Positions 1-64,000 of a stretch of 64,000 nt of DNA are shown here, piece by piece. Numbering within the stretch: position 1 is the first letter of the stretch; each line of letters starts with the position of its first letter. The notes under the pieces were generated by a model. That model ran no database searches, was not told where the DNA came from, and saw nothing but the letters and a program-made list of their open reading frames with translations. A program made the translations under genes and the position numbers. This DNA comes from Halomonas sp. 7T (GTDB lineage Bacteria > Pseudomonadota > Gammaproteobacteria > Pseudomonadales > Halomonadaceae). The DNA lies in assembly GCF_025643255.1 (NCBI RefSeq), contig NZ_CP087112.1, forward strand, positions 868,001 to 932,000, in the 5' to 3' direction.

Positions 1-105
1 CCCGTGATTGTGGCAGAAGACCCGCTTACCTGTGTCGCCCGTGGCGGCGGTAAGGCGCTTGAAATGATTGATCAGCACACCTTTGAGCTGCTGTCTAGCG
101 ACTGA
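1..105 (+). CDS. mreB: Rod shape-determining protein MreB (C-terminal end, partial)
   Basis: Only the last 34 codons are inside the window; the gene starts upstream of base 1. The visible peptide has the MreB ending, with the segment [18 protein letters not shown] followed by a short tail and a TGA stop. MreB is the actin-like ATPase that forms membrane-bound filaments and directs lateral wall synthesis with MreC, MreD, RodA and PBP2. mreC follows 22 bases downstream, the usual mreBCD operon, which supports the call despite the short fragment. Confidence 0.9.
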
Positions 106-127
106 GTAGAGCGGTTATCGCGGGGGA

Positions 128-1069
128 TTGCCTATTAAACCGCTGTTTTCGCACGGTCCGTTGCCGGGTTATCGTCTCTTTTTCTGCGTGTTGGCAGCAT
201 GTGCCCTAATGTTTGTGGACCATCGCTTTACACGCATGGAAAGCGTTCGCGCTCAAATGACCATGATTGTAGCCCCTATTCAGTGGGTAGTTAGCGTGCC
301 TAGCGATCTACTGAACTGGGGGGCGCTGGCGCTCTCCGATCAGCAAGCGTTGGTGGATGAAAATCGCCGCTTACGTGAGCAGATTTTGACGCTCTCTCAT
401 CGTGGGCAGCGCTTAGCCAGCTTAACCGCTGAAAATGCTGAGCTCCGCAGTCTACTTCAGGCTGCCGAGCGCCACGATATTCCCTATATGGCTGCCGAGC
501 TGCTCTCCCTGGATAATGACCCCTTTAGCCACCAGATGGTGGTTAATCGCGGTCATCGAAATGGCGCTTATGTCGGTCAGCCAGTCATTGATGCATTTGG
601 CCTAGTAGGACAGGTAACGGCAGTGTCAGCGTATTCTAGTCGTGTTCTACTCCTTGCAGATGCTAGCCATGCGCTTCCTGTACAAGTGAATCGCAACGGG
701 CTGCGCTTTATTGTGCAGGGTACCGGGCGTTATGGCAGTGTTGGCGTGCTGCATGTGCCTGATACGGCGGATATTCGTGAGGGTGATTTGCTCACGACCT
801 CAGGTTTAGCCGGTCGCTTCCCCCCGGGTTATCCCGTCGCGAGAGTCACTGAGGTCTATCATGACCCTGGCCAACCGTTTGCCCAAGTAACCGCTGAACC
901 CTCTGCCCAGTTGCAGCGTTCGCGGCATTTTTTGCTGCTTTTCCCGCCTCCTCCTGAGAAGGTCGATGAGACGGTGTGGGATGAGGATATGGCTATTTCA
1001 GCGAGCGCACTACACGCCGCGCAGCGCCTTAGCCTTTCTAGTCAGCCCGTCACGCAGGAGGTGCCCTAA
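128..1069 (+). CDS. mreC: Rod shape-determining protein MreC
   Basis: The 313-residue protein has a cytoplasmic N-terminus, one membrane span at about residues 16-32, a coiled coil at about 75-115, and then the periplasmic beta-rich MreC core to about residue 280. This is the usual bitopic architecture. MreC links MreB filaments to the periplasmic elongation enzymes and activates PBP2-RodA. The start used is TTG at 128, behind a G-rich stretch that can serve as ribosome binding site; I see no in-frame ATG that would keep the membrane span. The stop codon overlaps the mreD start by one base, so the two are probably translationally coupled. Confidence 0.95.
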   Translation: MPIKPLFSHGPLPGYRLFFCVLAACALMFVDHRFTRMESVRAQMTMIVAPIQWVVSVPSDLLNWGALALSDQQALVDENRRLREQILTLSHRGQRLASLTAENAELRSLLQAAERHDIPYMAAELLSLDNDPFSHQMVVNRGHRNGAYVGQPVIDAFGLVGQVTAVSAYSSRVLLLADASHALPVQVNRNGLRFIVQGTGRYGSVGVLHVPDTADIREGDLLTTSGLAGRFPPGYPVARVTEVYHDPGQPFAQVTAEPSAQLQRSRHFLLLFPPPPEKVDETVWDEDMAISASALHAAQRLSLSSQPVTQEVP

Positions 1070-1557
1070 TGGCGCGAGCACCTGTAGTGCCATTGATAGT
1101 GGTGTGGCTGAGTTTTTTATTGGCGTTATGCTTACAAGTCATGCCGTTGGCCGATGGGTGGCAGGTCTATCGCCCTGAATGGATTGGCCTTATTTTGGTA
1201 TATTGGTGTATGCGTGCGCCGAGCCGTGTAGGGGTCTTTCATGGGTTTGTCATTGGTATTTTGATGGACTTAATTGAGGGATCCTTGCTTGGTCAGCATG
1301 CGGCTATCCTTTCGTTGTTGGCTTTTTTGTGTGCGTTGGTTTATCCCCGTTTTCGCACCTACTCCCTTGTGCAACAGTCGGTACTAGTGCTGATTTTGTT
1401 AGGGATTGTGCAGTTGATTGAGCAATGGCTGCGCACACTAACCGGCGACTTTTCGATCCACTTGTCTTTCTTAATACCTTCTATGATTAGTGCGCTGCTT
1501 TGGCCATGGCTTGCGACCATGCTTCTCTCGCTGGAGCGCCGCTTAGCAGCCAGCTGA
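1069..1557 (+). CDS. mreD: Rod shape-determining protein MreD
   Basis: A 162-residue, very hydrophobic protein with about five membrane spans, the length and character of MreD. It is an inner-membrane partner of MreC in the elongasome, needed for rod shape. The ATG overlaps the last base of the mreC stop codon. A GGAGG-like ribosome binding site lies inside the end of mreC. A gap of 90 bases separates it from maf. The sequence alone is weakly diagnostic, as for all MreD proteins, but position and topology make the call secure. Confidence 0.93.
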   Translation: MARAPVVPLIVVWLSFLLALCLQVMPLADGWQVYRPEWIGLILVYWCMRAPSRVGVFHGFVIGILMDLIEGSLLGQHAAILSLLAFLCALVYPRFRTYSLVQQSVLVLILLGIVQLIEQWLRTLTGDFSIHLSFLIPSMISALLWPWLATMLLSLERRLAAS

Positions 1558-1647
1558 CCAGTGGGCCGATGCGTATATGAGTACCAGTGCTGTGATGGGT
1601 GACACGTCTATGCCCCGGTAAGAACAATTGCGTAGAGAGAGGCTCTG

Positions 1648-2283
1648 ATGAGTAAACCGAACTCAATCACGTCCACAGGGACGCTTGAAGAGCTGGCGCC
1701 TGTACTATGCCTCGCCTCTGCGTCGCCTAGACGTAAAGCGCTGCTGGCTTCCATTGGCGTTTCTGTAACTGTACTGCCCAGTGATGTAGATGAAACGCCG
1801 TTATCGGGCGAGTTACCTGGCGATTATGTTGAGCGATTAGCAGTGGCTAAAGCAGAGGCCGCAGTGCCGCAAACCCAATTGCCGGTATTGGGGTCGGATA
1901 CAGCGGTTGTGATTGATGGCACCATAATGGGTAAGCCACGTGATGAACAAGAAGCCGCTGCAATGCTCACAAAGCTGTCTGGGCGCACTCATCAAGTACT
2001 GACGGCGGTCGCGGTAGTAGGGCCTCAGGGTGTACTCTCTTGCTGTGTGACGACACAGGTAAAAATGCGTGCTATCCATCCGGATGAAATAGCCTGCTAC
2101 TGGCAGACAGGTGAGCCAGTTGACAAGGCCGGTGGCTATGCCATTCAAGGCTTAGCGGCGGCATTTGTTGAGCAAATTCACGGTAGTCACTCCGCTGTTG
2201 TGGGACTACCGCTATTCGAAACAACGCGCTTGTTGTGCCAGCAAGGGGTGCCAATATGGGCGGGACGTTATCGACGTACCTGA
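1648..2283 (+). CDS. maf: Maf/YhdE-type nucleotide pyrophosphatase (dTTP/UTP)
   Basis: The 211-residue protein carries the Maf signature LASASPRR at residues 22-29, the acidic GSDTAV region near residue 80, KPRD, a [12 protein letters not shown] block and [10 protein letters not shown], all in the family order. Maf proteins hydrolyse non-canonical or regular nucleoside triphosphates to monophosphates and pyrophosphate. The YhdE subgroup acts on dTTP and UTP and can slow division. Compared with E. coli YhdE the N-terminus is about 18 residues longer. The ATG at 1648 has a GAGAGAGG site upstream, so this start is reasonable. The place between mreD and rng is the same as in E. coli. Confidence 0.93.
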
Positions 2284-2340
2284 TTGCTGTTTCACCGCCT
2301 GCTGTGCTGGCAAGGATTATGACTCAATAAGGAATTTTGC

Positions 2341-3804
2341 ATGAGCGGTGAAGTTCTCATCAATTTAACGCCAATGGAGACCCGCGTTGCGCTGGTAGAA
2401 AATGGCGTGCTCCAAGAGGCGCTCATTGAGCGCTCCCGCAGGCGCGGTATTGTAGGTAATATCTACAAAGGTAAAGTAGTTCGTGTACTGCCTGGTATGC
2501 AGGCTGCCTTTGTTGATATTGGCTTAGAGCGTGCGGCGTTTATCCATGCCCACGAGGTGATGCCCTCGGGCACGCCCAGTGATGAGCAGCAAACGATAGG
2601 TCAGTTACTGCATGAAGGGCAAGCTCTGGTGGTGCAGGTCACCAAAGACCCGATTGGCACTAAAGGCGCGCGGCTCACAACCCATCTTTCAATCCCGTCT
2701 CGCTATCTTGTGTATATGCCTGACTCGCCGCACCATGGTGTTTCCCAGCGTATTGAGGATGAGCGGGAACGGGAGCGACTCAAAGCGCTGCTGGATAAGA
2801 GTATAGAAGAGCAAACGATTGATGTAACGGGCGGATTCATCGTGCGCACGGCGGCCGAAGGCGTGGGCGACGAAGAGCTGGCTGGCGATATGTACTTTCT
2901 GCTGCGTATCTGGCGCAAGGTCAGTGAGCGTAAAATCACCGCTGCCCCGCCCAGCGTCATCTATGATGACCTGCCGCTTTTTATGCGCACATTACGTGAT
3001 GTGATGCGCGATGATATTGAAAAAGTGCGTATCGACTCACGAGAAAATTTTGTCAAGCTTGTTGAGTTCGCCGAAGAGTTTATGCCTGAAGCAGTGGATC
3101 GTATTGAGTACTATCCCGGCGAGCGCCCCATCTTTGACCTCTACAGTGTTGAAGATGAGATTCAAAAAGCGTTAGGACGCAAAGTGCAGTTAAAGTCGGG
3201 GGGCTATTTGGTGATTGACCCCACCGAAGCCATGACGACGATTGATGTTAATACCGGAGGCTATGTTGGCCATCGGAACCTTGAAGAAACTATTTTTAAA
3301 ACCAATCTTGAAGCGGCCACGGCGATAGCGCGTCAACTGCGGCTTCGCAACTTGGGCGGTATTATCATTATCGATTTTATCGATATGGTAGATGTCGAGC
3401 ATCAGCGTCAGGTACTGCGTGTGCTGGAAAAAGCGCTGGAGCGGGATCATGCTAAGACCAAGTGCACAGGGGTAACCGAGCTGGGCTTGGTCCAATTGAC
3501 CCGTAAGCGTACGCGGGAAAGCTTAGAGCAGACGCTGTGTGAAGCGTGCCCCACCTGTAGTGGGCGCGGTACATTAAAAACGCCTGAAACCGTCTGTTAT
3601 GAAATTTTTCGCGAGATACTGCGTGAAGAGCGGGCTTATAGTGCAGAAACCTATATGGTACTTGCTTCTCAGCCAGTGGTGGATCGTTTGTTAGATGAAG
3701 AGTCCGCAGCGGTAGCTGATCTTGAAAGCTTTATCAATAAAACGATTCGTTTTCAGGTTGAACAGCACTACTCCCAAGAACAGTACGATATTGTGCTGAT
3801 GTAA
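2341..3804 (+). CDS. rng: Ribonuclease G
   Basis: At 487 residues the protein matches RNase G (about 489) rather than the much longer RNase E. It has an S1 RNA-binding domain from about residue 38 to 125, the DNase I-like catalytic part with metal-binding aspartates at D302 (TTIDVNTG) and D345 (IIIDFIDM), and the zinc-link cysteines C400, C403 and C406. RNase G is a 5'-end-sensing endoribonuclease that matures the 16S rRNA 5' end and trims some mRNAs. AAGGAA precedes the ATG. Its TAA stop overlaps the ATG of the next gene by one base. Confidence 0.96.
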   Translation: MSGEVLINLTPMETRVALVENGVLQEALIERSRRRGIVGNIYKGKVVRVLPGMQAAFVDIGLERAAFIHAHEVMPSGTPSDEQQTIGQLLHEGQALVVQVTKDPIGTKGARLTTHLSIPSRYLVYMPDSPHHGVSQRIEDERERERLKALLDKSIEEQTIDVTGGFIVRTAAEGVGDEELAGDMYFLLRIWRKVSERKITAAPPSVIYDDLPLFMRTLRDVMRDDIEKVRIDSRENFVKLVEFAEEFMPEAVDRIEYYPGERPIFDLYSVEDEIQKALGRKVQLKSGGYLVIDPTEAMTTIDVNTGGYVGHRNLEETIFKTNLEAATAIARQLRLRNLGGIIIIDFIDMVDVEHQRQVLRVLEKALERDHAKTKCTGVTELGLVQLTRKRTRESLEQTLCEACPTCSGRGTLKTPETVCYEIFREILREERAYSAETYMVLASQPVVDRLLDEESAAVADLESFINKTIRFQVEQHYSQEQYDIVLM

Positions 3805-6800
3805 TGATAGCGCTACGTTCATGGATACGTTGGCTTCTTATCGCGCTTGCATGGTTGCTTGGTGGGCTGGCTATCTTTCTTTTGATAGTCAGGTTGCTGA
3901 TTAGCCAAGTAGGAGGGCTAACACCAAAAATAGAAGCGCTGTTTGAGGCGCGAATTGGTGTGCCGGTGACGATTGATCACCTCTCACTAACCCTTGAGCG
4001 CAACGATTTATTTTTGCGCCTGGAAGGCATGGAAGCCGCGACGCTGCAAGGGCAAAAACTATTCTCTCTTGGCGAGGCTCACCTGCGTCTTGATAGCTGG
4101 GCCTCATTGCTTAGTGCCGCTCCGATTTTTAACGATGCCCGTATTACTGGTGCTGAGTTCCATCTTTACCAGCAGCAAGATGCTGCTTGGGGCTGGCCAA
4201 ACCCTGCCGAGCTACCCGATCTGATAGCCTCAGAGCCTACGCTGGATTTAGCAAAAATAGACAAGTGGGCCGGTATTATTCTACGCCAACGCTTATGGGT
4301 GGATAATACGCGGGTGGTGCTGCACGGTGAGCAGGACGAAGTCACGATGCATGCGCCGATGCTGCTGCTCAACGGCGACGAACGGCGCACGCAGCTTGAG
4401 GGCGCCGTCAATATTCTTGAAACCCCCGATCTGCGCGATGACGAGGCGCTACCCGCACTGCATATGCAGGTGGAAATGCAGCCAGGGCCGCAAGGGTTCA
4501 GCGATTTTTCAGCGGCGCTTCAGCTAGATATGCAGCTTGATCACCTGCTGGCGTTAGCGGCCGTGTTCCGGCCAGACTATATGCCCCATCTTGAGCAGGC
4601 GGGGGGCGAAGTTAAGCTTTGGGGACGGTGGCATCGTGGGCGGCTCGATGAAGCGCGCCTTGCGGTGGATATCCCTGAACTTACGTTACGCCATCAAATT
4701 CAGTATGTGGTACTCCAAGATATTCAGGCGAGTGGCCTTTGGCAGCGTGATGGTGATGGCGGTGAAGCGTGGTTAAGTGGCGACGCAGAAAGCGTTGAGT
4801 GGGCGCGGCCTGACGGTATTAGTGAAGGCCCGGCGCTACCGATGCACTGGTATCTGTCTCATCAGTCTGATGCCTGGGAGCTCCGCACAAGCGCTTTTGA
4901 ACTCTCGTCGCTCACCGCTTGGCGTGACTATGTATTGCTGCCTGAGTCGGTCACCCGAGTACTTCAAACGCTCTCTCCCAGCGGTCAGGTTCAAGGGTTG
5001 CGGGTAGGGCAGCGTGAAGGACATTGGAGCATTGATGCAGCGCTAACGGATGTTGCTGTTTTGCCGTGGCAGCAGGCGCCCGGTGGTGGGCCTTTGGATG
5101 CCTGGGTGCAGGCTCGGGATTTTCGTGGGCGGGTGACCTTCAATAGTGCCGGCGATAGCACGCTGCATTTCCCCGGGTTATTTATTGCGCCTATGCAGCT
5201 GAGCCATGCCCAGGGCGTGGTGGAGTGGGTCTATGATGGCCCCAGTACGATGATTAGTGGCCGAGAGTTAACCGTCGAGTGGGATGGTGCAGAGATCAGC
5301 GGCGGCTTTGGGTTAATTAGGGATAAACAGAAGGGGCAATTTGGTTTAGATATCGATTTTGCAAATGTCGATGCACTGGAATACCCCCTGTCACACTGGT
5401 TACCTGTCTATGCATTTGAACCTGGGCTTCGCGAATGGCTGCTCAACGATATCGGCGGCTACGTGCCCAAAGGATCTCTCCAACTTAGCCTGCCGCTTGC
5501 TGCGAACCAAACCGCTGATGAACTCTCAGCAACGCTTGCGCTGTCGGTGACGCAAGGTCATATGCCGATAGCGCCAGATTGGCCACGTTTAGAGCAACTG
5601 GAAGGGCGGTTAACCTGGAAAGATCAGGTGCTGGAAGCTCATATTGAGCATGCTGAGAGCCATGGTGTTGAGGCATCTGAAGGTGCCTTGAGAATGGCCG
5701 ATGAGCAGCTAGCGCTCTCTGGGCAATTAAATAGTAATGGGCGATCCCTTATTAAATTTCTCCAGGCTATTCCTAGCGTAGATATGTCGTTGCTTGATGA
5801 TGTGCGTGCTGAAGGTGACGTTGAGGGGGATATTGCACTGTCGCTACCGCTTAATGCACCGGACACATTGCAGATGGAAGTCAATGCACGACCACAATTT
5901 TCAAGCATCACCTACCAGCCGCTGGAGTTGCCTGTCACCAATGTCGAAGGCGCGCTCACTTGGCAGCAGTACGGAGACGATTACGCGCTGCTTGGTAATG
6001 CCAACGGCAGACTGTTAGGTGGCCGTATCGCAGCGGACGTTAATCGTCAGCAAGACCGGATCGATTTACGTGGCGATGTTAATACCGCCGCGCTATTTCG
6101 CTTGATTGGTATACCGGTTGAACAAGCGCGACAGGTAATTGAAGGGAGTGCCGAGTGGCGTGGTCAGGTTCAGCTTGAACCAACGCCTAAGCTGTCGCTA
6201 GAAAGTCGTTGGCTGGGCGTGGTAAGCCACTTACCCGAACCCTTTGCTAAAACCGCCGAGCAGGCTTGGCCGTGGCAGTTGACGGTTGATATAAAGAGTG
6301 GGCGACTGGACACACATCTGTCCGAACTCGTTCGGGCGAGGGTACAGCGGTTAGCAAATGATGAGTTAGCTGGCGAGCTGGCGTTGGGTGGGGCGACTCA
6401 GCCGCAAGCCTCGCCAAATCAGTCGGGTTTTCACGTGGCCGCCGAGCTGCCCGAAATAGACCCCGTCGCATGGTACGCAGCGCTTACACCATTAATGCAA
6501 GATCAGTCTGTTGGTATTAACAATCAGGATAGCGAGGCACCTATCTCGCTAAGGATAAATACCCCTTGTTTACGTTACCGCAGTGAATGCTTTGGAGCGC
6601 TAAGTGCATCGGGCGATCTTCAAGGTCAGAACGTAGGGATTCTGCTCAGCGGTGACTTTATGTCTGGTCGGGTTGAGTATTCGCCTGATGCCGAGCGGCC
6701 TCTGGATATCATCATTAGCTCATTAGAAGCAGAGCGTCTGCTTGATATGCCTTCTAAGGAGCATAGCAGCAGCGCGCCGTCTCCAGGTTCATGGGTTGAG

Positions 6801-7661
6801 GCAGTGGAAACCCAGTACGCCACGTCGCGGCCCATACCTTCATGGCTGTCCGATCTGCCCAATGGGCGGTTACGGCTTGCAGAGATCAGTTTGGGTGGAG
6901 GGCGATTTGGCCCGCTAACGGCCTACTGGCAAAGTGATGATCGACGCTTTTCTCTTTCACCTGTTGGATTGACCTTGGGCCAGCTTTCGGCTCGGGGCGA
7001 ATTGTTCTGGGAAGGTAATGCCATTAACAGCCAAACCAGGGCCGATATTTCAATTTTAGGGGGCGATGTTGGTAGTGCCCTAGAGCAGCTTGGTCAACCG
7101 GTGGCGATGCGGAGTCGCTCGACGGAGATAAACGCTGAGTTAGCTTGGCCTGGCGCACCTTGGCAGTTTAACCTAAATCGGGCGGGCGGAGAGATGACTA
7201 TCGATATCCGCGATGGTCGTTTTCTGACGCTAGACTCGGCACCTGCTAGGCTGGTCGGGTTGCTTAACTTTGACAATATCCTGCGTCGACTGCGCTTGGA
7301 TTTTTCTGATGTCACCGGTCAAGGTACCGCCTTTGATCGAGTGCACGGCACAGCCGATGTGGCCGGTGGGCAACTAATGCTGCGCGGGCCATTACGTATC
7401 GAAGCACCAGCAACATCCATTACTCTTACTGGCAATATCAACTTGGCGCAGCGTGAACTCGATCAGCGTTTAGGCGTCACACTGCCAGTTAGCCAAAGTT
7501 TGCCCATCGCGGCCATTGCGGTTGGCGCCCCCATAGTGGGCGGAGCCTTATTTCTTGCAGACCAACTGTTTGGCGACGCGCTGGATCGAGCAACCACTAT
7601 TCACTATCGCGTGCGAGGTCCCTGGACATCGCCGCAGGTTACCTTAGAAGGCCCTCAATGA
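3804..7661 (+). CDS. yhdP: YhdP-family AsmA-like protein (phospholipid transport to outer membrane)
   Basis: A 1285-residue protein with one N-terminal membrane anchor (about residues 10-35) followed by a very long periplasmic, beta-rich region, ending in the family C-terminal block with the [16 protein letters not shown] motif. Length and ending fit the YhdP (DUF3971/AsmA2) family. E. coli YhdP, with TamB and YdbH, forms bridge-like proteins that move phospholipids across the periplasm. It sits between rng and tldD as in many gammaproteobacteria, overlapping both neighbours by 1 and 4 bases. The family role is known from E. coli; its function here is inferred. Confidence 0.9.
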
Positions 7662-9112
7662 CCGCACTAAAAAGCGATTTAGATACCGCTGTTTCCATTC
7701 TGCTAACGCCGAGTGGTCTTGACTTGGAGGCGCTAGACACAGGACTTGGCTATGCCATGGGAGCCGGCATTGACTACGCCGATCTCTATTTTCAGCGCAC
7801 CTGGCAAGAAGGTTGGGTACTGGAAGATGGCGAAGTTAAAGAAGCCAGCTACAACATTGATGGCGGAGTGGGGGTTCGCTCGCTAGCCGGTGAAAAAACG
7901 GGCTTTGCTTACTCAAACCAGATCACCGCTGATGCACTGGTGGATACTGGCCGCACGGCGGCAGGTATTGTACGGAGTGGTAAACAGCTGTCTGGGCAGG
8001 CGGTCAAGGCGGTGTCTGTCGCGCCTTTTTACGCCAGGCTTGATCCGTTGGCTGGCCTCACGGCAGAAGATAAAGTCGCGCTACTGAAGGAGGCTGACCG
8101 CGTGGCGCGTGCGGCTGATCCCTGTATCAGCCAAGTGAGCGCTTCACTTTCCGGTACCTACGAGGTCGTGCTGGTGCGCGCAAGCGATGGCACCTTGGCG
8201 GCAGATATCCGTCCGCTGGTGCGCTTTAATGTCAGCGTTATTGCGTTTAAAAATGGCCGTCGTGAACGCGGAAGTGCGGGGGGCGGAGGACGCTACTCCA
8301 TGTCACGGCTACGCGATGAAGGCGTTGCTGAGCGCTATGCTAAAGAGGCGGTGCGCCAAGCGCTAGTCAACTTAGAGGCAATCGATGCACCGGCAGGACA
8401 CATGCCTGTCGTGCTGGGCGCAGGTTGGCCAGGTATTCTACTGCATGAGGCGGTGGGCCACGGTTTAGAAGGCGATTTTAACCGCAAAGGTAGCTCTGCA
8501 TTTGCTGGGCGCATGGGACAGCGAGTCGCTGCCAAAGGCGTGACAATTGTCGATGACGCTACGCTATCAGATGGCCGTGGGTCGCTTAGCGTCGATGATG
8601 AAGGAACGCCAGGACAAAATACACCGCTCATCGAAGATGGGATTTTAACCGGCTATATGCAAGATAAACTCAACGCGCGTTTAATGAAGATGGCGCCCAC
8701 GGGTAACGCACGACGCGAGTCGTTTGCGCATCTGCCTATGCCAAGGATGACCAATACCGTGATGTTAGCAGGGCAGGATGAACCCGATGACATTATTAAA
8801 AGCGTTAAGCGTGGCATCTACGCGGTAAGTTTCGGTGGCGGGCAGGTCGATATTACGTCGGGTAAATTTGTGTTCTCAGCGAGTGAAGCCTATCTCATTG
8901 AAGACGGTAAAATCACCGCACCCGTTAAAGGGGCGACGCTCATCGGTAATGGGCCAGAGGCCATGGGGCGGGTCTCCATGATTGGCCACGATGCGGAGAT
9001 GGACCCCGGTATTGGGGTATGTGGCAAAGAGGGGCAGGGTGTGCCGGTTGGCGTCGGTCAGCCCACTTTGAAATTAGATGAGCTGACCGTTGGCGGAACC
9101 CAGTCGTCTTAA
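7658..9112 (+). CDS. tldD: Metalloprotease TldD
   Basis: A 484-residue protein (E. coli TldD has 481) with the zinc-protease motif HEAVGH at residues 263-268 followed by GLEGD, a conserved feature of the active subunit. TldD forms a heterodimer with TldE (PmbA), which degrades unfolded peptides and matures microcin B17 and the CcdA antitoxin. The ATG overlaps the yhdP stop by four bases (ATGA), so translation is coupled. The partner tldE is encoded nearby at 9739-11079, separated only by the opposite-strand darP. The C-terminal LDELTVGG ending is typical. Confidence 0.96.
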
Positions 9113-9119
9113 CCCGAAC

Positions 9120-9653
9120 TTAGAGAGCCAAGGTTTCGCGTAGGTGCTTGAATAGCTTGCGCGAACTGGTTGGCGGCTTGCCTTGCTCGCGCTCTTTTCG
9201 TGCATTACGCACTAGCTGGCGCAATGTCTGGCGGTCGCCAGTAGGGTGCTCGGCAAGAAACAGGTCAACGCCGTCATCGCCTTCGTCGATTAAGCGGTCG
9301 CGCCATTTCTCAAGGCGATGAAAGGCATGGTCGCGCTGCTCTTTCTCTTGTTCAATGCCGTCAAATACCCCTTGAATAGCGACGAGGTCCTCTTTGCGAA
9401 TAAGTTTGCCCACGTACTGCATGTGGCGTCGGCGCCCTTCATGGGAGCGAATGCGCGAGGTTTCCTCGATAGCCCGTAGCATGTCATCCGAGAGCGGAAA
9501 GCGCGCCAGTTCTGCGGGCTTCATGGCAATGAGTGTTTCACCAAGTGCCTGAAGTGCATGCATTTCTCGCTTTAGCTGAGATTTACTTGGGCGCTCTTCC
9601 TGTTCGTCACTATCGAAGGGTTCGGGGCGTTGCTTAGGCATACTAGAACTCAC
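9120..9653 (-). CDS. darP: Ribosome-associated assembly factor DarP (YjgA, DUF615)
   Basis: A 177-residue, highly charged helical protein. The N-terminal SKSQLKREMHALQALGE block and the helical body with the RRRHMQYVGKLIR motif are hallmarks of the DUF615/YjgA family. E. coli DarP binds the 50S precursor and promotes a late step of its assembly. It is convergent with tldD (7 bases apart) and divergent from tldE, the same darP-tldE pairing as in E. coli (yjgA-pmbA). The start at 9653 has only a weak GTGAG ribosome binding site. Confidence 0.94.
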   Translation of the reverse strand: MSSSMPKQRPEPFDSDEQEERPSKSQLKREMHALQALGETLIAMKPAELARFPLSDDMLRAIEETSRIRSHEGRRRHMQYVGKLIRKEDLVAIQGVFDGIEQEKEQRDHAFHRLEKWRDRLIDEGDDGVDLFLAEHPTGDRQTLRQLVRNARKEREQGKPPTSSRKLFKHLRETLAL

Positions 9654-9738
9654 TGATCAGATTCGTTTGCAGCATTATATCAGCTGCGACAACAACATTG
9701 ATTCGCCAATGTGATTCTGGCGAAAAGGAGGCCACAAT

Positions 9739-11079
9739 ATGGCACAGGCATTTGATGCAACCTCACAGCAGGCGCTGTTAACCACCCGCGCAGAAGAAGC
9801 GCTGGCGTTGGCCAAGCAACTCGGTGCCGATGCAGCCGAAGTCGGCGCCAGTGTCGATCAAGGCGTGGGCATCAGCGTGCGCCTAGGTGAAGTGGAAACC
9901 GTTGAACTTTCACGAGATCAGGGGATTGCCGTTACCCTGTATGTGGGCCAGCGCAAAGGCAGCGCCTCTTCGTCTGATGCAAGCAGTGCCTCTATCAAAG
10001 CGACGGTGGAAAAGGCCCTGGCGATTGCCCGATATACAGGGGAAGACCCCGCTGCTGGTTTGGCAGATGCTGGCCTAATGGCGACCCATCTACCCGATTT
10101 AAAAGTGCATTATCCCTGGGCGCTAACCACCGATGAGGCAATTGAAATAGCCCTGGCGTGCGAACACGCTGGCCGGAATGTGGCGGGTATTCATCAATCT
10201 GAAGGTGCGTCGTTCTCTAGCGGCGAAGGCGTGCGCGTATACGCCAATAGCCATGGTTTTTTGGGAACCCAAAAAGGCAGCAGCCACTCGCTCTCCTGCA
10301 TGTTAATCGCCCAAGATGAAAATGGCATGCAGCGAGACTATGACTATACTTCGGCACGCAACCCGAACGAGCTTCGTGACCCTGAGAGTGTCGGCCGCGA
10401 AGCAGCTGCTCGCACACTTCGGCGCTTAGGCGCGAAACGTCCGCCAACAGGCACGTTCCCTGTGCTATTTGACCCAACGCTTGCTAGTGGATTGATTGGC
10501 CACTTGATGGGCGCATTAGCGGGTGGGTCGCTCTATCGTCAGGCGTCATTTCTATGCGATCGGTTAGGGACACCGTTGTTCCCAAGCTGGTTTAATTTAG
10601 AAGAGAAGCCAATGGAGGTGGGCGCTACCGCAAGTTCACCCTTTGATGGAGAGGGCGTTCAGACTAGAGATAATCGCTTTATTGACCAGGGAAATATCGC
10701 AAGCTATATGCTCTCGTCTTACAGTGCCCGCCGTTTAGGCATGCAGACTACCGCTAATGCTGGCGGTGCACGTAATATTCGGCTGAAGACCCCAGCCACT
10801 AGCCGGGAGGCACTGCTAAAGGAGATGGGGCGTGGGATTTGGGTGACCGAGTTGATGGGCCAGGGTGTTAATGGCGTTACCGGTGACTATTCAAGAGGGG
10901 CCGCAGGTTTTTGGATTGAAAATGGGGAGGTGCAGTACCCCATCGAAGAGTTCACTATTGCCGGAAATCTTAACAGCATGTTTGCGGGCTTGGTTGGCGT
11001 TGCTGATGATACAGATACCCGAGGCAGCATTCACACCGGCAGCTGGCTAATTGACGCCATGACCATCGCTGGCAGCTAG
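9739..11079 (+). CDS. tldE: TldE (PmbA), non-catalytic partner of TldD
   Basis: A 446-residue protein, about the length of E. coli PmbA (450). It has the TldD/PmbA fold, including the ending GNLNSMFAGLVGVADD...GSIHTGSWLIDAMTIAGS in its typical layout, but lacks the HExxxH zinc motif seen in TldD. It is therefore the structural subunit of the TldD/E protease. A strong AAAGGAGG site lies 9 bases before the ATG. It is transcribed divergently from darP across an 85-base gap that must hold both promoters. Confidence 0.95.
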   Translation: MAQAFDATSQQALLTTRAEEALALAKQLGADAAEVGASVDQGVGISVRLGEVETVELSRDQGIAVTLYVGQRKGSASSSDASSASIKATVEKALAIARYTGEDPAAGLADAGLMATHLPDLKVHYPWALTTDEAIEIALACEHAGRNVAGIHQSEGASFSSGEGVRVYANSHGFLGTQKGSSHSLSCMLIAQDENGMQRDYDYTSARNPNELRDPESVGREAAARTLRRLGAKRPPTGTFPVLFDPTLASGLIGHLMGALAGGSLYRQASFLCDRLGTPLFPSWFNLEEKPMEVGATASSPFDGEGVQTRDNRFIDQGNIASYMLSSYSARRLGMQTTANAGGARNIRLKTPATSREALLKEMGRGIWVTELMGQGVNGVTGDYSRGAAGFWIENGEVQYPIEEFTIAGNLNSMFAGLVGVADDTDTRGSIHTGSWLIDAMTIAGS

Positions 11080-11095
11080 CGTCAGCAGTTAGCCG

Positions 11096-11365
11096 CTACT
11101 GATCCTCATCAAAGCGCGCATCGAACAGGCGTTGGATAGCCTCCAACGCCTGTTCAGCGTCCTCGCCCTCGGCAATGATCTTTAACTCGGTACCACAAGG
11201 GGCTGCTAGCATTAGCAGCGACATGATATTGGCCGCATCTGCCATCTGTTGCTGCTTATAAACGTAAATGCTGGCGGAATACTGCTGCCCACACTGGACT
11301 AGCTTAGTCGCCGCTCGCGCGTGTAAGCCGCGCTGATTGGTAAGGGTTAACGTTCGTTCTGGCAC
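11096..11365 (-). CDS. ptsO: HPr-family phosphocarrier of the nitrogen PTS (NPr)
   Basis: An 89-residue HPr-like protein with the phosphorylation-site motif RGLHARAA, active His15. Position 46, the regulatory serine in Firmicute HPr, is an asparagine (ADAANIMSLL), so HPr-kinase control is unlikely. NPr passes phosphate from EI-Ntr (PtsP, not in this window) to EIIA-Ntr, encoded two genes upstream as ptsN. It is the last gene of the rpoN-hpf-ptsN-rapZ-ptsO run, 56 bases behind rapZ, the same order as in E. coli. Confidence 0.95.
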   Translation of the reverse strand: MPERTLTLTNQRGLHARAATKLVQCGQQYSASIYVYKQQQMADAANIMSLLMLAAPCGTELKIIAEGEDAEQALEAIQRLFDARFDEDQ

Positions 11366-11421
11366 CCTGGTTCCTTTTTGCCGAGTGGTGTCGTCTTTGT
11401 TGGTGACGTACGCTTTAGACG

Positions 11422-12345
11422 TTATGGTTGATCATGTTTGATCAATTCTGAAGAGAGTTGCTTCGCTGGTTGCTCGCTAAGCGTGTATTGAAGTCCCAGT
11501 TCTCTGTGCCTTAGCTGCACTTCCCCTATGTTTTTTACGAGCCTTTGTGCAAGTTCTTCCACCATATAAACAGAGCGGTGTTGGCCGCCGGTGCAGCCAA
11601 TGGCGACGGTCATATAGCTTCTCTGACTATTTTGGTAGGCAGGTAGCCACTTCTCTAGCCAGCTATAAATATCGCTACTCATTGCATCGACGATAGGATA
11701 GCTGTTGAGAAATGCCACAATCTTTGCATCTCGGCCGGTATATTGTCGTAATGTCGGGTCCCAATAAGGGTTAGGTAAACAGCGAACATCAAAAACAATA
11801 TCGGCATCTAGGGGGACACCACGCTTATAGCCAAAGGACTCAAACGTAAGGGTGAGGCTATCACTATGCTGATGGGCAACTTGGTCAGTAATGCGGCGGC
11901 GTAAATCGTGCACTGACAAGCGAGAAGTGTCGATCATCAGATCAGCAAGGTCACGGATCTCTAACAGCGTTTCTTCTTCTTTATTGATCGCTTCCTCTAG
12001 CGTCATATCGCTATCACGAGTTAACGGATGGCGGCGCCGAGTGGCGGAGTAGCGTTCTAGTAAAACTCTGGCATCAGTCGTCAGGTAAATGACCTGGAAG
12101 CGAATATCCCGCTGCTTGAGCTCTTCAAGCAAAGATGGCAGTTGCTCAAGGGCAGTGGGCAAGTTACGGGCATCGATACTCACCGCTAAATGTGTACGCC
12201 CACCCTGAGCGCGCAGCTCGTCAACGAGAGAGCCAAGCAGCATGGCGGGTAAGTTGTCGATGGCGTAATAGCCTAGATCTTCTAGCGCTTGTAAGGCGAT
12301 AGATTTACCGGATCCGGAACGGCCGCTAATGATCACCAGTTGCAT
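11422..12345 (-). CDS. rapZ: RNase adapter protein RapZ (YvcJ/YhbJ family)
   Basis: The 307-residue protein begins with a Walker A P-loop GRSGSGKS (residues 8-15) and ends with the RapZ C-terminal domain containing GCTGGQHRSVYMVEEL. In enterics RapZ binds small RNA GlmZ and presents it to RNase E, adjusting GlmS and hence amino-sugar supply for the envelope. Whether GlmZ-like RNAs exist in this organism cannot be seen here. It lies between ptsN and ptsO as in E. coli. Length is somewhat above the E. coli protein (284), mainly through C-terminal residues. Confidence 0.95.
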   Translation of the reverse strand: MQLVIISGRSGSGKSIALQALEDLGYYAIDNLPAMLLGSLVDELRAQGGRTHLAVSIDARNLPTALEQLPSLLEELKQRDIRFQVIYLTTDARVLLERYSATRRRHPLTRDSDMTLEEAINKEEETLLEIRDLADLMIDTSRLSVHDLRRRITDQVAHQHSDSLTLTFESFGYKRGVPLDADIVFDVRCLPNPYWDPTLRQYTGRDAKIVAFLNSYPIVDAMSSDIYSWLEKWLPAYQNSQRSYMTVAIGCTGGQHRSVYMVEELAQRLVKNIGEVQLRHRELGLQYTLSEQPAKQLSSELIKHDQP

Positions 12346-12419
12346 AGATTTTCTCTTGGGCTGCCAAAAATAAGTGGGGCTTCAACAAAAAAGTCAGCAG
12401 CTAGCGTCGAAGTAGATGC

Positions 12420-12890
12420 TTAATGCGCGGTTTTTTCACGAATTTTAGAGGTGATAAGCTCAAGAAGCTCACGCTGGCTTTCGCTTTTGCGCAATTGCTG
12501 GCGCGTATCGGCCTCATTCATGATGGTGGCAACTTGCCCAAGCAACGCTAGGTGAGTGTCGTCGGCCTCTTCTGGTACTAATAAAACGAAGACCAAATCG
12601 ACTGGATCTCCGTCGATAGCATCAAAATCGACCGGTTCAGCAAGTTTTAAAAAGCCAGCGATAGGCGCGGTGCAGTGCGGGCTTCGCGCATGGGGGATGG
12701 CAACACCGTTGCCTATCCCCGTGCTTCCCAGGCGCTCGCGACCGATTAAACGGCTAAAAACTTCCTGGCTATCAAGGCTAGGGGTATTTTGAGCAATAAA
12801 GGTGCTGAAAAATTCCAGCACCCTTTTTTTGCTGCCCCCGGGCACGTCGTAAAGAATGCGCTCCGGGGGAAGTATGGTTTCCAACGTCAT
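12420..12890 (-). CDS. ptsN: PTS IIA-like nitrogen regulatory protein EIIA-Ntr
   Basis: A 156-residue single-domain EIIA of the fructose/mannitol type. The phosphorylation-site motif GVAIPHAR places the active histidine at about residue 67, and the LLVPEEADDTHL stretch is typical. EIIA-Ntr is the end point of the PTS-Ntr chain and regulates potassium uptake, sensor kinases and other partners by protein contact rather than by sugar transport. No EIIB or EIIC domains are attached or nearby. It follows hpf by 4 bases. Confidence 0.96.
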   Translation of the reverse strand: MTLETILPPERILYDVPGGSKKRVLEFFSTFIAQNTPSLDSQEVFSRLIGRERLGSTGIGNGVAIPHARSPHCTAPIAGFLKLAEPVDFDAIDGDPVDLVFVLLVPEEADDTHLALLGQVATIMNEADTRQQLRKSESQRELLELITSKIREKTAH

Positions 12891-12894
12891 TGAA

Positions 12895-13203
12895 TTAACG
12901 CACGCCAGCGCCTTGGGCGCGAGCTTGTGCTTTTTCCTTGTGTTTAACGAGTTGACGGTCGATTTTGTCTGCTAAAGCGTCAATAGCAGCATACATATCA
13001 TTGTCTAGCGCCTCGGCATGCAGGTCAGCCCCTGCTGCATGCAGCGTGCAGGCAGCTTGTTGGCGCTCTTTTTCAACAGATAAGGTCACTTGTACTGTCG
13101 TAATGTTGTCGTAATGTCGCTCAACGCGCGCTAGTTTTTCGTTGACGTAGTCACGCAAGGCGTCAGTCAGTTCTACATGATGACCAGTGATGTTTACTTG
13201 CAT
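12895..13203 (-). CDS. hpf: Ribosome hibernation promoting factor (short HPF)
   Basis: A 102-residue protein of the S30AE family: MQVNITGHHVELTDALRDYV at the start and a basic second half with DIYAAIDALADKIDRQL-like helix. The length identifies the short HPF, which in stationary phase works with RMF to form 100S ribosome dimers, not the long form with a dimerising C-terminal domain. An AAGGAGCACG site lies before the ATG. It lies between rpoN and ptsN, the usual sigma-54 operon arrangement. Confidence 0.95.
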   Translation of the reverse strand: MQVNITGHHVELTDALRDYVNEKLARVERHYDNITTVQVTLSVEKERQQAACTLHAAGADLHAEALDNDMYAAIDALADKIDRQLVKHKEKAQARAQGAGVR

Positions 13204-13290
13204 TGACGTGCTCCTTATCCATGGGACTGTACTTCGATTGTAACCCTTTTTGCGCTATTGCAAAGCCCTATAGCGGTGTTTCCTTGTTCG

Positions 13291-14700
13291 CTAACGTAAA
13301 CGGCGCCGTTCACTGGAGGAGGGAATGCCCATTGACTCTCGATATTTAGCGACTGTGCGCCGCGCAACACTGATACCACCTGTTTCCAAAAGCGCTACCA
13401 AACGGCTGTCGGAGAGCGGCTTGCCGGGCGGCTCCTCTTGAACCAACTTCTTAATCCGTGCGCGGATGGCGGTGCTGGAGTGGCTATCGCCACCTTCCTG
13501 GCCGCTCACCTGGCTGGAGAAGAAATATTTAAGTTCAAATACGCCGCGAGGCGTATGAATATACTTTTGGGTGGTCACCCTGGAAATCGTGGATTCATGC
13601 ATTTCCACGGCCTCGGCGATATCCGCTAGGATTAACGGCTTCATTGCCTCTTCGCCATGCTCTAAAAAGCCAATCTGGCGCGTGATAATTTCACGGCCCA
13701 CCCGCAGCAGCGTGTCATTACGGCTGGAAAGGCTTTTAATCAGCCAGCGGGCTTCCTGCAGGTGCTCTTTAAGAAACTGGTTGTCTTGGCTTTTATCTGC
13801 ACGCTTGATGAGGCTGGCGTAGTCTGGCTGAATGCGCAGCTTTGGCAATGCTTCCGGATTAAGTTCTAAGTGCCACCCTTCGTTGTCATGCCGTACGACT
13901 AAGTCTGGGGTTATGTAGCTATCGTCGCTATCGCCATAGGCACTGCCGGGACGCGGGTCAAGGCTACGAATAAGGCGAATAACGTCATCAAGCTGTTCAT
14001 TGTCTAGACTCAACCGCCGCTTAAGCAGTCGTAGATCGTCTTTGCCTAACGCTTCAAGAAACTGGCGCACCAACCGTTTAGCGGGCACTAGAAACGGGGT
14101 TTCCTCTGGGAGTGTGGCGAGTTGAAGCATGAGGCACTCGCGTAAATCCCGTGCAAAAACTCCCGTGGGTTCGAATTGCTGCAAGCGCAACAGGGTATTT
14201 TCGACTTCACGCTGGCTTAGGCTATCGAGGCCCTGCGCTTTCAAGCCCTCACGGATATCGTTAAGCGGCTGGGTGAGGTAGCCGTTGGCATCTAGAGCGT
14301 CGATTAAGCTTTCGGCAATGGCGTGCTCTCGAGGCGAGAAGTCGGTCATAGCCAACTGCCAAAGGAGGTGGCCATGAAGGCTTTGGCCCGCTGCTTGACG
14401 CTCAAAGTCAGGCCCTTCGCTGGCACCGCCTACGCTGCCCATATCTTGGTAGGTATCTGACCAGTCACTATCAACAGACAGTTCGTTGGGGATGCTTTCG
14501 GCCCATTCTGTTTCTGGTGTTTCGGTGACTGCCTGCTCGCCAAATTCATCCTCTTGTTCCAACATGGGATTAGCATCGAGCGCTTGCTGAATTTCTTGCC
14601 GCAGATCGAGTGTGGAGAGCTGAAGCAGCGCAATTGCCTGCTGCAGCTGAGGTGTCATGGTGAGCTGTGTGCCGATACGCAGTTGAAGAGAAGCTTTCAT
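13291..14700 (-). CDS. rpoN: RNA polymerase sigma-54 factor
   Basis: A 469-residue sigma-54 from the chosen ATG (MKASLQLRIGTQLTMTPQLQ); an ATG two codons upstream at 14706 is the alternative, and neither has a strong ribosome binding site. Region I is glutamine and leucine rich (residues 1-50), region II is acidic (about 55-100), followed by the core-binding domain, the HTH and, near the C-terminus, the RpoN box ARRTVAKYRE that reads the -24 promoter element. Sigma-54 needs AAA+ activators; none are encoded in the window. It heads the rpoN-hpf-ptsN-rapZ-ptsO block. Confidence 0.97.
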   Translation of the reverse strand: MKASLQLRIGTQLTMTPQLQQAIALLQLSTLDLRQEIQQALDANPMLEQEDEFGEQAVTETPETEWAESIPNELSVDSDWSDTYQDMGSVGGASEGPDFERQAAGQSLHGHLLWQLAMTDFSPREHAIAESLIDALDANGYLTQPLNDIREGLKAQGLDSLSQREVENTLLRLQQFEPTGVFARDLRECLMLQLATLPEETPFLVPAKRLVRQFLEALGKDDLRLLKRRLSLDNEQLDDVIRLIRSLDPRPGSAYGDSDDSYITPDLVVRHDNEGWHLELNPEALPKLRIQPDYASLIKRADKSQDNQFLKEHLQEARWLIKSLSSRNDTLLRVGREIITRQIGFLEHGEEAMKPLILADIAEAVEMHESTISRVTTQKYIHTPRGVFELKYFFSSQVSGQEGGDSHSSTAIRARIKKLVQEEPPGKPLSDSRLVALLETGGISVARRTVAKYRESMGIPSSSERRRLR

Positions 14701-14811
14701 GACCATCTGAGAACCACTCGTTAATCAGAAAGCTCCACCCTAGTGCGAGTTATCCTCTGGCGCAAGTGCAATAAGCATGCCATGAAAAGTAATTAGTCGG
14801 TAGACGCTTGT

Positions 14812-15579
14812 TTATAGGCGGAAATCAGCCCCAAGGTAAACATCGCGTACCTTCTGATTGTCGAGAATGGATTGCGGGTCGCCGCTGGCAATGATTTGGC
14901 CATCGCCGACGATATAGGCAATATCGCAGATATCAAGCGTATCCCGAACGTTATGGTCGGTGATGAGTACACCGATATGGCGCTGTTTGAGCGCACGTAT
15001 AATCGTTTTGATATCACCAACGGAAATAGGGTCTACCCCTGCGAACGGCTCATCTAGCAGAATAAATGCAGGCTCTGTGGCCAGTGATCGGGCAATTTCA
15101 ACGCGCCGACGTTCGCCACCGGATAGGCTCATGCCTAAATTGTCGCGGATATGAGTAATATGAAAATCCTCAAGCAACGACTCTAGGCGCTGTTCTCGCG
15201 TATCGCGATCGAGCTCCTTTCGAGTTTCAAGGATCGCCATGATGTTATCGGCAACGGAAAGCTTACGAAAAATAGAGGCTTCCTGGGGTAAATAGCCAAT
15301 GCCTGCAATGGCCCTTTCATGCATGGGCGCACGAGTGAGGTCTAAATCATCGATACCCACGTTGCCAGCATCGGACTTTACCAGACCGACGATCATGTAA
15401 AACGACGTGGTTTTACCCGCACCGTTTGGGCCTAGCAGTCCTACAACGCTGCCTTGGGTAATTTCTAAGTTAATATCCTTAACTACGCGGCGGCGCTTGT
15501 AGCTTTTCGCCAAATGATGCGCGTAGAGCGTTTTTACCGGAGCAGCGTCGCTGGTTGCCATGGAGCTGGGGGTTGTCAC
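14812..15579 (-). CDS. lptB: LPS export ABC transporter ATP-binding protein LptB
   Basis: A 255-residue ABC ATPase with Walker [11 protein letters not shown]-loop, signature LSGGERRR, Walker B FILLDEPF and the H-loop in [10 protein letters not shown]. The [11 protein letters not shown] segment is typical of LptB. LptB2 with LptF and LptG (not in this window) extracts LPS from the inner membrane and pushes it along the LptC-LptA-LptD bridge. It follows lptA by 11 bases on the same strand, the classic lptA-lptB pair, with kdsC and kdsD further upstream in the operon. Confidence 0.97.
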
Positions 15580-15590
15580 AAATGAACTCC

Positions 15591-16082
15591 CTATTGCGAG
15601 GGCTGTAGGGTCATGCGTATGCGCTGAGACTCGCTTCCATCAACATCAGAGCGCGCCTGAACGACTTCTCGGTCGATGAAGTACTCTAGGCGTCCCCCTT
15701 GGAAACGGTCGCCTCGCTGAGTGAGCTCTGCTTGATCGATGAGCTCAACCCGGCGTTCAGCGACATGATAGATAATGCGGCGTGCCCAGCCTTCCATGGG
15801 TGTCTCTTCATCTTCAAGCTGATTACGCAGGTAAGCGCGCTCGCCTGTCGCGGTAGCTCGAGCGAGCTCGCCAGCATCATTACGCTGAATCTCGACGCGT
15901 TCTCCGCGAAGCTGCATTTCGCCCTGGCGGATGTTGACATTGCCGCTATAGACCGCCGTACCTGCGCGCTGGTCAAGATCTAAACGGTCAGCTTCAACTT
16001 CAACAGGGGCTTGTGTTGTTTGGGCAGCCGCCGAGAGCGGCACCGCTAAGGCTAAAAGCGCGATGCGGATTAAAGCGTTCAT
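15591..16082 (-). CDS. lptA: LPS transport periplasmic protein LptA
   Basis: A 163-residue protein with a cleavable signal peptide (hydrophobic residues 5-18, likely cut after AAAQ/TTQA near residue 21), then the OstA/LptA beta-jellyroll with [20 protein letters not shown] and an [12 protein letters not shown] core. LptA molecules assemble into the periplasmic bridge carrying LPS from LptC to LptD. It lies 8 bases after lptC and 11 bases before lptB. The ending, with the [11 protein letters not shown] block, agrees with the family. Confidence 0.95.
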
Positions 16083-16090
16083 AGCGACTC

Positions 16091-16663
16091 CTAAGGCGCT
16101 TGAGTGGCGGGCGGATGGGTGCCCCGCACATTATCAGTTAATCGAACCTGGCTCGTGTCAAGCCACATATCCATACGTAAGGCACTGATTTGCTGCGGTG
16201 GCTGCTGAAGCAGTACCGGTGCCTCGCTCCATGCATGGCGAGTCATGCCGTTATAGTGTAATGACTCTGTATCCAGCTGCCAGCCTTCATCGGGTGCCAG
16301 CAGCCTTGCCGAACCCGTTAACGTGAGTGCGTGTGTGTCCGTATTGAGCGTGCCAGCGTTGGCGGTGGCTAGCCATTCCCTCTGTTCACTATCAAATATT
16401 GTCGCTCTGGGCGAGGTGGCTTGCGTTATGGCTTGCTGGGGCGTGTGAACTAGATAGGGCGTTATCAGCGATTGTTGAATCGCCCCGGTTTCGCCAAATA
16501 GGGTGATTTCAGCGTTTTCTAGCACATGCCCCGGCTCTTCGGCTTGAGCCTCAGGGTCTGGTGTGATGTCTTGTGGGCCGCGGGGGTCTATCCACACCAG
16601 CAGGGTACCCAGAGCTACCACCATCCCGGTCAGCCAGACGCGCTTTTTAACCCGTAGCGCCAT
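16091..16663 (-). CDS. lptC: LPS export inner-membrane protein LptC
   Basis: A 190-residue bitopic protein with one membrane span (about residues 10-25) and a periplasmic LptC domain. The Pro-Asp rich linker and the DTHALTLTGSARLLAPDEG-type repeats of the jellyroll fit the family. LptC receives LPS from LptB2FG and hands it to LptA. The ATG overlaps the kdsC stop by one base, so kdsC-lptC-lptA-lptB form one tightly packed operon. LptC sequences diverge rapidly, so much of the certainty comes from context. Confidence 0.92.
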   Translation of the reverse strand: MALRVKKRVWLTGMVVALGTLLVWIDPRGPQDITPDPEAQAEEPGHVLENAEITLFGETGAIQQSLITPYLVHTPQQAITQATSPRATIFDSEQREWLATANAGTLNTDTHALTLTGSARLLAPDEGWQLDTESLHYNGMTRHAWSEAPVLLQQPPQQISALRMDMWLDTSQVRLTDNVRGTHPPATQAP

Positions 16664-17205
16664 TACGAATGCCTGTGCAAATAGGTGTCCATCACGGCAT
16701 CCCAGTGGCCTTGGGACATCAGCAGCGTATCGCAGATCTCACGCACTGCGCCGTGTCCACCTAAGCGGTCGGTAATCCAATCCGCGTGGGTGTGCATGTA
16801 GTCAGGCGCATTGGGAACGGTAATGCCCACCCCAGAGCGCTTAATAGGTGCTAAATCTGGCAGATCGTCGCCGCAGTAGGCAACTTGCTCTAACGTGATA
16901 TCCAGGCGCTGGCAGAGTGCTTTCAGCGTGACAAGTTTGTCTTCGCACCCTTGGTAGACATGCGTGATACCTAGCGACGCCGCGCGCTGGCTGACCATGG
17001 AAGAGTCTCGGCCGGTAATCAGCGCTACATGAATGCCTACGCGTTTTAATAGCTTTAGGCCGTGGCCGTCCTGGGTGTGAAACGCTTTAATTTCAATGCC
17101 GTCCGCTTGGAAGTAAAGGCGTCCATCCGTCAATATGCCATCGACATCTAGGGCCAGTAGACGAACACGACGAATGCGGTCAAGTAGAGCATCAGGTAGG
17201 GCCAT
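16663..17205 (-). CDS. kdsC: 3-deoxy-D-manno-octulosonate 8-phosphate phosphatase KdsC
   Basis: A 180-residue HAD-superfamily phosphatase. The nucleophile motif LALDVDGILTDG holds D20 and D22, followed by an AFHTQDGHGLKLL block, TGRDS (motif II) and GDDLPDL (motif IV). No cap domain is present, as usual for this tetrameric C0 subfamily. It removes phosphate from Kdo-8-phosphate to give Kdo for the LPS inner core. It is 28 bases downstream of kdsD and overlaps lptC by one base. Confidence 0.96.
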   Translation of the reverse strand: MALPDALLDRIRRVRLLALDVDGILTDGRLYFQADGIEIKAFHTQDGHGLKLLKRVGIHVALITGRDSSMVSQRAASLGITHVYQGCEDKLVTLKALCQRLDITLEQVAYCGDDLPDLAPIKRSGVGITVPNAPDYMHTHADWITDRLGGHGAVREICDTLLMSQGHWDAVMDTYLHRHS

Positions 17206-17233
17206 AGAGCCTCCTTCAAGTGTTGAATGGCGA

Positions 17234-18220
17234 TTAAATTACGCCGCTGGATAAAAGGTCATGCATATGTAGGGCGCCAATCGGCCGCTGCTGATCATCG
17301 ACCACGGCGAGTGCGGTGATGCGGCTTTCCTCCATAATTCGGACTGCTTCTGCCGCCAGTATGTCTGGCCCAATGCGCTTGCCGGGCCGTGTCATGACCT
17401 CATCGACACAGATCTTTCGCAGGTCATGAAACTGATCGAGCGTGCGGCGTAGGTCGCCGTCTGTAAATACGCCGACTAAACGCCCTTCGCTATCGACAAC
17501 GCAGGTGAAGCCTAAGCCTTGCCGAGTGATTTCCAGCAGGGCATCTCGTAACGGACTGCCCAGCGCCACTTGAGGCAGGCGAGCGCCATCATGCATAACG
17601 TCTCTTACGCGCAGTAGCAAGCGTTTGCCTAAGCTACCGCCCGGATGAGAGAGCGCGAAGTCTTCAGCGGTGAAACCGCGAGCTTCTAAAAGCGCGACGG
17701 CCAGCGCATCCCCGAGGGCGAGTGCTGCAGTGGTTGAGCTGGTAGGCGCCAGGTCAAGCGGGCAGGCTTCCCGTTCAACGCCACTGTCGAGGTGAGCATC
17801 GGCATGTTTGGCAAGCGTCGAACCGGGGCGGCCGGTCATACTCACCAGGGGAATGCCGAGCCTTTTAAGCAGTGGAAGAAGCGCAGTGACTTCAGCCGTT
17901 TCGCCAGAGTTGGAGAGGGCTAGTACCACATCGGTACGAGTGATCATACCAAGGTCGCCATGGCTAGCTTCGCCAGGGTGAACAAAAAAAGCAGGCGTGC
18001 CAGTGCTAGCAAGGGTGGCCGCTAGCTTGCCAGCAATATGACCAGATTTTCCCATACCGGTGACCACGACTCGGCCTTGGCAGGCAAGTATTAATTGACA
18101 GGCATGGTCGAAGCCCTCGTCAAGCTTTGCCTGAAGGCCCCCAATGGCGGCTTGCTCAATTTGCAGGGTGCGCAGTGCACTTTCACGCAGCTGGCTGGGG
18201 GTCGAGGGGGGCTTGCGCAT
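17234..18220 (-). CDS. kdsD: D-arabinose 5-phosphate isomerase KdsD
   Basis: The protein has an N-terminal SIS sugar-isomerase domain (GMGKSGHIAGKLAATLASTG, HPGEASHGDLGMI) and two C-terminal CBS domains. From the ATG at 18220 it has 328 residues, exactly the E. coli KdsD length. The reading frame stays open to 18358, but the extra 46 residues look unlike the family and cover a regulatory-looking inverted repeat, so I reject the longer form. KdsD converts ribulose 5-phosphate to arabinose 5-phosphate, the first step to Kdo. It heads the kdsD-kdsC-lptC-lptA-lptB operon, divergent from mlaF. Confidence 0.95.
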   Translation of the reverse strand: MRKPPSTPSQLRESALRTLQIEQAAIGGLQAKLDEGFDHACQLILACQGRVVVTGMGKSGHIAGKLAATLASTGTPAFFVHPGEASHGDLGMITRTDVVLALSNSGETAEVTALLPLLKRLGIPLVSMTGRPGSTLAKHADAHLDSGVEREACPLDLAPTSSTTAALALGDALAVALLEARGFTAEDFALSHPGGSLGKRLLLRVRDVMHDGARLPQVALGSPLRDALLEITRQGLGFTCVVDSEGRLVGVFTDGDLRRTLDQFHDLRKICVDEVMTRPGKRIGPDILAAEAVRIMEESRITALAVVDDQQRPIGALHMHDLLSSGVI

Positions 18221-18524
18221 GGTGCTGATCGTCTCTTTAACGTTTAGACATGAGTAAGCAAGAATAACATCTCGTTGCGCTTTAGAGGTAAAGCGCTTCA
18301 TCGCTAAGTTGCTTAAAATAGTGAGATAGCCAAGTGCACAACATTGGGTTGCCGACAACCTGTGCGGCGGTTACTGCACGCTGTCACTAAAGATAGTGTT
18401 AGGATACGATGTTCGATAACATTTAGAAAACACTGTTTCTTTAACATTAAGTTTTCACTATGCAGTGCGCGGTGCTCTTATACTAATCCGCTATGATGCG
18501 GCGGCTTTGAAGGTTAATCAGCCT
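18221..18524. promoter_or_regulatory. Divergent control region between kdsD and mlaF
   Basis: These 304 bases separate the LPS export operon (minus) from the Mla operon (plus) and must hold promoters for both. They contain a perfect inverted repeat at 18277-18296, described separately, a smaller one, CACTA-AAGA-TAGTG, at 18385-18398, and an A+T-rich stretch at about 18405-18460. I could not identify a convincing -35/-10 pair on either strand. Confidence 0.5.
18277..18296. repeat. Perfect inverted repeat upstream of kdsD
   Basis: Two 8-base arms, GCGCTTTA and TAAAGCGC, flank a GAGG loop. The repeat lies 57 bases before the kdsD start. It could be a DNA operator or, if inside the transcript, a leader hairpin. 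It is not followed by a T-run, so it is not a standard terminator. Confidence 0.5.
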
Positions 18525-19346
18525 ATGACAGATGTTCCCTTCATAGAAATTGAAGATTTGTACTTCTCCCGAGGAGAGCACGATATTTTCCGGGGGGTCA
18601 ATATGACGATTCTGCGGGGAAAGGTGACGGCCATTATGGGGCCCAGCGGCACGGGTAAAACGACGCTGCTTAAGCTGATTGGCGGCCAGCTGACCCCTGA
18701 CCGTGGGCGAGTGTTGATTGATGGTCAAGACGTTCATCGTCTGTCGCGGAAAGCCCTGTTTGCGCTGCGTAAGCGTATGGGGATGCTGTTTCAGAGTGGC
18801 GCGCTCTTTTCTGACCTTGATGTGTTTGAAAATGTGGCATTTCCCCTGCGGGTTCATACTGACTTACCCGATGCGATGATTCGTGACTTGGTGCTGCTCA
18901 AGCTGCAGGCCGTGGGGCTTCGCGGGGCGCGTCAGCTTTCGCCTGCAGAGCTTTCGGGGGGGATGGCGCGGCGTGTGGCTCTAGCCCGCGCGGTGGCGCT
19001 CGACCCTGAGTTGATCCTCTATGATGAGCCGTTTGTAGGGCAAGATCCGATCTCCATGGGCGTATTGGTGCAGCTGATCAAACGACTGAATCAGGCATTG
19101 TCGCTCACATCAGTGGTGGTCTCTCACGATATAAAAGAGACGCTAAGTATTGCTGATTATCTCTATTTGATTGCCGATGGGCAGGTGGTGGCACATGGTA
19201 CGCCACAGACACTGGATACCAACCAGGATCCGCGCGTTAGCCAGTTTATCCATGGCGAGCCAGATGGGCCTGTGCCATTCCATTATCCCGCTGAGAGTTT
19301 CTATCGCGATATTCTCGGACAAGCTTCGGTTACAAGGGCAGGGTAA
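18525..19346 (+). CDS. mlaF: Phospholipid ABC transporter ATP-binding protein MlaF
   Basis: A 273-residue ABC ATPase from the ATG at 18525. An in-frame GTG at 18465 would add 20 residues without family support, and the ATG has an AAGG site upstream. Motifs are Walker A GPSGTGKTT, signature LSGGMARR, Walker B LILYDEPF and H-loop VVSHDIKET. MlaF powers the MlaFEDB complex, which moves phospholipids between the inner membrane and periplasmic MlaC to keep the outer membrane asymmetric. The mlaE start follows its stop codon directly. Confidence 0.96.
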   Translation: MTDVPFIEIEDLYFSRGEHDIFRGVNMTILRGKVTAIMGPSGTGKTTLLKLIGGQLTPDRGRVLIDGQDVHRLSRKALFALRKRMGMLFQSGALFSDLDVFENVAFPLRVHTDLPDAMIRDLVLLKLQAVGLRGARQLSPAELSGGMARRVALARAVALDPELILYDEPFVGQDPISMGVLVQLIKRLNQALSLTSVVVSHDIKETLSIADYLYLIADGQVVAHGTPQTLDTNQDPRVSQFIHGEPDGPVPFHYPAESFYRDILGQASVTRAG

Positions 19347-20147
19347 ATGCAGTCAAAACTCAAGCAAAGCACCGCTTATATTACTCGCTTAGGTCGCAAA
19401 GGGTGTGATGCGATGGAGGCGCTGGGTCGTGCGGGCATTTTTCTAGCGCAGTCTGCTGTGGGCATTCCGTCTCGTGAGGGGTGGAGCCTTTGGTTAAAAC
19501 AAGTGCACTTTGTCGGTGTGCTATCGCTGGCCATTGTGCTGGTGTCGGGCCTGTTTATCGGTATGGTTCTGGCGCTGCAGGGCTATACCATTTTGGTTGA
19601 TTTTGGCGCTGAGCAGGCACTGGGCCAGATGGTCGCGCTCTCGTTATTACGCGAATTGGCGCCTGTGGTGGCGGCACTGCTGTTTGCCGGGCGTGCAGGG
19701 TCGGCATTGACCGCTGAAATAGGCCTCATGAAGGCGACTGAGCAGCTGACCAGTATGGAAATGATCGGCGTCGACCCGTTGCGCCGGGTAGTGGCTCCGC
19801 GGCTCTGGGCTGGCTTTGTGGCGCTGCCTATTCTCACCGTGGGTTTCAGCGTAGTGGGAATATGGGGGGGCTATTTAGTCGGGGTGGAGTGGCTGGGCGT
19901 TTTTGAGGGCTCGTACTGGGGCAATATGCAGGCCAGCGTGTCATTTATTAACGACATTGGTAACGGCATGATTAAAAGTGTCGTTTTTGCGGTGGTGGTG
20001 ACCTGGATTGCGGTTTTTCAGGGGTACGATCTCATACCGACTTCTGAAGGGATTTCCCGTGCTACCACGCGCACCGTTGTGTATTCATCGCTAGCCGTCT
20101 TGGGGCTTGATTTTGTATTAACCGCCGTCATGTTCGGCGGCCTTTAA
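19347..20147 (+). CDS. mlaE: Phospholipid transport permease MlaE
   Basis: A 266-residue MlaE/YrbE-family permease with about five to six hydrophobic segments and the conserved core [20 protein letters not shown] followed by [13 protein letters not shown] and MEMIGVDP. Two copies form the membrane channel of the Mla complex. It begins at the base after the mlaF stop, so both are translated from one message. The [10 protein letters not shown] segment and [20 protein letters not shown] ending are characteristic. Confidence 0.96.
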
Positions 20148-20163
20148 TGGGTGGAGCAGTGTC

Positions 20164-20628
20164 ATGAAGCGCACTAAAACCATGGAATTTGGCGTTGGCC
20201 TCTTTATGCTAGCGGGTATTTTGGGGCTCGTGTTTCTGGGCTTGCGAGTCAGCGGCCTTACGCTATCAGCCCCTTCCGAGACGTTTCAGCTTGATGCCAA
20301 CTTCTCCAATATAGGTGGCTTGAGGCCGCGTGCCCGCGTCACCATGGCGGGCGTAACCGTTGGCAGAGTTGAAGCGATCGAGCTAGATACCGAGTGGTAC
20401 GATGCTCGCGTTGTATTGAGCCTGAATAGCGAATTGGAGGGGCAGCTGTCTCGGGATACAACCGCCGCGATTCTAACCGCAGGCCTGTTGGGAGAGCAGT
20501 ATATTGGGCTCAGTGTTGGGGGGGATCCCGATGTGTTGCAAGACGGCGACACCATCCGCGATACCCAGTCCGCTTTGGTCTTGGAAGAACTAATTCAGCA
20601 ATTTGTATCCAATATGGTCAGTAACTAA
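20164..20628 (+). CDS. mlaD: Phospholipid-binding MCE protein MlaD
   Basis: A 154-residue protein with one N-terminal membrane anchor (about residues 8-28) and a single MCE domain, including the ANFSNIGGLRPRARVTMAGV motif and GLLGEQYIGLSVGG. MlaD forms a hexameric ring on top of MlaE with a lipid-conducting pore. It is slightly shorter than E. coli MlaD (183), which has a longer tail. It lies 16 bases downstream of mlaE with a GGTGGAG ribosome binding site. Confidence 0.95.
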   Translation: MKRTKTMEFGVGLFMLAGILGLVFLGLRVSGLTLSAPSETFQLDANFSNIGGLRPRARVTMAGVTVGRVEAIELDTEWYDARVVLSLNSELEGQLSRDTTAAILTAGLLGEQYIGLSVGGDPDVLQDGDTIRDTQSALVLEELIQQFVSNMVSN

Positions 20629-20691
20629 CGGTTCGAGACGTCCCGTTAAACCGTCTGAACATGCGACGCTTAGAATGACGAGGTGTATATA

Positions 20692-21351
20692 ATGCAGCAC
20701 ATGAATAAAGTACCTGCGCACTGGCTGTTTGTTTTAGTGATGGCGGTGGTGATGTGGTTACCGATGAGCGCCCTGGCTCAGTCTCAAACGCCCGAGGCGC
20801 TTGTTCGTGAAAATGTTAGCGCGTTCATGGCTGAGCTAAACGGTAATGAGGCGTACTTTGCAGATAATCTTGATGAGTTAAAGGCGTTAGTAAACGATAG
20901 TCTGGATGACGTTGCCGACTTTCGTTACATCGGTGCCAGCGTGATGGGAAGCTACTTTCGCAATGCAACGCCAGAGCAGCGTAGCCGCTTCGCTAACGTC
21001 TTTCGTCAAACATTGATTGATACCTACACCCGTGGGCTCGTGACGTTTGATTATGATGAGCTTCGCGTGCTGGATAATCAGCGCGGACAGCGTTACGACG
21101 ACCAAGCCAGCGTCGATATGGAAATCGTAGCGAACAACGGTCAAGTTTATCCGGTGAGCTATAGTCTTCGGCTTTCGGATGGCGAGTGGCGCGTGGTAAA
21201 CGTGATTGTGAATGGGATTAATCTAGGTTTAACGTTTCGCAACCAGTTTGATCAAGCCATGCGTGAGAACAATCGCGACTATGATGCGGTGATTCGTGGC
21301 TGGTCGCCTGAGATTGGGGTTGACGAGCTAGAGCAGGGGGGCGATGCGTGA
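20692..21351 (+). CDS. mlaC: Periplasmic phospholipid shuttle MlaC
   Basis: From the ATG at 20692 the protein has 219 residues. ACGAGG lies 8 bases before it, which favours this start over an in-frame GTG at 20683 or ATG at 20701. A signal peptide ends at about ALAQS; the MlaC/Ttg2D domain follows, with FRQTLIDTYTRGL and the DGEWRVVNVIVNGINLGLTF block. MlaC carries phospholipids between the MlaA-porin complex at the outer membrane and MlaFEDB. Confidence 0.94.
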   Translation: MQHMNKVPAHWLFVLVMAVVMWLPMSALAQSQTPEALVRENVSAFMAELNGNEAYFADNLDELKALVNDSLDDVADFRYIGASVMGSYFRNATPEQRSRFANVFRQTLIDTYTRGLVTFDYDELRVLDNQRGQRYDDQASVDMEIVANNGQVYPVSYSLRLSDGEWRVVNVIVNGINLGLTFRNQFDQAMRENNRDYDAVIRGWSPEIGVDELEQGGDA

Positions 21352-21686
21352 CGCTGCTACTGTCACAGTCGAGCGTTTCCCTGGAAGCGCGCGGACACAC
21401 GCTCAAGGTAAGTGGCGATGTGGATGTAAACGCAGCGGCCGAATTGGCCGCTGCCGGCGTTAAGTGGCTAAAAGCCAGTGGTTTGTTCGAGGCGGCCTTT
21501 GACTTTACAGATGTTTCCGTGGCCAGCAGTGTGGCGATTAGCGTTCTTTTTGAGTGGATGCGAACCTGTCACCGCCAGCAAATTACTATCGCCTCTATTT
21601 TGCTCTCAGCACCCCTCATGCGGCTAGCGTCACTCGCGGAGCTTGATGAGCTGATTGCTCACCCAGATACCGCGCTAAGCACATAG
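21348..21686 (+). CDS. mlaB: STAS-domain protein MlaB
   Basis: A 112-residue STAS-domain protein. The FDFTDVSVASSVAISVLFEWMR stretch corresponds to the STAS loop and helix with its conserved serine region. MlaB binds MlaF and is needed for assembly and activity of the ABC complex. It starts with GTG overlapping the mlaC stop by four bases. MlaB is small and poorly conserved, so its place at the end of mlaFEDC is important support. An 84-base gap precedes ibaG. Confidence 0.88.
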   Translation: MTLLLSQSSVSLEARGHTLKVSGDVDVNAAAELAAAGVKWLKASGLFEAAFDFTDVSVASSVAISVLFEWMRTCHRQQITIASILLSAPLMRLASLAELDELIAHPDTALST

Positions 21687-21770
21687 ACCAACATCGCCAA
21701 GCGTGCTGCTTTTCTTTATCATGTTTGCCAGTCTTCATTATTTAAATGACCCCAAGGAGTTTCCAGTCCC

Positions 21771-23296
<1,526 letters not shown>

Positions 23297-23324
23297 GCCA
23301 TGCTATTAACCATTGGCCTATACA

Positions 23325-23978
23325 ATGAGTAAGCAACTAATTTTAGCCCTTTCAAAAGGGCGTATTCTGGACGAGACGCTGCCGCTTTTAGCGGATGCGG
23401 GTATTACTCCTGCAGAAGATTTAGGTAAAAGTCGCAAGCTGCTGTTCGATACCAACTTGCCTGATGTAAAGCTCGTCGTCATTCGTGCAACCGACGTTCC
23501 TACCTACGTTCAACTCGGTGCGGCTGATTTAGGCGTTGCAGGCAAGGATGTGCTGCTAGAGCACGGCGCGGAAGGGCTTTATGAGCCGCTAGATCTTGAT
23601 ATTGCGCGATGTAAGTTAATGACCGCCGGCGTGACGGGAGAATTCCCTGCCCGTGCCCGCCGCCGAGTAGCCACCAAATTTGTCAACGTGGCGCGCCGCT
23701 ATTACGCGGAGCAGGGTATACAGGCAGAAGTCATCAAGCTGTATGGCGCGATGGAGTTGGCACCGCTGATGAACTTAGCGGATGAAATCGTTGATATTGT
23801 TGATACGGGAAATACGCTGCGTGCTAACGGTATGGAGCCTCGTGAATTGATTGCCCATATCAGCACGCGGCTAGTGGTTAACAAAGCGTCCATGACCATG
23901 AAGCATGACCGAATTAAGCCCTTGTTGGCTCGTTTGGACAGTGCGGTTAAGCAACGCCAGTCCCAGTTGATTGAATGA
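23325..23978 (+). CDS. hisG: ATP phosphoribosyltransferase, short form (HisG)
   Basis: A 217-residue catalytic subunit with [16 protein letters not shown] at the start and the PRPP-binding loop [19 protein letters not shown]. The long form has about 300 residues with a C-terminal regulatory domain, which is absent here. Short HisG needs the HisZ subunit, not encoded in this window. HisG catalyses the first step of histidine synthesis. I chose ATG 23325 over the upstream in-frame codon at 23313. It has no clear ribosome binding site, suggesting coupling to murA. Confidence 0.95.
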
Positions 23979-23991
23979 CGCGAGGTTCCTC

Positions 23992-25308
23992 ATGAGCGAT
24001 AAGTCCAAAGCCACCATAGCCCGCCTCTCAACGGTCGATCCGGCGTTTCACCAACGTCTTGACGCACTGTTGGACTGGGAGGGCGTGTCTGATAAAGCAG
24101 TGCAAGCGCGGGTTGAGGAGATATTAGCCGATGTGAAACAACGCGGTGACGCGGCGGTTATTGAGACCACAAATCGTTTTGATCGGATGAATGTGCAGCA
24201 TATCGATCAGCTTCGTGTCTCTGCCAAGCAGCTAAAGGCGGCGTTTGATGGGTTACCTGACCAGCAGCGAGATGCACTAGCCGTCGCTGCTGAACGAATC
24301 AAGTGTTATCACGAGCGGCAAAAGCCTAGCTCTTGGCAATATGAAGAAGCTGATGGCACGGTGCTGGGTCAAAAAGTAACGCCCCTAGACCGTGCAGGCA
24401 TTTATGTACCTGGCGGTAAAGCGGCTTATCCCTCCTCGGTCTTGATGAATGCGATTCCTGCCCATGTGGCGGGGGTGCGCGAGATTGTCATGGTCGTGCC
24501 AACGCCAGATGGCGTGTTAAACAACCTGGTATTGGCCGCCGCCCACCTCGCAGGTGTCGATCACGTCTTCACCATTGGTGGTGCTCAGGCGGTGGCTGCG
24601 CTTGCTTATGGCACGCAAAGCGTTCCGCGCGTAGATAAAATTGTCGGCCCTGGCAATATTTACGTCGCAACGGCTAAGCGTGCGGTCTTTGGGCAGGTCG
24701 GTATTGATATGATTGCTGGTCCTTCGGAAATTATGGTGGTTTCTGATGGCAAGACCGATCCTGAGTGGCTGGCGATGGATTTGTTTTCCCAGGCGGAGCA
24801 CGACGAGGACGCGCAGTCTATCTTGGTGAGCTGGGACGCTGAGCACCTGTATGCGGTGGAAGCCGCTATTGAACGTCTGCTGCCTACGCTTGAGAGAGAA
24901 GATATCGTTCGCGCGTCGCTAAGCCGTCGTGGAGCGCTAGTACTCTGCCAAGATCAAGCTGAAGCCGTCGAGATGATTAACCGTATCGCGCCAGAGCACC
25001 TTGAACTATCGGTAGCATCGCCGGAAACTTGGCTAGATGAGATTCGCCATGCGGGCGCGATTTTCATGGGTCGCTATACTGCAGAGGCATTGGGTGACTA
25101 TTGTGCTGGCCCTAATCACGTGTTGCCTACGTCGGGCACTGCACGCTTTTCATCGCCATTGGGTGTGTACGATTTTCAAAAGCGCTCTTCAATTATCCAC
25201 TGTTCTGCCCAGGGAGCATCGGAGCTAGGTAAGGTAGCGTCGGTGTTGGCACGGGGAGAGTCCCTGACCGCTCATGCGCGGTCAGCGGAGTATCGTATTC
25301 TAGACTAG
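23992..25308 (+). CDS. hisD: Histidinol dehydrogenase
   Basis: A 438-residue enzyme from ATG 23992, with GCGAGG 6 bases upstream; a TTG seven codons earlier is less likely. The family motifs [41 protein letters not shown] and QAEHDED are present, along with the PEHLEL block that carries the catalytic base region. HisD oxidises histidinol to histidine in two NAD-dependent steps using zinc. It follows hisG by 13 bases. hisC, which often follows in pseudomonads, is not here. Confidence 0.97.
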
Positions 25309-25322
25309 TAGCGCACGCATGT

Positions 25323-25357
25323 AGCGCCAGGGCCAGCTCAGGAGCCGCTCTGGCGCT
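25323..25357. repeat. Inverted repeat between convergent hisD and degS
   Basis: Eight-base arms AGCGCCAG and CTGGCGCT enclose a 19-base spacer. It lies just past the hisD stop and overlaps the last codons of the opposing degS-like gene. It may slow or end transcription of the his genes, but there is no T-run on either side, so calling it a terminator would be guesswork. Confidence 0.35.
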
Positions 25358-26582
25358 CGCTTAACGTGGCATTATCAGGTACCGGCCGTTCGCCTACTTC
25401 CAGCGTCATCTCCATGACTTCACCGCTACGAACGATAGTTAGTGGCAGTGAAGTGCCAGGTGGAATTGAGGCAATATCGCTCATTGTGGCGCGTGCATCC
25501 AAGATTGCTTGACCATCAATTGAGAGTAGTACGTCGCCAGGTTGTAAGCCTGCTTTTGCTGCGGGCCCTCTGTTGACGACCCCGGCTACGATGACGCCTT
25601 GAGGCGTCCGTAAACCAAACGATGCCGCAAGTTCACGAGAAAGTGCCTGAGCTTCAATTCCTAACCAGCCGCGAATAACGCGCCCCTGTGTTACTAGCTC
25701 GTTAAGAATGCTATGCGCTAGATTGGCTGGAATCGCAAAGCCTATCCCCTGAGACCCTCCCGAGCGAGAGAAGATCGCCGTATTAATGCCGACTAACGCG
25801 CCATCGGGGTTCACTAGAGCGCCGCCAGAGTTGCCGGGATTAATGGCGGCATCGGTTTGAATAAAGTCTTCGTAGGCATTTAGTCCGAGATGGCTTCGTC
25901 CCGTGGCGCTAATAATGCCCATGGTGACGGTTTGTCCGACGCCAAACGGATTGCCGATGGCTAGCGCTACATCGCCGACGGCAACATTCTCAGAGTTGGT
26001 TAGCTCAATAACGGGTAGGTTGTCGAGGTTAATGCGCAGAACCGCCAGATCGCTTTCTGGGTCGGTACCGACAACCTCAGCCAGGGTTTCACGACCATCA
26101 CGGAGGGCCACTTGAATTTGGTCGGCACCATTAATGACGTGATGGTTCGTCAGTACGTAGCCATCCTGGCTGACAATGACGCCAGATCCCAGGCTGGAAA
26201 GCATACGTTGATGAGTCGTTGCGTCATCTCCGCTGAAAAATTGCTGAAAAAAGGGGTCTGACATGAGTGGGTGTTGGTCGCGCTCAACAATGCGAGATGA
26301 ATAGATGTTAACGACCGCAGGGGCTGCTTGATTAACAGCATTTGAGTAACTTGCGGGACCCTGGTTGCGAGCCAATGGCTCGGCCTGACGTATTTCCGGT
26401 GGCGGTCGATGGGTGGGTTGCTCGCTGCTGGTAGAGACCAGTGAAGGCGGCGTCTCCACAGATGTGGTTGGTGCCTGCTGAAAGGGATTGGGAAGTTTTT
26501 CAGGAAAAGCTAATAGTGCCAGAGCGGCCAGTAGCAACCCGGTCATGATTGGCCATAAATAGGGCAGCACAAAACGGTGCAT
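25338..26582 (-). CDS. degS: DegS/AlgW-type membrane-anchored serine protease
   Basis: A 414-residue HtrA-family protein: one N-terminal membrane anchor (about residues 8-26), a Pro/Ser-rich linker to about 75, a trypsin-like domain with catalytic H148 (TNHHV), D178 (ESDLAV) and S252 (GNSGGA), and one PDZ domain at about 290-390. One PDZ plus an uncleaved anchor fits DegS/AlgW rather than DegP. These proteases sense misfolded porins and cut the anti-sigma factor RseA/MucA. The linker is longer than in E. coli DegS (355 residues). Its place after hisD recalls algW in Pseudomonas. Confidence 0.9.
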   Translation of the reverse strand: MHRFVLPYLWPIMTGLLLAALALLAFPEKLPNPFQQAPTTSVETPPSLVSTSSEQPTHRPPPEIRQAEPLARNQGPASYSNAVNQAAPAVVNIYSSRIVERDQHPLMSDPFFQQFFSGDDATTHQRMLSSLGSGVIVSQDGYVLTNHHVINGADQIQVALRDGRETLAEVVGTDPESDLAVLRINLDNLPVIELTNSENVAVGDVALAIGNPFGVGQTVTMGIISATGRSHLGLNAYEDFIQTDAAINPGNSGGALVNPDGALVGINTAIFSRSGGSQGIGFAIPANLAHSILNELVTQGRVIRGWLGIEAQALSRELAASFGLRTPQGVIVAGVVNRGPAAKAGLQPGDVLLSIDGQAILDARATMSDIASIPPGTSLPLTIVRSGEVMEMTLEVGERPVPDNATLSERQSGS

Positions 26583-26720
26583 GCGTAAATTCCTCAGCGG
26601 GTGGCAGTCTTAATAGTCGCGAGGTTCGCGTAAGGGCGAAGCGAGTTTTACAATAGGCACATGGTAACACTTAATTGCTTAGTTCCTTAGGGCAGCTAAT
26701 AAATCAGTCAAGGAGTCAGT

Positions 26721-27482
26721 GTGATTCATCGTGACCAGTTAGTGGCGGCATGTGATCATCAATTACAGTCTGTACAGTTTAAAGATTATACCGTTAATGG
26801 GCTTCAGGTTCAGGGTCGAGAAACCATTAAGCGTGTTATGTCTGGGGTAACGGCTTGCCAATCGCTTTTAGATGAAGCGGTGGTTTGGCAGGCTGATTTA
26901 GTGCTGGTGCACCATGGTTACTTCTGGAAAAACGAGCCAGTGGCTATTACAGGAATGAAGCAGAAGCGCATAAAAACGCTGTTAGATAACGACATTAATT
27001 TATTGGCTTACCACTTGCCGCTTGATGCTCATGCGGAGCTGGGGAATAACGCAGAGTTGGCTAGGCATTTGGGTTGGAAAGTAGAGGGATGCTTGGATGG
27101 TAGGCTAGGTGAAGGCCTGCTGTGGATAGGGCGTGTGTCAGAGCCTCAATCGCTTCAGGGGTTGGCGCAGCAAATAGCAGGTGTGCTAGGCCGTGACCCG
27201 TTAGTCATCGAAGCGCCTAAAGTAGGCGAAGTAGATAAGATTGCGTGGTGTACAGGCGGTGCCCAAGATATGATTTCCGCAGCCTTTGAGGGAGGGGCGC
27301 AAGCTTTTGTATCAGGCGAGATATCCGAGCGTACCACTCACCTCGCCCGGGAGATGGGTATTCACTATATTGCGGCGGGTCATCATGCGACTGAGCGTTA
27401 CGGAGTGCAGGCGCTTGGCGAATGGCTGGCCAGTGAGTATGGAGTGGAGCATCGCTTTGTGGATATTGATAACCCAGCGTAA
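26721..27482 (+). CDS. Nif3-like dinuclear metal-centre protein (YbgI family)
   Basis: A 253-residue member of the Nif3/DUF34 family. Metal ligands are visible as the HHGYFW motif (residues near 65), YHLPLDAH near 98 and AGHHATERYG near the C-terminus. YbgI forms a hexameric toroid with two metals per subunit. A GTP cyclohydrolase-like or nucleotide-related role has been proposed, but the biochemical function is not settled. It starts with GTG behind AGGAG. It is a single gene, divergent from degS and convergent with zapG. Confidence 0.9.
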   Translation: MIHRDQLVAACDHQLQSVQFKDYTVNGLQVQGRETIKRVMSGVTACQSLLDEAVVWQADLVLVHHGYFWKNEPVAITGMKQKRIKTLLDNDINLLAYHLPLDAHAELGNNAELARHLGWKVEGCLDGRLGEGLLWIGRVSEPQSLQGLAQQIAGVLGRDPLVIEAPKVGEVDKIAWCTGGAQDMISAAFEGGAQAFVSGEISERTTHLAREMGIHYIAAGHHATERYGVQALGEWLASEYGVEHRFVDIDNPA

Positions 27483-27522
27483 TCCACTGCGTGAGCCGTT
27501 AGGTGTTCAATGGGTCATGCAT

Positions 27523-27560
27523 AAAAATGGCAGTAACAACAAGCTGTTACTGCCGTTAAA
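27523..27560 (-). terminator. Rho-independent terminator of zapG
   Basis: A perfect 10-base stem (GGCAGTAACA / TGTTACTGCC at 27529-27554) with a 6-base loop. Read on the minus strand, the stem is followed by ATTTTTAT, so it mainly ends the zapG transcript. It lies between the convergent nif3-like gene and zapG and may also serve nif3 less efficiently. Confidence 0.75.
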
Positions 27561-27590
27561 CGTTAAAACACTTGTTCGTAAAGGGTGTGA

Positions 27591-28046
27591 CTAATAGCGC
27601 GGAGGCTGTGGGGCTGAGGTCGCCTGCTCGCTAACGCTCTCTTTTAAGCCAAAGTCTTCAGACAGGGTGCCGCTCTTGCCGTCCGCGTAGTCTCTGGGCA
27701 TAGCCAGTGTTTCATCAATATCTGCAGTGTTTGGTGTTGATACGCCAGCTGCCAGTAGGTCGTTGGGTGCTTTGTCTAGCTTCCACCGTGTTGCGTCTTC
27801 TTCAAGCTGTTGCTCCAGCAAATCGGTTTCGGCACGAATGTTTGCCAGGCGCTGACGAACATCCAAACTCAGTCCACCCATGGCCTTCTTAAGTTCTGCG
27901 ATGTGGTGTTCGCGCTCTAGTAGCGTTTGCCGGAGCGCAGCACGTTGGCGTTCGCCTTTGCTGAACAGACGATAAACAATCATGCCGATCAGAAAACCAA
28001 CGACGATGCCAATAATTGCAAAGGTAAATGGCGAGCTTGCTTCCAC
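27591..28046 (-). CDS. zapG: ZapG (YhcB, DUF1043) envelope/division protein
   Basis: From a GTG at 28046 the protein has 151 residues: one membrane span right at the start (FTFAIIGIVVGFLIGMIVYR), then a coiled coil of about 90 residues and an acidic, Pro-rich tail. The GTG has CAGGGAGA 6 bases upstream. The longer frame to 28109 would put a basic, Cys/Trp-rich stretch before the anchor and is unlikely. YhcB/ZapG in E. coli links division, wall and LPS synthesis. It is divergent from zapE, as yhcB is next to zapE (yhcM) and degS in E. coli. Confidence 0.9.
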   Translation of the reverse strand: MEASSPFTFAIIGIVVGFLIGMIVYRLFSKGERQRAALRQTLLEREHHIAELKKAMGGLSLDVRQRLANIRAETDLLEQQLEEDATRWKLDKAPNDLLAAGVSTPNTADIDETLAMPRDYADGKSGTLSEDFGLKESVSEQATSAPQPPRY

Positions 28047-28257
28047 GATGTTCTCCCTGAAAGTTGAGTTGCACCACCTTGGTGTGCGGCGGGTGCACCA
28101 ACGAAACAAAGCCCATTATAGGCGTCTGCGTGGCGGTTAGGTCAATCGGCTCATGCGCTTAGCAGGCGAGCAGCGTATAATTAGCCTTTTTTGTCATTAG
28201 AATATGCCCGAGCGAGGGTGTATGGGTTAACGCTAAACGCTGAAGGAGGCGAAACAG

Positions 28258-29439
28258 ATGCCATCATCATCTGGACAGCAGATATCGGGTCAAGCTCGGC
28301 GACAAACGCCGATGGAGCGTTATCGCGCTGACTTAACCCGCGATGACTTCCAGTACGATCCGGCACAGGAGGCAGCTGTTAAGCACCTTCAGCGGCTTTA
28401 CGATGAGCTGGTGGCGGCACCTGCCAAAGCGCCTAAAGCGATGGTGGTAAATAGAGGCCTCAAAGCTAAAGTGGCTGGGTTGATGGGCAAGAAGAAATCG
28501 CCCAGTGAGCCGCTATTACCAGCGGTGCGTGGCCTCTATTTCTGGGGGGGAGTGGGGCGTGGAAAAACCTATTTAGTCGATACGTTTTACGAAGCGTTGC
28601 CGTTCCCCGAAAAAATGCGAACGCATTTTCATCGTTTCATGCAGCGTGTGCATAATGAATTGACCCATTATCGCGGCGAAAAAAATCCGCTAACGTTGAT
28701 TGCCGGTAAGTTTGCAGCTGAAGCGCGTGTAATTTGCTTTGACGAGTTTTTTGTCAAAGACATTACCGATGCCATGATTCTAGCTAATTTATTGGAAGCG
28801 CTCTTCGAGCGCGGCGTGGTGTTAGTGGCAACCTCGAATATTGTCCCGGATGACCTCTATAAAGATGGTTTGCAGCGGGCGCGGTTTATGCCGGCTATTG
28901 ATCTGGTGAATCGGCATTGTGAAGTAGTCAACGTGGATTCAGGAATTGATTATCGCTTGCGTGCCCTTGAGCGGGCTGAAATTTTTCATGCGCCCTTGGA
29001 TGATGCTGCTGAGAAAGAGTTGGCGCGCAGTTTTAGAGAGATTGCCGGCCAGCCAGGGGAAGAGGAAGCGCCGCTTGAGGTGAATCATCGGGTGCTTAAA
29101 ACGCGTCGGCTGCATGAAGATGTTGTGTGGTTCGAGTTTGTTGAGCTGTGTGATGGGCCACGCAGTCAAAACGATTACATCGAACTGGCTCGTGAGTTTC
29201 ACACGGTGCTTGTCGCTAATGTGCCCCGTATGGATGGCAAGTCAGATGATCAAGCGCGGCGCTTTATCAATATGGTAGACGAGTTTTACGATCGTGGTGT
29301 GAAGCTGTTGATGTCCGCAGAAGTGCCGGTGGAGTCGCTTTACAGTGGTGGCAAGCTGACGTTTGAATTTCAGCGTACCTTATCTCGTCTGCAGGAAATG
29401 CAGTCTCGCGAGTACTTAGCGCTGGCCCATAAGCCATAG
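28258..29439 (+). CDS. zapE: Cell division ATPase ZapE (AFG1 family)
   Basis: A 393-residue AAA+ protein with Walker A GGVGRGKTYL, a FHRFMQRVH motif after it, Walker B VICFDEFFVKDITDAMIL and sensor 1 ATSNIVPDDLY. It is close in length to E. coli ZapE (375). A basic insertion near residues 70-85 (KAKVAGLMGKKKSP) makes up part of the difference. ZapE binds FtsZ and affects Z-ring stability at constriction. A strong AAGGAGG site precedes the ATG. rplM-rpsI follow, as in E. coli. Confidence 0.95.
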   Translation: MPSSSGQQISGQARRQTPMERYRADLTRDDFQYDPAQEAAVKHLQRLYDELVAAPAKAPKAMVVNRGLKAKVAGLMGKKKSPSEPLLPAVRGLYFWGGVGRGKTYLVDTFYEALPFPEKMRTHFHRFMQRVHNELTHYRGEKNPLTLIAGKFAAEARVICFDEFFVKDITDAMILANLLEALFERGVVLVATSNIVPDDLYKDGLQRARFMPAIDLVNRHCEVVNVDSGIDYRLRALERAEIFHAPLDDAAEKELARSFREIAGQPGEEEAPLEVNHRVLKTRRLHEDVVWFEFVELCDGPRSQNDYIELAREFHTVLVANVPRMDGKSDDQARRFINMVDEFYDRGVKLLMSAEVPVESLYSGGKLTFEFQRTLSRLQEMQSREYLALAHKP

Positions 29440-29473
29440 GCGAGGGCGTGTGTTAAAAAAAGTAGCAGAGCAC

Positions 29474-29502
29474 TTAACTTGGGCGCATGCTTAATGTAGA
29501 AT
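29474..29502 (+). promoter_or_regulatory. Probable sigma-70 promoter of rplM-rpsI
   Basis: TTAACT (-35, 29474-29479) and TAGAAT (-10, 29497-29502) are separated by 17 bases, upstream of the ribosomal protein genes. The -10 matches the consensus at five of six bases and the -35 at four of six. Transcription would start near 29509 and give a leader of about 105 bases. Confidence 0.6.
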
Positions 29503-29614
29503 GCCGCCTCGCTACATGTTGTCAGCATTAGTTGGCAACCAAAAAAAATAGGGATGGTGCTTCGCCGCGTAGCGGTGTTTGTCGCCCCACACACTTAATC
29601 TGGTGATTTCATCC
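29503..29614 (+). promoter_or_regulatory. rplM mRNA leader with short hairpin
   Basis: The predicted leader contains an A-run at 29541-29549 and a small hairpin with arms CGCCGC (29563-29568) and GCGGTG (29572-29577). In E. coli, L13 represses its own rplM-rpsI mRNA through the leader. Whether this hairpin acts the same way is not shown by sequence alone. Confidence 0.35.
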
Positions 29615-30043
29615 ATGAAGACGTTCAGTGCTAAGCCGCAGTCCGTCCAGCGCGACTGGTATGTTGTCGACGCTACGGACAAAACGCTCGGTCGTCTGGC
29701 AACCGAGATTGCTCGCCGCCTGCGTGGCAAGCATAAGCCCGAATTTACCCCTCACGTTGATACCGGCGACTACATCGTTGTTATCAATGCCGAGAAAGTC
29801 CAAGTGACCGGCAACAAGGCGAAGGCTAAAACCTACTACCGCCATACTGGTTATCCGGGCGGTCTGCGTTCCATGACGTTTGACAAAATGCTTGATCATG
29901 CGCCTGAGCGTATCATTGAGTTTGCTGTTAAAGGCATGTTGCCGAAAGGCCCGTTAGGTCGCGCCATGTACTCCAAGTTAAAAGTGTACGCCGGTGCCGA
30001 GCATCCGCATGCTGCCCAACAGCCGCTTGAACTGAACATCTGA
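29615..30043 (+). CDS. rplM: Large ribosomal subunit protein uL13
   Basis: A 142-residue L13, identical in length to E. coli. It has the MKTFSAKP start, [28 protein letters not shown] and the [10 protein letters not shown] motif. I place the start at ATG 29615; the open frame to 29579 lies in the leader. L13 is one of the first proteins to assemble on 23S rRNA. rpsI follows 13 bases later, the universal rplM-rpsI pair. Confidence 0.98.
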
Positions 30044-30056
30044 GGAAATCTTCGCC

Positions 30057-30446
30057 ATGACACAGCAGTATTACGGTACCGGGCGCCGCAAGACTTCCAC
30101 CGCTCGCGTGTTTATGAAGCCGGGCTCTGGCAAAATTACTGTCAACAGCCAGGATCTCGATCTCTATTTCGGTCGCGTTACAGGTCGCATGGTTGTCCGC
30201 CAGCCGCTTGAGTTGACTGAGACACTTAACCAATTCGACATCGTTGTGACGGTGGCCGGTGGTGGTAACTCCTCACAAGCAGGTGCTATCCGTCACGGTA
30301 TCACTCGTGCATTGATGAATTACAACGAAGACCTGCGTCCCACGTTGCGTGCTGCTGGCTACGTAACCCGTGATGCGCGTCAAGTTGAGCGTAAGAAAGT
30401 CGGCCTGCGTAAAGCGCGTCGTCGTCCGCAGTTCTCTAAGCGTTAA
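30057..30446 (+). CDS. rpsI: Small ribosomal subunit protein uS9
   Basis: A 129-residue S9 with the typical [15 protein letters not shown] start and the [15 protein letters not shown]-terminal tail, whose last arginine-lysine end reaches toward the P-site tRNA. TGAGGAA lies upstream of the ATG. It is the second gene of the rplM operon, and a strong terminator follows 17 bases after its stop. Confidence 0.98.
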
Positions 30447-30463
30447 TTTTCACGCTATGCGGC

Positions 30464-30497
30464 AAAAACGCCCAGGTCGTCGACCTGGGCGTTTTTT
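30464..30497 (+). terminator. Rho-independent terminator after rpsI
   Basis: Arms ACGCCCAGGTCG and CGACCTGGGCGT form a long G+C-rich stem (the innermost pairs open to make a loop), followed by a T6 run and preceded by an A5 run. It closes the rplM-rpsI operon and separates it from petABC. Confidence 0.92.
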
Positions 30498-30602
30498 ATT
30501 GAAAAAACATAATATTATAAAGCTCCTACCACCATGGTCACGGGTGGTTGTTCTTGTGTCGAGCGCTTTGTTTTTTTAACATAGAGCGTATTTGATATTC
30601 GT

Positions 30603-30625
30603 CGTCGCAAGACGCCTTTGCGACG
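30603..30625 (+). repeat. Inverted repeat upstream of petA
   Basis: Perfect 8-base arms CGTCGCAA and TTGCGACG around a 7-base loop, 30 bases before the petA start. It can form a hairpin in the petA leader or act as an operator. No T-run follows it. Confidence 0.45.
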
Positions 30626-30655
30626 GAACGGGTAAGCTGATGGGAGAAACCAGAA

Positions 30656-31255
30656 ATGGCAGATAACGGCGTAAACAAAGGTCGGCGCCGTTTCCTCGTA
30701 GGCGCCACCTCCGTTGTTGGGGCGGTGGGTGCTGTCGGGGTTGCGGTCCCCTTTGTGGCTTCTTGGCAGCCTAGTGCCAAGGCAAGAGCGGCAGGCGCGC
30801 CAGTCCAAGCGGATATATCGAAGCTTGAGCCTGGTCAGCGCATGACCGTAGAGTGGCGCGGTCGTCCGGTGTGGATTATTAATCGTACACCCGAAATGAT
30901 CGAGCGGACTGAGGCGCTAGACGCAAGCACGCTTGCAGATCCTGAGTCTGAAGTGCCACAGCAGCCAGCATATATTCAAGGCGGTCTGCGTTCTATTAGG
31001 CCAGAGATAGGGGTGTTGATCGGCATTTGTACGCATTTGGGGTGCTCGCCACTGTACCGGCCTGAGCCAAATGCTGAAGGGGTGGGCGTGAGCAACTGGC
31101 CGGGTGGTTTTTTCTGTCCATGCCACGGTTCCCGCTTTGATTTGGCTGGCCGCGTGTACACTAACGTCCCTGCGCCGACTAACCTTGAAGTGCCGCCCTA
31201 CCGTTTCGAAAGCGATGATATCATCGTAGTGGGCGAAGACGAGGAGGCTGCATAA
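30656..31255 (+). CDS. petA: Ubiquinol-cytochrome c reductase iron-sulfur (Rieske) subunit
   Basis: A 199-residue Rieske protein with an N-terminal twin-arginine-like signal anchor (KGRRRFLVGATSVVG, residues 8-22 and on). The [2Fe-2S] ligands are C125 and H127 in CTHLGC and C154 and H157 in CPCHGS; C130 and C156 form the usual disulfide. It takes electrons from quinol at the Qo site and swings to cytochrome c1. GGGAG precedes the ATG. It overlaps petB by one base and heads petABC. Confidence 0.97.
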   Translation: MADNGVNKGRRRFLVGATSVVGAVGAVGVAVPFVASWQPSAKARAAGAPVQADISKLEPGQRMTVEWRGRPVWIINRTPEMIERTEALDASTLADPESEVPQQPAYIQGGLRSIRPEIGVLIGICTHLGCSPLYRPEPNAEGVGVSNWPGGFFCPCHGSRFDLAGRVYTNVPAPTNLEVPPYRFESDDIIVVGEDEEAA

Positions 31256-32514
31256 TGGGTAACCCTGATAAGGCCAAGGCTGAAAGCGGCATCATGCGCT
31301 GGGTAGATGATCGCTTCCCGGCCACGCAGATGATGCAAGATCATCTGACGAAATACTACGCACCTAAGAACTTTAACTTCTTCTATATTTTTGGTGTTTT
31401 AGCATTGTTAATGCTAATTAACCAAATCTTGACGGGCGTTTGGCTTACTATGAGCTATAACCCGTCAGCTGAAGGTGCATTCGCCTCCGTTGAGTACATC
31501 ATGCGTGATGTAGAGTGGGGGTGGCTAATACGCTACATGCATACCACAGGCGCTTCTGCGTTCTTTGTGGTGATCTATCTGCACATGTTCCGTGGTCTGA
31601 TGTACGGTTCCTACAAGGCTCCCCGTGAGCTGGTGTGGATCTTTGGTATGACCATTTACCTACTGCTGATGGCTGAAGCCTTTATGGGCTATCTGCTTCC
31701 ATGGGGGCAGATGTCCTATTGGGGCGCGCAGGTTATCATTTCGCTGTTCTCAGCCATTCCTGGTATTGGTCCTGACCTTGCTCAATGGGTGCGTGGCGAT
31801 TTCCTGATTTCAGGTATTACGCTCAACCGTTTCTTTGCGCTGCATGTGGTTGCCCTTCCTATCGTCATTTTAGCGCTTGTGGTGCTGCACATTATTGCGC
31901 TTCATGAAGTGGGTTCTAATAACCCCGATGGTATCGATATCAAGCAGAAGAAAGATGAGGCCGGTAAGCCGCTCGATGGCATTGCCTTTCATCCTTACTA
32001 CACTGTGAAAGACCTAGTGGGTATTGCCATCTTCCTGTTTGTTTTTTGCGTCGTAATCTTCTACTTCCCTGAAGGGGGCGGTTACTTCATTGAAAAACCA
32101 AATTTTGAGCCAGCTAACCCGCTACAAACGCCTGACCATATTGCGCCGGTGTGGTACTTCACGCCTTTCTACGCAATTCTACGTGCCATTACCTTCTCGA
32201 TATTTGGGCTAGATGCTAAGTTCCTCGGGGTCGTCTTTATGGGCGCTGCCATTGCGGTTCTGTTTGTCTTGCCATGGCTGGATCGTAGTCCGGTGCGTTC
32301 AATGCGTTACAAAGGTTGGATGTCCAAGGTAATGTTGCTGCTGTTTGCGATTAGTTTTGTCATTCTGGGTGTGTTGGGCGTATTGCCATCCACAGAGGGG
32401 CGGACTCTTTTAGCGCAGGTATGTACAGCCATTTACTTCGCCTTCTTCCTGCTCATGCCGTTTTATACCAAGCTGGAGAAGACTAAACCCGTTCCAGAAA
32501 GGGTGACTGGCTAA
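31255..32514 (+). CDS. petB: Ubiquinol-cytochrome c reductase cytochrome b subunit
   Basis: A 419-residue, eight-span cytochrome b, carrying both quinone sites and hemes bL and bH. Conserved features include RYMHTTGASAFFVVIYLHMFRG, the GYLLPWGQMSYWGA segment, the Qo-site PEWY equivalent written here as PVWYFTPFYAILR, and histidine pairs in spans 2 and 4. PVWY instead of PEWY is worth noting, since the glutamate takes part in quinol oxidation; PVWY/PDWY variants occur in some proteobacteria. It overlaps petC by one base. Confidence 0.97.
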   Translation: MGNPDKAKAESGIMRWVDDRFPATQMMQDHLTKYYAPKNFNFFYIFGVLALLMLINQILTGVWLTMSYNPSAEGAFASVEYIMRDVEWGWLIRYMHTTGASAFFVVIYLHMFRGLMYGSYKAPRELVWIFGMTIYLLLMAEAFMGYLLPWGQMSYWGAQVIISLFSAIPGIGPDLAQWVRGDFLISGITLNRFFALHVVALPIVILALVVLHIIALHEVGSNNPDGIDIKQKKDEAGKPLDGIAFHPYYTVKDLVGIAIFLFVFCVVIFYFPEGGGYFIEKPNFEPANPLQTPDHIAPVWYFTPFYAILRAITFSIFGLDAKFLGVVFMGAAIAVLFVLPWLDRSPVRSMRYKGWMSKVMLLLFAISFVILGVLGVLPSTEGRTLLAQVCTAIYFAFFLLMPFYTKLEKTKPVPERVTG

Positions 32515-33281
32515 TGAAAAAACAACTGATTGCACTACTGTTCGCGCTGGTGCCTATGGCTGCCTTTGCGGCGCCTGCTGCTGATGTGCCGCACTCGATG
32601 ACCCCCGATTTACGTGATCAGGAGTCGCTGCAACGGGGTATGCAGCTGTACGTTAACTACTGCATGGGCTGTCACTCTTTGGAGCATCAGCGTTTCGCGC
32701 GTGCCGCTGATGATTTGGGGATTCCGCAGGAGTTAGTAGAGGAAAATCTTATTTTTGCCTCTGACCTAGCCTTCAACGACCAGATGCATAATGCGATGGA
32801 GAGCGGGGACGCTGAATCTTGGTTTGGTGTTTCACCGCCAGATCTTACCCTGTTTAATCGTCTACGGGGTTCAGACTATATTTACTCCTACTTGCTGACG
32901 TTCTACCGCGATCCTGATCAGCCGCTGGGTGTTAACAATATGGTGCTTGAAGCTTCGGCGATGCCAAATGTGCTGGAGCCGCTACAAGGCGTTCAGGAGA
33001 TGGTTTGCTCTGAAACGGATCAGCCTGTCGCGGGTCAATCCCCGGATCCTTTGTCAGGCAAGTACCAGTCTTGTGACGTACTTCAGGTAACTCAACCAGG
33101 TTCTATGGAGCCTGATGAGTTCGAGGAAGCGGTATATGATTTGACCAACTTCCTTGCCTATGTGGGTGAGCCGTCTAAGCTGCAGGCTCAGGCGTTAGCG
33201 CCTAAAGTACTCATCTTTATCTTTATTTTTGGTGTGATTGCTTACTTGCTCAAGCGTGAATATTGGCGAGATGTCCACTGA
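32514..33281 (+). CDS. petC: Ubiquinol-cytochrome c reductase cytochrome c1
   Basis: A 255-residue protein with a Sec signal peptide (residues 1-20), a heme c site CMGCH (C50, C53, H54), and a C-terminal membrane anchor at about residues 228-245 followed by KREYWRDVH. The likely distal heme ligand is a methionine in the EASAMPNVLEPLQG segment. It passes electrons from the Rieske centre to soluble or membrane cytochrome c. Last gene of petABC; a strong terminator follows. Confidence 0.97.
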   Translation: MKKQLIALLFALVPMAAFAAPAADVPHSMTPDLRDQESLQRGMQLYVNYCMGCHSLEHQRFARAADDLGIPQELVEENLIFASDLAFNDQMHNAMESGDAESWFGVSPPDLTLFNRLRGSDYIYSYLLTFYRDPDQPLGVNNMVLEASAMPNVLEPLQGVQEMVCSETDQPVAGQSPDPLSGKYQSCDVLQVTQPGSMEPDEFEEAVYDLTNFLAYVGEPSKLQAQALAPKVLIFIFIFGVIAYLLKREYWRDVH

Positions 33282-33307
33282 TTAGTAAAGTTGAGATAGG
33301 CAGGCAG

Positions 33308-33335
33308 GGCGCACGGCGAAAGCCGTGCGCCTTTT
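33308..33335 (+). terminator. Rho-independent terminator after petC
   Basis: Perfect 10-base stem GGCGCACGGC / GCCGTGCGCC with a GAAA tetraloop, followed by TTTT. It closes the petABC operon, 27 bases after the petC stop. Confidence 0.92.
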
Positions 33336-33432
33336 GTTTGCCTGTTCCGTTGTTATGCGCAGCAGGCTATCTTCCCCTAAGGTAGGGCTAGCGTGTTATT
33401 ATTCTAGATTGTTTTGATGTGAGGATGCTTTC

Positions 33433-34059
33433 ATGGGTGTTGTGGCCAAGCGGTCGTCAATGATCTTTTACTCAGGTAGTGATGATCATTTCAGTCATCG
33501 TGTACGCATTGTGTTGGCTGAAAAGGGGGTAGCTGTCGATATCGTTGAAGTTGTTGATGGGCAGCCACCTGAAGAGTTGGCAGACCTCAACCCTTATAAC
33601 AGTGTGCCCACGCTGCTCGATCGTGACTTAGTGCTTTATGAGTCTAAGGTGATGATGGAGTACTTGGATGAGCGTTTCCCGCATCCTCCTCTGCTACCTG
33701 TCTATCCGGTCGCGCGTGCGCAAAGCCGCCTTTGGATGCACCGTATTGAGCGCGAGTGGTGCCCAATGCTGGAGCAGATTCGCAGTGGCGGTAAAAAAGA
33801 GGCCGATAAAGCACGTAAAGAGCTGCGCGAAAGCCTGATTGGTATATCGCCCATTTTTGAAGATATGCCCTTCTTCATGAGCGAGGAGTTTACGTTGGTA
33901 GATTGCTGTCTTGCGCCTATTTTGTGGCGTTTGCCAGAACTGAATATCGAGCTACCTGAAAAGCAGGTGAAGCCGCTCTTGAGCTATATGTCACGGGTGT
34001 TTGAGCGTGAAGCGTTTAAAGCCTCTTTAAATGAGCGTGAAAAAGAGATGCGCGCTTGA
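33433..34059 (+). CDS. sspA: Stringent starvation protein A
   Basis: A 208-residue glutathione-transferase-fold protein without the catalytic features of a true GST. The family pattern is [21 protein letters not shown], then [26 protein letters not shown] in the thioredoxin-like domain, and a C-terminal helical domain with [22 protein letters not shown]. SspA binds RNA polymerase with sigma-70 and alters transcription in stationary phase and acid stress. sspB follows 59 bases later. The sspAB pair after petABC is common in gammaproteobacteria. Confidence 0.95.
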
Positions 34060-34118
34060 ATTCATATTACCCCTTAGCTTAGACAGTCGCGGGGGTATTT
34101 GCTGGAGGAGGGAGTCTT

Positions 34119-34622
34119 ATGAAATCGAGCCGTCCCTATCTCGCCCGAGCCCTTTATGAGTGGCTGCTAGATAATGAATTGACGCCTTACTTTGTTGTTG
34201 ATGCAACGCAGCCAGGCGTCGAGGTGCCCAGACAGTTCGTGCAAAATGGGCAAATAGTGCTCAATGCAGCGCCTACAGCGGTGCGTGATTTGTTTATGGA
34301 AAACCAGGCCATTGGTTTTAGTGCGCGATTTGGCGGACAGCCGATGCAGGTGATGATTCCTACTCCTGCATTAATCGCGATTTATGCCCGTGAAAATGGG
34401 GCAGGTATGGTGTTTGGCCACGAGCCTGAGTTAGGTTCAGCAGAGTTCGATGATATCGATCTTGATGATGCAGAGCTTGGTGATGAGGGCGGGGATGAGC
34501 CTGTTAAAGCCTCTAAGCCCGAACTCACCGTAACTGAAACGTCTTCTGAGAAAACGGGGAGTAAGCCCGCCTCGAAGAAAGATGATGCCAAGAAAAAGCC
34601 TACACTGCGCGTGGTGAAATAA
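34119..34622 (+). CDS. sspB: ClpXP adaptor SspB
   Basis: A 167-residue protein with a folded N-terminal domain (about 1-110, RPYLARALYEWLLDNELTPYFVVD and the NFSARFGG-like strand), an acidic and Lys/Ser-rich flexible linker, and the ClpX-binding tail TLRVVK at the very end. SspB binds ssrA-tagged proteins from stalled ribosomes and the RseA fragment and delivers them to ClpXP. GGAGGAGGGAG lies upstream of the ATG. The tail motif is intact, so delivery should work. Confidence 0.96.
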   Translation: MKSSRPYLARALYEWLLDNELTPYFVVDATQPGVEVPRQFVQNGQIVLNAAPTAVRDLFMENQAIGFSARFGGQPMQVMIPTPALIAIYARENGAGMVFGHEPELGSAEFDDIDLDDAELGDEGGDEPVKASKPELTVTETSSEKTGSKPASKKDDAKKKPTLRVVK

Positions 34623-34666
34623 TACCTTCTCTTAGGTAGAGTCTACTAAGAGCGTTTATCGCCAAC

Positions 34667-34706
34667 TAAAAGCCCCACGTGATCTTCTTCATGTGGGGCT
34701 TTTTGG
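34667..34706. terminator. Bidirectional terminator between sspB and dolP
   Basis: Arms AGCCCCACGT and ATGTGGGGCT (one G-T pair) enclose a 10-base loop at 34671-34700. T-runs follow on the plus strand (TTTTT) and an A-run precedes, giving T's on the minus strand. It separates convergent sspB and dolP. Confidence 0.88.
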
Positions 34707-34724
34707 CGCTAAGGCTAGCCTGAA

Positions 34725-35297
34725 TTATTCAATATAGTCGAACACTTTGACGATCCGCTGAATGCCAGCTACCGAAGAGGCGGCATTTACAATGCGGTCC
34801 GCTTCTTCGCGTGTCACCATGCCCATTAAGTAAACGCTGGCGTTCTCAGTAGTCACTTTTAATTTAGAAGAGTCGATGCGGTCGTTAGTGGCGAGATGGC
34901 TAATGACATTTGTTGTTAGCCAAGTATCACTCAGGCGTTGGCTAGCGGGTAAGTTTGCCGCAATGCTGAGTTCGTTATGTACCTTGTTAACACCTCTCAG
35001 CGAGCTAACAACGTCGCCTGCCTTGGAGCGAAGCTCTTCGCTCGGTACTTGGCCAACGAGCAGCAAAGTACCATCATAACTGTGCGCGCGAATACGTGCG
35101 TCCCCAAGCCGGGCGTCGGCGCGGGTAAGAGCGCGTTCAGCTTCACGCTCAACGGTTGCGTCGACCGCTTGGACATCATTGCTGCGCTGGCCGTAGTTGG
35201 CAGGGTTTGCTGCCGTATTATTGGCGCAACCGCTGAGTACAACGGCGCTGCATAGAGCAGCCATGATAAGTTTTCGAGAGGAGAAACTTAGGGCCAT
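34725..35297 (-). CDS. dolP: BON-domain outer-membrane lipoprotein DolP (YraP)
   Basis: A 190-residue lipoprotein. The signal peptide ends in the lipobox LSGC with C23 as the likely lipidated residue, followed by two BON domains (about residues 45-110 and 120-190). DolP in E. coli supports outer-membrane integrity and BAM activity near division sites. Residues after the cysteine are Ala-Asn-Asn, so no Asp+2 retention signal is present, in agreement with outer-membrane sorting. It is the last gene in the lpoA-yraN-gmhA/diaA-dolP run. Confidence 0.93.
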   Translation of the reverse strand: MALSFSSRKLIMAALCSAVVLSGCANNTAANPANYGQRSNDVQAVDATVEREAERALTRADARLGDARIRAHSYDGTLLLVGQVPSEELRSKAGDVVSSLRGVNKVHNELSIAANLPASQRLSDTWLTTNVISHLATNDRIDSSKLKVTTENASVYLMGMVTREEADRIVNAASSVAGIQRIVKVFDYIE

Positions 35298-35339
35298 GGT
35301 GGTGGTTCCTATACAAGGGATAAGTAGGCGTATGGCTAT

Positions 35340-36316
<977 letters not shown>

Positions 36317-36327
<11 letters not shown>

Positions 36328-37822
36328 TTCCCAAAAGACCAGGGATCAAGATCGGTGAAGGTGTGCCGTTTTGGAATTTTGCCCAAGGGAGTTCACGGTA
36401 AATTCGGCCGTCATCGGCAAGGCGCAGAGTGCCGGTACTGCCGCTCAGTCCTTCAAGTGTTGAAAGATCCGACAGGCGCGTGGCAAGTTCTAGGGCATCA
36501 ACCCCCATCGCCATAAGGCGAAATGAAGAGGCATCTGTTTCATCGCGAAGGCGCTGATACGTACTGTAGAAGGGTAAAACTTCTTCGCCGCCGACGGCTG
36601 CGTCAGGAATTTGCCAAGGTATATCCATAAACATGACATCGTTAAGATCTTGATCCAGGCGCGTTTGCTGGCGACCTTCATGCAGGTGTGATGTTGCATA
36701 AATAGGTAGATTTGGCGCGTAGTAGTAATCCATGGTGGGAGGTACTTGTCGTGCGTAATCAGGTAGCGCTAATAAAAACAGTGCGTCTATGTTGCCAAGA
36801 CGTGCGCGCTCGCCGCTTACATTAAGCGCGGTTTGTACGGCGTTAGACACCGAGCTTCCGGGGTTGTAGCGCACGGCATTGGTTACTTCGCCTCCTTGGC
36901 GATGATACTCATTCCAAAAGGCTTCTCCAACACGTCGACCCCAGTCGTTGTCAGGCACCATCACGGACATTTGACGGTGACCATCTAAATAGGCGCGGCG
37001 AGCTGCCTGTCGAGCTTCATCTTCAGCAGATAAGCCGTATTGGAGCAGGCGGTTGGCGCGGTTGCTGTCGCTGTTGCCGTAGTTAAGCGCTAGCGTGGGC
37101 ATCGGCACGCTGTCGCGCTGCTCCAATTGAGTGACTTGGTCTTTATCGAGCGGGCCAATCACCAGCTGTGCATTCATCTGCGCAGCGCGGTTGTAAATCT
37201 CGTCGAGTGAGTATTGGGAAGTATCTAAAAAGCTAAGCTGCACGCTGTTGCCACGAATTTCATTATGGTTACGCATGGCTGTGGCAATGGTAGAGGCGAC
37301 GCTGCTTAAAGGGCCGGACTCCGGCAAAGCAACAAGAATACGCTGAATGTTGGCGCCTTCCAGTTCTGGAAGCGTGACAGCCGAAACGCTTGGCTGGTCT
37401 AGTGCCTCTCTGGCCCATTGCTGACGCTCAGCAAGCGTTTCTTGCTGATTAGCCTGCATGGGTAGCTCGTCATCAAGCACCTGGGTGGCGCGTAGTACTG
37501 CACGAGGATTGTTTAAGCCGCGGGCAAGTTCAGAGTAAAGCAGTGCCCAGCGAACGCGATTGGTGTCAGAAAGTAGGCTTTCATCAATCGAATCCGCCGC
37601 TTCAAATGCGTTTTCGCGTTGTCCCTGCCGGGCAAAAAGACTTGCCGCTTCTAAGCGTGTTTGTGCTGCTTGTTCAGGGGCTTGCTGTTCAGCTTGGCTA
37701 AGTAGACGGTTAGCATCCTGGTCAGGTACTCGATCGACCACGCTGGGCGGCTGCATGGCACACCCTGTGATGAAAAGTGCCATGAAGGCAGTGGCGAGTA
37801 AGCCACGTAATGACTGTTTCAT
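36317..37822 (-). CDS. lpoA: Penicillin-binding protein activator LpoA
   Basis: From ATG 37822 the lipoprotein has 501 residues. The signal ends in lipobox ITGC, followed by a short TPR-like helical part (about 30-150) and a periplasmic-binding-protein-like domain (about 160-500) with IQRILVALPESGPLSSVA. LpoA reaches from the outer membrane through the wall to activate PBP1A. E. coli LpoA has 678 residues, so this one has a smaller helical N-domain. The ATG 7 codons upstream would spoil the signal peptide start. Confidence 0.92.
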
Positions 37823-37934
37823 GTATCCTTCCTTAGTTTCCATTTGCGCTGTCGCCGCTCAGCGAGCAGGGGGTAAGCTTTTGCATTAGCATAGCGCACC
37901 GGCAGGGCAAGCCATTAACAAATCGGGAGTCATG

Positions 37935-38792
37935 ATGACACACCAAGATCCGGGTACATTGTACGTGGTTGCTACCCCAATTGGGAATTTGGAAGACCTA
38001 ACGCCACGAGCTGCCCGGGTATTAGCGCAGGTATCGCGGATTGCCGCTGAAGACACCCGGCATAGCGGGCGCTTGCTCGCCCATCTTGGGGTTAATAAGC
38101 CCATGCTGTCACTGCATGATCATAATGAAGCGCGCCGAGTAGATACGCTGGATGCCTTCCTTCAGGCAGGTGAGGATATTGCGCTGATCAGTGATGCAGG
38201 TACGCCGTTAATTAGCGACCCGGGGTTTGTGCTGGTAAGAGAGCTACGCGCACGGGGGCGAAAAATAGTGCCGCTGCCGGGTGCTTGTGCGCTGGTGACC
38301 GCGCTGTCCGGAGCGGGCTTGCCCACTGATCGGTTCACGTTTGGTGGTTTTTTACCCGCTAAGCCCGGTGCGCGTCGTCAGGCATTAGAGCAATGGGAGG
38401 CGCGGGAGGAGACGCTGGTGTTTTATGAGTCGCCTCATCGCATCCTGCATACCTTGGAAGCGTTGCGAGAACAGATGCCGTCGCGGAACGTTGTGTTGGC
38501 AAGGGAGTTAACCAAAACGTTTGAAACGTTTCTGCATGGCTCGCCCGAGGAGTTGATTCGCTGTTTAACGGATGACACCAATCAGGCCAGGGGGGAGTTC
38601 GTAGTGATTATCTCCGGAGCGCCTGCGGTTGCGCCTGGCGATCATCAGGCAATTCATGCAGATGAGCTGCTGAAATCATTGCTGGCTGAGGGTGTGGGCG
38701 TTAAGCAAGGGGCGGCGGTGGCAGCCAGAATGTTAGGGGGGCGTAAGCAGGAGTGGTATGCCAGATTGCAAGCAATGAAAGGTGATCATTGA
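37935..38792 (+). CDS. rsmI: 16S rRNA 2'-O-ribose C1402 methyltransferase RsmI
   Basis: A 285-residue SAM-dependent tetrapyrrole-methylase-fold enzyme: LYVVATPIGNLEDLTPRA, AEDTRHSGRLL, ALISDAGTPLISDPG and VFYESPHRI are in family order. RsmI adds the 2'-O-methyl to C1402 in the decoding centre. RsmH, encoded just past rnpB, adds the N4-methyl to the same nucleotide. Two adjacent ATGs exist at 37932 and 37935; GGGAG spacing favours 37935. It is divergent from lpoA. Confidence 0.96.
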   Translation: MTHQDPGTLYVVATPIGNLEDLTPRAARVLAQVSRIAAEDTRHSGRLLAHLGVNKPMLSLHDHNEARRVDTLDAFLQAGEDIALISDAGTPLISDPGFVLVRELRARGRKIVPLPGACALVTALSGAGLPTDRFTFGGFLPAKPGARRQALEQWEAREETLVFYESPHRILHTLEALREQMPSRNVVLARELTKTFETFLHGSPEELIRCLTDDTNQARGEFVVIISGAPAVAPGDHQAIHADELLKSLLAEGVGVKQGAAVAARMLGGRKQEWYARLQAMKGDH

Positions 38793-38819
38793 GGCAAACG
38801 CATGGCGCTGGTATGCTTG

Positions 38820-39195
<376 letters not shown>

Positions 39196-39205
39196 TTTCC
39201 ATTAA

Positions 39206-39236
39206 AGGGCGTGCCCAGCACGCCCTCCCAAATTTT
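39206..39236 (+). terminator. Probable terminator of rnpB
   Basis: Perfect 9-base stem AGGGCGTGC / GCACGCCCT with a 3-base loop, followed after CCCAAA by TTTT. The T-run is displaced and short, so some readthrough into rsmH seems likely. Confidence 0.6.
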
Positions 39237-39249
39237 GTGTGAGAGTAAC

Positions 39250-40206
39250 ATGCCTTCTCCTGACGCTGACCAGGTCGCTCCTAGCTTTCGCCATACCAGC
39301 GTGTTGTTAGAAGGGGCGGTTGATGCGCTAGTTCACGACCCCGATGGTATCTACATAGACGGCACGTTTGGTCGTGGAGGGCACTCTCGCGTTATTCTTT
39401 CGCGCCTAAGCGAGCAGGGGCGCTTAATGGCCATGGATCGTGACCCCCAGGCCATTGCCGCTGCCGCTGATATTAATGACGCCCGCTTTCAAATCACCCA
39501 GCGTGAATTCGCGCGTTTGGCCGAGTTTGCTCAGGAACAAGGGCTGCACGGCAAGCTGTCGGGCGTGCTGCTCGATGTGGGTGTCTCTTCTCCGCAGTTG
39601 GACGATCCGGAGCGTGGTTTCAGCTTTATGCGCAACGGGCCGCTGGATATGCGTATGGACCCAACCAAGGGAGAGAGTGCCGCAGAGTTTTTAGCCCGTG
39701 CCAGCGAAGGGGATATTGCCCATGTCTTCAAAACATTTGGTGAAGAGCGCTATGCCAAGCGTCTAGCGCGTGCAGTCGTCACGCGCCGACGTGAAATACC
39801 GTTTACGCACACGGTAGATTTGGCCGAGGTGCTTAAAACCGCCCATCCTGCTTGGGAAAAGGGCCGACACCCGGCAACGAAAGCGTTCCAAGGTCTGCGT
39901 ATTTACCTAAACGGCGAGTTAGAGCAGCTTGACGCCGCGCTCGAAGCGGCGCTTGAAGCTCTGGCTCCCGGCGGGCACTTAGTAGTGATTAGCTTTCACT
40001 CGTTAGAGGATCGGCGTGTTAAGCGGTTTATTCGCCACCATGTACGCGGAGACACCCATTTGCCCCGGGGCGTCCCCATCCGCGATGACCAGTTAAATCG
40101 TCGCCTTGAGGCGCTAGGCAAAGGCGTAAGGCCAGGTGATGCTGAAGTGGATGCTAACCCCCGAGCACGAAGCGCTGTGATGCGAGCCGCCCGCAAACGA
40201 ATGTGA
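39250..40206 (+). CDS. rsmH: 16S rRNA N4-cytosine C1402 methyltransferase RsmH (MraW)
   Basis: A 318-residue methyltransferase from ATG 39250 behind GAGAG. Family motifs: [23 protein letters not shown] (SAM site), [42 protein letters not shown] and [14 protein letters not shown]. It N4-methylates C1402 of 16S rRNA. It usually follows mraZ at the head of the dcw cluster; here mraZ is absent and rnpB comes right before. ftsL overlaps or closely follows its 3' end. Confidence 0.97.
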
Positions 40207-40220
40207 TCACGGATGAAGCC

Positions 40221-40556
40221 ATGAACATGGATCGGATTCAGTATTGGGTCGCTACGTTGCGCACTGAGTGGCCGTTCAAGCTGCGTATGCGCTTCTGGCC
40301 GCTTGTTGTCAGCGTTCTGTTTTTATGCTGTTTGGCGACGGGGTTGGCTATCGTCACTACCACACACATGACCAGAGTGCAGTTTGCCCAACTTCAGCAG
40401 CTGGAGCAGGAAAAAAACCAGCTGCAAACCGAGTGGGGGCAGCTGTTGCTTGAGGAGGGAGCCTGGTCAACCCCCGCAAGGATCGAACAAATTGCCACGG
40501 AACGGCTGGATATGCGTATTCCCGATGTAAATGATGTCGAGGTCATTCGGCCATGA
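40221..40556 (+). CDS. ftsL: Cell division protein FtsL
   Basis: A 111-residue bitopic protein from ATG 40221 (alternatives: GTG 40203, ATG 40227; no strong ribosome binding site decides). It has a membrane span at about residues 30-55 and a periplasmic leucine-zipper coiled coil (RVQFAQLQQLEQEKNQLQTE). The ERLDMRIPD ending is typical of FtsL. FtsL with FtsB and FtsQ relays the divisome signal to FtsW-FtsI. FtsB is not in this window. Its stop overlaps the ftsI start by four bases. Confidence 0.9.
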   Translation: MNMDRIQYWVATLRTEWPFKLRMRFWPLVVSVLFLCCLATGLAIVTTTHMTRVQFAQLQQLEQEKNQLQTEWGQLLLEEGAWSTPARIEQIATERLDMRIPDVNDVEVIRP

Positions 40557-42259
40557 ACCGGCAGCGACGGGGTGGAATGTCCCGGCAATTGCCGGTCGCG
40601 CCTCCTCTGGCGGGCGGGCGCTTTTTATTTATACTCATTCTTGTGATATTAGCGTCGAGTATTTTGGTTGGGCGGATTACTCTGCTGCAAGTGATCGACC
40701 GGCCTTTCCTGCAGAGCCAGGGGGATGCAAGAACCCTACGCCATGAGGCGATTCCTGCCCACCGGGGGATGATTACCGATCGAAACGGTGAGCCCCTTGC
40801 TATATCCACGCCGGTGGTAACACTTTGGGCAAATCCCCAAGAACTCCCCAGTGACGGCATTCAGCGTTTTATGCTGGCTCAAGCCCTTGGGTGGACGCTA
40901 GATGATTTTGAGTCCCGAGTTGAACGCTTTAGCGGCCGCGAGTTTATGTACCTGCGCCGTCAAATGACGCCAGAGGCGGCACAGCGTATTCTTGATCTGC
41001 GAACGCCAGGTGTTTATCCCCAGCGCGAATATAAGCGCTACTACCCGGCAGGCGAAGTGGCCGCCCAAGTACTCGGCGTGACCAATGTCGATGACGTTGG
41101 ACAAGAAGGTTTAGAGCTTGCTTATCAACCCTATTTAGCTGGGCACCCTGGTCAGCGTCGAGTCATTAAAGACCGCCGTGGTCGGCTCGTACGAGAGCTG
41201 GGAGTGATTCGTGATGCCCAGCCGGGGGGCGAACTAACCCTCGCGATTGACCAACGCATCCAGTATATGGCGTATCGAGAGTTACGTGCGGCTGTGGCTG
41301 AGCATGAGGCAGATGGCGGCGTGCTGGTGATGTTGGATGCCCGTACAGGCGAAGTACTGGCGATGGCTAACTTGCCTTCCTATAACCCCAATAATCGTGC
41401 CGGCCTAGACCCGCGAGGATTGCGTAATCAAGCGTTAGTCGACGTGTTTGAACCCGGCTCGGTTATGAAACCGCTTGCGATGGCCGCTATCCTGGAAAGT
41501 GGGCTTGTTGATCGTGATGTGGTCGTGGATACCTCGCCGGGATGGATGCGCATTGATCAGTTTACTATCCGCGATTTCCGTAACTACGGTGAGTTAGATC
41601 TGGCGGGGATTTTAGAGAAATCGTCCAATATTGGTATGTCTCGTTTGGCGTTGCAGATGAGCGATACGGCTATTTGGGAAAAATATAACCAGCTAGGCTT
41701 AGGGCAAAGCCCTGGCACAGGCTTTCCGGGTGAATCGACGGGAAGCCTGCCTGCGCCGGTTCGCTGGTCACGCAGCGAGCGTGCTGCACTCTCTTATGGG
41801 TACGGTCTCTCAACGTCAGCGCTTCAGCTCGCCAGCGCATATACTGCTTTGGCAAATGGGGGGGAGCGTCTACCTCCTTCATTGCTAAGACTGTCAGCGC
41901 CTCCCCAGGGGATTCCTGCTATCTCCCCTAGCGTAGCCGATGACCTGTTAGACGTTTTAGAAACCTCGGTAGGCGCCTACTCGGGCGGGCGACGTGCCCG
42001 GGTGGAAGGGTATCGAGTAGGCGGAAAAACCGGAACGGTGCGCAAAACGGGACAGCAGGGCTACGTTGCTGATGCTTACCGCAGCGTATTTGCGGGTATT
42101 GCGCCCATTTCAGACCCGCGTATTGTCACCGTAGTGATGATCGATCACCCAAAAGCGGGTGAGTTTTATGGTGGAGCGGTGGCCGCGCCGGTTTTTTCAA
42201 GTGTAACGGGCAATGCGTTACGGTTACTGGACGTGCCGCCTGATCATGAGGTCGAATAG
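40553..42259 (+). CDS. ftsI: Septal peptidoglycan transpeptidase FtsI (PBP3)
   Basis: A 568-residue class B PBP with one N-terminal membrane span (about residues 24-44), a pedestal/dimerisation domain, and a transpeptidase domain with SVMK (active S303, K306), SSN in KSSNIGMS, and KTGT at 492-495. It cross-links septal wall together with FtsW and is the target of aztreonam-type beta-lactams. Length is near that of E. coli FtsI (588), without the processed C-terminal extension. ATGA overlap with ftsL. Confidence 0.97.
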   Translation: MNRQRRGGMSRQLPVAPPLAGGRFLFILILVILASSILVGRITLLQVIDRPFLQSQGDARTLRHEAIPAHRGMITDRNGEPLAISTPVVTLWANPQELPSDGIQRFMLAQALGWTLDDFESRVERFSGREFMYLRRQMTPEAAQRILDLRTPGVYPQREYKRYYPAGEVAAQVLGVTNVDDVGQEGLELAYQPYLAGHPGQRRVIKDRRGRLVRELGVIRDAQPGGELTLAIDQRIQYMAYRELRAAVAEHEADGGVLVMLDARTGEVLAMANLPSYNPNNRAGLDPRGLRNQALVDVFEPGSVMKPLAMAAILESGLVDRDVVVDTSPGWMRIDQFTIRDFRNYGELDLAGILEKSSNIGMSRLALQMSDTAIWEKYNQLGLGQSPGTGFPGESTGSLPAPVRWSRSERAALSYGYGLSTSALQLASAYTALANGGERLPPSLLRLSAPPQGIPAISPSVADDLLDVLETSVGAYSGGRRARVEGYRVGGKTGTVRKTGQQGYVADAYRSVFAGIAPISDPRIVTVVMIDHPKAGEFYGGAVAAPVFSSVTGNALRLLDVPPDHEVE

Positions 42260-42275
42260 TGTTGAAGGAGATTGC

Positions 42276-43790
42276 ATGACGTTGCACCCAGATAATTTAT
42301 GGCGGGCACTTAAGCAAGTGTGGCCCAATGCCGTGCTGCCTGACTTAGAAGCAAGTTTGCCTGATACGATTCGTTTAATAACCGATTCCCGCAAGCTGGA
42401 AGCAGGTGATGTGTTTGTGGCGGTGCCGGGAAGCCAGCAGGATGGGCGAACGTTTATTGAGCATGCGCTTGAAGGTGGTGCCTCATTGGTACTGGCGCAC
42501 ACCAAACAGAGCAGTGTCACCTTCGAGGGGCGGGTACTCTTCTTGCCGCACCTCTCATTGCGCTTGGGAGAGCTAGGTAGGGCGCTGTTTAAGGTGCCTA
42601 ATGATTTACAGGTCATTGCGGTGACCGGTACTAACGGCAAAAGTTCAGTTACTCACTATATTGCGGCCTTAAGTGAATTGCTTAACACGCCTGCAGGCGT
42701 GATTGGCACGTTAGGCGTTGGGCGCCCTGGCCAATTGGTAGAAAGTGGCTTAACGACACCTGGCCCTCTGGCACTTCAGCATATCTTAGGCGATTTAGCG
42801 CGACAGGGCGTAAAGCGTGTTGCGCTTGAGGCTTCCTCGCATGCATTAGACCAGTATCGACTGGAGTCTGTGGAGGTCGATGTAGGCGTTTTTACTAATC
42901 TAACCCGCGACCACCTGGATTATCACGGCAGTATGGCAGCGTACGCGGCTGCCAAGGCCAAGCTTTTTCGTCGCGCAGAACTCACGCTTGCTGTGGTGAA
43001 TGCAGATGACCCATTAGCACGACTTATGTTAGCGGGATGTGAAAGCAATGTGCGTGTGCTGGCAACCGGTAGTGATGAGGCGGTAACGCTCCGCGTGATT
43101 GATTGGCATCCTCACGGGCAGGGGCAGCAAGCGCTTATTGCGACGCCTGAGGGTGAAAAAACCATCGACCTTAGCTTGATGGGGCGATTTAATTTAGACA
43201 ATGTATTGCTGGCGATGGCAGTGCTCTACGGTCTAGGAGAGCCGCTTGACCGCCTCTTTGGGGCAGCGTCAAGACTTGCACCAGTGCCAGGGCGGATGGA
43301 GCTTTACCGCGCAGATAGCGGGCCAAGTGTGGTGATTGACTACGCCCATTCGCCTGATGCCCTCCAAAACGCACTTGAAGCACTTAAAGCGCACCTAGGC
43401 GGAAGCGAAGGTAAGTTGTGGTGCCTGTTTGGCTGCGGCGGCGATCGTGATACGGGCAAGCGCGCTGAGATGGCCGCGTTTGCAGAACGCCATGCCGATC
43501 ATGTTGTGGTGACCGACGACAACCCCCGCTTTGAGTCTGCTGAACAGATACGCCAGCAGATTATTACAGGTTTTTCTGCCGGCGCCTCCTTTACGGAGAT
43601 TGGCGACCGTCGTAAAGCAATTGCCTATGTGGTTGAACAAGCCGGGCCGCAGGATGTGGTGCTCGTGGCAGGTAAAGGGCATGAAGCTTACCAAGACATA
43701 GCCGGTGTTCGCCACGATTACCAAGATGAGCAGCAAGTGCACAAGGCGCTAGAGTTAAATGGCCGAGGGATAAAAGGTAAGCAATCGTGA
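42276..43790 (+). CDS. murE: UDP-MurNAc-L-Ala-D-Glu meso-diaminopimelate ligase MurE
   Basis: A 504-residue Mur ligase from ATG 42276, which has AAGGAG 6 bases upstream. The P-loop GTNGKSS is at 118-124 and the substrate motif DNPR at 415-418. DNPR is specific for meso-diaminopimelate, so the wall is of the usual Gram-negative A1-gamma type. It adds the third residue of the stem peptide in the cytoplasm. The frame extends upstream into ftsI, but that part lacks similarity. Its stop overlaps the murF GTG start. Confidence 0.97.
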   Translation: MTLHPDNLWRALKQVWPNAVLPDLEASLPDTIRLITDSRKLEAGDVFVAVPGSQQDGRTFIEHALEGGASLVLAHTKQSSVTFEGRVLFLPHLSLRLGELGRALFKVPNDLQVIAVTGTNGKSSVTHYIAALSELLNTPAGVIGTLGVGRPGQLVESGLTTPGPLALQHILGDLARQGVKRVALEASSHALDQYRLESVEVDVGVFTNLTRDHLDYHGSMAAYAAAKAKLFRRAELTLAVVNADDPLARLMLAGCESNVRVLATGSDEAVTLRVIDWHPHGQGQQALIATPEGEKTIDLSLMGRFNLDNVLLAMAVLYGLGEPLDRLFGAASRLAPVPGRMELYRADSGPSVVIDYAHSPDALQNALEALKAHLGGSEGKLWCLFGCGGDRDTGKRAEMAAFAERHADHVVVTDDNPRFESAEQIRQQIITGFSAGASFTEIGDRRKAIAYVVEQAGPQDVVLVAGKGHEAYQDIAGVRHDYQDEQQVHKALELNGRGIKGKQS

Positions 43791-45133
43791 ACTGGTCGCT
43801 GAAAAGCGTGGCGGCGGCGCTTAACGTACCGTTATACATCGACGATGTAGCTTTGACGAGTGTCGTGACGGATACACGTAAAATCGTGCCGGGGTCACTG
43901 TTTGTAGCGCTAAAAGGGCCTCGTTTTGATGGGCACGACTTTCTGGAGCAGGCGCGTGAGCAAGGGGCAGTGGCTGCCTTGGTTGAGCAAACAGCCGATA
44001 GTACTTTGCCTCAGCTACAGTGTGCGGATACCCGCCTGGGACTAGGGTTGATAGCGCAGGCATGGCGCCATCGCTATCAGTTGCCTATCGTTGCGGTGAC
44101 GGGCAATAGTGGTAAAACGACCGTCAAAGAGATGACCGCTGCGCTGCTAGCACCGCTGGGCGATGTGCTGGCAACAGAGGGTAACTTAAATAACGATTTT
44201 GGTGTGCCGTTAACGTTATTGCGACTCACGTCTGATCATCAAGCCGCGGTTGTGGAGCTGGGAGCGAATCATTTAGGTGAGATTGCCTGGACTAGCCAGC
44301 TTACGTTGCCTGAGGTTGCCATCATTACCAATGTGACTGGGGCACATGTGGGAGAGTTTGGTGGCATGGGGCAGATAGCCCAGGCAAAAAGCGAAATCCT
44401 ATTGGGTTTAAGCGCCAACGGCGTAGCGGTGATCAATAGAGAAGACCGCTATTTCACCTTTTGGTCAGCCTGTGCTGCACCGCGCCGAGTGATTAGCTAT
44501 GGCTGGGACAGCCAAGCTGATGTGTATGCTGCTGCTCTTTCCTGTAACTCCCAGGGGCGGTATGCTTTCACGCTTGTCTACCATGGGCAGCCGCTGGGTA
44601 AGGTATGTTTGCCATTAATAGGTAAGCACAATGTAAGCAATGCCCTAGCTGCTGCTGCTGCTGCACTGGCCGTTGGGATAATGCCTGCACATGTAGTGGC
44701 TGGCTTGTCACGACTGCCCTGCCTGCCAGGGCGTTTAAGCAGTGTGCCGGGTTTACGTAATGCCACGCTGCTAGATGACACCTATAACGCCAATCCAGGC
44801 GCGGTGAAAGCTGCCTTGGAGGTGTTGGCCAGTTTTCCAGCGCCACGCTGGTGTGCGCTGGGGGCGATGGGGGAGCTTGGGCAGGCATCTGAAGCACTGC
44901 ACGCTGAGGTGGGCTGCTTTGCTGCTTCACTGGGTATCGACACGCTGCTGACGTACGGGGATGCCGCACGGTCAGCCAGTGACGCCTTTGGTCGCGGGCA
45001 GCATTTTGACGACCACGAGACGCTTGTGCGTCATATTATTAATACGTTGCCGCCTGACACTACGCTGCTGGTGAAAGGATCGCGGAGCGCGGGCATGGAA
45101 AATGTCATCGCCGCGCTGCGTTCGGATAAATAA
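43787..45133 (+). CDS. murF: UDP-MurNAc-tripeptide D-Ala-D-Ala ligase MurF
   Basis: A 448-residue Mur ligase with P-loop GNSGKTTVKEM, the NLNNDFGVPLTLLRL motif, the Mg/carbamate lysine region GMGQIAQAKSEIL and LLDDTYNANPGAVKAAL. It adds the D-Ala-D-Ala dipeptide made by Ddl (encoded at 51418). It begins with GTG overlapping the murE stop by four bases. mraY follows 14 bases after its stop. Length matches E. coli MurF (452). Confidence 0.97.
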   Translation: MNWSLKSVAAALNVPLYIDDVALTSVVTDTRKIVPGSLFVALKGPRFDGHDFLEQAREQGAVAALVEQTADSTLPQLQCADTRLGLGLIAQAWRHRYQLPIVAVTGNSGKTTVKEMTAALLAPLGDVLATEGNLNNDFGVPLTLLRLTSDHQAAVVELGANHLGEIAWTSQLTLPEVAIITNVTGAHVGEFGGMGQIAQAKSEILLGLSANGVAVINREDRYFTFWSACAAPRRVISYGWDSQADVYAAALSCNSQGRYAFTLVYHGQPLGKVCLPLIGKHNVSNALAAAAAALAVGIMPAHVVAGLSRLPCLPGRLSSVPGLRNATLLDDTYNANPGAVKAALEVLASFPAPRWCALGAMGELGQASEALHAEVGCFAASLGIDTLLTYGDAARSASDAFGRGQHFDDHETLVRHIINTLPPDTTLLVKGSRSAGMENVIAALRSDK

Positions 45134-45147
45134 GGTAAGCGCCGTTC

Positions 45148-46230
45148 ATGTTACTTCATCTGGCGAATTTCTTAGCCCAATATCAAACTGCTTTTCAGGT
45201 TTTTAACTATCTTACGTTACGCGTTATCCTGGCCGCTTTAACGTCTTTGATGCTTTGCCTTTGGCTAGGGCCGTGGGTAATTCGACGGCTAGTAGAAGGT
45301 CAGATCGGTCAGGCGGTTCGTGATGATGGGCCGCAATCACATCTTTCGAAAGCCGGTACGCCCACGATGGGCGGCGCCATGATTTTGCTGGCTATTGCGA
45401 TTAGCACGTTGTTGTGGGGGGATCTCACCAATCATTACGTCTGGGTAGTGCTGGCGGTTACGCTAGGCTTTGGTGCGATTGGTTGGGTAGATGACTACCG
45501 CAAAGTAGTAGAAAAAAATCCCCGAGGCCTACCGGCGCGCTGGAAGTATTTTTGGCAGTCGGTCGTTGGCTTAGGCGCGGCTATCGTGCTCTACACAACG
45601 GCGGCAACGCCGGTCGAAACCAGCCTGTTAGTGCCTCTATTTAAAGATGTAGCCCTCCCGCTGGGTGTGTTCTATATCGTGCTGACCTACTTTGTGATTG
45701 TGGGTAGCTCAAATGCGGTTAACCTAACGGACGGCTTAGACGGTTTAGCCATAATGCCGACCGTGTTAGTCGCTATGGGTCTATCCGTATTTGCTTACGC
45801 CAGCGGTAATGCAGTATTTGCCAACTATTTGCACATACCCTTTATTAATGGCACCGGTGAGCTAGCAATATTTTGTGCCACTATCGCAGGTGCAGGGTTA
45901 GGTTTCTTATGGTTTAACACCTATCCCGCTCAGGTGTTCATGGGCGATGTGGGTGCGCTAGCACTTGGAGCGGCGCTAGGTGTGGTCGCTGTGATTGTTC
46001 GCCAAGAGATTATTCTATTCATTATGGGTGGGATTTTTGTTTTGGAAACAGTGTCGGTCATTCTTCAGGTTGCTTCTTATAAGATGACCGGACGGCGTAT
46101 TTTTCGTATGGCGCCGCTACACCACCACTATGAGTTGAAAGGCTGGCCAGAGCCTAGAGTCATCGTGCGCTTCTGGATTATCACTGTTGTGTTGGTGCTG
46201 CTCGGTTTAGCCACGCTGAAAGTACGTTGA
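45148..46230 (+). CDS. mraY: Phospho-MurNAc-pentapeptide transferase MraY
   Basis: A 360-residue polytopic enzyme with ten membrane spans, the same length as E. coli MraY. Conserved cytoplasmic motifs: [19 protein letters not shown] with the Mg-binding DD pair, [20 protein letters not shown] and the APLHHHYE histidines. It joins the UDP-MurNAc-pentapeptide to undecaprenyl phosphate to form lipid I. AAGG in the murF-mraY gap serves as ribosome binding site. Confidence 0.98.
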
Positions 46231-46281
46231 TGAGTCGCGCTATAGCGGAGCGCTGCTGGCGTGTCATGTAAAGGAGCCACA

Positions 46282-47661
46282 ATGGTGCAAGTAGCACATG
46301 GAATGACGGTCGTGGTGGGGTTAGGGGTGTCAGGGCGGGCGATCTGCCGCCATCTAGCGCGTCATAATGTGCCGTTTATGGTGGCTGATACTCGTCAAGC
46401 GCCTCCAGGCTTAGATGATTTTTACGCGGCCCACCCTGGAACCCTTGTGCACTGTGGCCCGTTAACGGCGATTGATTTTAGTCATGCCCATGAAATAGTC
46501 GTCAGCCCTGGGGTTGACCCCAATACTCCTGGGCTTGAGGGGCTGTTGGCGCGTCATAATCCAGCCACCGGCGAGCCAATGCTGGTGGGAGAGATAGCGC
46601 TTTTTAAGCGGGCTGTGAAGGCTCCTGTCGCTGCTATTACTGGCTCGAATGCTAAATCCACGGTAACGACCCTGCTGGGGGAAATGGCCGCTGCTGCAGG
46701 CGTTTATGCAGCAGTAGGGGGGAACTTAGGAACGCCTGCGCTGGATTTGTTGGCCCAGCATCCCTATGCAGATCTCTATATTTTAGAGCTGTCTAGCTTT
46801 CAATTAGAGACAACGCCTTATTTAGGTGCTGCCTCCGTCGCATTTTTAAATATTTGTGAAGATCATTTGGATCGTCACGGGGATATGGCAGGTTACCGCG
46901 CCGCTAAACAGCGCATCTTTCTGGGGGCGCAACACGCGATTGTTAATGCGGATGACCCTCTTACTTGGCCATCCGATGATTTGGCAATCGTTGAGCACTT
47001 TACTTCTGATACGCCGGCAGGAGAGGCGTGGGGGCTAACATGTCTCGATGGCAATATCATGCTTGTTCAGGGAGATGATTGCTGGATCAGTGCACGCGAA
47101 CTTACCGTTGCAGGCCAGCATAACTACCTGAATGCCCTGGCGGCATTAGCGATGGGCAGAGCTCTGGGCTTTAGCAAGCAGTCGATGTGTGAAGCGCTAC
47201 GTGCATTTAAAGGGTTGCCGCATCGCAGTGAGGTCATCGCGCACATTAACGGGGTAACATGGGTAAATGATTCAAAAGGTACCAACGTCGGCGCTACCCT
47301 TGCGGCGATTAATGGCATTAGCGCGACGCTGGCAGGGAAATTGATTTTATTGGCTGGCGGTGTGGGTAAAGGCGCTGATTTTACGCCGCTGGCGGCACCG
47401 CTAGAAGCGTGCGCCAGAACGGTACTCCTGTTTGGTGAAGATGCCCCTCGCTTATCCGCTGCGCTGTCGGCCTCTAATAACGTTCACCGCGTTGATAATT
47501 TGCATCAGGCTATGGCGGCTGCTTGGCAAATAGCGCAACCAGGCGATTGCGTGCTGCTTTCCCCCGCCTGTGCAAGTCTCGATCAATTTGCTAACTACCA
47601 GGAACGCGGTGATGCGTTTCGTCATTGGTTAATGGATAAGCAGACCGAGGTGAACTCATGA
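46282..47661 (+). CDS. murD: UDP-MurNAc-L-alanine D-glutamate ligase MurD
   Basis: A 459-residue Mur ligase from ATG 46282, with AAAGGAG 6 bases upstream; GTG 46261 is less likely. An N-terminal Rossmann motif GLGVSGRAICRHL binds the UDP substrate, followed by P-loop GSNAKSTVTTLL (Ala in place of the more common Gly), the NICEDHLDRHG block and VNDSKGTNVGAT. It adds D-Glu to UDP-MurNAc-L-Ala. The stop overlaps ftsW by four bases. Confidence 0.96.
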   Translation: MVQVAHGMTVVVGLGVSGRAICRHLARHNVPFMVADTRQAPPGLDDFYAAHPGTLVHCGPLTAIDFSHAHEIVVSPGVDPNTPGLEGLLARHNPATGEPMLVGEIALFKRAVKAPVAAITGSNAKSTVTTLLGEMAAAAGVYAAVGGNLGTPALDLLAQHPYADLYILELSSFQLETTPYLGAASVAFLNICEDHLDRHGDMAGYRAAKQRIFLGAQHAIVNADDPLTWPSDDLAIVEHFTSDTPAGEAWGLTCLDGNIMLVQGDDCWISARELTVAGQHNYLNALAALAMGRALGFSKQSMCEALRAFKGLPHRSEVIAHINGVTWVNDSKGTNVGATLAAINGISATLAGKLILLAGGVGKGADFTPLAAPLEACARTVLLFGEDAPRLSAALSASNNVHRVDNLHQAMAAAWQIAQPGDCVLLSPACASLDQFANYQERGDAFRHWLMDKQTEVNS

Positions 47662-48839
47662 GTCGCCTGGAGCGTCTGCGTGAGGCGCTAACCACGCGCC
47701 ATTTGCCCTGTGATGTTTGGTTAATCATTTCGGTCGTTGGGCTGGCAGGGCTCGGATGGGTTATGGTCAGTTCTGCGTCTATAGGGTTGCTGGAAAACAG
47801 TTACTACTACTCTCGCCAGCACGGGATTTTCTTGGTGATATCCATACTGGCGTGCCTTTTCATGATTAGCGTACCGCTTGAAATGTGGCGCCAGAATGCG
47901 GCACTGCTCCTGCTAGCCAGTATTTTTATGCTTGTTTTGGTGCTTATTATCGGCCAAGAGGTCAATGGCAGTAAGCGCTGGATTTCATTGCCAGGGCCAC
48001 TGCCAAGCTTGCAGGTGTCAGAGTTTGCCAAGCTGGGGCTGATTTTCTACATGGCGGCGTTTATGTCGCGCTTTACCTATGAGCTCCGTCAGCGCGCTTT
48101 TAGTATGTGGCGGCCATTAGCCGTATTGGCAGTGCCTGCAGGGTTGTTGTTTTTGGCGCCCGACTTTGGTGGCATGGTGGTTTATACCGTCTGCGTTATT
48201 GGCATGTTAATGATGAGTGGTGCATCGCTGACGCTACTTTTAGGCAGTGGTGGGGTATTGGCATCAGGTGCTGTCATGATGGTGGCAATGGAGCCTTATC
48301 GATTAGCACGTTGGACCAGCTTCTTAGACCCCTGGGCGGACCAGTTTGCGACGGGGTATCAATTAACCCAGGCACTCATTGCGTTTGGGCGCGGGCATGT
48401 CACCGGCACGGGGTTGGGCAATAGCGTCCAGAAGCTTCATTATTTACCAGAAGCGCATACCGACTTTATTTTTGCCGTGGTCGCAGAAGAGCTGGGTATG
48501 ATCGGCGCCATCGCCGTCGTGCTTCTGTTTACTGTTTTTATTGCGCGTGCAATGTGGATTGCTCGCCGAGCAGAGCTGGCAGGTCACATGTTCGGTGCCT
48601 ACGTTAGCTATGGCATTGGTTTTGTGATCGCGGCCCAGGCCTTTATTAACATGGCGGTGAGTGCCGGGTTACTGCCTACCAAAGGTTTAACGCTCCCGCT
48701 GATTAGCTATGGTGGCTCAAGTTTATTAGTCACTGGATTAATGGTGGGACTGTTGCTTCGTACGGATGCGGAAACACGTCATCGTCCACGCCGTACGCCT
48801 ACGCCTTACAAGTCTCGTCACGAACCACGATTGTCGTAA
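47658..48839 (+). CDS. ftsW: Septal SEDS glycosyltransferase FtsW
   Basis: A 393-residue SEDS protein with about ten membrane spans. Family segments: GLGWVMVSSASIG, LPGPLPSLQVSEFAKLGLIFYMA, GYQLTQALIAFGRGHVTGTGLGNSVQKLHYLPEAHTDFIFAV and LPLISYGGSSLL. FtsW polymerises lipid II at the septum together with FtsI. It overlaps the end of murD by four bases and precedes murG by 18 bases. The alternative SEDS protein RodA is excluded by context with dcw genes. Confidence 0.97.
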   Translation: MSRLERLREALTTRHLPCDVWLIISVVGLAGLGWVMVSSASIGLLENSYYYSRQHGIFLVISILACLFMISVPLEMWRQNAALLLLASIFMLVLVLIIGQEVNGSKRWISLPGPLPSLQVSEFAKLGLIFYMAAFMSRFTYELRQRAFSMWRPLAVLAVPAGLLFLAPDFGGMVVYTVCVIGMLMMSGASLTLLLGSGGVLASGAVMMVAMEPYRLARWTSFLDPWADQFATGYQLTQALIAFGRGHVTGTGLGNSVQKLHYLPEAHTDFIFAVVAEELGMIGAIAVVLLFTVFIARAMWIARRAELAGHMFGAYVSYGIGFVIAAQAFINMAVSAGLLPTKGLTLPLISYGGSSLLVTGLMVGLLLRTDAETRHRPRRTPTPYKSRHEPRLS

Positions 48840-48857
48840 TTATTTAAGGAGTGGTGT

Positions 48858-49955
48858 GTGGCAACGAATACACGTCGGCGCGTTTTGATTATGGCTGGGG
48901 GAACCGGCGGTCACGTTATCCCAGCGCTTTCACTGGCTCGCGCCTTGCAAACGCATCATGTTGACGTTGAATGGCTGGGGAGTCCGCGTGGTATTGAGAA
49001 TCGCTTGGTTCCCGAGGCAGGTATTCGACTGCACGCGATTGCGATTAGTGGGCTGCGGGGCAACGGCGTAAGCGGCTGGCTCAAAGCGCCCATTAATCTT
49101 ACGCGGGCTGTGTGCCAAGCACGGCAGGTGATCCAAACATTTAAACCCCATGTTGTGGTTGGGTTAGGCGGCTTTGCGAGCGGTCCGGGCGGCCTTGCCG
49201 CTTGGTTATCGCGTATTCCGCTGGTGATCCATGAGCAAAATGCCGTGGCTGGCTTAACTAATCGGGTTCTTTCCCGCCTAGCGACGCGCACTTACGCTGC
49301 TTTTGGTGAGGCGTTTGGGCCGCGAGCGGAAGTGATTGGCAATCCAGTGCGTGACGATATCGCGGCCCTAGGAGAGCACCCCCGCGCTGCTGCCATCATG
49401 AGTGCCCGGCCGCTTCGCTTACTGGTGGTCGGTGGGTCGCTGGGTGCCGTGGCGCTTAATGACAGATTGCCGGCTGCCTTAGCTGCTATCGCCCCGGAAA
49501 GGCGTCCCGACGTGCGCCATCAGGCGGGTAAAGGCCGTGATAATGAGACTGCGCAAGCTTATGCAGAGCACGGCGTTGTGGCACAGGTAAGCCCGTTTAT
49601 CGATGATATGGCTGCGGCGTATGAGTGGGCGGACCTGGTGGTCTGTCGCGCTGGCGCATTGACAGTGGCTGAGCTTGCAGCGGCCGCAAAGCCTGCGCTG
49701 TTAGTGCCCTTTCCTTTTGCTGTAGACGATCATCAGCGTATCAATGCAGACGTTTTAGTAAAGGCGGGTGCTGCCCTTTGTGTCGTACAGAAAGAGCTTA
49801 CGACAGAGCGCTTAACTGACTATTTAAATGAATTATTAACGCCAGACAAATTAGCTGAGATGGCATCGAACGCTCGCCAAGCGGCCTATTTAGATGCTAC
49901 CCAGCGCTTAACAGATGGTTGCTTAGCGTTAGTAAATCGAGGAGAAACGGCGTGA
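48858..49955 (+). CDS. murG: Lipid II synthase MurG
   Basis: A 365-residue GT28 glycosyltransferase. The N-terminal glycine-rich loop [16 protein letters not shown], the second loop [25 protein letters not shown] and the UDP-GlcNAc site [20 protein letters not shown] are intact. MurG adds GlcNAc to lipid I on the cytoplasmic face of the membrane. GTG at 48858 is preceded by AAGGAG. The murC start GTG overlaps its stop. Confidence 0.97.
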
Positions 49956-51421
49956 CCGATATAGTGAATAGTACGTCTTTACAAGATGTTCGCCCAAGCG
50001 GTCCTGGTATGCGCCGCATTAAACGGCTGCATTTTGTGGGTATCGGTGGCGCAGGCATGTGTGGTATTGCAGAGGTCCTGGCGAATCAGGGGTATAGCGT
50101 CAGCGGTAGTGACATGAAAGCGTCGACCGTTATTGAACGGTTACGCGGGTGCGGCGTGAGTGTGGCGATCGGGCATGCTGAAGAAAACGTACAAGGCGCC
50201 GATGTTGTGGTGGTGTCGAGTGCAATAGACGAAACCAACCCTGAAATCCGCTGGGCTCATGAGCATCGGGTGCCAGTAGTGCGTCGCGCGGAAATGTTAG
50301 CTGAACTCATGCGCTTTCGTCACGGCATCGCTGTGGCGGGTACTCATGGGAAAACCACCACAACTAGCCTGACGGCTACGCTGCTCGCTGAAGGAGGCTT
50401 AGACCCCACCTTTGTTATAGGTGGCAAACTGACCAGTGCCGGCGCCAATGCGCGCCTGGGCGAGGGTGACTATTTGGTCGCTGAGGCCGATGAGTCCGAC
50501 GCGTCATTTTTGCACCTGCAGCCCATGGTGTCGATCGTCACCAATATCGATGCAGATCACATGGCGACCTATGGTGGCGACTTTGAGCGGCTGAAAAACA
50601 CCTTTATCGAGTTTTTACATAATCTGCCCTTCTACGGGTTAGCCGTTTTGTGTATAGATGACCCGCACGTACGCGGCTTGTGTGAGCGGGTGAAGCGCCA
50701 GTTTGTAACCTACGGGTTTGATAGCGATGCAGATTATCGTATTGCTGATTTTAAACAGCAAGCCGGTGAGGTGACTTTCACAGCCCTACGCCCAGGTGGC
50801 GCGACGCCGCTTGCCATTCGGCTGGCGATGCCAGGGCGGCATAATGCACTTAATGCCATGGCGGCCATTGTAGTAGCTACCGATGCAGGCGTTAGTGATG
50901 AGGCTATTTTGCGTGGACTCGCCGGTTTTGCGGGTGTAGGCAGGCGCTTTCAGGTGCATGGACACTTTCCCACGCCTAAACATACCGGCGAAGTGATGCT
51001 GGTAGATGATTATGGCCACCATCCTCGTGAAGTGGACATGGTCATTCAGGCGGTACGCGCTGGCTGGCCAAATCGGCGGTTGGTTATGTTGTATCAGCCG
51101 CACCGTTATAGTCGCACCCGTGACCTTTACGAAGACTTTGTTCGGGTGCTCTCTCAAGTGGATACGCTTATTTTGTTAGATGTGTACAGCGCTGGCGAAG
51201 CGGTGATCCCGGGTGCAGAAGGGCGAACGTTAGCAGGCTCTATCCGTCAGCGAGGCGATGTTGACCCACTTTTTGTAGAGCATAAGGAGGAGCTTCCCTC
51301 GTTGCTGGGCAACGTTTTGCGGCCTGACGATATTTTAATTACCCAAGGGGCTGGTGACGTAGGGGGCATATCGCTGCGTTTAGCGCAGTCAAAACTGGTG
51401 TTGGACGGGGTTGAGCTATGA
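49952..51421 (+). CDS. murC: UDP-MurNAc L-alanine ligase MurC
   Basis: A 489-residue Mur ligase starting at GTG 49952, which has GAGGAG 7 bases upstream and overlaps the murG stop by four bases. The frame is open upstream in murG but without support. Motifs: [18 protein letters not shown]-loop [23 protein letters not shown] and [10 protein letters not shown]. MurC adds the first amino acid, L-Ala, to UDP-MurNAc. The next gene, ddl, overlaps by four bases. Confidence 0.97.
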
Positions 51422-52359
51422 GTGCCCAAGTATCTCAAGCAGATCGCTTAGCGCGTGTAGTGGTGGTTTATGGCGGAATGTCCGCCGAGCGCGATGTGTC
51501 ACTGAAAAGTGGCGCCGCTGTGTTAGACGCTTTGAAACGAGCAGGCATTCAAGCGGTAGGCTACGATCTCAAGGATAACGGTTTAGTTGGGCTTGAGCGG
51601 TTGGCGCCCACAGCGGTATTTGTTGCTCTGCACGGTCGCGGTGGAGAGGACGGAACGCTTCAGGGAGCGTTAGAGCTTTTAAAAATACCTTATACCGGCA
51701 GCGGCGTTTTAGCCTCAGCGCTTGGAATGGACAAACAGCGTACCAAGCAAGTATGGCAAGCGGTGGGCCTACCAACGCCTGAAAGCATAATGTTGAGCGC
51801 TGAATCAAACTGGGCAGCCGTTGTTGCTCAGCTAGGGTTGCCGATGATGGTAAAACCCGTTCATGAAGGCTCCACGCTGGGTATCAGTATTGTTAAAAGC
51901 CAGGAAGCTTTAGAAGCCGCATACCGTGCTGCTGCTCAGTACGATGCTCGCGTGATGGCAGAGCGATTTGTTGTCGGTGAAGAGTACACCGTTGCTCTGC
52001 TAGGCAGCGAAGTGCTACCCGCGATACGTGTCGAGGTGCCAGGGGGCTTTTACGACTACGAAGCTAAGTATGTGTCCAATACCACCCAGTACCATCTTCC
52101 CTGTGGTTTAAAAGCTCAAGAGGAAAATGAGTTAGCGGTACTTTGCCGCCAGGCGTTTGCAGCCATTGGTGGCGAGGGTTGGGGCCGAGTCGACGTTATG
52201 CGCGATGCTGACGGTAAATTCTGGTTGATCGAAGTCAATACCGTGCCGGGGATGACCGACCACAGTTTGGTTCCTCAGGCAGCGGCCCATGCAGGAATCA
52301 GCTTTGATCAGCTGGTCGTGCAGATACTACAGACCGCCGGCAAGCAGAGCGCATCATGA
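51418..52359 (+). CDS. ddl: D-alanine-D-alanine ligase
   Basis: A 313-residue ATP-grasp enzyme (DdlB type by its place in the dcw cluster). Motifs: [51 protein letters not shown] and the Mg-binding [16 protein letters not shown]. The [12 protein letters not shown] loop carries the tyrosine-lysine region typical of D-Ala-D-Ala rather than D-Ala-D-Lac enzymes. It supplies the dipeptide used by MurF. ftsQ follows 10 bases later. Confidence 0.97.
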
Positions 52360-52369
52360 AGAGCGCCTT

Positions 52370-53086
52370 ATGAAAAGGCGTAATGCTTGGCTAGGTATTC
52401 TGCTGCTGGCACTGGTGCTAGGTGCTGGCAGTCGCGCTCTTTGGCTGTGGCTAGACCGACCTATCGAGCGGGTTTCCATTCGTGGAGAGTGGGACTATGT
52501 CAGCGCTGACTATCTGCGTACTCAGTTAGCGCCGCTTGTCCAACATGCCACTTGGTTGTCTGCGGATTTGGGAGATCTGCGCAGCCGAGCACTCGCGATT
52601 GGCTGGTTAAAAGAGGTGCGCATTTCCCGAGAGTGGCCCAACGCGCTGGTTTTTGAACTGGTTGAACAGCAGCCGGTTGCTCGCTGGAACGACACCTTTT
52701 TGCTCAATCCACAAGGGGAGCCCTTCGCATTTGCTCCGCTTTCAGCGCCGTCAGGGTTGCCCGACTTGGCTGGCCCGGCAGGTAGTAGTGAAGAAGTGCT
52801 TACTTTTTACCACCGGCTGACGCCGCATTTCGCCAACTTGTCGCTGTCGTTGGCGCAGCTGCGCTTGGAGCCACGCGGTGCGTGGCGGTTGCAGCTAAAT
52901 AATGGGGCTTGGATAATGTTAGGTAGACGCCAGCATGATGTTCGCCTAGCGCGTTTGTCTGCTTCCTGGCAGCGCGAATTAGCGCAGCTTAGTGATCATA
53001 TTCGGTATATTGACCTGCGCTATCCTAATGGTGTGGCGGTTGCTTGGCATGGTGAGAGCGATTTTGAAGTTACCAAGAGTGAATAG
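52370..53086 (+). CDS. ftsQ: Cell division protein FtsQ
   Basis: A 238-residue bitopic protein from ATG 52370. The open frame extends 27 codons upstream into ddl, but the basic MKRRNAW start followed at once by the membrane span (about residues 6-26) is the natural N-terminus. Next come the POTRA domain (IERVSIRGEWDYVSADYLR) and the beta domain with EWPNALVFELVEQQPVARWND. FtsQ anchors FtsB and FtsL in the divisome. Unlike in enterics, ftsA does not follow directly; a 308-base gap lies between. Confidence 0.94.
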   Translation: MKRRNAWLGILLLALVLGAGSRALWLWLDRPIERVSIRGEWDYVSADYLRTQLAPLVQHATWLSADLGDLRSRALAIGWLKEVRISREWPNALVFELVEQQPVARWNDTFLLNPQGEPFAFAPLSAPSGLPDLAGPAGSSEEVLTFYHRLTPHFANLSLSLAQLRLEPRGAWRLQLNNGAWIMLGRRQHDVRLARLSASWQRELAQLSDHIRYIDLRYPNGVAVAWHGESDFEVTKSE

Positions 53087-53394
53087 CCTTTGGTAATGTG
53101 CAAAAAGCAGGTAAATGTGAGTGGTCACCAACGCTGAGAGCCATTAATAGGGTTTTAATTGACCGTTATGCCCATTATCGTGGGTATGGACTAGTCGTAT
53201 TGCGACTATTGTTTCTATACTATGTCCCTATCAGCGATTTTGCGGATTTTATTTATTCCTTTTGAGTTTTAGCTGCGTTTTATCAATAGGCCGTAACAAT
53301 TTTTTGGTTGACGCCGATTGGGATGTTTTACCGAGACAGCGTTATCCCTCAATACGATCACGTTTAAAATTACGACAAGGAGATTTACCGACTC
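53087..53394 (+). promoter_or_regulatory. 308-base noncoding gap between ftsQ and ftsA
   Basis: No ORF is supported here. It contains a perfect 6-base inverted repeat, TAGTCG-TATTG-CGACTA, at 53192-53208. A TATACT sequence (53216-53221), which could be a -10 box, begins 8 bases after it. I could not find a well-spaced -35 match. The length and A+T content suggest a separate promoter for ftsA-ftsZ. Confidence 0.45.
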
Positions 53395-54684
53395 ATGGCA
53401 GGCTCACCCAACGCATCCAATATGGTTGTCGGGCTGGACATTGGAACGTCCAAGGTCGTCGCGATAGTCGGTCAGCCCACCGATGATGGTGGGATTGAGA
53501 TAGCCGGTATCGGTTCCCACCCCTCACGTGGCATGAAGCGCGGCGTGGTCATCAATATTGAATCAACGGTTCAATCAATTCAACGCGCAGTTGAAGAAGC
53601 GGAGCTGATGGCAGGCTGCGATATCCACTCGGTGTACGTGGGCGTGGCGGGTAGTCATATTAGCTCGATGAACTCAGATGGTGTCGTAGCAATTAGAGAG
53701 CGTGAAGTAACGCCTTCTGACATTGATCGGGTAATTGACTCTGCACGTGCTCGGGCTATTTCTGAAGGGCAGCGCGTGTTGCATGTACTGCCGCAAGAGT
53801 TTTCGATTGATGCCCAGGGCGGCATCCGCGAGCCGTTGGGCATGTCGGGTGTACGACTTGAGGCGCAGGTGCATTTGGTCACCGCGGCGCTCAACGCTGT
53901 ACAAAACATCGAAAAGTGTGTTCGCCGATGCGGGCTGGATGTTGATGCCATCATCCTTGAGCAGTTAGCCTCTAGCATGGCAGTGCTGACTGAAGATGAG
54001 CGTGAGCTAGGCGTTTGTATGGTGGATATTGGCGGTGGCACGACGGATATGGCTATATTTACCGAAGGGGCGATTCGCCACACTGCGGTAATACCTATTG
54101 CCGGTGACCAAGTCACTAATGATATCGCCATGGCGCTGCGTACGCCTACCCAGCATGCCGAAGAGATTAAAGTAAAGTACGCCTGTGCGTTAACGCACCT
54201 CGCCGCAAGCGATGAAATGATTAAAGTACCCAGTGTAGGGGATCGTCCATCGCGGGATCTATCACGCCAAGCATTGGCCGAAGTGGTTGAACCGCGCTAC
54301 GAAGAACTGTTTACGCTGGTAAGAGACGAATTACGCCGCAGTGGCTATGAAGATATGGTAGCCGCCGGTGTGGTACTGACCGGCGGCACCTCGCGCATGG
54401 AAGGCGTTAGCGAACTAGCAGAAGAGATTTTCCACATGCCGGTTCGTATCGCCTGCCCGCAAAATGTTAGAGGGTTGGCGGACGTGGTGCGTAATCCTAT
54501 TTATGCAACGGGCGTTGGCTTGCTGCATTATGCCTTGCAGGAAATGCGCCATGGGCAGGGCCTAGAAAGCCATGGGGGAGTCGTTGCCGCGCATAAAGGG
54601 CGTAACGAGCTTGCCCGGCGTGATAGCAAGGAAGGCAATCCAGCGCTGGCGAAAATTAAAGGCTGGTTCAAAGGAAATTTCTGA
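53395..54684 (+). CDS. ftsA: Cell division protein FtsA
   Basis: A 429-residue actin-like ATPase. Motifs: [16 protein letters not shown] (phosphate 1), the 1C domain [20 protein letters not shown] [27 protein letters not shown] (phosphate 2) and [13 protein letters not shown] (adenosine). The C-terminus ends in an amphipathic helix, [15 protein letters not shown], for membrane binding. FtsA tethers FtsZ filaments to the membrane and recruits later proteins. AAGGAG is 12 bases before the ATG, a little far. ftsZ follows by 34 bases. Confidence 0.97.
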
Positions 54685-54718
54685 CAGGGCCGCAAGCGCG
54701 GTTCAGGAGACGGGGCTT

Positions 54719-55897
54719 ATGTTCGAATTGGTAGATAACGCACCCTCGAGCAGTGCGGTCATCAAAGTGGTCGGTGTTGGCGGTGGCGGCGGTAATGCTG
54801 TCAACCACATGGTCGAGAGCAACATCGAAGGCGTAGAGTTTATTTGCGCTAATACCGATGCCCAGGCGCTTAAACGCGTATCCGCAAAAACGGTTTTGCA
54901 GCTTGGCAGTGAAATAACCAAAGGGCTAGGCGCCGGCGCCAACCCAGAGGTTGGGCGCCAAGCTGCTATGGAAGACAGAGATCGAATTGCCGAGCTGTTA
55001 AATGGCGCCGATATGGTGTTCATCACCGCGGGTATGGGCGGTGGTACTGGTACTGGCGGTGCACCGGTTGTTGCTCAGGTGGCTAAAGAGCTGGGTATTT
55101 TGACGGTGGCCGTGGTGACCCGCCCCTTCCCATTTGAAGGGCCAAAGCGGATGCGCGCTGCAGAAGAGGGCATGAAAGAGCTCTCAGAGCACGTAGATTC
55201 GCTGATCACTATTCCCAACGAAAAGCTACTTTCAGTGTTGGGCAAAAATGCCACGCTGCTTACTGCATTTAGTGCCGCTAACGATGTATTGCTAGGCGCC
55301 GTTCAGGGGATTGCCGAACTGATCACAAGCCCCGGCATCATCAACGTTGACTTTGCTGACGTGCGCACCGTCATGTCGGAAATGGGCATGGCCATGATGG
55401 GTACCGGTGGTGCGACCGGTGAGAACCGCGCACGTGAAGCGGCTGAAAAAGCGATTCGTAGCCCGTTGCTGGAAGATATCGACCTACACGGTGCTCGCGG
55501 CATCTTGGTCAATATTACCGCTGGTCCTGACTTGTCGATTGGTGAGTTCAACGATGTGGGGGCGACGGTTCAAGAGTTTGCCTCACAGGAAGCCACCATT
55601 GTCGTTGGTACCTCCATTGATATGGAAATGTCCGATGAACTGCGGGTTACGGTTGTAGCGGCGGGGCTGGATGGTAGTAAAGCGAAGGCTGCCACACGTG
55701 AACCTGCGCGCCGCTCAGCAGCGGAGTCATCAGATTACCGCAAGCTTCAGCAGCCAACTGTAATGCGTCAGCAAGCAACGGCTCGCGCCGAGGCCGCACC
55801 TGCTCCAGCAGCTAAACCCCGCCCAGAAAAGCGTCGTGCTTCAGAAGCCGACGACTATCTGGACATTCCTGCTTTTTTACGCCGTCAGGCAGATTAA
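54719..55897 (+). CDS. ftsZ: Cell division protein FtsZ
   Basis: A 392-residue tubulin-like GTPase from ATG 54719 with CAGGAGA upstream; the frame extending into ftsA is rejected. The signature GGGTGTG is at residues 107-113, with the [15 protein letters not shown] and T7-loop region after it. The linker from about 318 is Ala/Arg rich, and the C-terminal peptide [15 protein letters not shown] matches the conserved tail that binds FtsA, ZipA and SlmA/MinC. FtsZ forms the division ring. Confidence 0.98.
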
Positions 55898-55920
55898 ACT
55901 GCGCTTCGTCTCTCACCGAC

Positions 55921-55963
55921 ACAGTAAACGAGAGTTTTATTGGTTAAAACGCTCGTTTGCTGT
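55921..55963 (+). repeat. Long near-perfect hairpin between ftsZ and lpxC
   Basis: A 43-base sequence folds on itself: outer arms ACAG/CTGT, a T-G pair, AAACGAG/CTCGTTT, one A-G mismatch, inner arms GTTTTA/TAAAAC and a TTGGT loop. It begins 24 bases after the ftsZ stop and ends 89 bases before lpxC. There is no T-run after it, so simple intrinsic termination on the plus strand is doubtful. RNA processing, partial termination or protein binding are possible roles. Confidence 0.6.
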
Positions 55964-56052
55964 TAAGGTGAACACTGTTTGATAACTTTTCCCCCGCGGT
56001 ATTTGCCAGTTTTGTGCCAATCACCGCCGACACTAGAGCTAGACCACTGCCC

Positions 56053-56964
56053 ATGATCAGACAACGCACACTACAAAACGTTATCCGCGCCACTGGAGTG
56101 GGTCTGCACTCTGGAAAAAAAGTCCACTTGGCTTTGCGTCCGGCGCCGGCAAATACGGGCATTGTGTTCGTTAGAACCGATTTAGATCCTGTTGTGCATG
56201 TGCCTGCTCGTGCGGAATTGGTTGAAGACACTACGCTGTGCACTGCGCTCTCTAAAGAAGGCGTAAAAGTGGCAACAGTTGAACACTTAATGTCAGCGTT
56301 TGCGGGGTTAGGTATCGACAATGCCTACGTAGATGTTAGTGCCCCTGAAGTGCCGATCATGGATGGCAGTGCCAGCCCGTTTGTTTTTCTGATTCAATCG
56401 GCGGGCATTCTTGAGCAGGAGGCGCCTAAGAAATTTATCCGTATTAAGCGTCGTGTTGCAGTCAGTGATGGCGATAAAGAGGCCGTGTTTCTGCCGCATC
56501 AGGGCTTTAAAGTGTCGTTTGCGATTGATTTTGATCACCCCGTCTTTGAGCAGCAAAAGCAAACTGCACTGATAGACTTTTCAACGACCTCGTTTGTTAA
56601 AGAAGTCTCACGCGCACGCACGTTTGGGTTTATGCGCGATTTGGAATTTTTGCGCTCTAATAACCTGGCGCTCGGTGGCAGCCTAGATAACGCTATCGTG
56701 GTTGACGACTACCGTATCGTTAATGAAGGCGGGCTACGTTATGAAGACGAGTTTGTCAAACATAAGGTGCTTGACGCGATTGGCGATCTTTACCAGCTAG
56801 GTTACAGCCTAATTGGTGAATTTCGTGGCATTAAATCGGGTCATGCGCTCAATAATCAGCTTTGCCGTGAGCTAATGGCTCAGCCAGATGCTTATGAGAT
56901 CGTGACTTTTGAAGAAGAGAAGGCGGTTGCACCCATCTCTTATGCGGCTCCTGCCATGGCATAG
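56053..56964 (+). CDS. lpxC: UDP-3-O-acyl-N-acetylglucosamine deacetylase LpxC
   Basis: A 303-residue enzyme from ATG 56053 ([21 protein letters not shown]); the frame to 56014 has no similarity. Zinc ligands are H78 in VEHLMSA and H237 and D241 in [14 protein letters not shown]. LpxC catalyses the committed step of lipid A synthesis. In enterics its level is set by FtsH proteolysis through the C-terminus; the tail here (ending AAPAMA) has non-polar residues suited to that, which is only an inference. A strong terminator follows. Confidence 0.97.
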
Positions 56965-57016
56965 TCAGGCTTGCGAAAGTCTAACTGGTTGAAATATCGG
57001 TTTCTAGCCCCACCAT

Positions 57017-57044
57017 ATAAAGCACCGCTTAGACGGTGCTTTAT
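57017..57044. terminator. Bidirectional terminator between lpxC and dciA
   Basis: A perfect 11-base stem, ATAAAGCACCG / CGGTGCTTTAT, with a 6-base loop. Both arms end in A/T-rich sequence, though the T-runs are short. It separates convergent lpxC and dciA. Confidence 0.75.
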
Positions 57045-57062
57045 GCGTTTTGAGTAAGGGCT

Positions 57063-57536
57063 TTAGGCTTCACCTTTAGAGGAATGTGGCGCATGGGAGG
57101 CCAGGCGTTCTAGCGCTTTTTTGAGTGATGGGTCGTCGGTATCTTTTGCGCACTCAGCTAAGGTTTTTCCGGCGTTGCTAGAGAGCGAGCGCGTATAGCG
57201 TTTTGGGCTCTCTACTGGCCGTACTGGGCGGACTTTTAAGGTAAAGCCACTAACGCTTTCAAACCCTGGTAGCTGGTGCAGAAGGGTAAGCAGGCGATGT
57301 TGTTCGTAGCGCAACCACGTTAGCCAGCTCGCTTGGCCGCTAATCAGCGTTAATCGACCGTCACGAAACCCGCCCACAAAAATGTGCTCACGCATTTCTT
57401 CAGGTAAATGAGCGCGTAGATGCCGCTGTGCTTGGTCAATTAAGCGAGACTGGCGCATTAACTGCCCAATATCGCCAGACTTAGACAGCAGTTGGGTGAT
57501 GGGCTGTGCGTGAGATCGCTTAACCTTTATACTCAT
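57063..57536 (-). CDS. dciA: DciA-like DUF721 protein (helicase loader)
   Basis: A 157-residue protein with the DUF721 fold at about residues 10-105: helical start, then DGRLTLISGQASWLTWLRYEQHRLLTLL. The remainder is a Pro/Arg-rich, probably disordered tail. DciA is the ancestral loader of the replicative helicase DnaB in bacteria lacking DnaC. Its place between lpxC and secA, on the opposite strand, is shared by many non-enteric gammaproteobacteria. The family is poorly conserved, so the call rests on domain pattern plus context. Confidence 0.85.
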   Translation of the reverse strand: MSIKVKRSHAQPITQLLSKSGDIGQLMRQSRLIDQAQRHLRAHLPEEMREHIFVGGFRDGRLTLISGQASWLTWLRYEQHRLLTLLHQLPGFESVSGFTLKVRPVRPVESPKRYTRSLSSNAGKTLAECAKDTDDPSLKKALERLASHAPHSSKGEA

Positions 57537-57570
57537 ACGCCTAATTTCCGAGATGGCTTGATATAAATTT

Positions 57571-57599
57571 TTGGCAGTCCGAAGCGGGCGACCATAAAT
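57571..57599 (+). promoter_or_regulatory. Possible promoter of the leader ORF and secA
   Basis: TTGGCA (57571-57576) and CATAAA (57593-57598) lie 16 bases apart; each matches the sigma-70 consensus at four or more of six positions. They stand about 60 bases before the small ORF upstream of secA. Confidence 0.35.
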
Positions 57600-57659
57600 A
57601 GTTTACTTTATCGAACGCCAATCAGAAGAGCCTAACACGCCCAGGAGCTAGCCCACAGC

Positions 57660-58028
57660 ATGTCGTTAACACCAGAAGTCTTAACCGCTTCGCCACGGCG
57701 CCAGCGCCGTCATGGCCTGGCGCGCTGGTGGCTGGCTGGGCTTCTGGTAAGTTGTTTGTTGCCTGCAAGTTTACACCCATCAGATGCGTTTCGCGGCAGT
57801 GAGCGCAGCGTCACTATCTGTTTTTGGGTGCCTGCCATTTTGCGTGCGCAGTCTCAGTGGATTGCTAAAAAACGTCGTGCGCTTCGTTTCTGGGGTAGTC
57901 GCCTTGCGCGTCAGCTTATCCTGCGACCTGCTCATGCCCGGATATTACCGTTGGTTAAACGGCGCCTAGTTGCAGCTAAAGACGTGCTGACTCAGCGCGG
58001 CCCTCCTTGTTTGCCCCTCCCGCATTAG
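57660..58028 (+). CDS. Small secreted-type protein upstream of secA; candidate SecM-like secretion monitor
   Basis: I do not recognise this 122-residue protein from any family by sequence. It has a basic N-terminus (RRQRRHGLARWW), a hydrophobic stretch at about residues 25-40 (LAGLLVSCLLPASL) with a possible cleavage site after SDA, a very basic middle (many Arg/Lys) and a C-terminus with Arg113-Gly-Pro-Pro116 six residues before the stop. AGGAG lies 12 bases before the ATG, and secA follows 69 bases after the stop. E. coli secM occupies this same position, has a signal peptide and stalls at Arg-Ala-Gly-Pro four residues from its end. The wider SecM arrest motif is not present, so the role is a hypothesis. 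Confidence 0.6.
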   Translation: MSLTPEVLTASPRRQRRHGLARWWLAGLLVSCLLPASLHPSDAFRGSERSVTICFWVPAILRAQSQWIAKKRRALRFWGSRLARQLILRPAHARILPLVKRRLVAAKDVLTQRGPPCLPLPH

Positions 58029-58076
58029 AACTACTTTATTTGCCTTATATATAAAGGGCGCCTTCATAAAGGTCGC

Positions 58077-58101
58077 TCATGATGATTTGGAATTTTCATG
58101 A
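58077..58101 (+). promoter_or_regulatory. Predicted hairpin covering the secA ribosome binding site and start codon
   Basis: Two copies of TCATGA (58077-58082 and 58096-58101) can pair, and after one mismatch four inner pairs (one G-T) extend the stem to a TGG loop. The second arm contains the secA ATG and the loop side holds the weak TTTGGA binding site. An earlier imperfect stem, GCGCCTT/AAGGTCGC, lies at about 58058-58076. Folding was judged by eye, without an energy calculation. Confidence 0.4.
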
Positions 58102-60833
58102 TTAATAATTTGTTACGCAAAGTTGTTGGCTCTAAAAATGATCGCGAAGTAAAGCGGATGCATAAAAATGTGCATGAGGTCAATAAGTTAGAGTCAGAGC
58201 TGGAAGGGCTAAGCGACGCTGATTTACAAGGTAAAACGTCGCTTCTTCGTCAGCGGTTAAACGAGGGTGAAGCGCTTGACAGCCTATTGCCCGAGGCTTT
58301 TGCCGTCGTGCGCGAGGCGAGCAAGCGAGTCATGGGCATGCGCCATTTTGATGTGCAGATGATCGGCGGTTTGACGCTACACCGTGGGCGCATTGCTGAA
58401 ATGAAAACGGGCGAGGGTAAAACGCTGGTAGCGACTCTGGCCGTTTACTTGAATGCGCTGCCTGCAAAAGGGGTGCATGTTGTTACTGTAAATGACTATT
58501 TGGCCCGCCGAGATGCCGAGTGGATGCGTCCGTTGTATGAGTTTTTAGGCCTTTCCATTGGCGTGATTTTTTCGGGTCAGAGCGGTGAAGAGAAGCGCTA
58601 CGCCTACCAATGCGATATTACCTACGGTACTAACAACGAGTTCGGCTTCGATTACCTGCGCGACAATATGGCGTTCTCGCTTGAAGACAAAGTGCAGCGT
58701 GGCCTGCACTACGCTATCGTCGATGAGGTGGATTCTATTCTCATTGATGAAGCGCGCACACCACTGATTATTTCGGGCGCTGTCGACGAAAATACCGATC
58801 TTTACGGTGTGGTAAACCGCCTTGCCCAGCATCTGGAAAAAGGCGAGGTGTCAGAAGATGAAGAGGCCACCGTGACAGGCGACTTCCTGCTTGATGAGAA
58901 GCAAAAGCAGGTAGAACTTACCGAGCAGGGCCATAACAAGGTAGAAGCCCTGATGCGCGCTGAGGGGCTGCTGGGGGAAGAGGATTCCCTTTATGCTGCG
59001 CAAAATCTTAATCTCTTACAGCATATGCATTCTGCGCTGCGAGCCCGGCATCTCTATCATCCCGATGTAGATTACATTGTTGCTGAAGACCAAGTCGTCA
59101 TCGTCGATGAGCATACCGGCCGCACAATGCCGGGCCGCCGCTGGTCTGAGGGGCTTCATCAAGCTGTTGAAGCCAAAGAGGGCGTTACCGTTCAGCGTGA
59201 AAGTCAAACGCTGGCATCTACTACCTTCCAGAACTATTTCCGCCTGTACGAGAAATTAGCGGGTATGACGGGCACGGCCGACACAGAAGCCTTCGAATTC
59301 CGTCAGATCTATGGCCTGGATGTAGTGGTGATTCCCACCAACCGTGTGCTGGCCCGTAAAGATCTGAATGATCTGGTTTTCCTGAGTGCGGAAGAGAAAT
59401 ACGAAGCCATAATTAAAGATGTTAAAGCTGAAACAGAGGCAGGTCGGCCAGTGCTGGTAGGTACCGCGTCGATTGAAACCTCTGAGTACCTTGCCCGTTT
59501 AATGCGCGAGGCGGGTCTGAAATTTAACGTTTTGAACGCTAAGCAGCACCAAAGCGAAGCGGAAATTATTGCTCAGGCAGGTCGCCCTGGGGCGATTACC
59601 ATTGCGACCAACATGGCGGGTCGTGGTACCGATATTATGCTGGGGGGCAATTGGGAAGCGGAAGCGGCAAAACTGCAAAACCCCACCCAGGAACAAATTG
59701 ACGCGTTAAAAGCTGAGTGGCAAAAGCGCCATGATGGCGTCTTACAAGCGGGCGGTTTGCACGTAGTAGGTTCTGAGCGTCACGAATCACGTCGCATTGA
59801 TAACCAGCTGCGTGGCCGTGCCGGTCGTCAGGGTGACCCAGGCTCCACACGTTTCTTCCTCTCCTTGGAAGATAGCTTGATGCGGCTATTTGGCTCTGAT
59901 CGCGTTAAGCGTTTGATGCAGGCGTTGGGCTTAGAGCGTGGGGAAGCCATTGAACACAAGATGGTGTCTAACGCCGTTGAGCGCGCACAGAAAAAGGTGG
60001 AAGGGCGTAACTTCGATATTCGTAAGCAGCTCCTTGAATATGATGATGTGGCCAACGACCAGCGCCGCGTTATTTATAACCAGCGCAATGAAGTGCTGGC
60101 GTCTGACGATATCTCCGATGCAGTGCTGGGTATTCGTGAAGAGGTCATGGAAGAGGCGATCAGCGATTTTGTGCCACCGCAGAGTTTGGTAGAGCAGTGG
60201 GATCTGCCGGGCTTGGAAGCACACCTAAAAACTGAGTTTAATCTTGATGCACCGGTGGTGCAGTGGTCAGCAGAAGATGAGCGGTTTAGTGAAGAGAAAC
60301 TCCGTGAACGCCTTCAGACCATGCATCGCGAAGCCTACGAAGCCAAGGTAGAGGCGGCGGGCGCTGCGTTAATTCGCCGCTTTGAGAAACAGGTGATGCT
60401 GCAGGTCTTGGATACTCGCTGGAAAGAGCATTTGCAATCGATGGATCATCTGCGCCGTGGTATCCACCTGCGAGGCTATGCGCAGAAGAACCCCAAGCAG
60501 GAATACAAGCGTGAATCGTTTGAGTTGTTCCAACATCTGCTCACCAATATTAAAGCTGATGTCACGCGTATTCTAAGCCATGTTCAGGTACGCCAGCCCG
60601 AAGAAGTGGATGCGCTCGAGCAGAAGCGCCGCGAAGAATTGGCCCGGGAAAAAGCAACGGCGGACAGCCGCCACGACGAAGCTGCCGCGCAAAATAGCAG
60701 CGGGCGTTCTCAGGAGTCGCAAGGTGCTGATGGACGTCCGCTTCGCCGGGAAGGGCCCAAAGTAGGTCGCAACGACCCCTGTAGCTGTGGTTCCGGTAAA
60801 AAATATAAGCAGTGCTGCGGTAAGTTAAGCTAA
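58098..60833 (+). CDS. secA: Preprotein translocase ATPase SecA
   Basis: A 911-residue DEAD-like motor. Walker A in MKTGEGKT (residues 102-109), Walker [21 protein letters not shown], the preprotein cross-linking domain with an acidic insertion, a second helicase domain ([35 protein letters not shown]) and a C-terminal zinc motif with C895, C897, C906 and C907 that binds SecB. SecA drives unfolded preproteins through SecYEG. The ribosome binding site is weak (TTTGGA), which fits the idea of translation coupled to an upstream ORF. Confidence 0.98.
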
Positions 60834-60858
60834 TCGCTCTAATGTGAAGGAGAAGAAT

Positions 60859-62088
60859 ATGGCGGTGGGAATCGTTCCCTTTCCTGAGCTACCCCCTATA
60901 AACGGGGTACGCCTAGGCACTGCAATGGCGGGTATTAAGAAACCGGATCGCCGTGATTTAGTGGTGATTGAGCTGCCTGAGTCTGCCACGGTTGCAGGCG
61001 TGTTTACGCAAAATGCCTTCTGTGCGGCGCCGGTGGCCGTGGCTAAAGCACATATAGCGCGCTGTGCCAGTGAAGGCTTAACGCCGCGCTGCTGGCTAAT
61101 CAATACTGGCAATGCCAATGCGGGCACAGGTGACGCGGGCATGCGCGATGCCTATGCCAGCTGCGCCGCCTTGGCATCGCAGCTGGGTATGGCAGAAAGC
61201 CAGGTGCTACCTTTCTCAACAGGGGTGATTGGCGAGCCGTTGCCCATGGAGCGTTTATTGGCCGGCCTGCCAAGCGCTGTCGGTTCACTCGCTGATACCA
61301 GCCACGCGTGGCAGCATGCGGGTGAGGGGATTCTCACGACGGACACTCGCCCTAAAGGCGCGACGGTGACCGTAAACATTGGTGACCAGCAGGTCACGAT
61401 TAACGGCATCACCAAAGGCTCCGGCATGATTAAGCCCAATATGGCGACCATGCTGGGGTTCGTGGTCACCGATGCCGCTATAGAGCAATCGCTTCTTGAA
61501 ACGCTGCTGCGCGAAACGGTTGACCGTTCGTTCAACTGTATTACCGTCGATAGCGATACGTCGACTAATGATGCCTGCATGCTGGCAGCCACAGGCGTTG
61601 GGGCACGTATCGAAAGCGATGAGCAAATTGCAGTATTTCGTAACGCCCTGCAGCGGGTGATGACGGAACTTGCTCAATCGATTATTCGTGACGGGGAAGG
61701 AGCGACAAAGTTTGTGACGCTTCAGGTAAATGATGCTTCGACCCGCCAAGAAGCACTGGATGTAGCGTTTACTGTTGCGCACTCACCGCTGGTTAAAACC
61801 GCATTATATGCATCCGATGCTAACTGGGGGCGCATTTTAGCCGCCGTAGGCCGAGCACCCGTTGACGCATTTGATGTGAGTCGCGTCGTGATTGACCTTG
61901 GTGATGTGCGCTTAGTTGAGACGGGGGGGCGTGCTGCCAGCTACACAGAAGCAGCAGGTAGCGCGGTGATGGCGCAGGAAGAGATTACAATCCGGATCAA
62001 CTTAGGGCGAGGCGAAGAGAGTGCCACTGTGTGGACCTCAGACCTCTCCCATGAGTATGTGTCGATCAACGCAGATTACCGCAGCTAG
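60859..62088 (+). CDS. argJ: Glutamate N-acetyltransferase / amino-acid acetyltransferase ArgJ
   Basis: A 409-residue enzyme from ATG 60859 with GAAGGAG upstream. ArgJ precursors cut themselves before a threonine: here T197 in KPNMATMLGF. It moves acetyl from N-acetylornithine to glutamate in the arginine pathway; some family members also use acetyl-CoA directly, which cannot be decided from sequence. Motifs VFTQNAFCAAPV and LINTGNANAGTG are typical. It follows secA by 25 bases, as in Pseudomonas. Confidence 0.97.
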   Translation: MAVGIVPFPELPPINGVRLGTAMAGIKKPDRRDLVVIELPESATVAGVFTQNAFCAAPVAVAKAHIARCASEGLTPRCWLINTGNANAGTGDAGMRDAYASCAALASQLGMAESQVLPFSTGVIGEPLPMERLLAGLPSAVGSLADTSHAWQHAGEGILTTDTRPKGATVTVNIGDQQVTINGITKGSGMIKPNMATMLGFVVTDAAIEQSLLETLLRETVDRSFNCITVDSDTSTNDACMLAATGVGARIESDEQIAVFRNALQRVMTELAQSIIRDGEGATKFVTLQVNDASTRQEALDVAFTVAHSPLVKTALYASDANWGRILAAVGRAPVDAFDVSRVVIDLGDVRLVETGGRAASYTEAAGSAVMAQEEITIRINLGRGEESATVWTSDLSHEYVSINADYRS

Positions 62089-62166
62089 CCTCAGCAGTAG
62101 GGGTTAGTGCAGCGATACAGCGCCGCCTGGATTTAGGGTGGCGCGCACAACGTGGACAAAGACGTA

Positions 62167-63123
62167 ATGAGTGTAATGGTAAAACGACGGGTTCATGTCG
62201 CGGCGGCTGCAATGATCAGCGCCGATCAAAAGCAAGTGCTAATTGCGCGTCGACCTTCTAATGTCGACCATGGAGGCCTATGGGAGTTTCCCGGTGGCAA
62301 ATTAGCACCTTATGAAACGGGGCTTGAAGGGCTTAAACGTGAGTTACATGAAGAGCTCGGCGTTGAAATTGTACGTGCCCGCCCACTGATTCGTATTCAC
62401 CATGAGTACCCAGATAAGCATATTCTGCTGGATGTTTGGCAGGTTCAAGAGTTCGCAGGCGAACCCTTTGGGCGCGAAGGACAAGCGGTACGCTGGGTGC
62501 CCATGGAAGAGCTGGTTAATTACCCGTTCCCGGCAGCTAATCTACCGATTTTGCGAGCGGTGATGCTACCCACTGATTATTTGATAACCGGTGAAGAGGC
62601 AGATGAGGCGCGCTTTGATTCACGGTTAGAGCGAGCGCTACGCGAAGATGGCATACGCCTTGTCCAACTGCGGGCCAAGGAGCTGGATAAAGCCGCGTAC
62701 CTTGCGCGGGCAGAGCGTGCACTAGCGCTATGCCGTCAGTACGATGCCCGTATGGTACTTAATGCCGACCCTGCGCTTCTGGATGAAGTGGATGCTGATG
62801 GCGTTCATTTAACTAGTGAGCGCTTAATGCAGCTGGATCGTCGGCCGATAGCTGAAAATAAGTGGCTCTCCGCGTCTACTCATGACCAGGCCCAGCTCTC
62901 TAAAGCCGCCGTGCTAGGCTGCGATTTTGTGACCCTTTCTCCACTACGCACCACGCCGTCGCACCCTGAAGTGGCGCCGCTGGGCTGGCATGATTTCCAG
63001 CAGCTGGTAGAGCGTGCCGGTATGCCGGTGTTCGCTCTAGGCGGGATGACTCGATTTGATGCCAACCACGCCCGCGCCGTGGGCGCACAGGGTATTGCGT
63101 CGATTCGTGATTTTTGGAAATAA
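62167..63123 (+). CDS. Nudix hydrolase (MutT-like) fused to a thiamine-phosphate synthase-like domain
   Basis: From ATG 62167 the protein has 318 residues; a GTG at 62152 and ATG 62176 are alternatives without a decisive ribosome binding site. Residues 5-130 are a MutT-type Nudix domain with a complete Nudix box (G-x5-E-x7-REL-x-EE-x-G-V, in the GGKLAPYETG...HEELGV region). Residues about 150-318 resemble ThiE/TenI, with LVQLRAKELD, MVLNADPALLDEVDADGVHL and FALGGMTRFDA. The MutT part would clean 8-oxo-dGTP. The role of the ThiE-like part is unknown. The same fusion is known in other gammaproteobacteria downstream of argJ. Confidence 0.9.
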   Translation: MSVMVKRRVHVAAAAMISADQKQVLIARRPSNVDHGGLWEFPGGKLAPYETGLEGLKRELHEELGVEIVRARPLIRIHHEYPDKHILLDVWQVQEFAGEPFGREGQAVRWVPMEELVNYPFPAANLPILRAVMLPTDYLITGEEADEARFDSRLERALREDGIRLVQLRAKELDKAAYLARAERALALCRQYDARMVLNADPALLDEVDADGVHLTSERLMQLDRRPIAENKWLSASTHDQAQLSKAAVLGCDFVTLSPLRTTPSHPEVAPLGWHDFQQLVERAGMPVFALGGMTRFDANHARAVGAQGIASIRDFWK

Positions 63124-63146
63124 GTCTGCCGCTCGGCATGCTTAGA

Positions 63147-63186
63147 TAAAAAAGCGCCTACTCTTTTTTGGAGCAGGCGCTTTTTA
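63147..63186. terminator. Bidirectional terminator between the Nudix fusion gene and aguB
   Basis: Arms AAAGCGCCT-A-CTC and GAG-C-AGGCGCTTT (one mismatch) around a T6G loop, flanked by an A-run and a T-run so that it works on both strands. The two genes are convergent. Confidence 0.88.
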
Positions 63187-63209
63187 TCGTATGGATGAAG
63201 GCCGTTTGG

Positions 63210-64000
63210 TTAATCGCGGTAGCGACGGGTTAAATCCCCGTAGGCATCGATCCTGCGGTCTCGCAGGTAGGGCCAAATACGGCGGGTATGTTCGCTGCGT
63301 GCCATATCAATATTCACCACGAGCTGTTGGGTTTCTTCGCCAGCTTGGGCCAGTAGTTCCCCTTGAGGGCCGCAAACAAAGCTTCCCCCCCAAAACGTAA
63401 TGCCGTCACCAACACCCGACGGGTCGGCTTCAAAGCCTACTCGATTAGCCACCAGTACCGGCAAGCCATTAGCGACCCCATGAGCGCGCTGGATAATGGT
63501 CCAAGCGTCTTTCTGACGGGCTTTTTCCGCGTCGTCATCGTTAGGATCCCAGCCAATGGCCGTGGGGTAGAGCAGCAGGTCTGCGCCTGCGAGCGCCATT
63601 AATCTAGCTGCTTCCGGGTACCATTGGTCCCAGCACACCAGAAGGCCCAACCGGCCAACCGAGGTGTCAATGGGCGTGAAGCCCTCTCCCCGGGCATCGT
63701 CTACATCACCTGGGGTGAAGTAAAACTTTTCATAAAACGCTGGGTCATCGGGTATATGCATTTTGCGATACTGACCCACGCGCCCCTGGGCGCGGTCGTA
63801 GACGACTGCGGTATTGTGATAAAGCCCAGGCGCACGACGCTCAAACAGCGAACCCACCAGCACAATATCCAGCTCTTTTGCCAGCGCCGCTAAGCGTTGA
63901 CCCGTTGGCCCATCAAGCGGTTCAGCCAAGTCAAACAGTGCTGGATCTTCGTATTGGCAAAAATAGTGGGTAGCGTGAAGCTCTTGCAGCAGTACCAGTT
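63210..64000 (-). CDS. aguB: N-carbamoylputrescine amidase AguB (5' part outside the window)
   Basis: The reading frame stays open to the window edge, giving 263 visible codons; the N-terminus lies beyond base 64000. It is a nitrilase-superfamily carbon-nitrogen hydrolase with the catalytic triad visible: Glu in VLLQELHAT, Lys in YRKMHIPDD and Cys in LLVCWDQWYPEAAR. The YFCQYEDPALFDLAEP and GSFVCGPQGE segments match AguB. It converts N-carbamoylputrescine to putrescine, carbon dioxide and ammonia in the agmatine route. The aguA partner would be expected upstream, outside the window. Confidence 0.93.
   Translation of the reverse strand, partial: LVLLQELHATHYFCQYEDPALFDLAEPLDGPTGQRLAALAKELDIVLVGSLFERRAPGLYHNTAVVYDRAQGRVGQYRKMHIPDDPAFYEKFYFTPGDVDDARGEGFTPIDTSVGRLGLLVCWDQWYPEAARLMALAGADLLLYPTAIGWDPNDDDAEKARQKDAWTIIQRAHGVANGLPVLVANRVGFEADPSGVGDGITFWGGSFVCGPQGELLAQAGEETQQLVVNIDMARSEHTRRIWPYLRDRRIDAYGDLTRRYRD

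Follow-up and report, generated by a model that had tools for sequence, protein, structure and literature searches.

The 122-codon ORF immediately upstream of secA in the 64,000-nt stretch of DNA analysed here (the window) very likely encodes a Sec-monitoring arrest peptide with control over secA, whatever the route. The initial annotation had proposed a candidate SecM-like arrest peptide between dciA and secA; this reading is well supported, not proven, although the ORF is not a lone candidate, arrest peptides of this kind being established (PMC10987492). A nascent chain not pulled by SecA/SecYEG would leave the ribosome parked at the arrest site, where it would cover mRNA that otherwise pairs with the secA leader, allowing secA to be translated; active export would pull the chain and end the arrest, upon which the mRNA would refold and secA expression would be damped. 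Faltering protein export would in this way lead to synthesis of more SecA, the export motor. The elements of the locus are listed below.

56014-56964, + strand: lpxC (Pfam)
57063-57536, - strand: dciA, divergent (Pfam)
57643..57647, + strand: Shine-Dalgarno AGGAG of the upstream ORF, 12 nt before its ATG (sequence)
57660..58028, + strand: upstream ORF, 122 aa, putative secretion-monitoring arrest peptide; ATG start, TAG stop; homologs in genus and family
57660..57788, + strand: signal-like segment, residues 1-43, with Arg-rich n-region and hydrophobic WWLAGLLVSCLLPASL (by eye and alignment)
57789..57968, + strand: variable spacer, residues 44-103 (genus alignment)
57969..58007, + strand: arrest core VAAKDVLTQRGPP, residues 104-116 (conserved columns)
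57996..58007, + strand: RGPP codons, R113-G114-P115-P116, the P115 codon at 58002-58004
58008..58025, + strand: unconserved tail CLPLPH, whose mRNA would lie at about the leading edge of a stalled ribosome
58029..58097, + strand: intergenic secA leader, 69 nt, with predicted hairpins (sequence, folds)
58087-58091, + strand: weak Shine-Dalgarno TTGGA of secA (sequence)
58098..60833, + strand: secA, the presumed regulated gene (Pfam SecA_DEAD, P-loop_SecA, SecA_SW, SecA_PP_bind)

The basic observations behind the proposal all held: the frame opens with its own AGGAG and ATG, lies between dciA (on the opposite strand) and secA as judged by Pfam, and ends in VAAKDVLTQRGPPCLPLPH, with Arg-Gly-Pro-Pro six residues (CLPLPH) before the stop. 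A GGAG precedes the same ATG in genus loci as well. The apparent signal sequence reads by eye as an Arg-rich n-region followed by a hydrophobic segment, with a putative cleavage site after SDA. Among the 202 frames of at least 60 aa with a start codon on both strands of the window, the upstream ORF alone has RAPP, RGPP, RAGP or RAPG near its C-terminus; the sole other motif match in these frames lies 204 residues from the end of its frame. A promoter scan of 56950-58110 found no sigma-70-like site, and the same interval holds two terminator-like sites against 1.8 expected. Named homologs are annotated as hypothetical or uncharacterized, one also as 'Secreted protein'.

An ORF at the same place in relatives, suggested earlier as a check, was found throughout the genus and in most of the family. 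A protein search of 58 relatives recovered homologs in 37/37 genomes of the window's own genus, and a family-wide profile search recovered the ORF in 185 of 201 genomes, representing 20 of the 24 genera; the lone match among the 21 other relatives (G046) was rejected as spurious, having internal stops and lying on a contig other than that of secA. RGPP with its tail ends the frame in all 37 genus loci, RGPP is in frame with secA next in 79 of the 80 named loci (retained out of 168; labelled Vreelandella, Halomonas, Billgrantia and relatives), and among 24 family loci selected via the secA gene 23 carry RGPP and one RAPP. These three sets are free of selection for R[GA]PP; in the set of 139 parsed loci (147 offered, 90 kept as non-redundant) RGPP invariance is partly due to selection, the loci having been picked for R[GA]PP. 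In L139 (AP019416.1), the one named locus without in-frame RGPP, the frame is broken ahead of the arrest core and RGPP stands in another frame; we took this for a broken copy or an assembly error. RAPP was seen in a single locus, L087 of genome G063, which has a diverged core and a stop 191 nt before secA. Six loci came from genera without a match: a long frame precedes secA in four, one of which (L088) is an M23 peptidase by Pfam, there is none in L091, and the secA start of L089 was not found.

Alignment of 25 of the 37 genus homologs locates the conservation. The invariant columns are M1, R13, R16, R17, A21-A26, L28-V30, C32-P35, P58 and R62 in the N-terminal part (13 of the 15 columns from A21 to P35) and A105, A106, D108, R113, G114, P115 and P116 in the core, where V104 and V109 are also kept in at least 90% of the sequences. 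The expectation of conserved ends and a variable middle thus held for the signal segment, the core (consensus VAAxDVLTxRGPP) and the spacer but failed for the last six residues, conservation ending at P116. P35 and the P-site Pro lie 74-81 residues apart in 139/139 parsed loci, far enough for the signal to stand outside the ribosome. The RGPP codons differ synonymously across the 90 non-redundant loci, with four or five codons per position, indicating selection on the protein.

The ORF closely resembles a published group. In Fujiwara et al. 2024 (PMC10987492), the RQH family includes uA_RQH_Pseudomonadales, an RGPP uORF upstream of secA in the GTDB order Pseudomonadales; its tested member, which carries R109GPP, arrested ribosomes of both E. 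coli and B. subtilis in vitro, the arrested fraction being above 0.9. The same paper reports toeprints of RQH members with the third motif residue in the P-site; by analogy, the window peptide would be expected to stall with P115 in the P-site and P116 in the A-site. Against the criteria given there (PMC10987492), the window ORF is a uORF of a sec gene coding for a small protein without annotated function; it has what reads by eye as an N-terminal signal or transmembrane segment, the sequence of which hardly varies among the 25 aligned homologs, a RAPP-like motif near the C-terminus that is conserved among homologs, and a spacer of more than 30 residues between signal and arrest site. It agrees with uA_RQH_Pseudomonadales in both motif and place, each being a secA uORF with a RAPP-like motif. 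Arg at 109, as in the R109GPP representative, was counted in 6 of 139 family loci with a crude start rule.

The Halomonadaceae, which we take to lie within the GTDB order Pseudomonadales, appear to be where this group resides. We searched 53 genomes from 44 other families of the order (23 from 22 families and 30 adding 22 more) for frames of at least 67 residues in the first set and at least 60 in the second, ending between 420 nt before and 60 nt after the secA start. In 0 of 52 readable loci did such a frame carry RGPP or RAPP close to its C-terminus, the secA start of L200 being unreadable. This absence makes it very probable, on sequence grounds, that the published uA_RQH_Pseudomonadales is identical with the Halomonadaceae uORF group. 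What precedes secA in the other families is commonly an M23-like peptidase gene, seen by eye in 18 of the 23 genomes and by text pattern in 20 of the 30 further ones, with L210 probably one more; one M23-like piece, in L182, was checked with Pfam. L196 has an RDPP close to the end of a 70-residue frame that overlaps the M23-like gene in another phase, and this was set aside as chance. The order-wide profile search likewise gave weak matches in G249, G266 and at a second place in G005 (E 0.003-0.006), none of them at secA. A full-text literature search found no paper on a Halomonas arrest peptide or secretion monitor, nor on a Halomonadaceae SecM.

The peptide would work like SecM, yet by motif and homology it lies outside the SecM family, and its sequence agrees with the testable features of the RQH family. 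The peptide and E. coli SecM both precede secA after a short gap (61 nt in E. coli, 69 nt in the window), begin with a signal-like segment, carry an Arg-x-x-Pro core a few residues before the stop and have arrest-site mRNA that is predicted to pair with the leader of secA, whereas the motif is RAGP in SecM and RGPP here and the preceding residues are FxxxxWIxxxxGI and VAAxDVLTx, respectively. The earlier remark that the upstream residues do not match the E. coli SecM motif was therefore correct: SecM homology was not found (hhalign probability 0.3%, BLASTP E 0.069), no SecM model appeared among the Pfam matches of the 25 homologs at E up to 1, and membership in the SecM family was rejected on comparison of VAAKDVLTQRGPP with FxxxxWIxxxxGIRAGP. 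An independent origin fits this lack of detectable kinship. ApdP and ApdA share the R-x-P-P core but precede secDF and come from Alphaproteobacteria and actinobacteria. The five residues before their motif differ, and in their structures Pro-tRNA is accommodated while the bond is not formed (PMC10951233). The structural basis of arrest and of its release by pulling is treated in PMC10951299 and PMC10951233, and PMC12992588 describes RGPP as generally the most robust arrest among the motifs compared and states that EF-P does not rescue ApdA and ApdP arrest. VemP of Vibrio, upstream of secDF2, is likewise a Sec-monitoring arrest peptide of a salt-adapted bacterium but has an unrelated arrest sequence and target, its motif being quoted in PMC7897499, the earlier screen.

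The mRNA around the arrest site carries a further signal. We scored pairing as the summed predicted base-pair probabilities between positions -15 to +15 of the P-site codon and positions -45 to +5 of the secA leader, leaving L037, whose ORF overlaps secA, out of all pairing and opening tests. Across the 90 loci the score was 7.1 predicted pairs, against 3.1 in synonymous controls drawn from the family codon pool and 3.2 in controls built from each locus's own codons, with 40% and 39% of loci, respectively, at p<0.1; in the genus alone this level was reached in 13/36 loci. The loci share ancestry, so the z-scores of 6-10 overstate the significance of this excess. Two control segments further upstream reached p<0.1 in 12% and 8% of loci (family codon pool) or 19% and 9% (own codons), the nearer with a mild excess too (12%, z 2.4; 19%, z 3.2), whereas the farther one scored lower than its controls. 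Natural leaders paired more than leaders exchanged between loci (8.7 vs 5.9), and 24% of the 90 loci reached p<0.1 in this comparison. At 16 junctions of a long ORF with secA that have no upstream ORF of this kind, the scores were 3.1 vs 3.6 pairs with 1/16 at p<0.1; in these junctions the distance to secA is greater and the mock stall site was set arbitrarily. E. coli secM, a known switch, scored 10.5 vs 4.7 pairs (p 0.14). Pairing peaks between +7 and +17 relative to the P-site codon, roughly where the front of a stalled ribosome would lie, and on the leader side at -28 to -15 and at -9 to -6 (the Shine-Dalgarno), in a position profile drawn without a null and in which proximity by itself favours such pairs.

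We also predicted the cost of opening the secA start. Over the 90 loci it is 5.8 kcal/mol in the free mRNA and 4.4 kcal/mol with a ribosome at P115, against 4.9 in synonymous controls; the predicted stall opens the start in 56/90 loci (in 40 of them the gain exceeds 1 kcal/mol) and makes it less open by more than 1 kcal/mol in 17/90. The genus gave a modest result in a first opening-energy test (median gain 0.26 kcal/mol, 36 loci), and just 8/36 of its loci reached p<0.1 in the opening test. The window itself pairs weakly: 2.05 vs 0.57 in controls, but 0.3 vs 0.5 (family codon pool) and 0.27 vs 0.22 (own codons) when a longer stretch of upstream mRNA is folded, in which case its leader pairs with segments further upstream. 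Stalling barely alters the window's opening energy (5.16 to 4.94), the free value being under the 5.64 of its controls, and its leader is no more stably folded than shuffled versions (z -0.07). Modelled pairing of arrest-site mRNA with the secA leader is thus supported family-wide and weak in the window. Consensus RNA folding gave a clear arrest-site/leader structure in just one small clade of 4 loci. The 44 nt 5' of secA are gapless in much of the genus and could form two hairpins, one including the start codon; a covariation test of the latter was set aside because register shifts between clades were apparent by eye.

The weak pairing in the window favours a variant inside the main reading, in which the ORF stalls and the main route of secA control is translational coupling or mRNA protection, without a leader switch. 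This variant has a modest chance of being right. The ORF of genome G009 (L037 1586-2047, L206) also speaks for it, extending 44 residues beyond RGPP to a stop that overlaps the secA ATG, so that a stall there would act on secA otherwise than in the other 36 genus loci. It is opposed by the family-wide pairing excess, which is absent at junctions without the ORF, and by the gap to secA, at least 39 nt in 36/37 genus loci and at least 37 nt in 22/24 family loci.

We consider it improbable that the ORF encodes a small secreted protein that serves a task in the periplasm, with RGPP as a functional motif at its C-terminus. Residues R45, R49, P58, L61 and R62, just past the signal segment, are well conserved and would suit such a protein, but most of the would-be mature part is variable, conservation stops at the second Pro, secA adjoins in 79/80 named loci, and mRNA-level selection at the arrest site would go unexplained. 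Pfam and NCBIfam also gave nothing above cut-off for the window protein; the 25 homologs show scattered weak family matches, none convincing, the best being DUF4328 (E 8e-4, 4/25). The idea that the frame is no gene and merely accompanies a conserved leader RNA can be dismissed for practical purposes: the conserved 44 nt before secA would suit it, but amino-acid-level conservation with synonymous codon change and a start, Shine-Dalgarno and frame common to the loci speak against it, as does the fact that the single nearby Rfam match is under the gathering score and outside the ORF.

With the Sec-monitoring arrest peptide as the preferred reading, the Halomonadaceae, which are halophiles, gain a specific and testable account of secA control, and the ORF would be a further example of SecM-like regulation that converged on the same gene. 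Devices of this type are already known, the window holds a well-preserved example, and the published group very probably includes the Halomonadaceae; the present analysis adds the family-wide anatomy and the RNA evidence. Residues before RGPP that are under selection (AAxDVL) are now visible and should be useful for studies of the arrest mechanism, and the synonymous-codon test offers a route to the RNA half of such switches from sequence alone. A more far-reaching reading, less likely than not, is that the peptide arose at secA independently of SecM on the branch from which most Halomonadaceae descend, in the place mostly occupied by an M23 peptidase gene in other families of the order, that its RNA switch lies in the arrest codons and the free tail, and that it may tune SecA to export that changes with salt in these halophiles.

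Two further features of the family deserve mention. In L205 (593-3352, genome G125) no stop codon separates the arrest ORF from secA, and the two share one continuous reading frame that ends short of the SecA terminus; this may be an assembly error or a real fusion. L073, the one locus of the same genus inspected, has a stop. Within the hydrophobic segment, positions 57744-57755 correspond to LV[SG]C in all 25 genus homologs of the alignment, and some other genera have LFGC, LIGC, LVTC or LLSC. The LV[SG]C form also fits a lipobox, and the peptide may be either lipidated or cut by signal peptidase I.
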